A stretch of DNA of 64,000 nucleotides from Panorpa germanica (lineage: Eukaryota > Arthropoda > Insecta > Mecoptera > Panorpidae): contig OY783219.1 of NCBI GenBank assembly GCA_963678705.1, positions 11,222,001 through 11,286,000 on the forward strand, read 5' to 3'. The position numbers were made by a program, and so were the translations under genes. Positions 1 through 64,000 of the stretch are shown one piece after another; within the stretch, counting starts at the first letter, position 1; each line of letters begins with the position of its first letter. The notes under the pieces are model-generated. The model had not been told where the DNA came from. It saw only the letters and a list, made by a program, of their open reading frames with translations, and searched no databases.

Positions 1-100
1 AAATGTTTATAAATATATACGTATATTCTTTTAAGTGCTAATAACTTTTGAAAATTGATACACCTAAATAAATACTCGTATTAACAAAAAAGTCAAAAAA

Positions 101-1969
101 AAGATTTACAGAAGTTTTTAATTTATTTCCTTCATTATTACCTACAATCTAATTACCAAGATTCCTCCACCTCTTTTTATTAGGACTATAGTTTTATTTC
201 ATTAAAAAAGTACGACATCAATTTTTGTCTATTTCAGCGTGAAGCGTTCTATATATGCTAAACATAAACATAAATACATTAACAATATTGGATTATTTTT
301 TAGGGTCATATAAAAAAGATATCACTTTATTTCTAACGATAATTCGTCATGTATACTATGTATATAAAATCCAAAACAAACAAAAAAGTGATTCATCAAA
401 CTAATATACACTTAATATATGAATCCCACGATACAAACACTGAAAACATTTTATTTTATTGCTAAAAAAAATGTATAAATATGAAAATAATAGCTTCCGT
501 TATAAAGATACTTTGTCTTTTATATTTTTATATAAAACTGTAATATAAATATCCCACCCGTGGAACCCGATACTTGCAATGGGAGCGGAGCGTCTTCGTA
601 GTTGACTCTCTCTCTCTCTCTCCCTGTGTGTGTGTGTGGGTTAGCCTGTTTATTTATGTGTGAAGGTCTCAGGTGTCTTATATGATTAAGAAGTTCTCAG
701 TCAATTAAGGTCATATACATGCTTGTTGACAGTGTCCCATGTCATAAGTACTGTGTAGGGTAAAATATTCGTCTTGGTAAACCTCCGCAAAACTGTCAAA
801 GCCTGAACTTTGGTGTCCCAATACGTCGTAATAAGATTATTAAGGATTACAAATTTGTTATTTTAACATAAAAAAAATGTGTAAGGTTTTGACTTATATT
901 TGTTTACACAATGTTACTGGTAAATTTAAATCACAATTTACATTTATATATCTTACATTTTAGTGTATATATATTGTTTAAGTAATTATTTATTTTCCTT
1001 GTTTGTATTTTGATTTTTTGTTGTGTTTCATTAGACCATTCTGAGCTCTCAAACCATTAGCAGCTCAACAACAAATTAGAAATCAGTTTAATAAATTACT
1101 ACATTAACTCCTAATTGAATTACTATGGTCTCACATGCGTGTATGATTGTTCGTGGGTGATTTCTAGTTCATAAACTTACTTGCAAACCACTTGTCTACA
1201 ACATTGCTCAAGCATGAACATGGCAAAGTAAATGTTTGTAGGTTTTGATGTGCATTATTTACCGATAATAGAGCGAAATCATGCGTGTGGACGAATACCG
1301 AATGTTTACCTTATGTACACTAACTATAACGCATTCATATTCGTTATTAGTACACGGGCATAGAATATTCGTACACATTTGAAACACTATAATTAGAATA
1401 TAACTGTGGTATTAAGATACTTCGAGTTGTTTCATTTGCTAAAATAGCCTTACGCGTAAGTCAATTAATTTAAAATATGTTGAATGTGACCTACTTTTAA
1501 TCGTTTTCGAATTTCCTTACGTAGCTTAGTGACTGAAGATCTTAACTTAAAAATGATTGCGACGGAACTGGGCGAGAGGGAACACTGCACATGAACTACA
1601 TTTTTATTGTACACATGTTACAATATGTTAGTACAAAGGGGTACAGAGACAAAAATTAAGGGAAACTGTTCTTTGGGAGCCCCCTTAAGTGCGTCAATTG
1701 TTTGTGGAGTGTGGACATCAAATAATGCATGCCCAGTCGATTGCTTCCTACAGCGATGGCGAACCTTAAAGTTATGAAATGTTTAATATTAGGGCTGCAA
1801 AAACTCTACTGATTTACAAGTGGTATGGAAATATCTGCAGTTTGATACAAATTTTGCGGTGCGGATTTTTTCCACGCAATTTTCATACGGAGTGCAGCTT
1901 TAGTCTCAGAAAGTGACGTCTAAAGCCTTTCTTTGACATAACCAGCAGTGAAATTCGTAATCTTAGCTA
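101..1969. other. AT-rich noncoding DNA
   Basis: Apart from the microsatellite near 605-641, no coding frame, RNA gene or repeat with recognisable ends was seen. Confidence 0.6.
605..641. repeat. (CT)n/(TG)n microsatellite
   Basis: Adjacent CT and GT dinucleotide runs in an otherwise AT-rich stretch. Confidence 0.85.
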
Positions 1970-2111
1970 GACAATTGTCTTGCAGTGCGGGGTTCTCTCT
2001 TGTTAACTTGCTACAACATAATTGCAAAGTTCGTTTTCCGTTTTGTATATAGAAATTATCTTGTAGTGCAAGGTTCATACAAGCTAAATCTAAGGTTCGT
2101 TTTCTACCTGA
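1970..2111 (-). repeat. Family A copy
   Basis: It reads, on the minus strand, aggtagaaaacgaaccttag through two units to cttgcagtgc/gacaattgtc-type sequence. Both units are present. The plus-strand 104-codon frame here is a chance frame over the repeat. Confidence 0.65.
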
Positions 2112-4597
2112 GATATAATGTTATAACGTATAGAAGAATTATAGAAGTTATTAACATCCATCAACCAAGGGCTATATTTACAGCACATAGTTTGATGCAG
2201 ACTTCACGGTTACCTGCTTCCCTAAAGTGGGAATTAGGACACACATACACCTCAACATTTCCAATATTATTTATATATTTTTTTATCATATTTGATTAAT
2301 AGTTTTAGAGTAATAATTTGTAACAATATTTTAGATAAACGTATTAAAAATAAATAAATTAAAATGTGTTATTCAGTATGAGATTAACAAAGCCGTTAAC
2401 TGCACCATGTGTACGAAGAGAATAATCCAGAGAGAGAATCGAAGACCCGGAGAGTAGAAGGGAGAAGTGGGGCCCGATTCTCATAAATCACTCTTCTTCT
2501 ATCTCGTTTAAACCCTAGTTTTTTTGGTGGTCGGATTCTGTATCCGGGCTGTACCCTGTATGTGTATTATACTTGCAGTTTCGAGTCCACCAGGACCAGC
2601 AACAGCAGTACGACTACCAGACCTGATAAGAAAGTCTGTGCTCTTCAAATATTTATAAATATACAGTTGGTAGCATTGGCGCACTCTTCCCTCGAAATAC
2701 AAATATACACTGAGATTTGTATCTCCCCCTTGGAAAATTTTCAGTGGACGCCTATGGTTGGTAGTACCACGAAAATACATTTACATTAGCTTGTTTTTAT
2801 TTTCCATGTGTTTTTTGCTGTGTTATACCGTTTTATACAATTAAGTATATTTTATTGCAGTAGTTACTGCTTGGGGTCATCACCTATTATATTATTAATT
2901 ATGTGAATGCATAATTTATCTCTAGACAAAAGAAATTGGTTTAATTCGTAATTCAAATACAGGAGCGTATTCAAATAAATATTGAAACTGCCTTTACGAG
3001 GTCAGATGTCTTAAATATTATTAAGTCTTTACTTTTACTCTAAATCAAGGCCAGTAACTCTAATTATTCGATATGTTTTAGACTATGGGATATCCGCTAT
3101 CTTATAAAAAACAATTTTTCACAAAATCTCTTTCTAGTGGCTCCTACGTTAAAAATAGTTTTTATAAAGGGTAGACCGGACCAATAGTCTCTTAACATTT
3201 TGAATAACCATAAAAAAGAAACAAGCGGCTCTAATCAAGAACTGTTTATTGTATTTTAAAGTACATAAATGAGGTTTCAATTCACTTACAAACATCATGT
3301 AAGTGTGTACCTTGATTATTTTGATACTCCTGTAACCTGAACTAAAAATTTTGCATAAACGCCCGACAAGTGATTGGTGAAAACATTTCGTTGCCTTGTA
3401 GGAGATTTAAAAGGACTGCGCTAATTATTTTATAAAAATCTTTTTTTCGTAAGTTGGTAGCACTGTACTTAATTAATATGCTAAATATGAGCAAAATCTG
3501 TGAACCAGTTTGTTTACAGCAGTTGGTTAAATCGGTCCACTTCAGTATTGCATGCCAACAAAATTGTACTTTGTTTGCCTTGGTATTACGAATTAAATTT
3601 CGTATGCTCACTCGCTAAAATATTACAAAAACTAATTGTGAATCTGTTTTATCAAAGTTACGTGCTTACGATTGATACAAAGAGTTCAAGATGTCGTCGC
3701 TCAAAAGTGAAGGCGATGTACACAAGGTGATTTATCTCAGGCTGCACTGCGGCGTTTATCTTCGTTTTAGTTGCCGAAAACACATAACATTGCATCGCCG
3801 CTTTCGGGTGTTTGTAACAGTATTTATGCGCAGTTACATTTTATAGTTAAACGCTAGTAACTCAATTCTGAATCTACGTAAAGATGTGATCAATTGTCCG
3901 TTTTGTATGACCAAAACCAACACCATTGCTATCAAGTTAAACAGTTATAAAAAAACAAGAAAATAAAATAAAGTAGTTTTATTTAATGACGTTCTTAAAA
4001 TTTGTTGTAATATCCATCGTTTAATTGCTACTTTACCTGCTATCCTTTAAACTATAAGCTAACGACACAACATCAATTATTTAAAATACCAATAAATCAG
4101 TTCGTTGTTGCTTTAATAATAATATTGTGTTCGAAGCAAGGTACAGGACATTGCTGATTTCCATTCTCTTACTTTGCCCTCATAATGCATTTACCCAGTC
4201 GTCACACATTTAAATAATCAATAATTTATTTAACATCACCTGCAGCCGTTGCGGTTTCTGCTTCCTCAGTCCTAGAATTCCACCACACCTAAGCTTGTTG
4301 GGGTCGTCTAACCGTCTAACTACCCCTAACAATGTATAATGGCACCGATCCGACACACGATACCTTATCGTACCCACTCATACTCATAAACGCCACTCTT
4401 AGACATATCATTAACAAGTTTCAACTTGTCCTAGACGTTGATATGGCCTGAGAACGTTTTACATACTTATAATTGCAATATCAGGATAGAAATAGAACGC
4501 TGGTTATTGTTTATTATTCTGCCATACTGAATACAGGGTGCCTATCGAAAAAGATTTTAATTTAATGAAAATAAAATCAGAAATATATAACTTAATC
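2112..4597. other. Noncoding DNA with a moderately GC-rich patch
   Basis: The patch at 2400-2790 has overlapping frames of 90 and 75 codons on opposite strands with no recognisable product. The remainder shows nothing beyond short chance frames. Confidence 0.5.
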
Positions 4598-4712
4598 CTA
4601 AGTAGAAAATTAACCTTAGAATTAGCTTGTGGTAAGCTAGGAAGTGCGAACCTTCTACAGCAGAATATTTTTTATATGAGAAGCAAAAATTAACAAGCTT
4701 GTGGAAGAAAGT
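4598..4712 (+). repeat. Family A copy, decayed
   Basis: It contains aagtagaaaattaaccttag, agcttgtggtaagctaggaa and a second partial unit with acaagcttgtgg. The right terminus is lost. Confidence 0.55.
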
Positions 4713-5439
4713 TTTATGGAACTGGGCCCTCATATATGTGGTATCCTAAACAGTAATCAAAACTTGTACATATAATGTTTAATTGGATAATTGGTTAATT
4801 GCTTAATTGACGAATATTGAATTCTCCCTCTCCCCTCTTGCGCTGTCTATATATGTATATTCAATACGTAATACGAACGAAAGGTTTAATGATTTAATTA
4901 AATATTCTATAATAAATTATATATCGCGTTGACATTTAATTAATTTAGAGACATACTCGTATACTGTTACCCATACGGCATTACTTCAGCATGTAAGTTT
5001 CATATTTTATACAGTGGTGTCTAATCTATGTGTCAGTTTGAATATATATGTCAAAAGTTTCCATTAATAGGGGAATTTATTGAATTATTTTTGACATAAG
5101 ATGCCTGTGGTTTTTAAACGGCGCCGATTTATTCACAGTTCAGCTTTCCAATTGGTACGATCTTTTTAAATAGTCTATAGCCTTCCAAAAGACACGATCG
5201 CTTCATAAGAAAAACACACGTTTGCAATCACGCTACAATTTTTTGCAACTTTCCGTTTTCAAACTTAAACGTTCCTAAACTTGTTGTAACAAGTAAGGTT
5301 AAGGTAAGTTAACCAAATAACGCCCACCTAAGGGTTTTCCATTTAATATTTCAACAAAGGTTATCAGTGGAATGAAACCTATGAATATTTTTAATAAAGC
5401 ATATATATTTCTATTAAAGAATCAAGTTTGGATCTCTTC

Positions 5440-5645
5440 TTCCTTTCCTTCTTCTTTCGCTTCATTTCCCCTTATATACGCTTATACTTCCTCTTACAAA
5501 TTTTCTTGTACCTGTCATTGAATTTCTCTTGGTTTATTTCCCCCATTCTTTCTCGTTCCTGCATCCCTCTGTCTCCTTTTGTCATGCACTTCCTCCACAC
5601 TTCCTCCTTCTTCTACTGCCATTCCATTCCTTTCGCAGTACCTTT
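5440..5645 (-). pseudogene. LINE-A fragment
   Basis: Read on the minus strand, this pyrimidine-rich block contains an INQEKFNDRYKKI-like stretch. That resembles the segment just before the RFRxGN motif in LINE ORF2 C-termini. It is short and broken by stops, and the plus-strand frames here are shadows. Confidence 0.45.
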
Positions 5646-6669
5646 GTAATAACTTGCATTAAAGGCACCCTGTGTTACAAAGAAATCACACACTGTGAAT
5701 GTAATGTACGCTAATGTAATACTAGTAATATTTACTTCATAGTTGATGAAGGTACGAATACAGCAGCTAATTAGTACGTTGAGTTCATTACATGAAGTAA
5801 CGTGATATATTTCTCAGACGCTGCAATTTACTTAAACTATACACGTTCCCGTATCCGCACTCCTGCCCCTGAACCGCACCTTACCATTGTAACGTATATT
5901 AACTTAATGAATTATTAAGGGCTCCATTCTCTGTGGTTAAAGATTAGATTGTAAACTGTACACTGCACAATGCAGGCGAACTAGCAGACGTACAATAGAC
6001 GCAGAGGTTAATGTTGTAATATGATGACGTGAGGTGAACAACTCGGTTCGTAGTAAGGTGGTGGTGCAGTTCGCCGAAGCATTTTATACACTAGAATTAC
6101 CGTGCTAGTGTCGTCATTAAGGTAATTGAGACTAATTATTACGTTAGATTTAAAAATGACTATAATAAATTAATTTTATTACGTAGTTTTTACGTAATTG
6201 TTATGAAATCTTGGGTAGTATAAATTGATTGTGAGTTACAACCAAATTGTTTTACAGTTTTTTTTATTTAGTTTTATTTACAACAGACTAACTGATTAAC
6301 TATAGTTTATTCAACGAAAAGTGAATATTGCTTGTTTCAGATTTACAGTCACATCGCTTTGTGACTTATTTTACTGCTTCTTAAAAAATAAATATTCTGT
6401 TAAGCACATTACCCATAATACATGTTAAGAAAACTTTTTTAAAGTTTACATTTTTAGGAAATATCTTTGAAATCCGTATTTAAATAAATTTTAGACCTTT
6501 TTAGATTTCAATTACGCTGTAGTGCCGACGGACAAACGCTGTGTTGACGTTTACGACAAATTAGACGTAAAATGCGTCTGAAAATGTAAAAGTCAATGTA
6601 TTTCGTATTTCCAGAAACTATTGGCTATTTGTAATAATACTTTCTGGTTTCTAAATGATACAATCAGTT

Positions 6670-6780
6670 TTTTACTTATTACGCAGCGGTGTGGACACAT
6701 ATATGGGTCACGATACTACAGAAACTGCCAACATAGTTGGATATCCTCGATAATAGGACCGACATTAAATAAATTAAATC
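6670..6780 (+). mobile_element. SINE 3' fragment
   Basis: cttattacgcagcggtgtgg, gggtcacgatactacagaaa, actgccaacatag and gacattaaataaattaaat match the 3' half of the family. Confidence 0.65.
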
Positions 6781-7964
6781 TATAAAGACAAGTTTCTTAT
6801 GTTATTATTTTATTAGATGTTTTTAATTATAAAATAATATTCTTATACATATTCTGTATGGAAACTATATTTTATCAACTATTTTAATATTATCGTTTAA
6901 CGACAAAATTGTTTTATGACAGTTTTGACTCGAATATGTTACCGCTTTTAAGGTTTTAATTTATTGCAAGATTTTACTAAATCTTGTTTAATTATTCTAT
7001 GAGCCTAATTATTTTAAAATTTAACAAGCCTTTTTAAAAAAAATGAAATCAACATTTTGTAATTTTAACACGGCCTCTCATGGAGAATACAATTTTTTTT
7101 TGTTTAAATTCCAAACGTAAGCGTAAACTTCATAAAAATTTGATATGTAAAAATATAATAAAAAAATTAAATTGTCCATCAGAATCCTAACCTAATTTAA
7201 AATAATTTAATTTGTATTATTGGTTAAAGTATAACATTCCGATTGTAATTTAAAAATAAAATATGAATTAATTTAAAAAACCTCTTGAATTTTTCTTTAT
7301 CATTATTTACATTTAATATAATAAATAAACAACTCTTTAAAATAAAACACAAATCTTTTTAAAAATAAAATACAAAAGAATTCACTTATAAATTTATTAA
7401 GAGATTTCTATAAATTCATTTGATTAAAAATACCAAAACATTTTATTAATAAAAAGGAATTAAATTAAAAAATACCTCATTTATAAAGACAAGCCAAGTA
7501 TTTGTCATATGAAAATACCACCATTTAATTTGAAATAAACTGAGTTCTTAGAACAATAATTATTATTTATTGTTCATGATCAAAATATTCAAAAGTTTTG
7601 AGGGTATTGTCATTTGTAGTTTTATTTGTATTTCCTGATATACTCGTATGACTCTTATATAGTGATGTACAACAGAAGGTAAACATCGATATTAAAGAAA
7701 TATCGGAGTGTTTATATCAATTTATTATTATCAATAAAATTACAGTACAGTACATCATTACTTTCTCTAAACAATAAGGTACTCCTCTACCTATATGTTC
7801 TTATGTCCTATAAATTCAATTATGGGACACATCAACCAATCGTAATTTGGGAATCCCAACTATTAAGAAAGAGATAAAATTTTGAATTGAAAGCTACAAG
7901 TAATGAATTGAAACCTATCCGAACCAGCAAACTTCAGGCTTAATTAATCCTAAGAAAACATTCT

Positions 7965-8230
7965 CTTCTTCTTCTTCAGTGGCTCGACAGCCCTGGGTGG
8001 GCCCTGGCCTTCTCAAGAATTTTCTTGAGATTTTGTAACAAGGTTTTTTTCACGGGGTGGAGTTGTTAGCACCACGCCCAACTCCCAACCTGGAGGACCT
8101 AGTCCCCTGATATAATCCACAGGGGCAGGGTGCCCGGCTATACCCCCAGACACTGGGTACCCATTTTAGTCGCCTCTTACGACATGCATGAGCAACATTG
8201 GGACTATTCTTTCACAACCGGTCACCACTC
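7965..8230 (-). repeat. GC-rich interspersed repeat with (GAA)n tail
   Basis: A sharply bounded GC-rich segment in AT-rich DNA. On the minus strand it runs from a gtcgtaagaggcgactaa-like block through a GC-rich core to a (GAA)n terminus. The composition jump and simple 3' tail suggest a SINE or LINE-derived retroposon, and similar segments are common upstream of insect LINE ORFs. No coding frame was recognised. Confidence 0.5.
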
Positions 8231-9104
8231 GGGAAGAAAACATTTCTTAGACTAAAAAGAAAAATTTCACAATACCTAATTAGTGTAATGTAATTATTGT
8301 ATTCTTTGACTATCGGATAAGTCATTGGACATACTACCGTACAAGTCTATTCTACATTACCCAAATATTTCTGGATGTCTTCAAAGACAGATTACATTAC
8401 AAGTATATCCTTTTAAAAAAAAAAAATGAAACTGACCCTAATATCACACAGAATAATAAGTACAAAAGGGAAAAACAGAATCCTTCAAAGAATACATTCA
8501 AAATGACGCTAAGTGGTTCTTGATATAGTTTTATCTTTAACTTTGCCTTCGTCTCTTGGGACAGTTATGTTTTTAGACCGCGTAGTTTTAAACACTCCGG
8601 TGCCAATTCAATATTTATATTATTTTTACTTTTACTTTGTAAACTGATACTTACAAAACTGGATAAACAATTTGGCTGTTAGGCGGAAGCGAAAGGTCCA
8701 CTTCGTGATAGGAATTGTTTCTGGAATCAGGTCCGCATTATTTCTTAGGCTAAAAAGGTATCAGCCTCACCAGAGTTTGGCCCTCAATAAGCAGTTTGAC
8801 TAAATTCAATTAATTTCGCGTTGGTGCTACAAGAAAGAGTTTTTAAAAAAGTCATCACCAAAAAGAAGAAAAAAGAAAATACAAATAAATTTCAGGACAC
8901 AACAAAAAAATTTATCTTTGGGAAAATCGATATTGCTTTATCTGAAATTGAATATTTGTGAAAGATTAATAGTTGATACAAAAAATGTTTGAAAATGGTT
9001 TCATAAAATTCAAAAATATGCACTACAATACATAACGCTGACAAATCATGCACTAATGTTTGTTTGCACAAAATTTTAAATTCATTCCAGAACAATGATA
9101 CTGT

Positions 9105-9250
9105 AAGAGCCGTTTTTTCAATTCTTAGTTAAACTTCACTTATGGTTTCTAAATTCTAATGTTATCAAAGACTGACCACAGTCAACTAACAGAATATATA
9201 GCTAATAGTTTGGCTAGAAAAGTTACAGATATTCTAAACTAGAACAAAAA
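9105..9250 (+). repeat. Repeat shared with 43628-43750
   Basis: Both contain caattct[t/c]agttaaacttca, a ttctaa or taacctaa block and a gtcaaaga/atcaaaga block. Diverged; identity unknown. Confidence 0.4.
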
Positions 9251-10720
9251 TTAAAGTTAGGATACAGAATCCCATCTAAATTCTATGTCCAATTTATGAA
9301 AACATCGATTCATCCATTGATTTAAAATCGATATGCATCGTCGATGTTTTTTGCCAGCTCTAATTATATATAAGTCAATGCTACGTTACTGATATTTGCA
9401 TTTAATATAACTTATAAAATAATACAAAGATTCTTAGAAGGTAAATAGAGTTCGTGAAGTAGAATATATGATTAGAAAAGTACATTTCTATATAATATAC
9501 TCGTAGTATACATTGTAAAATGTACTTGATATATAAACTTTGCGTGGGAAAACTGAAACAATACAATAATATGTGGGAATTTATAAGTCTTTATTATACA
9601 CACATACACTTACATATTTTACTTCTACTAAATTATATCTCTACAATCCACATTTTCATTGTTGTTCAAAAATAGTGAGATATATTGTTTGTACTTTAGA
9701 TTTTGTTTTGATTGTGTTATTTAAATATGTATTTGCAATTAAATATTACTCATTAATTTATTAATTGGCATTAGTTAAAGTAATAATAGCGCCTCTTGCC
9801 TACCGAAAAAATGCACAATTTGGTAAAGATTTTGGTATTGTGATGTACCTGCAGTTAGTATTAACTAACGACGCTCTCTCTTCATTATTTAATTCCACAC
9901 TGATTCTTTTTACACTGTCTGTTTACTGTGCTAGTGACGCACTTTAGACATTCTGTCCACGTTACTTCATTTCATACTGACTCTATCGTCATTTACCGCT
10001 TGTTCTACGCTTTTTTGCAGCTTGCATTTAAACAAGAGAGGCTCTGTCCACGGAGCTGCAACGTTGCATTTGATTAATGGCAAGCAACCTTCATGCAGCC
10101 TGGGCCGCAACATAACAGCCCTAGCTATACACTTCACGACCCATAGACGTAATATTCTTTTAAAAATGACTGACTCGGTCAATTTTGTTCATCTTACCAA
10201 ACAACAGTCATGCGGTATACTGATAGAAATACTGAATCAAGATTATGCTCTGATAACTCTGTTGCAGCAACAAAGAATCTGCGGTTAATGTTCTTTTCGA
10301 TGTATGGATAAAGTCAATACATTCTACGTCTGATTCGTTGTCTTCTAATAAAAACGTATGCTATAATCACATCTTCTTCATCATTTTACATTTTCTCAAT
10401 GAAAAAAACGTGCTTTCCCACTGCTAAACTTTAGAGAAATAACCTTATTTGCAGCTATGACGTAAGGTGGATAGAACTGAGATGCAGAATACGTCTGGCT
10501 TCATTTGCAGATTGCATGCAACCTACAAATTAAGTTGTCTTGGACAGCAGCCCTTATTTTATCGTTGTACACTAGTTTTGTCCTTTGTCTGAATAGAACA
10601 AAAAATTATGCAAATATATATATATATAATTCGACCTCTAAAATACATGTTATAAACTTAATCAATATATAGATTGAGCAAGAATAATAATTAGAACAAA
10701 AGCTGAATTATTTCCTTTTA

Positions 10721-10744
10721 CTAAGTTATTTTGAAATAACTTAG
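10721..10744. other. 11-bp near-palindrome
   Basis: CTAAGTTATTT-TG-AAATAACTTAG. Function unknown; it may be chance in AT-rich DNA. Confidence 0.5.
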
Positions 10745-11614
10745 ATCAGCTCTGTGTAGATAAGGACGTATTAGTATTAGCAAAACACAACAAGCGTATA
10801 TTACATTACATCCGTAATATTGAATCCAAAACCGTCTTATTATTTACTTTATAGCTTTCTAATCTATCTTCTAGACATGGTATTCTTAAGAAAATTATGC
10901 TAATGCTCAAAAGAATAGATTTATTTTTCAAAAACTTTACGTAACAGGTTACTATTTTATAAATTAAAAATATAATGTTTTATTTTTTATATTATTTATT
11001 TGAACTATCTTTAAAATTCTTCTTCAAACTGTTATAATTTAATTAAGAAGCCTGAGCCTATAACCTGTTGTAATTTACTTCTTATGGAGTAGAAGTAATC
11101 TATGTTCCCATAGAAGATGCTGATATATCCATCTATCTAAGAGAAGACGCTATATTCAACAAACACTTTGCTTGAACTTTATTATGGAACTCCTAAAATG
11201 AGTGTCTTCGAACGTTACACTAGTCACGTGTCTACAAGTACCTCTCCCACACCTGTTTCTTCCCATTCTTCCGTCTTTCCGCCTCATTCGCGGACAGCGT
11301 GAGACCCAGCCTGTAACCCTCTTTACTTTGACTGATGGAACAGTTCGGGTCTGTTAACCATGCGATGCGAAATATCAAGCAAAGTAACTAAGCGACCAAA
11401 TCAACCTAGCCTGTGTACTGTGTAGCCTACACTGTAGTGTGTACCGCCTGTACGCATGATGCGTGTTGTACGTTTTGTGTGTAAATGTAAAATGTAACAG
11501 ACAAGTCCCAGAGGTATTAGGTATTCAGTATTTCGTATTGGGTATTGACAGGGCTTACTCACTCGGTTTTTATTGCTAGTAAAGTATCATTCCCACTTAC
11601 TGATTTTAGTTTCA

Positions 11615-11998
11615 GGCCGTCCGCACATGGGTTGACTGATTAAAACGCGAGCCCCGAATAGTGAGAGAACGCACGTGTATACGAGTGAAAGAACGCACAA
11701 TGCACGAATAAAAAAAAAATTTGAAATTGGTTTTGGGCGACTGTGTTTCTAGGTCGCAGGGCAATTACGTTGCATGCTTTTGATGGTGAACAGCAATAGC
11801 AGAGATGTGCACAAATACTCTTCAAAAGTATTTAAATACATACGTACATACAAATACCGCAGAATACGACACAATATAATCCCTTATTATGCTTTTGTTG
11901 AAAATTCTATAGAGTCATGAAACACGGCTCGACATGGCTCGTTTTTCGTTTTCGTAGCGCTTTTAGTTTGCAATCAGTCAACCCATGTCCAGACGGCT
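11615..11998. mobile_element. MITE with 26-bp terminal inverted repeats, nested in another repeat
   Basis: GCCGTCCGCACATGGGTTGA (continuing CTGATT) at 11616-11641 is inverted at 11972-11997 with 24 of 26 matches. The left flank attcccacttactgatttta and right flank taatttaaacttttaacctt together resemble the uninterrupted sequence at 25574-25622, so the insertion site can be read. Superfamily unclear. A hAT-like CAGAGATGTGCACAAATACT end lies inside at about 11801. Confidence 0.7.
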
Positions 11999-12479
11999 TT
12001 AATTTAAACTTTTAACCTTACTTGAGACATCATTCGTCGTTTATCTGTAATACTTTTTTAATATTTATTTGAGTTTTTTTTAATATTTTTCAAGGTAAAA
12101 TTTGTGTTTAAGATTAATACTTTAAATTAACACTAAAACTCAGTGAGTGGGAATGGGGCTTAAGTATCGTTCAATGAGAGTTGTGGAACAGATATTTTGA
12201 TAACAAATATATTGAACAAATATAATTGCAAAAATATTTACAAGTATTTTTCCACTTTTAATTAAATAAAACGAAGTAAAATATTTGGTAAATAAATAAC
12301 ATAAAATGCATTTAACAAATTAAATTGGAACGTATAGTTTTACTGTTAAAAAATACGAGTATTCTCGTTGGCCACTCCAAACAAAACTGAATAAATTTTG
12401 TCAGATTATTATTAAGGGTTAATCTGTTATCTACTATATCTAGCAAATATTAAATAAATACAAATATTTTTTTATCTGA

Positions 12480-12660
12480 AAACTGAGAGTTTCAACTTTT
12501 GACAGTTATTAGCACTTAAAACAATATATATGTTTTTAAACAATTGTAATACATAATTAGCAACTTATAAACACGAGTATGGATATTTAAAACAAAGAGA
12601 TTAAATTTGTTTCATTGATAAAATCAATAATGTTTTTTACACATATTATAATTTTCTTTG
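12480..12660 (+). repeat. Family G repeat copy
   Basis: cagttattagcacttaaaac, aatacataattagcaactta and cattgataaaatcaataatg are shared with 58680-58800 and in part with 30-100 (minus strand). Probably decayed non-autonomous DNA transposon sequence; no termini resolved. Confidence 0.5.
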
Positions 12661-13502
12661 TGCAATGAGTACTTGGAGCATCAAAGAATAATATGCTTTA
12701 CTGTTAGTGAACAATGTAACAGTGTTTACATATTGGTTGTGGTTCTCTTTTAAATAAGTAGGTATTATAGTAGTTAAATAGGTATAGATCAGGCCTGCTA
12801 ACAATAATCGTTTTTTAACATCATAAAACCTACAAATAATTTGGATCCGAAGCGTATAAAATTCGAATACGATATTCTAAAACTCGACCTAGAATAGGAA
12901 CCGACTTTTGGGCGATATAAGGTAATTTGGAATCTTGTAAACTTAACCTTTAAAATACGAAATTTCCTTTCCTGAACATACCCAAATATATTTTCTTCCC
13001 ATGGCTTAGAACGTGCTTCGTAACGTAACGTAATCAGGCTATTCGACATTACTACGATACGAAAAAATATTTCTAGGCAAGAAGCAATATTGATATAATA
13101 TTTCTCTATCTATTCTTTATGTCCCTTTACACTGCTAATATGAGCTGTGCTGTTAAAATCTGAGTTTAATCCTACTTATGTTGAAAGGAACACATTAGCC
13201 TTAGGTTATTTCCCACTGGTCTCTAAAATGCGAACTGTAACGCTATCTGACTGCTATAGATGTAATACTCAATAATAATTTGTTGATCTGTTGATGCTAT
13301 CAGTAATTTAATACACGGTGAGAGAAGTATAACAAACACCTCTGTTACGTCATTTGCATATGTTTACCTAAAATATACATATCAATGTACATGAGTACCT
13401 AGTATTTTGATAATAAATGTATATTTCATTAATATTATTTGAAATTAACAGCAATTAACTAATCTACCATTTATGCATTCAATTCTAGGAATATATGCAT
13501 GT

Positions 13503-13927
13503 TAGGGATGTAACGAATGTTTGATTTCCTTCATTCGCGAATGTGAATATCTGCTTTTTAAATATGGCACCAAATTTTGACATATTCCTTTACTCCAATT
13601 TAATTAATAAATGCTTTACTTAGTAATATAATATAAATCCTATCATTTGTGTTCTCAGTAAAGATATCATTTAAAGTAGTTTAGTGTAATTACAAATTTG
13701 GTAATTTACTTAGCTCCATTGTGCGTTTAAAAAGTTGAAAGTTTATTTTGGTTATTATATAATTGTTATTTTATATTGTAAGTTCGAGTAGTAACTAAAA
13801 TAAAAATATTGTAAACTGAATCAGTTGAATTGTTAATTTATAAATTATTTTCACTTTTCGTTGCCAAATACATTCGCATAATCTATTGCGTATGCGAATA
13901 CAAACCCAAATATTTGTTACATCTGTG
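13503..13927. mobile_element. hAT-like MITE, 425 bp
   Basis: The left end TAGGGATGTAACGAATGTTTG and the inverted right end CACAGATGTAACAAATATTTG form imperfect terminal repeats of the hAT CAGGGATGTAAC type. The flanking 8-mers ATGCATGT and ATACATAT differ only by two G-to-A changes, consistent with an aged 8-bp target duplication. There is no coding potential. Confidence 0.7.
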
Positions 13928-14109
13928 ATACATATACGAGTCTCGTTTATCTATATCTCTTATCTCCTATTTGATATATAATCAACTTATTTTTCAACAG
14001 TATTACACACTTTCGGTTATATATATATACATATTGATAATATATAGAACTTGTATATTATCATTGTATTGTTTTGTTTTTCTATAAATTTTCTTTGATT
14101 TTCACGGGT

Positions 14110-14166
14110 TATGTAATTTAAATTAGCATTATTGTTACGGCATATGTAATTTAAATTAGCATTATT
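14110..14166 (+). repeat. Tandem duplication, 33-bp period
   Basis: TATGTAATTTAAATTAGCAT with a few more bases occurs twice, 33 bp apart, separated by tgttacggca. Confidence 0.8.
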
Positions 14167-14634
14167 TAAATTGATTAAAAAGGACTATTTTGGAAAACAG
14201 TGCTCCAAAACAAATTTATCTTTCAGAGTTATACTTCCTATGATTTAAAATTATTACAATAAAAATAATTAGTGCAAAAACCTCAATTTACTTGTCTCGC
14301 TTTATATTTCTTTCGCTTTATTTAAATAATTAATTAATTAATAGCACTTACAAAAAGTTCTTGTTAATATTTCTTGAGCGAAAAATAAAGAGCTTATTTT
14401 TTTAATTGGTATTATGTTACCAGTGCCATCGAGAACGTTTGATCATTAGCACTTGACTTTAACGATGGTCGGACCATTTGTCAGAGAATTTGAACGATGC
14501 TAAAAACCGTCAATTATAATCACTGATATAAATTATATGTAATTATAGTACTCGTATATTTAGATATATAAAATGATTAAAATCTACGATATGTGTAAAG
14601 GAAATAATGAGACTGATTTTATTTAATTTTTTCA

Positions 14635-15248
14635 TTCGAATTGAATAACAATTCAATATTGTCTTCCTTAAAATCAAAATAATTTCGCGTGTTCCAAAAT
14701 GATGGTGGTTTTTCATTTTCAGGAAGGAAAAAAAGTCTTAAAGAGAAAAGGACTTAAGTCAGGCGAATAAGGAGGCTGAGGAGCCTGAAAAATGTTTTTG
14801 CTAGTCAAAAACTCGTTTTTGTCTCACACGCATGACTCTTTGTGGAAGTTTTTCAACAACCTCTCGTTAAAAATGTTGTTGACCGTTCTTGAAATGAAGT
14901 TCTTCCGCAAAGTGGTACATCTTCAATCTACTCTTCAATTCTCCTACTTCTGATAATGCCGTAAACCATTGAAACCTTTTCAAGATGCTGTCTTTTATTC
15001 TTGTTAAAGTTTAGCAATAGTTTCTGTTGCACTGTGCCCAAGTCTGAAGCAAAACCTGATACATCATTGCTCGAAATTCTAGTTATTCATATTTAGAACG
15101 CACTGGACAACCAAATGGCTTTTCCGAGTTCAAACTCGTGCTGAAGGCATATCACATTGTCAACAGTCATCCCTCAAAATCTCGCGTTCTAACTCTTGTC
15201 AAACTGAACGCTACGTTGTCAGTAACTTTGTTTGATTTACACACCTCG
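14635..15248 (-). pseudogene. Mariner-family transposase relic with internal deletion
   Basis: A mariner (Tc1/mariner superfamily) element moves by cut-and-paste using a D,D34D transposase. The minus strand starts MNN, stop, NFEQ near 15090, then reads IRFCFRLGHSATETIAKL, a frame-shifted GRxxIEDxPxCGR-like block, and finally EFLTSKNIFQAPQPPYSPDL. About half of the normal 345-codon protein, including most of the catalytic core, is missing. Stops and frameshifts are frequent. The 5' end is intact: a CGAGGTGTGTAAATC terminal repeat at the right edge next to a TA dinucleotide, the expected target. The left terminal repeat was not found. Confidence 0.85.
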
Positions 15249-15280
15249 TATAGTATAGTATATATTTACAAGCACTCTTA

Positions 15281-15354
15281 TATAATTTTTTTTGTTTCAG
15301 GTGAGTTGGGCTAACTTTTCTAAACTTGAGTCATATTTCTTCATTCAGGTATTT
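15281..15354 (+). promoter_or_regulatory. Candidate recursive splice site or 48-nt cassette exon
   Basis: ATTTTTTTTGTTTCAG is followed immediately by GTGAGT at 15301. A second CAG|GTATTT donor lies 48 nt on, and the 48-nt segment is open in its first frame (16 codons). The layout mirrors that at 37.3 kb, although the sequences are unrelated. Confidence 0.4.
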
Positions 15355-18300
15355 AAATATATTTTTTATGAACTCTATGCACGACGGTAGAGTCATCAAT
15401 AGTTTAGATAAGGATCAGGAATCTCGTAGAGATAAGAAGGTTGCTATAATTTTAAAATAGAATTTTGTTCTGTTTTTTTTATTGGGCTTTGGCTTATGCA
15501 GCTTTCTTATCATTCTAAAATACATAAATATTACATTCTATAACATATAAAACTATACATCATATTTAGATCTATATACACATATAAACTTATACAATTT
15601 TATTTACATCTTCATTTGCTTACTATTAGAACTAGATAAACTATAAATTATATTTAATATGAATTTTAGTGATTAATGTAAATGTTCTATATCAATTACA
15701 TTGGCAAATATAAATTCAATAACACTCTTTGCACAGGCATTATTTACATCTGAGATCAAACTTATCTCGTTCACTGTCATCATGGTAGATTTGCACCAGC
15801 TTTTTAAGTTTGCATCTTAGTACCATGTGATCAATCAGAAGATTGCATACAACTAATACATGTTATGAAATAAATTGATGTAAATTCTATATGATGGTCC
15901 ATTAGATTATGGTGCTTGTAATGGTTTCATTATGAATGCGATGTTTCACCAGTGACGTTTCTTCAGAAATACAATAGAAGCTTGCACTATCTAACTAGAA
16001 CTATCTTAGTAGTTTTGACGAGATGTTTGTGAGGAATTTCCATGGCGATAATACCCAATTCAGATTTCTATGTTTTATTCCATTATTTAATTTTTTATGT
16101 TACAAATCAGTGGCGTAGCTACCGCCGTATCTGTCGTGTCAATGATACGGGCCCCCAGGCTACAAGATCCCCAAACTTGTGTAAGCTCTTCGATAAAATC
16201 TCTTAGGCCGTACTTAGCTTAGTTCTTAGGAGTATTAATTGTAAGTAATGATGTATAATCAATATATAATTATTTTAAATATTGATATATTATAAATCTT
16301 TTCTCATCATTTGTAAAATCCCTCCAACAAATTGTGATACGGGGCACGTCTAAAGCACCCTACTTTACTAGTAAGGTTAAATAGTTACAAATGCTCATTT
16401 TGTACTTAGTCTCTCATTTTTACCAAGTTTTGTTTATAACTTTTGCAACACCAGTTATAGTTTATACCCTTGGTAACATGAACTGTCTGAAAGGTAGGCT
16501 CTTTGTCAGAGATCGACACCTCATTCCTTTTTGTTTGATCCTTCATAGGGCTCACAACGTTTACTCCAACAAATACATCTTTCGCAAAGAAACACGTGCT
16601 TTAAATATTACCATTTACTATTTTTCACTACACAAATCATAAAACTTGAAATTTAAATCCATGTTATTTCTTATAAAAATTAATAATTCGTGCGGTGTGC
16701 ACTGTCTCTTAGAAATAATGTGCCGAATAATTCCTTCGATGTAAACGCATTATTTTAAAAACATTAAACAGTGAAATAATAACCTAGCATTGTAAAAATA
16801 TATAGCACCAATAAGATAAGTCCTCTGCACATACGTTTTTCATGCCTACAAATAACTTTTCCTTGACAGTTAATGGATTTTTTATATCTTTATTATGCTT
16901 ATTTTTTAAAATTGACTCTTGAATATAATATTACTAAATAAACAAAATAACAGATGCATTATTAATATGAACCCCTTTTAAAAACATACTAAAATAAATA
17001 GAAAAAGGAAATTTCTTATATAATATTTTTATTACCTTTATACAATATATTGAATACTTTGAAACCCTAATGGATTTGATTATGTTTTACGTCTTCCTGC
17101 CTCTTTTCTTCTCCCACTGTACCCGGTAGCTGGAAGATGGTGACTGGTGTTGTTCCGTGTATAGCTCATTTCATGTTGTTGTTTTTAATGTTGTTTGAAA
17201 GTAACTTCCGGCTCCGTAACATGATTTAGCATGTTATTTTCTAAATTGTATTACATTTTGACATTATAGACAGTTCGTTGTTCGTTGCAAAATAACTGTA
17301 ACTTAATTCTACGTATTCTATTTCTTACTTGTTTATCAAATTTTTATATTTGTGTGGTGTTATATGTGTTGTATAACGAATTTTATAAGGAGTATTATAC
17401 AGTCATGATTTCTTGTCTATTTTGCAAGTTACTCCTTGCAAACTAACTGTTCTCCCCGCTCTAAAGCGTTCTCCTTTCTTTTTGGAGTGGACACCACTTT
17501 ATAAGTCATATTTTGGTCTTAGTGGTGCTCCCAGCTCACTTAAATAATTACAAGTCAGAAGTATTCCACGCAACAGGCAAGCATTAGGAATGGGCTTGTG
17601 TCCTATGTCTTAATTTCTATAAAACTGTACTATATATTGATAATGTTGGTTACTAGAAACTCAAATGTCTAATTATTTTTTAATAACTCCTTATATTTCA
17701 GGAGATATTAACAATTAAAAAAGTCATTTTTTCTCTTTAATTATTAAAGGGATTCAACGTTGGACAACATTCCAACTGTATGTGTCATCACAGCCGCTAG
17801 GTGCTCTCTCTTTTATACAACAGAGCGTAAAAGAGATAGCATATTCGAGATAAAACTCTGGCAAGTTTACAGGTTACCAACCTTACAGCTCGTAAATCTC
17901 TGCTATATATTATTTACATCTATTTCAAGGAACAATAAAATTTCAATATTATGTCTGCCTTAGTATGGTTAAATAAAATAAAAACTTATTATTCTTTGAC
18001 TTGACTTAATTATTTCGACTACCAACAGCTACAAAATATTACCACAACACTGACCAAATCAACAAATAACTGACTTTAAAATGTATTTAACGTCATACAA
18101 ATATGGCCGACCATTTCTAGCGCTAAAACTACAATTCAAATTTTTAATTGCTATATTTCCGTCAACATTTAGATATTTAATAAAATAGACACGCCAACAT
18201 ACATTTATTAACATCAATTTCAATCGACCACTAAAAAATGAGGACACAAGCCCATTTGTTTTACAGTGTATAATACATTTATATAATAAAACTTAAAATT

Positions 18301-19084
18301 AGCAGATAGTATAACATTCAATTTAAATATGGATTTAATGTCTCGGTAAACTTTGTTACTGTTGAAAATATTGTTTATGTACTTAATATAATAATGTTAC
18401 TATCTATATTTTCATGATGACAATTTATTGTTAACTACTCCTATATAATTTGAACTAATTCTTGAATGTATTTAAAGCTTAAATGCCTGAAAGCACGCTA
18501 AAAGCTCCCTGCTTTGGGAAATGTTAAATATGTTTTAAAATGATAAAGAATTTTCCAATATTATAGGCTGCAATAAAATTACTCGGTTCATTTATTATTC
18601 ATAAACTAAACCAAACTTGTGGTTAAAATATTAAAATAAAATCATAAGGTTATGGAAATTTGAATGGTTTGGTTTTCCTTGCTTTTCTCTGCCTTTCTTG
18701 TCAGTCTTCTGGCTGTTAAACTAATTTTACATATTTTAATACAATATTATTTTAACTTTTTTATTACTTTACATTATTATGTATCAGAAAGGTTAGCTGA
18801 GCGGAACACAGAAACAAATATTAACGGTTATTTTCATTTTTCATTATTTTCAGTACTTTGAACAGATTCAAAATGACATATTTATAAATATATGAATATA
18901 TAAAGCTAGTGACAGGTTTTGTTTATATTAATATATTGAAGAGGACAGAGAACTATAAAAACCACTTTAGTATTTTATAGGTTATAAATATATTTCGTCC
19001 GTCAATCAAACTCGTTTAAATATTCTTAGTTTTATTGTATTTTTCTTAAATTTCAAGATGCACATTAACTTTTCGAATTTATAT
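15355..19084. other. AT-rich noncoding DNA
   Basis: A hAT-like end (CAGTGGCGTAGCTACCG) occurs at 16109 with gatacgggcccc and gatacggggcac nearby, but no second terminus was found. No other structure seen. Confidence 0.5.
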
Positions 19085-19660
19085 AATAAATATTTCTTGA
19101 GGGAGTATGAGGATGAAGAGCGGAGGAAGAAGATAATATAAAGGAAAAGAAGTAGCGGTAAGAGAGATAAAAGGAAAATGAGAGAAAAGGTGGGACGTTC
19201 AGGAAATACGATGGGGATGAGAACATGTGAGAGGGAAAGGAGAAAATGGTATGAACAAAATGGAATAAAGGATGTAGTCAGTTAATATTGATGCAAATGG
19301 ATATAGAACTGCAATAACAGAAAATAGTTTAGAAGATATAGGAGATATCGTGCAATAATACACGAGTAAAATATTGGAGTATCTAGAAAAAGAGGGAAAT
19401 AGATATTGAGGATGATCGCAATGATGAGACGGAAGAAGAAAAGCGGAATATGTAGAATGTACAAGAAGAGGACGAAAGGCTGAAGCATATTACGTAAGAG
19501 TAGGTGTAAATGTAAGATAGAAACAGAAAGAACCGTGTATAAACTGCCGCTAGGAGAGAGTGAAGAAACAAATGGATGACGAAAATAAGGAAGAGGCAAA
19601 TAGAGATGGTGGAAGCGGAGGGTGTGAAAGAAAGCAAGGCAGATGACGAAGCTGATTAAA
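19085..19660 (+). pseudogene. LINE-A fragment, highly degraded
   Basis: A purine-rich block of about 570 bp. Recognisable pieces are GNRY, CRMYKK and ERLKHI in shifting frames, in the order expected for the RFRxGN...NRYW...C-x2-C...ETLEH...C segment. The two long minus-strand frames over it are antisense artefacts of purine bias. Confidence 0.5.
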
Positions 19661-19867
19661 GAAAAAATACAACGGAAGTTGACAGTAATAAATATAAATA
19701 TTTTGATTTTTTTATGCTGATTTTATGAAGTAAGAATTAATTGAAATGTAAATGTAACGGCGCAAGAAACATTATATTAAAGATAAAAATATTTCTTACT
19801 TATATTATGAGAGCTTAATTAAAGAATGCCAGAATGCTATATCTTTGACTTCGATCCAATGTGCTCA

Positions 19868-20009
19868 CATAATCTAATAAACTTATTAAGCAGTGCAGTA
19901 GCATATATGAGTTTACAACAACATAAACTGACAATATTATAGGATCATCCATGAAACGACTCAGCAACAGATAATAGGCTGACGTTAAATAAATTATGTT
20001 AAAAAAATT
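19868..20009 (+). mobile_element. SINE 3' fragment
   Basis: ataaacttattaagcagtgc, the catatatg patch, cgactcagcaacagataata and ggctgacgttaaataaatta identify the family. The middle is diverged. Confidence 0.65.
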
Positions 20010-20441
20010 ATATAACATTCATATGCATAAATTTAATAAAAATAATATTCTTAATCATTAAGTCATTAGATACGAAGATATTAACCAAAGTCTTGAAATT
20101 TAACTCTTTTTAGCACTATTAAAAGTTAAGCAAACTAAAAGAAAAACTAAGGCAGCAATTTTCAAACAAATGCTCTTATGTATGTAGACAATACCAAATA
20201 TTATATTTTGAGAAAGTTTGTAAATGAAATTTATGAAATTACTGATATATTTTAAATATCTTTGAACATTATCTGTATTGTGATATTACTGGATCCAAAC
20301 AACGTCAGCCAGTATTGTAACGTTCTGTGTACTTCATATTCGTGGCTTGTCGATGCACATTGGCAGGCTGCCAATTTATTTTGGATTTTGACTTATAAAT
20401 AATACATGATTTTGTTCACTGTTCGCATATTAAGATAATAC

Positions 20442-20486
20442 CACTAAATCAATTTAGTCTAAAATTCGTATCAAATTGATTTAGTG
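20442..20486. other. Perfect 14-bp inverted repeat
   Basis: CACTAAATCAATTT and AAATTGATTTAGTG are separated by 17 nt and could form a cruciform or RNA hairpin. No mobile-element termini were recognised. Confidence 0.7.
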
Positions 20487-20489
20487 AAA

Positions 20490-23240
20490 TACTGTATAAT
20501 CGTAATGTTTAATGTTTTGATACATTTCTGACATTCTGTTGTTTTATGGTATTTACATATTAAGTAATTATACTCATGTATAAGAAATAAATATTTCATT
20601 TAATCTAGATATGAATATTAGTATAATATAAGAGATTGTGTAAATTGTAAGTTAGGAACGAAGTGTCGAGAGAGTAAATAATGTTTCAGATCCGTGTTCT
20701 ATGTACAATTAAATACTAAAACTATTTGACTCGTCAAGTTTTGAACGCACTTGAATTTGTAAAATCGGTCGAACCGTTTTTGTTTTCGAGTAAATATTTG
20801 TTAAGAAATGATGTCGAAACCATCAGATTTGGTATTCAATATAAATTATTTAAAGGCCATTATTTAAATATAAAACACTTGGAAATTTGAACATTTGGAA
20901 CCTTATTTGCGGTTTAGGCAATCCGGTTTAAACTTGAAATCTTCTTCAAAATATGGACTTTCCCGTTTTTTTAAAACTGTTTCGTTTGACAAGAATTCCA
21001 TTGAGTGTGCAATGCTGCGTTATTCCAAAGTTGACAATCTGTGAACTGGAGTTTGAGTTGAAAATACAACTGCCGCTTGAAACTCTTGAAAGAACCCGAA
21101 CCTGGCGGTTTGTCTTTTGTGCGTCTAAAACAGAGAAGTTATTTTTAAGTTATCTGTACACGAAAGTTAAATGGCTATTTTTTTTAACTATGCTAATTTT
21201 CCAATGATTTTACCAGGTTGAGTAAAACTGAAACATGGAATTGCTCAAGATTGCATGATATATACAGCCGAAAATATTTATTTCGTTTTTAATCTTGATC
21301 CTGTTTTTTTGTTATTTAAAATGAAATTGGAAAAGAAACCAATGATATTTCGTTTGAGTCTTCATTAACGAAATTATTTCACTTTTTTTTAAAATACGAA
21401 ATAAAAATATTAAAAGATGAGTCTGACTCTAAATCTGTAATACACTGTACAAAAATAAATATTTATAAAATAACCGGCGAAAATCATATAAAAAATTGGC
21501 TATCATCCAACGCATACTCTGCACACACCACGGTACACACCATATGCTTCTGATCTCGTGTAACTATCCTAATCCAACGGGATAATGGCTGTGCTCAGTA
21601 CACAGTACAAAAGGATTACACATAATGTTGCTGACAGATTATAATACCGATGACAGCAGCTAACTCTTTCCAACGAGGTATCGTGTACCTCCCAGAATTT
21701 ATGCACTCATACAGCACACCAGCTCCTTTGCACGTCACATTTTGCGGATTAGTTAAACATTTGCAATAATTGGAAGAGGGCTTTATATTTTAAATGTAAC
21801 TTTTATTTATCTTATTTATTTTTGATTTAGATATTTTACACAGATTTCATAAAATACATAATAATCTTTCAGTAAAGTCAAATAAAAAGAAAATTACACA
21901 AGTTCCTAAAATTTAATGTATATAAACAGATAGAAAGTTGAAATTTCATTCGACATAGCAACAAGATTGTTTCTATATATTCGTATTTTTTATTTGTTTT
22001 ATTTATTTGTTTGTAATTCTTTTATTTTTAAATATTATGTATTGCAAATTTTTCTATTCATTCATTTATTTATTTACAGGTACAATTCTTATGAATAACT
22101 AGTTATTGTTTGTTTTTGTGTAAAATACAATTCAACTGTGCTTGTAATGGCCTCTAGCTAACAATATTAATGATTTGGTCAAGATAGATTGTTATGCATA
22201 TCTTCGCTCTAGCATCAATAATAATAGTTAGACTTTTTCGATCATTCTTAACTCGTTGGTAACTCAAAATCGTCACAATTCATACGCCGCACCAACAACA
22301 GTTAACATCACATCTTATCTATTGCAAGGCACACAGCTCTAGTAACGGATTCTGTTATATTGAAACTTACTTTACACTTGCTTGTGAACTCATTTTTTGG
22401 AGGTCGTTTTTTCATTTTCGTTTAAAATATAAGTTAAAATATGTCTATTGGCGTTTCTATTCTTTTAAATATCTAAAAGTTGACGTTGTTATAGGTATTT
22501 ATTATTTCAATTTCGCCGCTTTTGTTAGCTCTCTGCATATGACGTCACAGAATAAATAAGTAATCGAGATTATTGACAATTTTAGTATAACATTTGATGC
22601 GATACACATCTCAGATATAAGTAGTAACTATGCATCTCACACACACACTGACACTGATAGATGCATTTCTTTTACCCTCAGTTGTATGAAAATGATTGTA
22701 AATCATCGGATATGACGTCACACGCAGACTTATTCTTTATATTAATATCTTCTATAATATTGCGACTTATTAAAAAATAATTAGACATTTGAACACAGTT
22801 TTAGAGAAAATAAGTCATGGTTCTTTATAAGTCATGGTTTTTTATACAGTTTGTACATTATTTTAATAATATTTCTTTTTATTTAATTTATTTAACGTCA
22901 AATACATGAATTTGTTCCTTGTGTAATCTTGCTATTGACAATTCTGACGAATCACGTTCAAAGTCAACATTATTAATTGTTTTATTTATTTGAACGAAAT
23001 TCATTATGATCCAACTATGTACAACTTTAATTCGGGTGTATTTTACTAAATTAATAATATAGAGAGAGGTATTTTCCTATATAGCACACTACAGTGGTTT
23101 TTCTAAATTAATGAAATATCTAATTAAGTTACCCTACTTCCTATTCCTTTGTTTCTGTAATGCGGATAGCACCTGTCGGATTCAATATATAATAAACCCA
23201 TGCAGATGAAATTGTTAATATTTTAGCGGTTTTTGAACAC
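20490..23240. other. AT-rich noncoding DNA
   Basis: An 84-codon frame at 20953-21207 has no recognisable features. ATTCATTTATTTATTTACAG|GTAC at 22080 is a weaker acceptor/donor juxtaposition. Otherwise nothing is seen. Confidence 0.5.
22874..22900 (-). mobile_element. SINE tail scrap
   Basis: Only the terminal tgacgttaaataaattaaat (minus strand) plus an A-rich end is left. Confidence 0.4.
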
Positions 23241-23245
23241 TCTGT

Positions 23246-23440
23246 GGTTTCTGGTTTCTGGTAACTGGTAACTGGTTACTGTAGTTGTAGAGAGTAGACT
23301 CTACGGTTGGTTTGCCCATTGGCTACGTACAGATTATTTAATATCTGTGCAGACTAAACCAAGAGCTTAGCCAACATGGCGACGGGTGGAAGGCGAGGGG
23401 TGCCTCACCAAGGCATGTACTGGTAAACCTATTTAACGCC
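23246..23440 (+). other. Possible transcription start region or first exon
   Basis: A GC-richer island begins with five 7-bp units (GGTTTCT/GGTAACT/GGTTACT, 23246-23280). It continues through CCCATTGGCTACG and ATTATTTAATA to CCAACATGGCGACGG, which fits both a good start-codon context and the YY1/PHO-type motif. The frame MATGGRRGVPHQGMYW runs into TAA unless spliced at CTG|GTAAAC. No homology recognised. Confidence 0.2.
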
Positions 23441-24374
23441 CATATTGGTAGATTAATTCTATTGCCGGTGAATATTAATATAATAACTACTTACCTACGA
23501 GTATGTATGGTATATAGATCAATTAGTCCAGTAAAATTACTCTAAAGTATGGTGAAACCACAGAAAAACTTCTTCAATTGATATTTTTTATTTTATATGG
23601 TATTTTCAGACGAAAACTCACTATTCTTATATATAGGTTAATGATTAGTCATACAAATCTTACACATACTTATTCAAAAGAGAATCGCAACCAATATGTT
23701 AACAATATAAAAGCCCACTGACGGTAAAGCATATTATTCTTCGATGCTCAAAGGCATTCGTCGCACAAACAAGGCTGTAATATGCCTGAGATATATAATC
23801 AGATATTTGGAAGCAAGTTAATGTGTACTTTCTGGGAGCTGAAAGTAATTAACAAATTTATATTGGATAGTTTAATTTGCTTATTAATTTATATGTCGTA
23901 GTCGTTAAATAAAACGTACTATAAAATGTTTTTTATTAAATTTATATATTTGGTGTTTCACTTAATTAGTACACTAATACTATTTATTATCATTATTAGT
24001 TATTACAATATTATTTTAATATGGTTTTGTTTCTTTTCTTTTACAATTTATGCTTTTGTGTCTTAAATTTAACTTATGATAATGTCAATGTGATAAAAAT
24101 TGACTATTACTGAATCAAGATAACACGTACAGCTATTGTGGTGTTATCCTAGAGATCCTTGAGCAAGTAAAAGTAAACCGATCCCGATCCGATTTACAGA
24201 CTAATTTAAAGTATCCCAAAAACTGTATATATAGGTATTATTTTATAATAATAGCTAAGGGTTTTAAGTCAAGTGGTTATTCGGCATTAACGTGGGATTT
24301 GTTAGCAGTAGAAAGGTCTTACAGTTCTTATCTAATGTTGTTTTAAGTGTTTTTATTATATTTGAAATCATAGA

Positions 24375-24545
24375 TAGTTGCTAGTTGAAAGTATGCACAA
24401 CGTTGCATTCGAATACACCCTTGTTTTTGTAGTAAAATTAAATTTTGATATAACGTTACAGTCTACAGTGTAGTAAAATCGAATTCATTTTCATTGTTTC
24501 TGTGTTTTCATCTGTGTCATCTTTCCAATTCATTTCATATCAGAG
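24375..24545 (+). repeat. Repeat shared with 56425-56590
   Basis: Both contain acaa[c/t]gttgcattcgaatac, then a T-rich stretch with tttctgtgt and a ttcattt-atatcaga end in the same order and orientation. Confidence 0.45.
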
Positions 24546-25059
24546 TGAATATACAATATATGATAATATACTAAATAAATAATAAATTAATTCATAATAT
24601 TCTCAAAATTTCTTACAAGTATTGTACCTATACAGTATACTACGAATAGAAAGAATACACGATGTACGAGTACGTTATCAATAAAAATAAAATTCTTGTG
24701 GAATTCTTTGGTGAATAGGTCTAAAACAGATACGGAAATCAAAATGCTTACATCGTCGTGTAGGTATTATGCATCGGCGAACCGATTATAGTAGCACCGA
24801 TTATCTAGAATCTAGATCAAGTTAAGAATGCTTTCCCCTTCACTAGAAAAGAGCTTTATCTGAAAATAATGCTGGATTTAGATTTAAATCAAGGAAAAAA
24901 ACAAGACATGGTTTAAAGCTGATATTAAATTCAGGAATTCCTTTTAGAAATTTAATATAATTTTCAAAAAGTTTCTCTTTCACTTGGTGCAACAAAGTTA
25001 TAATTTAAAAATAACAATGATCTTCAGATTTTTTTCTTTTTGTTATTAGCATCAATTAT

Positions 25060-25167
25060 TGTTAAGTGTATACTCCCGCTAAGCACAAAATATGAATGTT
25101 ACCTTACATATAATATTTTACTTAAGGGAACTTAATAATATTTAATCTGAATGGTCTTATTTTATTA
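25060..25167 (+). repeat. Family D repeat copy
   Basis: aatgttaccttacatataat, attttactta and ttaataatatttaatct define a core shared with copies at 44.3, 47.4-47.7, 48.7 and 62.3 kb. A SINE follows directly. Confidence 0.55.
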
Positions 25168-25170
25168 GTT

Positions 25171-25291
25171 CAATTTTTTACCTATTTCCGATGCTGAATT
25201 TGTCACTGATGACATTCTATTATATTGGTAATAATTATGGTGTCTTAGCTTCATATATGTGGCTACTCCACCGCTGCCTAATAAGTGTATG

Positions 25292-25293
<2 letters not shown>
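25171..25293 (-). mobile_element. SINE fragment abutting a (TA)n tract
   Basis: On the plus strand it reads cctatttccgatgctgaat, ccaccgctgcctaataagtg and tatgatta before the (TA)n tract begins. It is the 3' half of the family on the minus strand. Confidence 0.65.

Positions 25294-25349
<56 letters not shown>
25294..25349. repeat. (TA)n microsatellite
   Basis: About 56 bp of alternating TA at the interior of a SINE copy. Confidence 0.95.
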
Positions 25350-25354
<5 letters not shown>

Positions 25355-27578
25355 CATAGATACCTTTATTAATTATCAATATAACTTTATAAACAACCAA
25401 ACTCATAACATATACATTGACAGCTGCCAATGCTCTTACACACTGAATCATCACTATTAATTTATTTTGAAAGAGGTCTTTCTAAGAGTTTAATGTCCTT
25501 TTGTTTTGTTATATTAACCTTAAATACACGTAACTGTGTTTTAAGTGGAAATAACTACCTTTAACTAAAGCCATATTCCCACTCACCGTTTTTAGTTTTA
25601 ATTTAAGGTTTTTTTACCTTAAAAGTAATTTTGAATTTGTGAAATCATGCGTTATGCGTCAGTAATATACATTATTTTGTAATTATATATATAATATAAT
25701 AATTTATTTATTTTATTTCACACGCTAAATCTAACCTTTTACGTTAAAATCTCAAAGTAAAACTATAACTTAACTATATATATTTTTTCAATCTATAAGA
25801 TATATAACAAATTGGTCAATTAAATCAATTGGTACACATTTTTATTTTTCCTTTTAACATGCAATTACTAAAGTTTAAATATTTCAAGTTTTTTCAGTTG
25901 CAATAAACATTACTTATAGAGGTAGATCATACTGCAAGGAAAGGGTATTTTTAGTTATATAACAGTAGTTGAGCATTAATTTGCATAAAAAATGTCATTT
26001 ACGTAGGATAAAACAAAATACGTGTACTTTAGTCTCCCTGTATTTGCATTGTTTGCGTTTCAATGGTAAAATTATGCGGAAGTATCCTCTTTGAAGTATT
26101 TTGAATCTACTAATTATTTTTTTATATTACATGTAGTGCTTTTTAGAGAGAGAGAAAGAGAATGATGGAAGAGATGCAGTTGCCTCGGGCCTCGCAACGT
26201 TAAGGAGATTCTTATTCAGTAAACTGTAACTGGATATAATTGAATTTGACGTGAGATCAAAAGCAAAAGTAATTTTACACTTTATTAGTAAATTTCAATG
26301 GATGTAATAGAATTAGGCGAATCTTCGATTTAAAGAACTTTACAAATATTAATTATGTTACCTTTAATAGGCCTAGTATTGTATTCTATTGTCAGTTTGT
26401 TTATCCATTTATTTTTATGGATACCTATACTATGAGAAAGAGGTAGTAAATATTACTATGTTAACCTAGTACCTAAGTGCTACGAGTATAATTGTTTTAT
26501 AACAGATATTCGTTTGTAAAGTATAAAAAATTACTATGACTAAACTAATTTTTATTTCTTTCTATATGAATCTTTCATAAAACCATTATATATACTTGGT
26601 ACTATGTTACATAATATTTTTTCCTGTGTATTTTTCACATTGTTATTATTTTATTTCAAACATAACTTAATTTCAACATATTATGATTCTCGCTAGAACT
26701 GATATATCTCTCTCTAATATAACTTGTCCTATCTCTTGTCTGTATCTACTAGATAATTCTCTTCTTGTAAAATTCTCTCTACTTGTGCTGCTATTCATCC
26801 CTAGGGTCGTTGCTTCTTTCACCTAGCTTTCTTTTAGCCTCTTCTTACTTTATCCCTTGCAACCTTTACCTTTTTGTACTCCTGAGAGGTCTCCTACATC
26901 GATTGTCGAATTTATTACTTCTCCGAATACTATATTTTGAGATAACAACGAAAGCAATATTCGAGTTTCAAGCATTTCAGCAATATTCGACAAGTTTATC
27001 TATTTTATGTGGTCATTGTATATGTGCTGTACAGTTTATAAGAAGGTTTTGTGCTATCTAATTTGTTTGATATTCTTGTTTTAAGCTATTTCTAATTATT
27101 AGGGCATTAGTGTATATTTCATTCGACCATTTAATGGTGTGTCTCGGTACACCACCTACAATGGACGGTGCTGGTGGAATAATCTTACAGTAATGTAATC
27201 GTGTGAGGTCTACATCTTTATTTGATTAAGTTTTAAACGCTTTTATTCCCTAGGCAAACAATTTTGCCAATAACTGCATTATATTTTAGTTTAGTTGCAT
27301 ACTTAATTTAAATAGTGATTTTCGGAAATGTCTGCCTAATGAATTGATATGTATATACAATCTGAATATGTAAAATATATAAACATGTACATTTTCACTC
27401 TTAAGTTCATTAGAAATAAAGATAAACAAGAAATACTGAAAGAGATAGATATATAATGCGGGCACCGTTTAAACCAGGTAGAGGTAAATAAAACCACAAG
27501 CCCTAGTAAAAGTTTGCGAAGTGAAATACCCGTATATATATGGGATTTAAGTGTAATAAAACTATAGCACAATACAAT

Positions 27579-27640
27579 ATAACATCTTTGCTAATAAATT
27601 GTATCATCTTTGCTAATAGACGGAGAACGGAGGACGGAGG
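27579..27640 (+). repeat. Short tandem duplication
   Basis: catctttgctaataaattgt followed by a second catctttgctaata, then a degenerate gacggag repeat. Confidence 0.7.
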
Positions 27641-27869
27641 ACTACCAGTATTTATGGAGTAATAAAATATTTATGTTTTCGCATTATAAGGAAAATAACC
27701 TCAATTATAACTCTATCCACAAATTAAAATTTATACGCTAGTAAATTATTGTTATTTTCTCTATTAGAAAAGAAAAGCTATGGAATATGCGATATATACT
27801 TGTATACCTCATTTTTTTTAGGGAAAATAACGATTCATTTTTAACATAATCCTGTTCCCTGTAGCAAGC

Positions 27870-28560
27870 ACTCCAAGAAGTGCTAACCAACCACATCTGT
27901 CAGCAAATCTTCTACTACCGAGCTATTCATCTAATTTTAAGATGTGATCATATTTCGAAAGGGCTAAATCTGGCAATTTAATTTTGTTGATTTTGGTCGT
28001 GGTCGTTATCTGATATGTCGGCTTGATGAAATAAGACCTTCTCTCCTAAAATATATGCAAAATGCGGTAATTTTTTCAGTTTCGGTCAGTTGAGTGTTTT
28101 TTTAAGAATTGTCAATGAAGATTACGCAATACGCCTCCCGGAAAACTGACAATATGACCTTCCCAGCGGATGGAATTGTTTTCGCTTTTTTTGAAGCCGA
28201 TTTTTCCTTTCCAGTTCATTACTAGAATCGGAATAGTTTCATGGGGATAAATGAATTGACGCAAAAACTCGTTGATTCTTCACTTAAACATCGCCTAGTT
28301 CTCAACTAAAACATCTGCGCGACGTTGACTTTCTTTCACTGCTTAAATTTTTAAATATGCAATATAAAACACTTTTTGAAATGACTACTACCTCTACTAT
28401 TTTACGTAATTACAATCGCGGTTATCCAATATCAGTTTCTGATATTGAAGTGCAATAGTGATAGAAACGTCACAAAACAGGACACTTTACCAAATTGTTT
28501 ACTGGGCTTTCTGTACCTTGTGAGTTCGGTCTAAAACTTTTATCACCAAATGACATTATT
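27870..28560 (-). pseudogene. Second mariner transposase relic
   Basis: The minus strand contains, in broken frames, KKAKTIPSAGKVILSVF, CVIFIDN, KVLFHQAD and LPDLALSKYDH. These match in order the central and C-terminal blocks of mariner transposases (KTVPSAGKV..VFWD, VLFHQDNA, PDLAPSDYHLF). The catalytic Asp of VFWD and the HQDNA Asp are altered or shifted and the reading frame is lost, so it is inactive. It is a different lineage from the 14.6-kb copy. Sequence at 28430-28560 also matches 50470-50570. Confidence 0.75.
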
Positions 28561-29751
28561 ATACAGAAACTTGAGATACGTTTCATACCACGTTGTGAAT
28601 TAGATTAAACTATCAATGACCGACATGTTGCCGTTTTGTCACACAACTACAGCTTGTGTTTGCATTGAATGTCTATCATAATTGCCATGGTAGAACAGGT
28701 CTACCATAAGTGATCAAGCATGTTGAGCATGAGAGTGAATGTAGAAGTGAATGCATGTCGAATGTGTATGGGGCCTTTAACCGATCTTGTATAAAAGAAA
28801 GTAATTACTGGTTAAACGGATTACTGATCAAATAAATCGAAACTGATCAACGAAGTATCGATTCACTTGTGTACAAATAAACTAATTTAATCATCAACAA
28901 TAGCTACATTTGGTATATAATTATTATTATTTTAATGATAAAAACGCACATTTATTCAGCTTATGTATAATAAGTAAATAAATTCGCTATTTTATTATTA
29001 AAACTACTCATATAAGCAATCCTTTAAACCCTCGTCAATAAAAATCAAAGTCTAGTATAAAATAAAAATATATCCGTGGTTGAAAGCTACGGAACTTTTG
29101 AAAAAAATATTTCTTTTAGCATTTCCGTTTTCTTGGAAGCAAAACTTCGAACAAGGTGGATAGATAAAAGATGGTAGATCTTTAGAATATCACAGCTTGG
29201 ATGAATTTCACGGACTGTCAGACATACATAATACAACAGAGACTATAAACTACTACTTGATCTTTATATGATATATCCAATATCAAAAATAAGGGTAAGG
29301 GTAGAAACTAGACGAATATATTTTATTTTATTTTTGTTATTCCCTATTCAGTTCTACGGATTTTAGCTTCTATGGTATATACAGTACAGCACTATTATAT
29401 GATACACACTCATATGTTTATTAAGTCTGGACTGGATATAAATTAAATAGAGTCCTTTATGTCATGGGATGAATAGGATATGTAGAAATATGTTTTATGT
29501 GTTAAAGGGATTATGAATGATAAATTCCAACTTTGCTAGTAAAGTTTTTAGTCTCTGGTTTATTGCATCTCTTTCATTGCATTAAATATTTTTATACGTG
29601 TACAAGTACATGTACTTGCTGTGCTATTCTATTCAAATCATTAATTTTATCTCAATTTTAAAAACATTTATTTATTTTTTTGGCAAAAGAACATTTCAAA
29701 AAATACATGTATAATTACTAAATTAAAAAATACTAGCATATAATTCCAACT

Positions 29752-29753
<2 letters not shown>

Positions 29754-29797
<44 letters not shown>
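29754..29797. repeat. (TA)n microsatellite next to the tetraspanin stop codon
   Basis: About 44 bp of TA beginning 9 bp beyond the tetraspanin stop, in the presumed 3' untranslated region. Confidence 0.95.
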
Positions 29798-29801
<4 letters not shown>

Positions 29802-29802
29802 T
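29797..29802 (-). promoter_or_regulatory. Candidate AATAAA polyadenylation signal of the tetraspanin
   Basis: AATAAA on the minus strand lies four bases after the TAG stop and directly abuts the (TA)n tract. In such AT-rich DNA the hexamer is common, so use is inferred from position only. Confidence 0.35.
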
Positions 29803-29805
29803 CAT

Positions 29806-31974
29806 CTAACATTCAATACGTTTTATTACATCTGCGTTAAAGTATATCATAACAAGTCCAAAACAAAATGACAAAAACGAGCAAGCCAACAATCTCCACA
29901 AGTACTCTCTGATGGTGCTGTCTATCACTGCGAAGCATCCGTCGTAGACATGATTGATTTGGCAAAAATTGTTGTGAGTCTGTGGGCAGCATGATAGTGG
30001 TAATCTCAAATCTGTTAAATAAATAAATAAATAATGTTGTGCGTTATTATTGTAAATAAACACTAAAAATGACTGAAGGAAAGTGACGTAACGATATAGG
30101 AGCAAGGGAGTATAGAAGATATTGAACAAGCCAAAGACAATAGTGTTGTACCATTGATGTACATCTGTTAAACCAATAAATTGGGATAGAATGCAATGCA
30201 AACACCTTTTTTGTTCAGAAAAGATAACTTAGGTAATGAGTTCATGCCTTAGATTACAAATAAGTTAATGAGAAATAGCTTAAGAAGAGCAATCATGTAC
30301 TCTTCCACATCCGAGTAAACATTTTATTGCTCATATAATATTGCATATATGCACAAGCCAGTGTGGACGTATGGAGTGCAACTCTGAGGTTGCACCAAGA
30401 AATCGAACATTAAAGAAATACAATTGTTTCAAAATAAAGTTCTGCGAGGAATAGTTAATGCACCGTAGTATATCCGCAATGATGACATACATAGAGACCT
30501 GAAGATTAACACATTCGGGGAAGAAATCAAAACTATAGCAGCGAAGCACGAGTTGAGACTTCGTAACCACGAAAACATCACCGTGACGCAAATGTTGCTT
30601 TTTTTTTTTTTTTTTTTATTTAATTTATTTAACGTCGGCCTATTTCCGATGCTGAGTCCTATCACCGACGACCAAATGTTGCTTGATAGTAATGAAGTTC
30701 GAAGACTTCGCAGGACTAAACCCCTGGACCTAGTAACGTAATCATGCAGAATTGTTCATTAGAGCAATCTCTACCACACCGTGTAATTATAGAATGTAAG
30801 CCACTAGATAAGTATATCTATACTTACTTGTAGTATTACAGTTAATAAAAGAAATATAAAATATTAGAATATGAACTTATAACGAGAATATTGAATTCTA
30901 AATTCTTTCGAATCGCTATATTTATAATGGGAATCGAGAGGAGAAAAAACAGATATTGGAAAATTGGTGAGGATAGACTCTGCATCGTCTGTTAGGGAGC
31001 AAAGGATCTAGAAGATATGACATGGAAATATAAAGGGAAGGTAGACAGAAGGTAAATTGTTGACAGAGGGCAAAGAAGAAAGTAACTAGTTGGCAGAAGA
31101 ACAAATAAAAAGGAAGCAGGCAGATTGATTGCAGAAAGACTATTTCACTTTATGTTTTCTTTTTTTGTAATACGATAATATAAGCCAAGATAGAAGAAAC
31201 GCTGGAGCATACGAAGAGAGATTGTATGAAAAGAAGCATAACAGATATAGTGGAAATATTAGAAGGAGAAAAGGAAGTGGATAGCAGGGATAAACAGGAA
31301 AGGAAAAGATAAATTAAATAAAAGGAAACGATAAAAGAAGAAGTGGAATTTAGTAATAAGAATATATTATAACACCAATTAATAAATATACGAATACACA
31401 TACATACGTAAAGACTACATTCAAGATGTGTTAAGCCTCACTCACACACATAAACGTACTAGGATTTAAACTATTTAAATTTACCTCCATAATCTTCATA
31501 TCCAGTAAGACCACAGCATTTGTAATGTGCCTGAATGTATGGAATGATCACAAAATCACCTTCAATATTTACAAATTTCTGCTTAAGATTATATTCCAGT
31601 TCATCAGAAAATCCATCTTTAGCAATTGTAAATATTGGTACAAGCAATGCACTAAGTATTAAATTAATAAACAAGAATACGTAGAAGACATTCAGAAGTG
31701 TATTACTTTTATTGAGAAATCCATACAATACAACTACAGTTCCGACGATGTAAAATACACCTTCACTACATAACACTATCGCTAAAGTATCAATGACGTT
31801 GTCAAGTTCAAAGATTTCTTCAGCGAACTTAATATTTCGATAGCAATCTAACCCAATAACAATCCGGAAAATGCCATCTACGAATCCGATACAATATTTA
31901 AATATACTTAAATTTTGATCATTGTAAAGTATTCTTAAAATAAATATTATAATTTTTTTAATAGAAATAATCAT
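29806..31974 (-). CDS. Divergent tetraspanin, two coding exons (31974-31485 and 30011-29806)
   Basis: Tetraspanins are four-pass membrane proteins that organise partner proteins in the plasma membrane or endosomes. Exon 1 (490 nt) encodes residues 1-163: a weak first membrane segment at about 26-45, two strong ones at about 62-86 and 92-117, and the start of the large extracellular loop with the hallmark CCG at 153-155. It ends at a GAG|GTAAAT donor. Exon 2 starts after an AACAG acceptor. The single base left over from exon 1 plus AT makes Asp164, so phase is kept. Exon 2 encodes PLSCC (168-172), Cys180, the GC pair at 188-189, a fourth membrane segment (about 200-220) and a short tail. The loop has six cysteines. 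The predicted length of 231 fits the family. The usual CCGA after segment 2 is missing, so it is a divergent member. The ATG at 31974 is the first in frame, but an upstream first exon is possible because the N-terminus is unusual. Seen: motifs, splice sites, phase. Inferred: function. Confidence 0.85.
30340..30741 (+). pseudogene. Jockey-like LINE reverse-transcriptase C-terminus, split by a SINE
   Basis: This is the end of ORF2 of a jockey-clade non-LTR retrotransposon, which copies its own RNA into genomic DNA. The plus strand reads KPVWTYGVQL, then a stop where the family has Trp. It continues through a region matching the family's IQxFQNKVLRxIVNAPxYIRN-type block (with one further stop for Trp) and on to HRDL, AAKHELRL and NHENI. 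The frame is interrupted at 30601-30672 by a SINE fragment. After that insert and one copy of the 12-bp duplication are removed, it resumes in phase as LLDSNEVRRLRRTKPLDLVT and a TAA at 30739. Sequence upstream of about 30340 is frameshifted or lost. It is a dead 3' fragment in antisense orientation within the tetraspanin intron. Identification rests on remembered family motifs. Confidence 0.85.
30601..30672 (-). mobile_element. 5'-truncated SINE fragment inserted in the jockey relic, 12-bp duplication
   Basis: The oligo-T start, the taaataaattaaat-type tail read on the minus strand, and the segment ending in the family's atcaccgacgac block identify the 3' end of the window's SINE family. The flanks are exact copies of CAAATGTTGCTT (30589-30600 and 30673-30684). 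That is the hallmark of LINE-assisted retroposition. Confidence 0.9.
30930..31340 (+). pseudogene. Degenerate LINE ORF2 C-terminus with CCHC-type zinc finger (LINE-A)
   Basis: This purine-rich block encodes, in pieces, the C-terminal Cys/His finger typical of insect non-LTR reverse transcriptases. One frame gives NRYWKIGEDRLCIVC. About 200 bp on, another gives ETLEHTKRDC with H-x4-C spacing, followed by about 30 open codons. Stops and frameshifts break it. It is antisense to the tetraspanin within its intron. I cannot assign the clade. Confidence 0.7.
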
Positions 31975-32182
31975 TATAGCAAAGAAACAAAATTGAATAA
32001 ATAACACATACTTAGTTTATCGTATTAATAAATCTGTAATATCAAAATAAGTTTAAAACAAAATTTTCTAAATTATTGATATGTAAAAGCTTGTGTTCCA
32101 GCACTTTTTTTACTTTTACTAATCATAATTTTATATTTCAAGCAAAACCTTTTATATAATTAGAATCAAAATTCAATGTGAT

Positions 32183-32398
32183 TTATAGCTGCTTCATAAG
32201 TTGATAGATGTCTTCATCCAGGTGGCAAGTAAGATCATTAATGGCATCTTGAAGTTCGAGTGCCTTATTTATAACAAACGTCGAGTTTGAAGCATTCCAA
32301 CCTTTCAATTTAGTCCCGATCATCTTCTTGTGTAAGTCTCGGATGTAAGCAACATTATCTAATTTCACCAGAAGAAGTTGTTTCTGGATTATCTTCAT
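32183..32398 (-). CDS. Unrecognised 71-codon open frame upstream of the tetraspanin
   Basis: I do not recognise a family. The frame starts MKIIQKQ and ends in QLMKQL before its stop. It is rich in Leu, Lys, Asp and Ile, with heptad-like spacing suggesting one or two amphipathic helices or a coiled coil. It has no signal peptide, membrane segment or cysteine cluster. It lies about 210 bp upstream of the tetraspanin ATG on the same strand. The frame stays open upstream past a GTG and an oligo-A-derived Lys run until a TGA, so an upstream exon is possible but no good acceptor was seen. Its amino-acid mix is less AT-driven than the chance frames elsewhere in the window. It could be a small gene, a terminal exon of another gene, or a relic. 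Confidence 0.3.
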   Translation of the reverse strand: MKIIQKQLLLVKLDNVAYIRDLHKKMIGTKLKGWNASNSTFVINKALELQDAINDLTCHLDEDIYQLMKQL

Positions 32399-32989
32399 GT
32401 TTTCCAGCTTCACTTTTTTTTTTATTCCATTTTTAAAGAATCAATTTACTTGCTCCCACTCACTTTAAACTTCTCCAAAGATTTAAGCTGAGGATGCAAG
32501 AATATCTTTATACATCTTTTACGCAGTTACATTAAGTCTAACGACAATGTACTATTTTCAAACTGCATTTATAAACTACAGAACAGAAATATTATCCGCA
32601 GCCTTCTTTTGTTATGATGTTCATTGCATGTAAGAAACAGCCTACTGGAAGCAGCCAACAAACAACAAACGAAACTCAACTGTTAACCAGAAGACCAGAA
32701 GGATTACTAGATGCAAAGTTACTCAATATCTTTTATTAAGGAAAATATTGAAAATTCCTATCTCTGACAAGAATATATGTTTGTGTTCGATTAAATCTGA
32801 CACGTTGCAGACTGCAATTTTTTTAATTTTGAGTTTGAAGATTCGAGATCATATACTTGAGTTTTGAAGCACACTTATGCGAACATAGTTACGTATATTT
32901 ATGGTATATATAACATAACAATAGTACAAATACAAAAAATATATGTGGAATAGGCAATAGGGTTGGATAAATTCACGCAGAGTTAATGG

Positions 32990-33480
32990 AATGTTATGGT
33001 AATGGAAGAAGTGAAAGGGATAAAATAAGAATTGAAGCAAGAAGAAGTGCTGTATGAATTCAAGAAAAAATTAGCAATCCAGATTGGAAAATATTAAGGA
33101 AGATTGGTACCAAAACATATAGGAGAAAAGGACACATGAAATATACGGAAAATTGCAAGATTCAGGACGGGAAATGAAGAGAAAGTCGAGAGAAAATAGA
33201 AACGTTAAAGCACATAAAAGAGTAAAATAAAAAGTGAAAAAAGATAGAGGAGCTGATGAGAGGATGCAACGAAGGGAAGAGGTGAACGATGGAGAACACA
33301 GAGAAAAAGGAAGAAAGTAGAGGAGAAGGATGAGTTGTAGTAAGCGGAGCAATAAGGAAATTAAGGATGTCAGGAAAGTAGCCTCTGAAAAGAGATAAGG
33401 AAGGAATGATATGGGTGGCAAGGGTAGAGAGAAGAAGGACGAGAAAAAAGGAAGAAGATGAAAAAACATGGAAAATTACT
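32990..33480 (+). pseudogene. LINE-A fragment
   Basis: The plus strand reads IARFRTGNEEK and, in another frame, EKIETLKHIKE. These are the conserved RFRxGN and ETLEH parts of the C-terminal finger. A long purine-rich 3' region follows. The 132- and 124-codon minus-strand frames are low-complexity antisense shadows. Confidence 0.65.
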
Positions 33481-34832
33481 CTAATTATATAGCAGAATTT
33501 ATGTAAAAGAAAATAATGCGTAACAACAAAAAACATTCATTTGTATTCAGCTTTAAAAACACTTAAATATAAATCGATTTAATAGTTTGCTTTACATCTT
33601 TTATAATGCTTATTTTTTATTTCTGTATAACACATATTTAATCATATTATCATTATTCCCCCAATACAGTAAATCTTTCAACAATACGATTTCCTATAAC
33701 GCACTAAAGATATTACCAATAACGTCAGTAAATAAATACAAAATAAACTTTAAATATTTTACTCAAATATTACTTTAATATGTAACATTACATAATGTTT
33801 CATAAGAAGTTTTATTTAAGTTAGTGAAATATTATTGGACATTATATCAATCAAAAAAATTATGAAAAAAGGAAGCTTAAATATACGTAACTACTTTTAG
33901 TGAGTTCTTGTTTTCTCTAGTTGGTTACTTCAAAAGCTCTACTAATTTTTTAAAATGTTTTTATTCAAAAAGCATAATATTATGATAAAGATAATTTGCA
34001 TATCTACTGTTATTATATAAAATAAATAATGAGTTTAAAATATAACCCTTCCCTGTCCCAGTCCCAGTCCCGGAAGCGTAATGTGATCTCTAGAGGGTTG
34101 AAACAAAGCATGCTATGTGCCTACTGTGGTAATGCTACCCTCTATGTATGTACGTACGGGTACACGAGTACCAGGGCGATGCAATTTCATTGTGATCGTT
34201 TTGAATAATACATCAGTCACTTTAAAAATGTTACCATATTTTACTGTCATACGTATTACTATCAATAAACATTGATTGTTATCATAACCTCTGTGCATAT
34301 TATAGTCGCATTCGTTGTCATGTCAGCTTACCCTTTTTGTTCATTTTAATTTTGTACTAAAGGGGGTGTTGCCAAAACACGACAAAATGCAACATTATTT
34401 GTAAATTAATTTTATAATTATTTATTTATGTGAAAGTTTAACCCTGCTCTTTTACAATTAGGTCTGTATCGTTTAAGGATTTATCATTTAGTAGTAATAT
34501 TTAGGGGTAGTATTTAAAGGATTTAAACAAACAGGTGCAAATACCAAGGCTTAATGTTGGTCAGACTAATCTCTGGACATAACCATTGGATTTATGTGGT
34601 TAATGATAATTGTTTATGATTCGTATTAAACGAAAGAATTTCCAATACGGTATAAAAACATAGCAACCCTTGAATCGTTCCCTTCTTGTATGTTTGTCAG
34701 TTTGGTTGTAGCTACGAATAATTATAATTTAATTTTTTCATTGGTAAATAAAGTTTTTTTTAATTCTTCTCCAAGAACAGTAAGTTCTTTCTATAATAAC
34801 TTGCATTATATAAATACTCATACATACCTTAA

Positions 34833-34990
34833 AAATAAATAAAAAACTAATACATAAAATTATATAAAACTTACGTGGTCAGTTGTTTGCACTACATGTT
34901 TTCTTAGGGAAAATGAGGAACTCACCTGGAAAAGAAAACAAATATTAGAATCAAATGTGAACATATTTGGGCCAGTTTATATTATGATAA
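34833..34990 (-). repeat. Left arm of a 155-bp inverted duplication with splice-like signals
   Basis: The reverse complement matches 37274-37432 with about five substitutions. On the minus strand it carries TTTGTTTTCTTTTCCAG, then GTGAGT at 34925, a 51-nt segment (34925-34875) open in its first frame, and GTAAGT at 34874-34869. Confidence 0.85.
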
Positions 34991-35992
34991 AACTGTTTAA
35001 GTTTAATTAAATTAGTATAATACTATTTTTATCTTAAAACCAAACCATTGATAAGGAGATATTACAAAAAACTGTTTTCAACAGCCATATTATATTATAA
35101 GATGGACACCAATATCTTCAACCTTGATGCTAGTATACTAAATATTCGGAATCAGCACACTCAATTTATCAGAAAAATTGATTTATCAGTTTTTTCGCCA
35201 ATTTGTTGGATCTTAAAACTATTTGGTAAAAACAAAAACAGCCGTCTAATTTGGAAATATAGAATGAAATTTTCACAGTTTACACTTTAAGCAGAATACA
35301 TTAGATAAGTGTAGAAATACATAGAAAGCGCTTGAAAGATGTACTTCATAATTTAGGAAAAAATATTAATTTATTAAATATGCGTCTACAAATTTATAAT
35401 ACTGTCCCATCTATATATCAGTCTTCTATTAATAATTTCTTTTTTTTTTTTTAATTTTTCCTTGACTATATTTCCCCCTAACATACTTGTTCAACAACTT
35501 ACAAAGACAGTTTGCTTACACCATGCCTGAAGCTCTAAACTTATTTGTCTATAAACATAAAGAAAAGAAAACCTCACAAAACATTCATAGTGTATATATG
35601 ATACTTCGTACATTTACCTTACCTTCACATCAACGCTGAATCTATATAGTGTGATGGCCTAACACAAGTCAGTAGGTAAGGGTTGACACTGTAGACTTGT
35701 AGACTTGCATTTGTATGCAGCGTTTGTCTCGTCAGTAAGCAATCTACGTCACAATAAAGTCCTCCTACTTAATAATAACGTCACAATTATGATGTTATGT
35801 GATAGTGATGTCAAAACAGCTAATATTGCGTGATTTATTAATACCTTGATCCGTAGATTATTTACCACGTTCTACCGTTAAAGTAATCTTAATATTTGTC
35901 CATTTAAGGTACAGTCAAGGTGACTATGGTCTAAATGCTTCATGGGGTGTATTGAAACAGGTCAAGATTATCTCATAAAAAATTACGGGATT

Positions 35993-36065
35993 CCAAGGTA
36001 GAAAACGAACCTTGGAATTAGCTTGTGACACTTGAACCTTGCGCTTCAAGATAATTTGTACCTAG
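35993..36065 (+). repeat. Family A copy, single unit
   Basis: This is a compact version with one unit only, from ccaaggtagaaaacgaacct to ataatttgtacctagg. It shows that the element exists in one-unit and two-unit forms. Confidence 0.65.
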
Positions 36066-36354
36066 GAGTGCAAAGTTTAAAACCAGCTAATTTGTTAGCA
36101 TATGCATATTGAGATGATGAAAGCACTCTTATTTCAAAGGATCTCGTAGAAATTAAATCATTGTTGTTAATTAATTAAAATAGAAACTGACGTACTTGTT
36201 TCGTTTGTTCCAGTTAAAATTAACACATTTTTAAATTAATTTTTTTAATGTTTTTGCATTGTGCTTAATTAAATTTTGTGATCCTTATTATATCTAATCC
36301 ATTCTCACTTCTTCCAAAAGAAAAAAAGAAAATAAAAACAAAACAGATACATTT

Positions 36355-36735
36355 AAACCCGTACTGCTTCCCTCTTCCTGCTACTCTCTCTCTTGTTTCT
36401 ACTCTGCCATTCCTTCTCTTTCCTCACTTCTCTTCTCTATCTCCGCCTTCCACCTCTTCCCTTCATCTCCCTTTAATAACTTCACAATATTCTTTTCACT
36501 TTTTACCTTTTTCTCACATTAATACTTAATGTGCTCCAGCGTTTCTATCTTCGTCCTGCACATCCTTTTGTCTCTATTTGCCCAGTATATATTGTCTTTC
36601 TCTACGTTTCCCAATCTAAATCTTGCAATTCTTCTCATGTTTCTTCTGTTTTTTTCTCTTATGTATTCTGGTATGTCTCTCTCTCCCAAATCCTCTTGTA
36701 TCTTTCATTATATTTGCTCTTCTCAATTAATGTAA
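36355..36735 (-). pseudogene. LINE-A fragment
   Basis: The minus strand encodes RIARFRLGNVEKDN, then MCRTKIETLEHIKY, a stop, and VKSEKNIVKLLK with GKRWKAEIEK. This is the best-preserved copy of the family in the window. The cysteine pair is reduced to one, so it is dead. It lies between the arms of the 155-bp inverted duplication. Confidence 0.75.
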
Positions 36736-37273
36736 AATTAACACATATAAAATAATATTAAAATAGCGCAGAAAACTGAATAAAGTAATGGACCGTCGTG
36801 CTTGCAATCGCGTCTATATGATATCTAATATTATTTAAGTGCATGAAACTGTGGTTTAACTGACGACTTTAATCAAACGATTGTTTTACTGAGTGATATG
36901 TGAAGTTAGAGCTATGTCCTCTGACGTAGGTGAGATGTGTTATTATCTGTTGCCCGTGCGACGTATATATTATGTTATTTTTGAGCGGTGCACTCTGTGA
37001 AGTATAGATTATGTTCCCAACAGAATACGAATATAGTCATGATAGAGCGTGATATAAATATACAATACGATTGATCGTGAACAAATCATTGGTCCATTGG
37101 ATTGAATTTAACACAGAAGCAAACATTAACTTAGAATTCATATGAATTGAGTCTTATAATAATGAATAATAACATTAAAAAATGCATTAGATAGAAAAAA
37201 ATCATACAACTGCATACGTAGGGGATGGCTTGAAGAATTCATCACCAAAAACTAATTGAATTAATAATATTAC

Positions 37274-37432
37274 TGTCATAATATAAACTAGCTTAAATAT
37301 GTTCACATTTGATTCTAATATTTGTTTTCTTTTCCAGGTGAGTTCCTCATTTTCTCTAAGAAAACATGTAATGCAAACAACTGACCACGTAAGTTTTATA
37401 TAATTTTATGTATTAGTTTTTTATTTAATTTT
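37274..37432 (+). repeat. Right arm of the 155-bp inverted duplication with splice-like signals
   Basis: The plus strand carries TTTGTTTTCTTTTCCAG ending at 37337, GTGAGT at 37338, a 51-nt open segment to 37388 (17 codons, VSSSFSLRKHVMQTTDH) and the donor GTAAGT at 37389-37394. The other arm differs by one silent and one Val/Met change in that segment. Confidence 0.85.
37321..37394 (+). promoter_or_regulatory. Candidate recursive splice site or 51-nt cassette exon
   Basis: A pyrimidine tract and CAG directly abut GTGAGT, the juxtaposed 3'/5' splice-site arrangement of recursive (zero-length exon) splicing in long insect introns. A second consensus donor lies 51 nt downstream, so exon definition as a 51-nt exon is equally possible. 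Strand and use are inferred. There is no transcript evidence here. Confidence 0.45.
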
Positions 37433-38555
37433 ATGGATGACAAAAACACGGCTCCAAGTTAGATTCCCAGAGCAGCGAATTACCGGGTTTAATTGATTCG
37501 CCTAATTGATTATTATGTGCCAACTATATTAAGCTAATATAAAGCAGCAAACATCACACCCAGTTAGATTTGTAGACTATCATTGGAAATAGACTGCTAC
37601 AACATTTCAATAAATGCGAATACCTCATTAAAATGTATTGAGTACTTAATTATCTACAAATATTTAAATGATTCCAATTAAAGAATCTTGAATTACGATT
37701 ATTATACGAAAATGTCTTTCAATAGCAACATAAAACATAACTTTTCTAATAAATGAATTCGTAGAAGTGTTTTGTTTACTATATTCACCATTTTTTTCTT
37801 TATTGTGATTGCATTTGCAACATTGTAACAATTAACCTTTGTAACAAATTTCCTTTTGTATCCAACACGACTTTTACATTTTTTATTCAACTGATATTAA
37901 ATATTACCCCTTTTTTATTTAATATGAATTTTTTAAGCTAAATATAGACTTGCATGTAAAAAGTTCAGCTTTTATTTAAATATGTAAATAATTAAAATGC
38001 TTTCTGTTTGTGTAACATAGAATCTCGTAATGATGAGGTTGGCAACCTAAAGTACACAGTACGTTTATTATTGCAAATTCTTCATAAGATCCTTGTTGCC
38101 CTATCAGGCGTTGACAAGGTATCGTAAGACTTGTCTGGTCCTAGTCAGGTACTTCATCGCTAGCTATGCTAAGAAAATCATGTGTAAATTTTTAATTGAT
38201 CTTTTTAATTTAGTTTTTTTTTGATTCAATTGTACAAGGTTTGTTTTCTTAAGAATAGAATACTTACATTAAATTTATGTTTTTCTTTGGACCACCACTT
38301 GCTAATATTAGATCAGAATATGCGATGTGAAGATCAAATACATGTTTTAATCATTGTGTTCTCTAATCTGATTACGACCGCTATGTCAAACGTGCTATAT
38401 TATAGATTGATTACTATATTAATAGTGAAATGTTAAACTAGTTAGACCTTAAAAAACAAAATTTATTCAGACATACTTGTTTTTATTGTAGAAAAGTTGA
38501 GACAGAAACAACGTTAACAATTTGGCTAAAAATAATCTTAATTCTAATGTCCGCC
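37433..38555. other. AT-rich noncoding DNA
   Basis: Nothing supported beyond chance frames of 62-71 codons. Confidence 0.5.
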
Positions 38556-38558
38556 TAG

Positions 38559-40223
38559 TCCTACTATCCTATATTATAATGTCCGAGGTGTATGTTTGTT
38601 TTCTTATATGTTTATATTCTTATATGTTTACGCGATTCGTATGGTAGCTCGAAAACGGCTCCAGGGAAGTTTTTAAAAATTTCCTATTTTGTAGAGAAAA
38701 AAATTCTAAGACTTTTGGCGTCCCCGGATTTTTCCCTGAATTTCCTGGAAACTCGTAATTTTGGAAAAACTGGAAAAAAAGTGATCTCTTTTTTGCTGTA
38801 TTACTTTTAATTTGGAAAAGATAGAAAGTTGAAATTTTGCATGTGTATTAAGCTATTTAATGTTGACATTTCTCAAAAATTAGAATTTCAAAAATTGAAA
38901 AAGGGGGGGTTGAAGAAATTCGGGGGCCCGGTAGGGAACTTTATAGAAAGTTCATATTCTGGATTGTAGAATAATTAAGTATATTATTAATAAAAAAAAA
39001 ATCAAAATTTCAAAATTTTATTTGGGGGCACGGGGGCAGTATTTTCCGAGAGTAAAAATTGTGCTAGAAAGTTGAAATTTTGTATATAGGCTAACCTTGG
39101 TAACTTATTTACGAATCGAAAAAAAAATCCCAAATTTTGAAAAAAAGTTGGTCAAATAACGCATAAATAGAAAATATTTTTTATTTTGACAAAAAAAAAA
39201 AATTTTTTTAATCAATTTATATGTGTGTATATGTGCGCGAGTTTATTTATTATTTCAATTTAAAAATAGAATAGTTAAATATGAAATGTAATTACGAATT
39301 ATTTTATTGGATTCAAACGATACACGCCTAAAAGACGTCGTTTTGCGACGGGGGTAAACTTAGTCTTCTTATTTATAATGTTCCAAATGTATATTTATGA
39401 TCTTATGATTTTATATGTTTGGTAGTAAACTTTGTATGGCAGCGCGAAGACGGCTCCGTCAATGTTTTTGAAAATTGCCTATTTCGTAGAGAAAAAAATT
39501 CTAAGACTTTTGGCGTCCCCGGATTTATCCCTGAATTTCCTGGAAACCCGTGATTTTAAAAAAACTGGAAAAAAAGTGAGCCCTTTTTTGCTGTATTACT
39601 TTTAATTCGTAAAAGATAGAAAGTTGAAATTTTGCATGTGTATTAAGCTATTTAAGGCTGATATTTCTCAAAAATTAGAAATTCAAAAATTAAAAAAGGG
39701 GGGGTTAAAAAAACCGGGGGCCCGGTAGGAAACTTTGGAGAAAGTTCATATTCTAAATTCTAGAATAATTAAATATATTATTAATGAAAAAAAATTCAAA
39801 ATTTCAAAATTTTATTTGGGGGCACGGGGGCAGTATTTTCCGAGAGTAAAAATTGCGCTAGAAAGTTGAAATTTTGTATACAGGCTAACCTTGGTAACTT
39901 ATTTACGAATCGAAAAAAACAATTCCAAGTTTTGAAAAAAAGTTGGTCAAATAACGCATAAATTGAAAATATTCTTTATTTTGATACAAAAAAAATATTT
40001 TTTTTAGTCAATTTATTATTGAGCAAGTTTATTATTTATTTCAATTTAAAAATAGAGTTAAATATGAAATGTTATTACGAATTATTTTATTGAATTCAAA
40101 TCATACACGCCAAAAAGTCATCGCTTTGCGACGGTGGTAAACTCAAGTGGAATTTAAATTTTTACATGAAGTTCAAGCCACACACAAAAGACAGACGTCG
40201 CTTGCGACGGGGGTAAAAGCTAG
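38559..40223 (+). mobile_element. Tandem Helitron-like non-autonomous elements
   Basis: Two head-to-tail copies (about 38559-39363 and 39364-40145) share long near-identical stretches, including gtagagaaaaaaattctaag and gggggcacgggggcag. Each starts with TC and has a ttataatgt(t)cc motif a few bases in. The 3' side has a short GC hairpin (CGTCG...CGACG at 39336-39350; CGTCGC-TT-GCGACG at 40196-40209) about 10 nt before CTTAG or CTAG followed by T. That arrangement is the Helitron 3' signature. A third hairpin end at about 40118-40133 precedes the final one. No Rep/helicase coding is present. Confidence 0.7.
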
Positions 40224-40229
40224 TACTAA

Positions 40230-41690
40230 TGTATAGTGCTATATCTATATTCCCATAGAATTTGCAAAAGAATCAATCATGTTAACTGAAATGCATGACT
40301 GAATATCAAACTAAACCTCGGAATTCTCGAACAGTTTTCAAGCTCTGGTAAAATATTTTATAAAAGATAAAATTGAATAGAAGTCGAGTACGTTCTGTAA
40401 ACATATGTTTATCTCAATGTGATACGCGCCCTTTGAATTGCGGTTGCTCGAGTAGGTCGTGTGACGAGTCCCGTCCGTCCGTTTATCGCACAAAACTCTG
40501 TTATATATACTCATCTCCTATTTATGTAACGAAAACAAAAAACATATTGAGGCAAAATGCAATGCAACATATTTTGTACCTTTTTTCTAAATTTATTTTA
40601 CGTCAATAACGTTGTACTACCACAATGGCTTAATGGAATAATGTTTACCATGAAATACATCATACGATAAAATAAAACTTTGTATATTAGATGAATCAAA
40701 TAAAGAAATAGTCCTAAATAAAAAATATATGACAAAAACTTGTCCTTATAAATATAATGAATTCTTTTCTTCGGTGAAAAATATTTTTGTCATGTTCAAT
40801 TATTCAGTTTATTTGAAAAGTTCTAACCTACCTAAAAATAGGGTAGAACGTATATTTTAAATGATATTTATAACAAAAAAAAAACTAGGGGATAAAGTAA
40901 TTCTAAAAAAGAGAGTTAGGTTAGTGTCAATTTCTTGTTAGAATGAAATGTTCTAAGACAAGTTAAGATGAACGCAAGAAATCTAATCTAATGTGAAGTT
41001 TTCGTAGGTGTATCTACAGTAGAGATCTAACCCTCGATTTACACGCTAGATTGGTTGTACAAAACTAAATAGAAATTGTGTAAAAAGAATAATAACATTC
41101 GCAAAAAAAATTTAAAAAATATTGTTGAAGGTCACATTGTAAGTGGCTACAATGGCCGCAGACAATTATTGTTATCTTGACAAGTGAAACTATTAATAAT
41201 GAGTAACAATTCTCAACATCTTTCAATATTATTTTTCAATCGTCTGTCTTTAAAATAATAAGACAATTATATTTTTCTATATAATATTATTTGTTATGGT
41301 TAACATCTATCTATGAGTAATCGAGAAGCATTTATATGAGTAGAATGAGATGATATAATTTTATGAGTTTTTCCCTATGTATTATATGATTCAAATGTTA
41401 ATTTTTGGTTTGTAAAGGTTTTCAAAGAAATGCGTCGAAATTAGAGATGACTTTGGCACTTCTTAAATATCTCGTTACTACACTAATAGTTTTTATTTAA
41501 TTAGAGAACATCAACGAATTTGTGATCTATGTACTAGCCCTTTTACAGTAAAACACATATTTCTGTAATGCTTTATTTAAACTCTAAAAAATGTAATTAC
41601 CATCATCAACTTGGTTCAGTTATTATCACATTATTAAAATAATATAAACATTTACAAATAGCATAAACAAATAAATTTACAATTGTCAGG
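40230..41690. other. AT-rich noncoding DNA
   Basis: A 78-codon frame at 40373-40609 overlies a GC-richer patch with no identifiable product. Nothing else seen. Confidence 0.5.
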
Positions 41691-41693
41691 AAC

Positions 41694-41854
41694 CCAGGTA
41701 GAAAATATAACGTCATGTAGCTTGTAGTAAGCTATTAAGTGTAAACCTTGCACTGCAAGACAATTTCTGTATGAGAAGTATAAAATGAATTAGAATTAGC
41801 TTATGGCAAGCTAACAAAAGCGAACCTTCCAATGCAAGACAATTTTCTACCTGG
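41694..41854 (+). repeat. Family A inverted-repeat element, most complete copy
   Basis: The ends are perfect 12-bp inverted repeats, CCAGGTAGAAAA and TTTTCTACCTGG. Inside are two direct units of about 80 bp, each with ttagcttgtggcaagctaa-like and cttgcactgcaagacaattt-like segments that are themselves self-complementary. It is non-coding. The antisense frames over it are shadows. Confidence 0.75.
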
Positions 41855-42200
41855 AAGTTACAACGTTGTGGAGGAAGATAATTGTAGGTCAGAAGTGGGA
41901 GATATATAATATTATTATTGTAGTTTAAAGTGCGAAATAAGGGCTGTGGCCTCATGCAGCCCGTCAAATTATAAATAAAAGAAAAGAAGAAATAAATAAA
42001 TTTACAATAAGGATATTAAATCAAATTGTTTCATAAAATCACTTAAATTACATATACGAAATGTCAGATATTGGTCAGTAACTATGTTTATCCATTTTAT
42101 ACGTGAAATTAAACTGTTGTTACTATGAAATACGTCATTTTCATATCATTTTAACTTTTAGAGATATTTAAAGGTAAATTCTTATTTGTCAAAGTAGTAT

Positions 42201-42462
42201 TTATTTTTTTATTTAATTTATTTAACGTCAGGCTATTTCTGATACTGAGTTCAGTCTCATCACTGACGACCTTCTACTATGTAGGCAGTTTTTGTGGTAT
42301 CGTGGTTACACCGGTGCTATTTTTAGATATAGTTTTTAGATATAATGATAATTTTAACTTGATAACAACCAAATCGGGAAAATATAACTCTGGTGCGGTA
42401 ATCGAACCCGAAGACACACTTGTAAGCGCAAAGCATCAATGCTCTCGTCCACTGTGTCGTCT
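42201..42462 (-). mobile_element. tRNA-derived SINE, near full length
   Basis: On the minus strand this starts with a tRNA-like head: an AGTGGACGAGAGC box-A-like element (42441-42453) and a GGGTTCGATTACC box-B-like element (42397-42409) about 32 bp apart. Those are internal RNA polymerase III promoter elements. The body contains ttggttgttatcaag, and a tail block (tcagtgatgagactgaactc ... gacgttaaataaattaaat) ends in an A-rich run. It is the reference copy for the family in this window. Confidence 0.8.
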
Positions 42463-44267
42463 GTAAAACAGTAAAAAACATTTACAAATCTATTTCTTCA
42501 TATTTTTCTAAGTAAATGTAAAAATTGTACCATATAAGTAATAAAATATGTTGAGATCAATCAGACTGTCAATAATCGAAATTATTTGAATCCAACAAAA
42601 GCGTGATCGTTCATCATTTATTACATCATCAATAATAAAACTTCTGAAGATAAAATACATTTTAAGTTCATTCACCGTAATATTATTGCTACCAAAATAT
42701 AGTGACGTAACAGTGTTAGATGATTGCAAAACTATATAAAAACCACTGGGAACATTTTCGTTTTATATTATTTTTAACTTTACTGTACACTTTTTATTTT
42801 TTATTAAATTTGTTTATAAAGAGAAATTTAATTAAAAAGTGCGTCAGTGGCGTAGTTGTAAATGTAATCCTAAAACAAATTCGCCCATTTGCTTAGCTAT
42901 ATGTAATACCGAATGTAGAATCATTTATAGAACATTTTGTTTAAAAATTAGTTAACAAGATATAAAAGGACTTGACAAATTTAAGGGAAATGTTGAAATC
43001 AATTGTTAACTAATTGAGAAAATTGAGTTTTAATAACAGCCCGATATATTTTAAAACAAAGCGCTTATACATAGATCTATCTCTTTCTCTCTCACACTAC
43101 ACACATATAAAAGCTTTATTTTATTTTAATGTACATGTCCTACTTTTACAAAATGAACGCGTTTATATCATATGTTATAAAGATTATTTGTTAAAGAGTT
43201 CTACAAAATGTAAACGTAGTATAAAATAGAAGTTTGTGAGTTACATTTGAAGAGAGCAGTATATTTGCATGCAATCTCAATAATCTACATCGTACATCGA
43301 TTTCTTTGCATCCTTTTACCAAAGCCCTGAAGTAGCATGCTTCCATAACAGAACAGCAAAGCAAAAGCACGACTTGTTCGTTTTCTATTTCTAAAGGAAA
43401 TAATAATGGAACGTGAAAGTTTAGTTTATAGTAGTGAATCTTTTTCGAGATTTTCTAAGATTATACATTTGCATACATATACATGTGCATGTGAAACACA
43501 AAAGTGCAACTTTTATAAACTTTGTAGTAATTTTTGTTTTCATAATATTTTTCGCTAAAACTGATTGTGAGTAATAGAGATTAGTTCTTACCATCTAAAT
43601 ACTAAACGTGGATTCATGAATTATATAGAGTAGCTTTTCTCAATTCTCAGTTAAACTTCAATTAGAAATTTAACCTAAAAATGGATTCTTCTTTCTAGTT
43701 TTGTCAAAGAAAGTTAAGCTACAGTTATATTGGAACAAAAAATCAGAGCCGAGAAGAGTTAATTTTGTATTTTTTAGTCATCATAATTTTATTTTATTTA
43801 ATAATATACTTATCAAAGAAAACATTATATAAAAAAATGTCACCTTAGTATTTATTATCTAGTAATTGTTAAGAGATTTTTATATAGATAATAAGGTTAT
43901 CTAGAACTTGTAATAATAACTTTGACAATAAAGAAGTTATTAGTACAAATAAATCTAGAAAGTAATGATTAGTATGAGTTAATTTGGGGCCTTATTTATA
44001 AGAGTATCTTTTATACGTATATTACGTGAAGCATTTTATTAAAACGTCTCCAATCATCTGAATACTGCGTACAAACACATTGTTTACTTAGATCACTATC
44101 TAATTTTCATAACAACACAAGATGCATTACAGAAAACTTAATTACAAATATAAATAGCATCTACTTTAACAATGAACAATGTATTACAAAAAATATTCAG
44201 TAGTGTAGTCTGTTTGCTACGGCTTATACATAGTAAAGCAAATTAATAGCTGCTTACACACATTCCT

Positions 44268-44371
44268 ACACCTTACATGCATGTAATATTTTACTTAAGC
44301 AAAACCTAGTAATATTTAATCTATTTAATTCTCAAAATGATGTCTTAAAATTCATATTCCTGGAAAAGGTG
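44268..44371 (+). repeat. Family D repeat copy
   Basis: Contains ccttacatgcatgtaatatt, acttaagcaaaacctagtaa and tatttaatct, close to the family consensus. Confidence 0.6.
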
Positions 44372-45177
44372 TTTGTTGGATTTAAATTTAGTGCCCTCTC
44401 GGTATTGACACTATTGTATCTTTCTTTCTACACTCGGTAATACTGTAGTTAATACTATACTCTGTAATACCGTCCTACTATGTAATTCTATACTCTGTGA
44501 CTCCATAACACATGTGTACATCTAATTAAATATAATAAACCTGATTAATATAAATTAATAGTTTATCTCTGCTAAATATAACAGTGTTCTTACGAAAATT
44601 TATAAAGCCACTAATGCGGTTAAAGTGTAGATTTATTTTTTAAGAAGCAGTGAACTATGTCGCAAAGCATTATTAGGGTCACTATTAATGACGTAGTATT
44701 CTCATCCACAAAATTTGAATTGGATAGCTAATTAGATAAAAGTTTAAAAATCAATTGCAAAGTAGTGACAAAGAATAAAAACTCTCTCGTTAATCAAATT
44801 AGTACGCAAGCGCGCAGTAACGAATTTTTGAAATGGTAATCAGACTTGCTTAGTCCTGTATCGAATAATTTCTGCGCTATTCTTAGAAAAATTTAAAAAT
44901 AAGTTAAAAATAATAATTAGTATGGTTGAAGTTACGAGAGTTCGGCGGTGACATATTTAAAACAAGTTGTGGGGTATAAACTGCTGATATAACTAAGAAG
45001 CACTGACTCATTTATTTTTCTATAATGTATATAGAAACGAATAAGACAAAATTCAGTATCGTATTATTAATTTATACCGCTCTTATAACCTCTTTTAAGT
45101 ATAAGTCACCGCCGATCTATCGTGATTTTGACTATAAATAATATTAAGTGTACACATAACTTTATTTAATTGCCCAA

Positions 45178-45330
45178 ACAGAAAATTGTGTTGCAATGCA
45201 AGTTTCATAAGTGCTAGTTTGCCACAAGCTCATTCCAAGGTTCATTTTATATTATTCATATAGAAATTGTGTTGAAGTGCAAGGTTCACTCCTGCTACCT
45301 AACTCCATTTCATTTATTTTTTACCTGGAA
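45178..45330 (-). repeat. Family A copy
   Basis: The minus-orientation copy has two units (ttgcaatgcaagtttcataa and gttgaagtgcaaggttcact on the plus strand) and ends in ttttacctgg. The orientation is opposite to the 41.7-kb copy. Confidence 0.6.
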
Positions 45331-47365
45331 TGCATAAATAAGTATTTGTAAGAAAGTTTTTTGTTCTCTTATTAAAAAGTTGTTTCAAGTAAATGTGCAA
45401 AAATGTAAGCAATTTAGAACAATTTTTCTTAAAATGATTTACGTCCAACGCCGGTTTTACAGCGTGCAAGGTTGCTAATATAAATGGGGTATTTTAATAA
45501 TATAAAATAAATTATTATTGTATATATATTATTAATTATTTTCCACGACTAATTATCTTACTAATAGCAGTGCGTGACTGTAATAGCTTGTGGATCTGGA
45601 TTCTATATACCAATAGACCTAGTTTGCTGCTTGTTTTGAATAATAGTATCTATCATGCAATAACAATTTTGAAATAATTGTTTTATGAGATTTACATTTT
45701 CTAAAGTTGTGGAAATGTAAAACTTTCTTGGAATTGAATTAAAAGAGATGTTTCTGGTGTTGTCTTCTTCCGTTAGATGTTTGTAATTACAAATACATTG
45801 TTTTATTTCAATATGAACATATATAAGGTATATAGAATGTAATACGTACAATATATTTCTAAGGTATACTATTAGAATGTATTTTCCTATTTTGTTTTAT
45901 TCATATTTTCGTTTCCTTTGATTCAACATTATTGTCCAGTAACCCGTAAATGGAAATATTTTCTATAATGTAATATTCTAAGTAGAATATTAAATTTGAA
46001 TATATAAGCCCTTTCAAAGATAAAGAGAGCGTGAGTGAGGGGCAGGAGGGGTTACAGCCCCGAGTATTACGTAAATTGTAACAAGACCACCAATAATGAT
46101 GCCACCAAGTTAAAACATTTGACTAAATACAATAGAATTTTTGCGATTTATTAAGTTTAATAGGACTCATCCCTTTTCTACTTGCAAAATTTCAGTAGAT
46201 AGGATAAAAATAAAGATAAGATCAAAAAAAGTTTACCATTTGAAAAAGTGAATTTGATAAATCGTGGATATATGTAAGCATGGCTGTTGCGTCCTATATA
46301 AACAATAATAAAAGGTCTTAATTTACTTATAAAACTCTTTCATTCTTATATTAACTTTTGAACAAACAACATCTAAGTTTTAAGATTTCAACTGTTTAAC
46401 ATATTCTTATATTAAGTTTCAAGCAACGAATCATAGTGGTGGTTTGTTCTCATGCAACAACCATCATTGTTATTCTTAAACTGTATTGGCACTTAGTTTT
46501 AGTAGTATTATTATATGCTGCTACAGTATTAAATAAACCAATTCACTAAACAAACATTCACGTGGACTCATTTCTGATAAACATCAAACGTACATTGCAG
46601 TATTGTCAAACAGCACAATACAAATAAGCATTTGTACAAAATAACCGCGGTAAACTAACCGTGGCTCAAACAATGACCCTATAGAGAAGACAAAAAGCCC
46701 AAAATAAATAATCGCATTTATGATCGACAGCATTTATGCTTGACACTGAGAAAGGTTATGTAGCGGAAGAGTGTCTGTTTTGTCAATAACAATTGATGTT
46801 TTTTTAACTTATAATAACTGCATTAGCATACAAACTTACATGGCGCCTGAGCTAATGCTACACTGATAACACAAAAACAACTTTAAAAGCGTTTCAATTT
46901 GTATCATACCCCTGCGGTTTGCCTAACCGTATATACTAGTATACCTTTGCAGAAAACAAATATTTATGAAATTTAAATTTCAGTTCATATGGGAATCAAT
47001 GTAAATTAAATAAATTTGTGTGTTTGATGTATTTCTGATTTGATGGATAAAGGATAACATCTCTTGAGACATAACCTTGCTTTCGATAAAAACTTTTTGG
47101 GGTTAAAGTCATAACCTCTTAGTTTCAAACAAGCGACAAGCAATAACATTAAAAGCTACAGTAGTCTCTACATAGAGAGTAGATCGTGGACTTTAAAGCG
47201 GTTGTGGCCAAGTTCCGGCTCGTGTGCCGTTTTATATCTTACTGAATATACACATATCTTCTTTTGAGAGATGACTAATTTTTTGGCAATATTTGTCATG
47301 CTATTTGCAAATAAAACCATCTCTGTTTCACCGGATGGAATCCGCAAAACGTAAACATACAATCT

Positions 47366-47825
47366 TCATGCATTTATATATTTTACTTAAATGAAACCCA
47401 TTACTCTAAAAGGGTCTTATTTTATTTTTTTTGTATTTAGCTATTGAAGGAGCCTTAAATAGAACTTCTTAAAATTTTATAATTCTTGAAAAAATTCTTA
47501 TGAAGTTCTATGACTATATAAATTATATCACAAACGGGAGGTTTATTTTAAGAAGCAATAAAATATATCAGAATACGATGTGTATTAAGTAAAATCGTTT
47601 ACGAAGTCGGATACTTATGTTATGTTAGGTAAACCTTATATACACGTAACTATCGCCTAAACACAAAACATGAATGTTACCTTGCATTAATATAACGTTT
47701 TACTTAAGCCTTAAAATTTAATGTAATGAGATGTTTTAGAAAGAAGTAAATTATCATAAAACGTTGTTTATTACGTAAAATCGATACTTTTCTTATGTTA
47801 GATAAACTTTAAATGCGCGTAACTA
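47366..47825 (+). repeat. Family D composite with internal direct duplication
   Basis: Two partial cores (47366-47475 and 47656-47720) alternate with two versions of a segment of roughly 100 bp (47537-47653 and 47730-47825). Both versions contain aagtaaaatcg/cgtaaaatcg, cttatgtta and cgtaactat. Confidence 0.5.
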
Positions 47826-47892
47826 TATTGTGCGAGTTTGTTTAAACTGAGGAATACCTGGCATATTATATTGTGTAGTCAATTTAAAATTT

Positions 47893-48275
47893 AGAACCCA
47901 GGTAGAAAATGAAATTTGCTCTTAAGTTTCGGCAGGTAACCCTGTCGAGTCTTTTTTATTTTAGTAGTTTTCCAATTTTTTACAGTACTTAGAAGTCAAA
48001 ATACTGATTTTTCATTAAAGAAATCAGACACTTTGTTATTTTAAAACACGTTAAAATTAAAAAAAAAAATAACTCGACAGCGTCAGCAATAGATTTTGAG
48101 CTAGAGATGGCACTGACTCTGAAAAAGCTAAGATAAATTATTTAAAAAAAAAAATTTAATTGAAACCTTACCAACAACTCCCTCCCCCCACTCTTAAGAC
48201 AATTTCTATATGACAAGTAGAAAGTAAAAATTGGTATAAGCTTGTGGCAAGCTAGGAAGTGTGAACCTTTCACTT
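47893..48275 (+). repeat. Family A copy interrupted by a different repeat
   Basis: acccaggtagaaaatgaaat marks the left end. A partial unit with cttaagacaatttctatatg and agcttgtggcaagctaggaa resumes at 48191. Between them lies sequence related to 61768-61990. CTCTTAAG occurs at both junctions (47919-47926, 48191-48198), but part of the first unit is missing, so this is not a simple insertion. Confidence 0.5.
47927..48130 (+). repeat. Repeat family shared with 61768-61990
   Basis: Shared landmarks are gcaggtaac-ctgtcgagt, caattttttacag-acttaga, a phrase gtcaaaatac-gattttt and tagattttgagctagaga. This copy carries an extra inverted actcgacagcgtcagc at 48073, making its ends foldback-like, where the other copy has unrelated sequence. 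Confidence 0.6.
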
Positions 48276-48659
48276 GGGCTCTTATTGTCAAGCACGTTTG
48301 CTACACCTATTCTGCTGTAGGACTATAGAGTAGAGACTACAGGGAAAGGAGCATAGGACACGAAGGATGGAATGTTACATTCACAAACTTAAAAATAAAA
48401 CGTTACGACATGAATACATTAAGTACACTACTAATAAAAATCTATAAATAATTTGGGATTTATTTTTAGATATGTTGAACACTAATCTGTTTCACAATAT
48501 GTTCGCGAACGTATCGTTCTCTAAACAAACATTAGATTTGGAAGATTTGCTTAGAGTATGAGAAAAACAGTTACATGTATTTCAGGTTGTTTTAACATAC
48601 TAAAATTACTTGTAAAATAAAAGAGTTTACCAAATATACATTGTTTTGGGACAACTTTT

Positions 48660-48790
48660 TAGTAACTATGGAATCTTAAGGAGTTCATTTTATGAATTAA
48701 AGGCTTTCTGAATAAAGATCCTTTTTGATTAAATATTACCAGGTTTTGCTTAAGAAAAATATGACATGTGTATAAGATAACATTTTGTAG
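48660..48790 (-). repeat. Family D repeat copy
   Basis: The minus strand reads tcttaagcaaaacctggtaa and tatttaatcaaaaaggatct, then a ctttaattcataaaatg stretch shared with the 62-kb copy. Confidence 0.6.
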
Positions 48791-49253
48791 TGTTTTGCGG
48801 ATATATTGTAATTTAGATTTATCAATTATTAAATTTAGAATTATCAATATTTAGATTTATTTCTACCACTAAATGTACAATGTTTAGTTATTTAAAATAA
48901 ATTGAAGATAATGATCCATACATAGAAAGGACTCACTTAATACAAAATGTAAAATTAATTATTATTTAACGTAATATTTTTAAGCTTCATTTTCAAGCTT
49001 TCATTTTAGTATTTATCGAATTTCAACATAATTTTCTTACTTTCTCATAAACAATATGCAAAATACATTAAAAATCTTTTAGTATATTACATATGAAACG
49101 TCTAGATGCAAAGGGATGTAAGTGACAAAGGTAAAATTCTTCAGAAAACGAGTTTAAAGTTAAGATCGTAGAGGCGTTTTTCTTCAGTAGGTTTTAAAAT
49201 TCACGCTATATAGTAAAATCTGTCCAAGTTTTCGCTTATATCTCTGTATCATT

Positions 49254-49415
49254 CAGGCTCGGATTTGAGGGCAAGCAGGCGGGGCTACTGCCCCGGGGCC
49301 TCCACAATAGAGATAAAAGCAATACATTTTTGAAAAACATCACGGAAAAATTTTATTCGGAAATAAATGTAACATACATTTTTTAGGGGCCTCCACACCC
49401 CTCAATCCGGCGCTG
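49254..49415. mobile_element. hAT-like MITE, 162 bp
   Basis: The ends CAGGCTCGGATTTGAGGG and (inverted) CAGCGCCGGATTGAGGGG are the CAGGGCCGGATT-type termini of hAT elements. Flanking 8-mers GTATCATT and GTATCACT match at 7 of 8. The GC-rich ends contrast with an AT-rich centre. Non-coding. Confidence 0.75.
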
Positions 49416-50122
49416 GTATCACTAAATAGGTTAGTACATCCTCTATCAATTACGCTGCTTATCTTCAATTTTCAAAAAAAAATTCCTTTGCTTCTAGGCG
49501 CCTCATATAGCAATTTAATATGTAACATTGTATATTGTAACGTTCTATCTTGCACAAAAAGTTTTAGAACATAAATTTATGTGAAATTATATCTTTTTTT
49601 GTTTTGTATTCTTTCATTATATTAACCTAAAACATTAGAAAAAACTTACCTTAGCTTTTTACATAGATGTACATCCCATAAAAAAAGTCAAGTCAGAAAG
49701 TACAAGATCTAATATGGCGTGAAATTAGTTTATAGTTATATTATTAAAGTTAGTTTATAAGCAATAAATATTTTTGATCATAATTTTCATAATGTAAACT
49801 CGGACATATTTATAACTCTATGCGAGTGTTTAGCAACGTAATATCCACCTGTTTTATCAGCAACACACTGCACTAACAGCAGGTACTTGCTGATTATTTA
49901 ATGAGGCTGTTTAACGACTTAAAAATAACATTTTCACGTAAAGTTCGACCATAAAATATATCTCGCGAGGCTAACACATAGTTTATGCTTGTACCTTTTA
50001 TAGTCAATGAGAGAAATTTTAAATTTCGATATAAACTTTATTATCAATTAAAGTAGAACCTCGCTTATGCGAATCCCACATTCGGATAAAACATTTAAAA
50101 AACCGTACACACATTTTTTAAA

Positions 50123-50246
50123 AAAAATTATTTATTTGGTATATTTTCAATGCTGAGTTCTTTCACCGACGACTTTCTACTATTATTGGTACTTTTTATG
50201 GTATTGTCGACTCGTGAGAATGTAAGGTACACCACTACCTAATAAT
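50123..50246 (-). mobile_element. SINE 3' fragment
   Basis: Plus-strand landmarks are caatgctgagttctttcacc, gacgactttctactattatt, ttttatggtattgtcg and ccactacctaataa. A shorter scrap of the same segment is at 50627-50650. Confidence 0.65.
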
Positions 50247-50744
50247 GGGAGAAGAGAGAAAAAGTGGGAGAATGTGCAGAATTTGAAGGAGACTATTTTC
50301 CCAGTAAACATTTTGGCGTCACTTTGCCATCATATTTGTCATCATTTTGTCATGATGAGTTCATTTACAGTTCAGTTTCTCACAGTCGTTCATATGAAAT
50401 GTCTATTTTATCGACTACAAGTGGCGAAACCACTCCACCTGTCGGAATACAAATGAAGATAAAGTTGATGCGAACTATAATTGAAGTGCTATAGCTATAG
50501 AAATGTGACTAAACAGGATACTTCACCAAATTGCTTACTGGGTTAGGAGGAGTAAATTTTGAGTTCTTAATTATTCTATTTAAATCCGAAAGGTGTACAA
50601 TTGGTAAATATACATACATACATACACCACTGCCTAATAAATTTATGCTTATAAGAGCTACACATATTAAAACCTATTTATACTTCAATATTTTTTTAAT
50701 TAACTACTATTACTATTAATTTTATTAACTTAATGGTAATACTA

Positions 50745-51190
50745 CCAAATAAGCGAGAAGAATATTGTGCAGTTATTAAAGGGAGGCAGTGAAGGGAAGA
50801 GGTGGATGGCGGAAATAGAGAAAACGAACGAGAAAAGAGAATTAACGCCAGAGCAGATGTGATTTTAATCAGAAGTGATGTCTAATAAAACCATGCGAAC
50901 ACCTAGTTACCATTCCAAACCACAATGTGTTGTAAAGCAAATATTTTTCCTAATATCAATTCAATGATCGGACAAAAGAAACAGAGTGATACACGTAAAA
51001 GGCGGGAGAAGTGAAAATGAAGACAGAAGGGAAGAAGTATAGTTAAAATATAATAGAGGGTTTGTCGAGAGGGCACAAAGAAGGCAAGAGGTGAGGAAAT
51101 AGTGAGAATGAAGAAGGACTAGAGAAAATGAAAGGAAAGGGTCAAGAGAAGAAAAGCAGAAAGTACTTTTAGAAATAGAAAGGTCTAGAT
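50745..51190 (+). pseudogene. LINE-A 3' fragment
   Basis: An open stretch reads SEKNIVQLLKGGSEGKRW followed by MAEIEKTNEKREL. It matches the post-finger region of the copies at 36.4 and 63.6 kb. After that only purine-rich decayed sequence is left. Confidence 0.65.
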
Positions 51191-52584
51191 TAGTTTAAGT
51201 TAAGTATTAAGAATGTAAATTATAAAGGCGAAAGGCACATAATTAATATAATATAATAAATAATTGATGGTAATACTACCATTTAAATATAATTTATTTA
51301 TATTTTAATTTTGCGCTGATGACTCTCCGATAATCTATAAGTTTTATGATGTCTAGACCTTTAGATAACTCTACGTCAAACAACATATTTTTAAAGTGAA
51401 AACACTTTGTAATGATTTATTTTTTTGTCATCCTTTTAAATTATTATTTTATCATGTATCAATATAAAAGTAATAACAGTTTCCAAAAGCGTTTTTTTTC
51501 TTTCATACACTCTTTTCTTTAGGTTGATTGATCCGAAAGTTTCATTTGGAGCATAGGAAACAAAATATATATACAAAAACAGATTTTTGTGACCTTTTAC
51601 CTGTGAAAAACACGATTTTCTTACACGACATACTATGAGATAATTGATAGAACTTATAAAATATCAACATAAAGATTTATACAAGTTTTTAGCTTATTAT
51701 CTTTTAATCCGAGAATAAATCCTTATTTAACTGGACTACAATATTAAACGAGTTTAATCATCTACAATGTGCATATACTAATGCAGATTTATATAAAAAG
51801 TTTACGCATCAACTTCCGGAAATGTGTTTTGTTTTTTTATACTAGTTGGGGGAAGTACTAACACTGCATCGGTTCACCCTTTTTAAAGCTGTTTATAAGA
51901 GTGACGTGTGTGGGGATTAAATTCATCCTTTAGCGTTTAACAGCAGTGTATTTGCAGTGGCTACATCGACCACAGTTTACCTACTCTGTTTCAGCTTTTG
52001 AAACTTTCGCTAACATGACAAACAACGCAGTAAACACAACAGTTACGTTCATTAAACAGATATATTTGGACAAAAGTGGTGTATAATTGACGTTCGTCAA
52101 GCTTGGCACAAAATAATCTAATGGTTAATTTGCCGCTAATTGGTTGAACTGAAAGCGCAAGAATTTGTTACTATATTATTGGAAAAATTTAATAATCAAT
52201 AAAAATAATTTCAATAATACTATATAATATCGTTTAAATTCGTTTTTGTTTTTGATTTGTATTTTACGAAATACCGAGGATTGCGGATTGTTTCATATAA
52301 CTGGAGATGTTAAGGCATTAAATAAAACGTTTTGTGCAACAAGGAGTTCGTACTGCACGTAAAGTCGATTTAAACTGTTCGTTTACTGGATTAAAAATTG
52401 TTGTACTTTTGGAAGCCTGATAGATAATTTTATTATTTATTAATTTAATATGTGTGCCGTTAGACTTTACGTTCTTTTATTTATTAAATCACGTAATTAC
52501 ATCTCATTGCCAACCTAAACTTAAAGCTATTCTAACACTTTTAATAATTCCAACAGCAATGTTTGATTTTTATACTCTAGTTCC

Positions 52585-52905
52585 TATATTTTCTTGATCT
52601 CTACTCCTCATTGTTTCTCTTTCTTTACTATTTTCTTCCTCCACCTCTTGTCTTCCTTATCTCCTCTCCGCAAATTCTCTATTTTCTGAATTGAACTTTA
52701 ACTGTTTCTATTCTGCCATTCCTTCTCTATCCTCGCTTCTTCTCTCTATCTCCGCCATCCACTGCTTCCCTTAACTGCCTCATTTTAAAAGCTGCATAAT
52801 CTTCTTTTCTCATATGAATACTTAATGTACCTAGCGTTTCTATCTCTCTCTCTCTCTCAAACACCCTGCTCATCCTTTCTTCGTTTCCCAATCTAAATCT
52901 GGGTA
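52585..52905 (-). pseudogene. LINE-A fragment
   Basis: The minus strand reads RLPRFRLGNEERMSR, then a (GA)n run that has replaced the cysteine region, then IETLGTL. A purine-rich tail like that of the 63.6-kb copy follows. Confidence 0.65.
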
Positions 52906-53394
52906 ATCTTAATAACTGTATTAATATTGAATACAGTTTAACACCATTACCAATTTAATACCCGAGTTTAGAAGAGTTCGATTTATTAATTCAATATCTA
53001 TTAGCCAAGTAAAATAAGATGATTTAAGGTGTAATTCTCGAAAAGAAAGATAGAATGCTGAAATTTTGCACAGACCTTATCCAGATGTATGTTATATGTA
53101 TTAGAGGTGATTAAGAAAGTTGTAGATCAAAAAATTCTCTTCGAATTAATCATTTGTTCACATGATTAGTCCAATGAATGAGACGCTAGATTTCTTTATT
53201 ACGAAGTTGCTTAGTTTACTAGACTCTATATATACAATTTGACGAACAACGGAATTCATAGAATGAACTGACAACGGAAATATTTTCCTCGCGTTTTTAG
53301 AAAAAGACTCCATAAAAAAAAACTAAAAATGTTTAAACAGCAAGGTACCAGATGCAAATTTGTGTATACCAATCAATATTTATATACTTTTTAT

Positions 53395-53423
53395 ATGAAT
53401 ATATATTTTTAATATATATTCAT
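53395..53423. other. 12-bp inverted repeat
   Basis: ATGAATATATAT and ATATATATTCAT flank a 5-nt spacer. Mostly TA composition, so chance is plausible. Confidence 0.5.
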
Positions 53424-54183
53424 GTAGCCAAAGTTGCAATACATAACATAATACTCTACTCTACTGGTATATACTGATGTTACATAATAAATATGTGCTT
53501 TGCTAAAAATCTCCTAATATTTAACTAAAATATTGCATTTGTTTAATATTCATAGAACGAGTGTTTATCAACATTATGATGACGTATTATTTGAATTTGT
53601 ATATGTGTGCATATACTGTATTTTAGCGAACTATTTTCTAAAAATAATAATTAAATTTTTTATTTAAAACCTATGCTAAAATAAATAAAAATATATGTAT
53701 CTCTTTCACTGTAATATTCCATATATAATATTACAAACTAATGACATAGTTTTCATGATTTAATGCCACAATGTTTTTATTACACTGTCAGTTCAACACT
53801 GTGCAGTGTTGCGCTGTATTCACAGTTTACACACTCTATAATAAACGAATCTACATATATACATAATAATTAGATTATTACAATTCATGCAAGATATAAC
53901 GTAGCGCAATAACACAATTAAAAGAAATCAATGTGTTGATATTCTCTTATTGATAATTAGTAGTAATTTAAATTAAAAATTGACTGCAAAAAATGATGCT
54001 GTATTTGACAGACAATGCAGAAACATTACACATTCAAAAAATTACACAATCTCGGAGTTCAAATTCAAATTAAAAGTGCAGAATTTTGTTCTTTAATAGA
54101 AAACAAAATAGTGACACTGCTGAATATCCAAAGAAACTGCACTAGAAAGTGCAACACTCTCTTTCAATAGAAACCTCTATAAA

Positions 54184-54422
54184 TTTTTTTTTTTTATTTA
54201 ATTTACTTAACGTCGACCATTTCCGTTGGTGAGTCCTTTCACAAAAGATCTCCAACATTGTTTACGGTTATTTGTGGTGTCGTGGTCACATATACGTATA
54301 TATGGTCACACCTGTGCCTAATAAGTTTATGATTATGTATATACATAAACAGTTTAACTTAATAACAATTAAACCCAGAAAATAGAACTCTGATCCGACA
54401 GCAGTCAGCGTCAAGCATCAAT
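54184..54422 (-). mobile_element. SINE copy, nearly full length, head decayed
   Basis: It has the oligo-T start, the inverted gacgttaagtaaattaaat tail, the aagtttatgattatg block and the start of a degraded tRNA-like head (gatgcttgacgctgactgct on the minus strand). Two internal tatata-rich patches are present. Confidence 0.7.
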
Positions 54423-56107
54423 ATAAAATAATAAATTAATTCTTAATTTTTTGAAAGATTTTTTTAAATTTAAATTGCAAATATATAATGTGATTTCAAT
54501 TATAACACCCTGTTGTACTCGTAAATGCATATGTTTATTTATATATGTATGCGCTAATAATTATACTCGTATACACGAGTATGTTTATTTGGCTTAAACT
54601 CATTTAAAAATCTATCACGATTAGTTTATACGTACATTTACAAATGCATTTTGTTTCAGTTTTTAACATTCAATACTCATACCGGCACAATCCGTACTCT
54701 ATAAAATTTTCAGTGCTAGGATTGTGATTTGCATATTAAATAGACTACATTTTTATTAAATAATAATGACCTGAACTGTGTATTTCGTTATCATGTAGTT
54801 TTTTTCATTACCATTGTGAAATTAATGTTTTACAAGCTGTAAAAGCGTAGAGTTGTAAATTCGAAGCGAAACGTAGAGCTAGCTATAGTCAATAATTATT
54901 GGAAGTGGAACCGCCGGATCAAATTGAATTAAAAATAAATTCGTTTAATTAGATCATATATATATATGGTATGTGGGTTACTGAAGTATGCGAATATGAT
55001 ACACGGATGATATTTATGAGGTTTAATTAATTCTTTTGCATATTTCATTATAGAGAGGATTTTCAAAAATAATGATTTTCTATTTTAATCATTCGTAGCG
55101 AAAAAATATCTCATGAATGGTAACTCTTAGGGCAAAAATCATAAGAACCATTTTAGTAGAGGATTTTAAGATCTACAACTTTGGTTTGAAATTTTTTTTT
55201 GATAAACTTACCGTTTTCGAGAAAAATCCAAAAAACCTCAAATTTTGACCTTTGACCCCGAATAACTTTTGAAGCACACATAGGATCGATGGGGATTTTT
55301 AAAACTTTTTTTGTAATGGTAAACCCCAGCTCTCCACCAATATTTGGCTCTTCGGCATTTTTTGTTATTTGACCACTATTTTTATGTTTAAATTGACCGG
55401 ATCATAATTAATTTTATAATTTTGTAAATAATTAAAAAAGCCAGATATCAAAAAATTAATAATGTGTCATAATAGTTATTAAAAGTAAATGAATTCACCC
55501 AGTTCTTTGTGTTAATAGACTTCCCGTGAACCTAATAGACTCCATAGAATAATTTTCTAACGACATTTTAATCATACGTAGTTTAGAACGTGAACTACTA
55601 TTTGTGTAATTTATCAAGCAGACTTTTTCTATGTTTTAGTTTTAGTTTCTGGACTTCTAACAACTTTGTTATAATCAGCAGTTTTTAAATTAAGGTCAAA
55701 CTACAAACTTCTAAACTTCATTTTAGTTTCTCGAGACTTTTAAGTTACTACAATTTAGTAACTTTTAGATATATCGTACTCGTACTGTTGTAGCATCATG
55801 AAAAATGTGGAATTTCTTGCAGTAATTCATTTTAAGGGAGCCATATATCATTACCTAGAATTACCTCGCACATTAAACCAACTGCAGCTGTTAAACGCGT
55901 AATAAAACCTTGGAAATTGAAAGTAAGTTCTGTATTACTTGGAAGTCGTTAACGGGATAATTAAGAAAAGTTTTATGTTTCTTTAATATTTATATTTATG
56001 TTTTATTATTTTTATTTATTATTTATTATTTTTTTTATTTATATATATTCCCAAAATTTAATTATTGTTCTTCGAGGACAGATTGTAAATTATGTATGTT
56101 GTAAAAT

Positions 56108-56127
56108 AAAAAAAAAAAAAAAAAAAA
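56108..56127 (+). repeat. Oligo-A tract of 20
   Basis: It follows cgaggacagattgtaaatta and tgtatgttgtaaaat, which looks like a retroposon 3' end, but no target duplication was found. Confidence 0.6.
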
Positions 56128-56683
56128 TATTTATGTAATTAATTACGTAAGCTTAATTATTGTTAATTACATAATAAACAAATTAGTAGAATAATAGTTA
56201 AAAAGAAAATTAAATTTTATTTGTTTTGTAAACAAATACCGTTTATCAAAGTAGAATATTAGACACCACTGCTTAACTAAGTTCACTTTACAATTTTATT
56301 TACATTTTATTAATTTTCAATGATACTCATAATTTAAATTTAAATCCCAAAACATTAAAATTATATGCCTGTTATACCTCTCGCTTAAAGATTCAGCCTG
56401 CGTATATTTGTGCTCGCAAAACTCGAAAAGTAGTCAGTCGATTGACTAGAAATTTTGATACAATGTTGCATTCGAATACGAGTGTGTTTTCTTTCGCTTT
56501 TTCTCACTTGATCATCGTCTGTATTTCTGTGTATGTTTTTTATTTCCTCTCATTCATTTTATATCAGACTGAGCCAGAGCGAATCGCGGCGGTTTGGCTA
56601 GTTAATAGTAAAACGTAGAATAGTAAAATGTAGAATTTAATAAAAATACCTTAAAGTGCCAACGATGTGAGAGCTCAGAAATT

Positions 56684-56733
56684 TTATAAACTTATTAGGC
56701 AGTGGTGTTAAATAAATAAATTAAAAAAAAAAA
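56684..56733 (+). mobile_element. SINE scrap with internal deletion
   Basis: ataaacttattaggcagtgg is joined directly to the taaataaataaatta tail and an oligo-A run. The intervening 3' block is missing. Confidence 0.5.
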
Positions 56734-57535
56734 TTGTAATATTCAGTAGCTAAAAAAGCACGTGTATACTGTACAACAGTCAAACTTACAAGAAGAGAAT
56801 GATTGAAAGATCGCTATGCTTTTATACTCTTAACCTAAAAAACCTTATCATTAAACAAATAAATCCTATCGTTATACGTAGATATGATCAGTTTTAGTCT
56901 GATCCTCATAGATCCTAGTATTTCCAATCACGCTCTAACATTTGTTTAAATCCTTCAAAAATTCTACCTGTAAATATTACCTATTCAACAAATAAGAAAT
57001 CCTTAAACTAACACAAATTAACATTTACAGCACGAATTGTAGGTCACGATACTAAAGAATAATTATCATTTAACATAATTTTGTAGTAAATAATAAAACA
57101 TCAGCGTGGTTATAAATAATTTAAAAACATTAGGCTCATATATACCTTACCTTAACATTGAATATTGTTTTAACCTGCAGTATCTTATCTTACAACGAAG
57201 TCTTACAACAAAGGTATAGGTATACGGATGAGAAATCCATGGTTCACTAATTTTTTCCCAAGCGAATTAAAGTTAAACAGACATTAAGACGGGTGATGAA
57301 CTAACAACGCACCTCGTATATACTGAGTCACTCACACACATACACAGCCACACAGCTAACTTAAATACACATTTACATCTAAACATAAAATAACAAAAAA
57401 ATCATTTTGCGAGAAATTAATTACACAGGTAGAAGCAAGTTGTGTGTACGTTCGAGTACAGTCAACTTCGTGTAATTTAATATTCATTAGACTTTGATAT
57501 TTTTTACGTTTAAATTAGTTTAGTAAGTATAGTTT

Positions 57536-58200
57536 ATTAGAGTCGTAACAAAAGCACTTGGTCTGTAAGTTATGAAAATGTTGAAAATGACGATTTTCTT
57601 GAAAATTTAAATATCTGTATTTATTAATGTCCTTTATACGTAAAAGAAGTTTCTACTACTAAAGTTTCTTCTGTTTACGGTAATAAAATTTTTAGATATT
57701 GATGACTTTTTATACTCGAACTCTCGAAATTTTTTTATGATTGTTTTGAAACACTTAGAATCAATAATTGAGAATATGATAAATATTGTCATGTAAAGAA
57801 ATAGCAGCAAGTAATATTAGTTTTTTCATAAAATAAGTTCAAAGTAAGCTACTTTTGTATTAAAGCGTAATGACTAGAAACTCGAGACTTGGCAACATCG
57901 CATTACGCAGAAGTTTACAATACCGTAAAATCACAGCAATGTAAACAAGTCGTCTTTTGATCAGTATAAATATGCAACGTTGCCAAGTCTAAAAAACGAC
58001 GCAGTAGGATTGTTTTTTTATTTCTGCGCATGTAAGATTCGCCGAAAGAGAGCAGTGCGTATTAACTATAATTTTTAATGTATATAAGTTTTAAATAGGT
58101 TAGTTTACATAGGGGAATCTTTTCGTATAGGTTGACTATGACTGCTTCTTGGGAACGTCCTTAAGCAGTCTATTAGAATCGTAACAGAAGCACTTGGTCT
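57536..58200 (+). repeat. Pair of 29-bp direct repeats 636 bp apart
   Basis: ATTAGAGTCGTAACAAAAGC at 57536 and ATTAGAATCGTAACAGAAGC at 58172, both continuing ACTTGGTCT, differ at two positions. No primer-binding site or polypurine tract was seen, so an LTR origin is not supported. Confidence 0.5.
57885..57990. repeat. 106-bp hairpin-forming segment
   Basis: AGACTTGGCAAC at 57885-57896 is inverted perfectly as GTTGCCAAGTCT at 57979-57990. Inner GTTTAC/GTAAAC can extend the fold. It lies between the direct repeats at 57536 and 58172. Confidence 0.5.
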
Positions 58201-58679
58201 ACGAATTGTTAAAGTAAGAAATAAGCTTAACTTGCAAGGAATAATATGATAATATAAAAAAAGATAAAGTTATGCAACTGAACTGCAGTTTTATAATGCA
58301 TATTAGCAGTGTCGTTCCATATATTGTGATTTTTGACGAGCATCGTGCATGTTTCGGAAAAGAGAGGAATTGATGGCTGGATGGATCAGTCCATCAATAT
58401 GTTGTGCACCACGCTCATTATTACTTCGCGTTTATGTTACTTATACTGTACTGATGTTTTGACTCGCTTAAAACCATAAAGCAAAATTGTCTTACACTAT
58501 TGAAATGGACTGATACAACCAGCTGCTATAAACAAATAGGTTAATCGATCTTGCTCAAATTTGGCATAGTAATTAAATACAGTGCTACCAACTTACGGAA
58601 AAAAGTACAAGTTACTTGTTGAACACACATAGCTTTAAAGGTTTTTTTTTAAATATTTATTTGAATGTATTTGAATAAA

Positions 58680-58800
58680 ACTCTCGATAGTTATTAGCAC
58701 TTTTCTAATACATAATTAACATTTATAAATAAAGATTCATTGATAAAGTCAATAAGGTTAAAATTTTATCTTTCATAATATGCACTAAGAAACGCTTTAT
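58680..58800 (+). repeat. Family G repeat copy
   Basis: atagttattagcacttttct, aatacataattaacatttat and cattgataaagtcaataagg align with the 12.5-kb copy in the same order. Confidence 0.5.
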
Positions 58801-59185
58801 TTTTGATCCAACAAAGTGGAAACCTCGTTTCAATTCTTCTTTTAATTATATAAATATTATTTTCTTATTTTTCGCAGTGGTATAGAAGCGGCACTGCTTA
58901 CATCTCATTATGGCTGTGCATTTCTTTATTCAAACAAACAATAAAGACTTTCTTGAGAATGTATTGCGATTTTTAATTGAAAATTTTTATATACGAACAT
59001 GAATTTTAAGTAGTACGAGTAGTGCGCCGTACGTCAAAGAATTGCAGCACAGCAACCGACCGAGGAAAATTACTGTTGAAGAACAAACATTTTTATTAAC
59101 ATAGTAAAGTTCTTTTTAACAATTACATTAGAACTGCAGGGTGTATCAGCAGAAACTGACTTTTCTATGAATGAATGAATGAATG

Positions 59186-59365
59186 TTTAAGATGTTTTGC
59201 TTTCTTATTCATCATCGACAGTTCTTTATGTCTTCTTTCACTTGACCTTTCCATCTCACCCCTACTCTCTCTTTCTCATTCTTACTCTTGCATTACTTTC
59301 CAGAAGTGTCATAGTATTCCGTTTCAGTCCATTCGTTCTACATGTCCTAACCGTAAGATTTTCTC
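59186..59365 (-). pseudogene. LINE ORF2 C-terminus of a second type (LGHVERM class)
   Basis: The minus strand reads LRLGHVERM and, after two stops and a frameshift, VRWKGQVKEDIKN. This order is found at the C-terminus of insect endonuclease/reverse-transcriptase LINEs (LGHV.RM ... RW.D.V..DL). The 3' side runs into a short (ATTC)n tail, seen as (AATG)n at 59167-59185. Confidence 0.65.
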
Positions 59366-59878
59366 TTTATAGTTTAAATTACGAGAGCTCGGCGGCGACC
59401 CCTGCTTAAAAGAGAATATGAGAGCCGTACACATCTTCGATACCATGGTGTATTTTATCTTAATTGTTTCTATATATTTTTTCTCTATAAAGACATTACT
59501 GAGGTAGTGCTTTCTCGAGATATCGCAAATTTATCAAAAATCTCGCAGTAGCTAAGCTGCCACCGCTCGTTTTCAAATCTGCAACAGGTCATAATCGCTT
59601 TATAGAACTATGACAATAAATTTGAGTGGCCCTAAATTTTAATAAATTTTGATGCAGTAATAACTTTATAAACGAACGAAAAGTGGCCTCTATTGACGGG
59701 GATCAAATCAATAAAATAAATTAATTTAAAAAAATGAATACTCACTATAAACTTTTACAATATTTAGGTTAAACCTCAAATTCTATTATATCTATGCCGC
59801 CATGTGTAAATCTGATAAGGATTGCTTTAGAGTCACCCCGGTTAGGCAATTATTATACAGAACCATTATATAAAGTGA

Positions 59879-60028
59879 GCCTTGCAATTAGCTTGTAGCA
59901 AATGATCAAATGTTAGCCAGGCACTGCAAGATAATTTCTATATGAAAGAGAGAAAATGTACTTTCGAACTAGCTTGTGGTAAGCTAACAAGTGTGAAACT
60001 GCATTGCAATACAATTTTCTACCTGGAA
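59879..60028 (+). repeat. Family A copy
   Basis: Two units with tagcttgtagcaaatg and tagcttgtggtaagctaa, ending in acaattttctacctgg. The left terminus is degraded. Confidence 0.65.
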
Positions 60029-61767
60029 AGTGCAGAATTAATTTAAAACGGGCGGCTCCTATTGATACACCCTTTAACTCTAACACTACTGCCACCGTTA
60101 CTGACTCCGCATAAATATATAAACAATCTGCGGTATAATTAAGGCACGTCAACTTATATATGACACTTAAAATATTTAAAATATAGGTCATAACTCTATT
60201 ATTATATAAGAAGAAGTCGGAAGAAAGTACAGTTGCATGCAAAATACGAGTATACTGAATGTAGGTAGTATAACTACCGGTAAAAGCTGAGAAATATTTT
60301 ACGGGTTCTACAGGATTCATTCATCTTATCGTGATGAGGTTTTGTAAATATGAATATAACAATAGCGGTGCGTTGAATAACGAGCTTTGCTTTTCTTTCT
60401 CGCAGCGCTTTTAGCGTTTCTTATTTTCTTCATTATTTATTTTTATTTAATTATGTTTTTACTTATTGTTAATATTAACTTTATATTATATTAAGATTAA
60501 GCATACTCCTCTTTGTTATAAAATTTGAAAGAATATAAAAGTAAACAATAACAGGAAAATAGTATAAGTAAAACTGATATAAATGAAGCTGTTTAATTTC
60601 TTTTCTCTATAAAACGGATATAAGTATTTAAGACATTTTATTAGGAATTGTAAATTTTTAATCAAACTTCAAACTTAAAGTCTTTTGTTTTAGTAATTTA
60701 CATACACATTATAATAATTACACTGTTTAACTTAAATCATACTATCATACGTGGAATCAAAGAAACAACATTTAAAGTTTATTATTTAAATTGTCAATTT
60801 CTTTTTATCTAATTTATAATAACTTAACATTATGCACAGTGAGTTCTATCTGCTCCAAATATCAACTGTGTTGCACTACACACTCTATGTATAAAAGTAG
60901 CTATAACTAATATATACCGTTAGCTCACGTGACCAGAATGCAATTGTAATATTTCTAGTCAGTGTTACCGACTAAAGAAATATAATTTCTTTACACATAT
61001 ATGCATATATCTTAAGTTAATCCTCCCCTCCTTTTTTGTTGGTTTGAGCAAGCACTGCTTCTATGCACATATATAAATGCTGATATGTATTCTTGTGACA
61101 TAGCTTTTGTATGTACATTTAAGAATAAAAGTGTCTATTGTAAAACTTCTTAATGTTTTTCCTGAACTCCCAATAAGATCAAACTTTGTTGGAAGATAAC
61201 ACATTGGTTCTCAATCTATCATTAATATTTTTTAAATAACAAATTAAAATAAACTGATATAATGCGCTGATCTTTTATAACACGGTACTCGTACAGTGCT
61301 AGTGTTACATATAACCAATCGATTACATACTTGTTTAATTTTGGAATAATAAATAATTACCAACTTTCAACTGATACTCTACCTTTTATATTTACAAGCA
61401 TAATTATTTTCGAAATCTTTTATACATCTTGCTAAACATACTTACGTGTGTTTAAGGTTTATCTAATATAACAAAATATACTTGATATTTAAGGGGGGGG
61501 GGGTAAGGTCAAAACGATGAAAAAGAAGCATATTTTCGATAATGTTTTTTGACAACACAGTTAATTTATAATTATTTCTGTAATTACTACATGATAAAAT
61601 GACATTTAAAGAATGCTTTGTAAAATTTTCATAAATAAATATCAAGAAATGAGGCATTGACAGAGAATCTCCGCAGACGTCACAAAAGAAAGTAACATAG
61701 CGGTGCCACTCATAACTCATCACTGGATTTTCTGAAATCGAAAATTCAAATTGATTTCATTAGTTGG

Positions 61768-61990
61768 TAAGTTTCTGCAGGTAACGCTGTCGAGTTTTTG
61801 TGTTTTTATTGATTTTTCAATTTTTTACAGCACTTAAAAGTCAAAATACCGATTTTTTCATGAAAAAAATCAGAAACTTTGTTATTTTAAAAGACGTTAA
61901 AATTTGTATAAAGAAACAGTGTGCACAATTTCAAAAGAATCGGTTCAGTAGATTTTGAGCTAGAGAGCACACCGACTTTGAAAAAGCTGT
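61768..61990 (+). repeat. Repeat family shared with 47927-48130
   Basis: Homologous to the 47.9-kb copy from taagtttctgcaggtaacgc to gagctagagagcacaccgac. It retains an internal stretch of about 45 bp that the other copy lacks. No coding potential. Confidence 0.6.
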
Positions 61991-62239
61991 GTGTGAGAAA
62001 CCGCATTTAAAAGTTTCGAAGTAACACAGCAGACCACAGAGGAAAAGACTTATAACTCTATATCTCCGACAGTTTTACTCCAATCGACTTCAAATTTTTA
62101 CATAATAAACTTAATCTGTTGTACAATAATATAAATAAATAAAAAAAGAAACTTTTTTACCTAATATAAACGTTTTGTGACCAAATTTAAAAAAAATAAA
62201 TATACCTTTTATCCGCATTAGGATACTCATAATATTTCA

Positions 62240-62400
62240 TAAAAACGCGTTTTTAAGGATTTTAAAATCTTAAGCCGTTATTTTTGAGGATTAAAGGCTT
62301 TTGAAATATCTTATAAATTAAACCCCTTTAAGATTAAATATTATTAGATTTTGCTTGGATAACATATTACATGAATGTGAGGTAATATCCATATTTTATC
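62240..62400 (-). repeat. Family D repeat copy
   Basis: The minus strand reads tcacattcatgtaatatg, aagcaaaatctaataatatt and taatcttaaaggggtttaat, matching the 44.3- and 48.7-kb copies. Confidence 0.6.
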
Positions 62401-63299
62401 TTCTACGAAACATAACTATAACCGTATTGAATTTACCAGTGAACTAAACAGGTTATGGATCCAGGAAAGTATATCGTGATAAATTATTTTCATATTCTAT
62501 AAAAGAATGTAATATATTTAGTTAAAGATACACTGTGGAAATAAATCGTTTCCACACAGTTTCAGATTCTTTCTTAATAAATGTAATACAGACATTCATG
62601 CTAGGATGACAAGCTGAAACTTGGTGAAGTACAGGAGCACGAGCAGGTACACGACAGAACTTACTTGGATAATGCAATTCCTTGGTGTAGAATTCGACTA
62701 CAAGTTGACTCAGAGCACTTTGGTTTCCAAGGAAATGCATCTTGCATATTTTATACTACGTTTACGAAGAATCGTCAACGTTACTACGAAGAGACGTTCC
62801 AAGGACGTTCCAAGAGACGTTATGGCTCTGTAATGCAGCTACTGTGTTAGCGGAGTGGTCGTACATTTTTACTATTTTGGTTAATCTTCATGTATTACTT
62901 AATTACCAAATGGTTTTTGAAGCCGAGAGAACGATAGTTAAAACATTGGAAAATTCGGTTAATATAGAGTCTTAATATCAAAAACCGCTGCCATTTTACA
63001 TTAGGCACCATTTTAAAACTATTAATATACATCCGTAATTGCGCTGATGTTTGGAAAATATTGTGTTCCATTGCATTACTAACTAAAAATATTTTGGATT
63101 AAATTTAAATTCTCATTTTAATAATGCTCAGTGAAGTACTCTACAGCAGTGCAGCTCAATACAGAACCGTTTTTATCGCAATTTTCTTTTTGGCAAAGAA
63201 AATGCTTGAAGTCAGCACATGAATTAGTTTGATTATCGTTTTACTGATATTATTAAATTTTAAAATGCAATGTTTTCATTACTTATCAACATATAGCGA

Positions 63300-63413
63300 T
63301 AGGTTCGGGTTCGATCTTCGAACCAATGGTAAATTTTCTGGGTTTAGTTGTTATCAAGGTAAATAGATTATGTACATACGTAATCTTACACTTATTAGGT
63401 GATGGTGTAGTCC

Positions 63414-63414
<1 letters not shown>
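63300..63414 (+). mobile_element. SINE copy truncated at a (TA)n tract
   Basis: A GGGTTCGATCTTC box-B-like element is followed by ttttctgggtttagttgtta and cacttattaggtgatggtgt. The copy then runs straight into 80 bp of (TA)n instead of the 3' half. Confidence 0.7.

Positions 63415-63494
<80 letters not shown>
63415..63494. repeat. (TA)n microsatellite, about 80 bp
   Basis: The longest simple repeat in the window, between a truncated SINE and a LINE fragment. Tyr-Ile repeat frames on both strands are artefacts. Confidence 0.95.
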
Positions 63495-63498
<4 letters not shown>

Positions 63499-63735
63499 GA
63501 AAACGAAAATAGAGAGTGAAGGATGTTCATGGTGTGCTGGATTGAGATAGAAACGCTGGAACACATTAAGTATTCTTGTGATAAAAGAGTAGAAAGTGAA
63601 AAGAAGATTGTTCTGTTATTAAAGAGGCAAGCAGTAAAGGGAAGAGGTGGATGGCGAAGATAGAGAGAAGAAGCAAGGAAAAAGAAGGATTGGCAGAGTA
63701 GAAACAGAAGAGAGAGAGAGAAAAGCAGTAGGGGT
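63495..63735 (+). pseudogene. LINE-A fragment with near-complete CCHC finger
   Basis: The plus strand reads WKTKIESEGCSWCAGLR, a one-base frameshift, then ETLEHIKYSCDKRVESEKK. It therefore shows C-x2-C...H-x4-C. It begins right at the end of an 80-bp (TA)n tract. Confidence 0.75.
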
Positions 63736-64000
63736 TTAAGTTTATTTATTTTATTATTTTTTTGAAGAAGTGAGAATGAGTAAATGGAATAAGGAACACA
63801 GATGAAATGTAATTAATCATAATGATATGCAATATAATGATTTATGGCGGAAGAATATAGTGTCTAATGGCAAAAACATTAAAATAAATTAATATGATAG
63901 AAATTAAATATAAAAAATATAGCGACGGAAGTTTCCTGAATGCGTAAAATCGTTGTATAGTCTTTAAACAGAATCTCTGAAAGCTAGAAATACAAACTTT

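Follow-up and report, generated by a model that had tools for sequence, protein, structure and literature searches.

The window, a 64,000-nucleotide (nt) stretch of Panorpa germanica contig OY783219.1 whose coordinates are used throughout, was analyzed together with 100 kb added on each side, making 264 kb in all (negative positions and positions above 64000 lie in the flanks). The flanks carry a plus-strand series of immunoglobulin (Ig)-domain pieces, belonging to a gene that becomes visible only once they are added. All seven peptide pieces submitted from this gene matched Ig families in Pfam at E values up to 0.1, with just one of the seven over its curated cut-off because the pieces are short. 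A search of solved structures with four pieces joined returned 11 matches, among them Robo, Dscam, neurofascin, DCC, SYG-2, and hemolin, and because the matches span these proteins, we call the gene a member of the immunoglobulin superfamily. Within that superfamily, we presume a likeness to the sidestep family.

The most amino-terminal Ig piece is a V-set exon (78630 to 78798, plus strand), which is preceded by TTTTCTTTTCTTTTATTGCAG and starts in phase 1. The best upstream signal-peptide exon (MACKYQAILLLLAFAFVDLCST; -48241 to -48175, plus strand) ends in phase 1 at a GTAAGA donor scoring 5.0. Because these phases agree, the two exons join as MACKYQAILLLLAFAFVDLCST-ETIKIHAGKDVTLSCPLD, open throughout, and this open join predicts a single 126.8-kb intron, inside which the whole window falls. 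Two other plus-strand signal-peptide-like candidates lie upstream of the V-set exon, at -965 (phase 0) and at 36529 (phase 1, within a dispersed repeat described below), each with a donor score of 3.5; elsewhere, the minus strand has one (4.9, phase 2), and a further one, which has two starts, lies downstream (3.6). No exon encoding the remainder of the first Ig domain, its second half, was found. The gene model, which is our own, suggests that the host is a plus-strand immunoglobulin-superfamily gene with a 126.8-kb first coding intron.

The window itself (30% G+C) yielded no exon at the first threshold of a coding scan and 20 weak ones in a looser scan, the two arms discussed below not being among them, and it gave 0 matches to Rfam families at gathering scores and 0 tRNAs. 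When ten selected long frames from the window were compared with Pfam, one, tetraspanin-like, scored over the cut-off, and three matched weakly below theirs. Long runs of TA dinucleotides occupy 63416 to 63494, 25294 to 25353, and 29755 to 29801. The right flank has two copies of a non-LTR retrotransposon, seen as reverse-transcriptase-like and related frames at 84353 to 86035 and 158293 to 159156 (plus strand); their translations are identical over three stretches, which suggests recent activity.

Near the middle of the window lies an inverted pair of sequences. The initial annotation had described two 155-bp arms in opposite orientation, about 2.3 kb apart and differing at about five positions, mostly transitions. 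An inverted-repeat search returned this pair as arms of 161 nt, 96% complementary, with 2288 nt between them; the 155-nt arm as first delimited is 96% identical to its copy. Compared letter by letter, the arms mismatch at 7 of 161 positions (five transitions, and two transversions at the outer end), leaving 5 differences (3.3%) in the clear 152 nt. At the substitution rates that we assume for insects, this divergence would amount to a few million generations, a figure on which we do not rely. In every one of the five transitions the right arm has A or T and the left arm G or C, a polarity that by itself is silent on which arm is older. A gapped match continues for some 25 to 30 nt on the loop side (91% over 34831 to 35016 versus 37251 to 37430). 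This loop-side flank match was equalled by 18 of 4000 random stretches, compared with 335 of 4000 for the outer-side flank, which is nothing special.

Many dispersed copies, which the initial annotation had named as the sign that the arm is just a transposon terminal repeat, were not what the genome contained. With the left arm as query, a search of the whole assembly (464 Mb, 249 contigs), by a method that skips very common words, gave two candidates and two matches, which are the two arms. We therefore reject a transposon terminal inverted repeat, and the arms do not have the identity of a dispersed transposon end. The loop between them does contain a piece of dispersed repeat, for which a first look gave 5120 candidates; among the 40 of these that were scored, the best other copies were 81 to 86% identical. 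Across the 264 kb, three inverted pairs, the arms included, have at least 95% identity over at least 100 nt and lie less than 20 kb apart, and the other two each match further places within the same 264 kb. We also observed a close inverted pair in the left flank (-10229 to -9873 and -8741 to -8413), with 261 nt at 97% and an adjoining 70 nt at 91%; each 70-nt arm carries AG/GTGAGC (at -9916 and -8698, score 3.9), and part of this pair also matches near -95060.

Features of the inverted pair and its surroundings (a slash marks a splice junction)
Feature	Position	Strand	Basis
Donor half of second candidate ratchet point, TTTTTTTTGTTTCAG/GTGAGT, in the same predicted intron	15301..15306	+	AG/GT scoring
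Tetraspanin-like open frame, possible minus-strand gene	31485..32016	-	PF00335, E 8.5e-9, over curated cut-off; donor at 31484
Left arm, inverted copy of the module, antisense to predicted host gene	34827..34987	-	inverted repeat and genome search
Inverted copy of the 51-nt exon, CAG/GTGAGT junction at 34925	34875..34925	-	arm alignment and splice scoring
Dispersed-repeat piece in the loop between the arms	36257..36728	.	genome search
Right arm, sense copy of the candidate recursive-splice module	37276..37436	+	inverted repeat, 7/161 mismatches to left arm
CTAAT, likely branch-point element, A at -20 from the junction	37315..37319	+	read from sequence
Pyrimidine tract and juxtaposed CAG/GTGAGT, candidate ratchet point, junction at 37338	37319..37343	+	AG/GT scoring
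Predicted cryptic 51-nt recursive-splice exon, TGA in predicted host phase	37338..37388	+	frame analysis
GTAAGT donor of the predicted cryptic exon	37389..37394	+	donor scoring

In each arm, a CTAAT element, a pyrimidine tract, CAG joined directly to GTGAGT, a 51-nt segment, and GTAAGT follow one another in this order, an arrangement already recognized, from the pyrimidine tract onward, in the initial annotation. The CTAAT of the right arm we take to be a likely branch point, by the branch-point consensus. With splice-site position weights entered by hand, the arm acceptor ranks fourth among the 6399 AG sites of the window, and the GTGAGT and GTAAGT rank third and 33rd, respectively, among its 6827 GT sites (both strands, with both arms counted). 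Among the 1366 AG/GT sites scored on both strands of the 264 kb, the arms stand at the top with 9.05 each, a plus-strand site at 15301 is third with 8.19, and the fourth reaches 5.68. The expectation from 252 simulated sequences built from the region's four-base words is 0.06 sites of at least 8.19, and 1.9 sites of at least 5.68, per 264 kb of both strands.

Because the duplication counts as one event, these are two independent strong sites rather than three. The site at 15301, which is absent from the initial annotation, is a second strong CAG/GTGAGT in the same predicted intron. It and the right-arm junction at 37338 both lie in the sense of the predicted host gene, and the left arm is the only minus-strand AG/GT site in the 264 kb that scores above 8. 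The GTAAGT found 51 nt after 37338 is the sole donor scoring above 1 within 400 nt downstream of that junction. After 15301, a weak donor (1.64) occurs 48 nt downstream, and the short segment that follows the junction stops in the predicted host phase.

The 51-nt segment had been noted as open in frame 1, with one silent and one Val/Met change between the arms. This is what the sequence shows, but the predicted host gene could make no use of that frame. Read in the flanking exons' phase, the segment gives GEFLIFSKKTCNANN-stop for the right arm and GEFLIFPKKTCSANN-stop for the left; frame 1 goes on to read AAA CTA TAA, and hence a stop, in the V-set exon; and the third frame meets TGA after one base. 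As splicing of the segment to the V-set exon (78630) leads to a stop in all three frames, the 51 nt fit a cryptic recursive-splice exon and not a coding microexon. The microexon that the initial annotation had offered as an alternative is rejected on frame as an exon between the predicted flanking exons.

We propose that the right arm is probably a ratchet point in the first coding intron of the plus-strand Ig gene and that the left arm is its antisense inverted duplicate. The suggestion of a recursive splice site in the initial annotation is supported at the level of sequence for the right arm, which stands in sense in the predicted 126.8-kb intron together with the second site at 15301; use of either site is a prediction. 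In a first step, the donor of the signal-peptide exon (-48174) would splice to 15301, regenerating a GTGAGT donor; this donor would then splice to 37338, regenerating another; and the last donor, at 37338, would splice to the V-set exon at 78630. Two such ratchet steps would divide the removal of the 126.8-kb intron into segments of roughly 63.5, 22.0, and 41.3 kb. Downstream of the right-arm junction, the 51 nt together with the GTAAGT would define the acceptor as belonging to an exon, and if that cryptic exon were kept, the message would stop at the TGA. The left arm would have arisen as an inverted duplication of about 160 to 190 nt, the right arm being presumably the original, and would lie antisense in the transcript. 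Most likely the left arm has no splicing role of its own and is a side effect of duplication; the chance that it regulates the site by forming a stem is modest.

The right arm carries the marks of a ratchet point, namely, a strong acceptor joined to GTRAGT, a short exon with a downstream donor, and a message broken if the exon is kept; according to our gene model, it also lies in sense in the predicted 126.8-kb intron. The finding of two independent strong sites, both in sense, in one predicted intron, compared with 0.06 expected per 264 kb, argues from sequence for this proposal. The available portions of the literature on Drosophila describe close parallels. Fly recursive-splice (RS) exons measure about 50 nt and are followed by a donor, the cryptic ones being generally out of frame (PMC8605326); recursive sites are reported in most fly introns over 40 kb (PMC6110457); and in fly, mosquito, bee, and beetle, large introns carry several times as many ratchet-type sites in sense as on the opposite strand (PMC2773006). 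As far as these portions go, the right arm resembles the Drosophila ratchet points with cryptic RS-exons in kuz, Ubx, and Bx (PMC8605326 and PMC6110457) in its strong acceptor juxtaposed to a GTRAGT donor, in its exon of about 50 nt with its own donor and a stop in the message if kept, and in its sense position in a very long (here predicted) intron with more than one such site. It differs from them in having an inverted second copy 2.3 kb away, in an exon length that is a multiple of three, and in being known from sequence alone. The length is a counterpoint to our proposal: in the accessible text of PMC8605326, the fly exons that measure 51 nt, Ubx m1 and m2, are coding and expressed, and the cryptic exons measured there are of 53 and 56 nt. 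The candidate ratchet site itself is an ordinary one, of a type well known in fruit flies, and extends the sequence evidence for recursive splicing to another insect genome. Folded over the site in the RNA, the reversed copy nearby could conceal it.

This copy raises the possibility, which we consider unlikely but worth weighing, that the ratchet point silences itself. Within a transcript of the plus strand, the two arms are nearly reverse complements of each other, and the left one, made 2.3 kb earlier, could pair in cis with the right one and bury all of the splice signals. The double-stranded stem raised in the initial annotation is predicted to be very stable: the duplex of the arms has -230.6 kcal/mol, compared with -23.3 and -22.8 kcal/mol for the arms alone, and the predicted stem would cover the branch point, the acceptor, the regenerated donor, and the donor of the cryptic exon. 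The site might then be off, or used only once the stem is opened or edited, and recursive splicing here would depend on that event, a consequence that we hold to be equally unlikely.

The arms have diverged unevenly, with 2 differences in the 133 nt of a core (37295 to 37427), 3 in the 19 nt next to it, and 6 in the 25 nt further out on the loop side. The core differs from the 44 aligned loop-side columns (9 differences) at a Fisher p of 7e-5, a value that is too favourable because the core bounds were chosen after the differences had been seen. Such a contrast is expected if pairing or identity has been kept. Selection that preserves pairing could produce it, but so could gene conversion between the arms or an outermost part that is poorly aligned, and these last two fit equally well. 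By our reading, only three of the five transitions stay paired, as G-U, in the plus-strand transcript, which also counts against a stem kept for its pairing. According to the accessible part of PMC2773006, stem predictions in large introns are sparse for fly (0.03 per 50 kb) and bee (0.53 per 50 kb), which speaks for the self-silencing reading, but beetle reaches 4.00 per 50 kb with a mean of -188 kcal/mol, and a scarcity of stems is therefore not general among insects.

In the same portion of PMC2773006, the intron stems formed by mammalian Alu pairs are like the present pair in having long inverted arms in a large (here predicted) intron, and the dimensions are near (161 nt and -230.6 kcal/mol here, against a published human mean of 158 nt and -258 kcal/mol). 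The present arms differ in not being a dispersed repeat and in that one of them is itself the predicted splice site, so that the effect of a stem would be to conceal the site, beyond simply shortening the intron. A shallow survey of the literature, in which most subscription papers were out of reach, turned up no ratchet point governed by its own inverted copy. A recursive site with a near-perfect antisense copy in the same predicted transcript is a natural experiment that could tell whether RNA structure gates recursive splicing; were the self-silencing reading true, the inverted duplicate would be the ratchet point's own antisense silencer in cis.

It is quite improbable that neither arm is used and that a chance splice-like or decayed site simply became duplicated. 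Strong sites do arise by chance, at the simulated rate given above, duplication itself requires no function, and the left-flank inverted pair likewise carries AG/GTGAGC sites. The second independent strong site at 15301, in the same predicted intron and the same sense, speaks against this explanation and for a ratchet point.

We regard it as very improbable, too, that a minus-strand transcript uses the left arm as an exon or ratchet point, e.g., as the 5' leader exon of a tetraspanin-like gene about 2.8 kb downstream. The initial annotation had pointed out that an inverted copy presents the same signals to transcription of either strand. This is true of the sequence, where every splice signal is intact on the minus strand, but no minus-strand gene using the left arm was found. 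The tetraspanin-like frame, nested on the opposite strand of the predicted intron, does have an acceptor, at 32033; after this acceptor, however, an in-frame stop precedes the KYVLF start, so that the frame may be incomplete or decayed. No minus-strand host exon for the left arm was identified in 30500 to 33000, and a non-exhaustive search upstream of the left arm identified no minus-strand exon either. The left-arm junction at 34925 is antisense to the predicted Ig gene and so lacks the sense position in a long intron that marks ratchet points. The least probable explanation, one that we can hardly credit, is a 17-residue coding microexon in two copies: frame 1 is open in both arms and the length would preserve frame, as in the expressed Ubx microexons of the available text, but the V-set exon starts in phase 1 and every frame stops as set out above, the coding scores of the 51 nt are near zero (-0.19 and -0.28), and rescue would be possible only through an additional exon between 37388 and 78630.

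Ratchet-type sites were also sought across the assembly with two patterns, both made to fit the arms and compared with reversed controls that ignore ordinary splice-site composition; one pattern occurred 20 times against 0 for its control, and the other gave 39 rows, covering 31 distinct sites, where its control gave 2. Subject to those two limits, the excess speaks for the ratchet reading. Together the patterns mark 45 distinct sites, among which six pairs lie within 150 kb, where 0.64 would be expected at random. Five of the pairs are on the same strand, coming from one three-site cluster and two two-site clusters, and the sixth, the sole opposite-strand pair, is that of the arms. Adding the site at 15301 by hand gives two further pairs, one on the same strand and one, with the left arm, on opposite strands. 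On another stretch (contig C3, 12937988 to 13033368, minus strand), three ratchet-type sites fall on one strand within 96 kb, marking a candidate multiply recursive intron.
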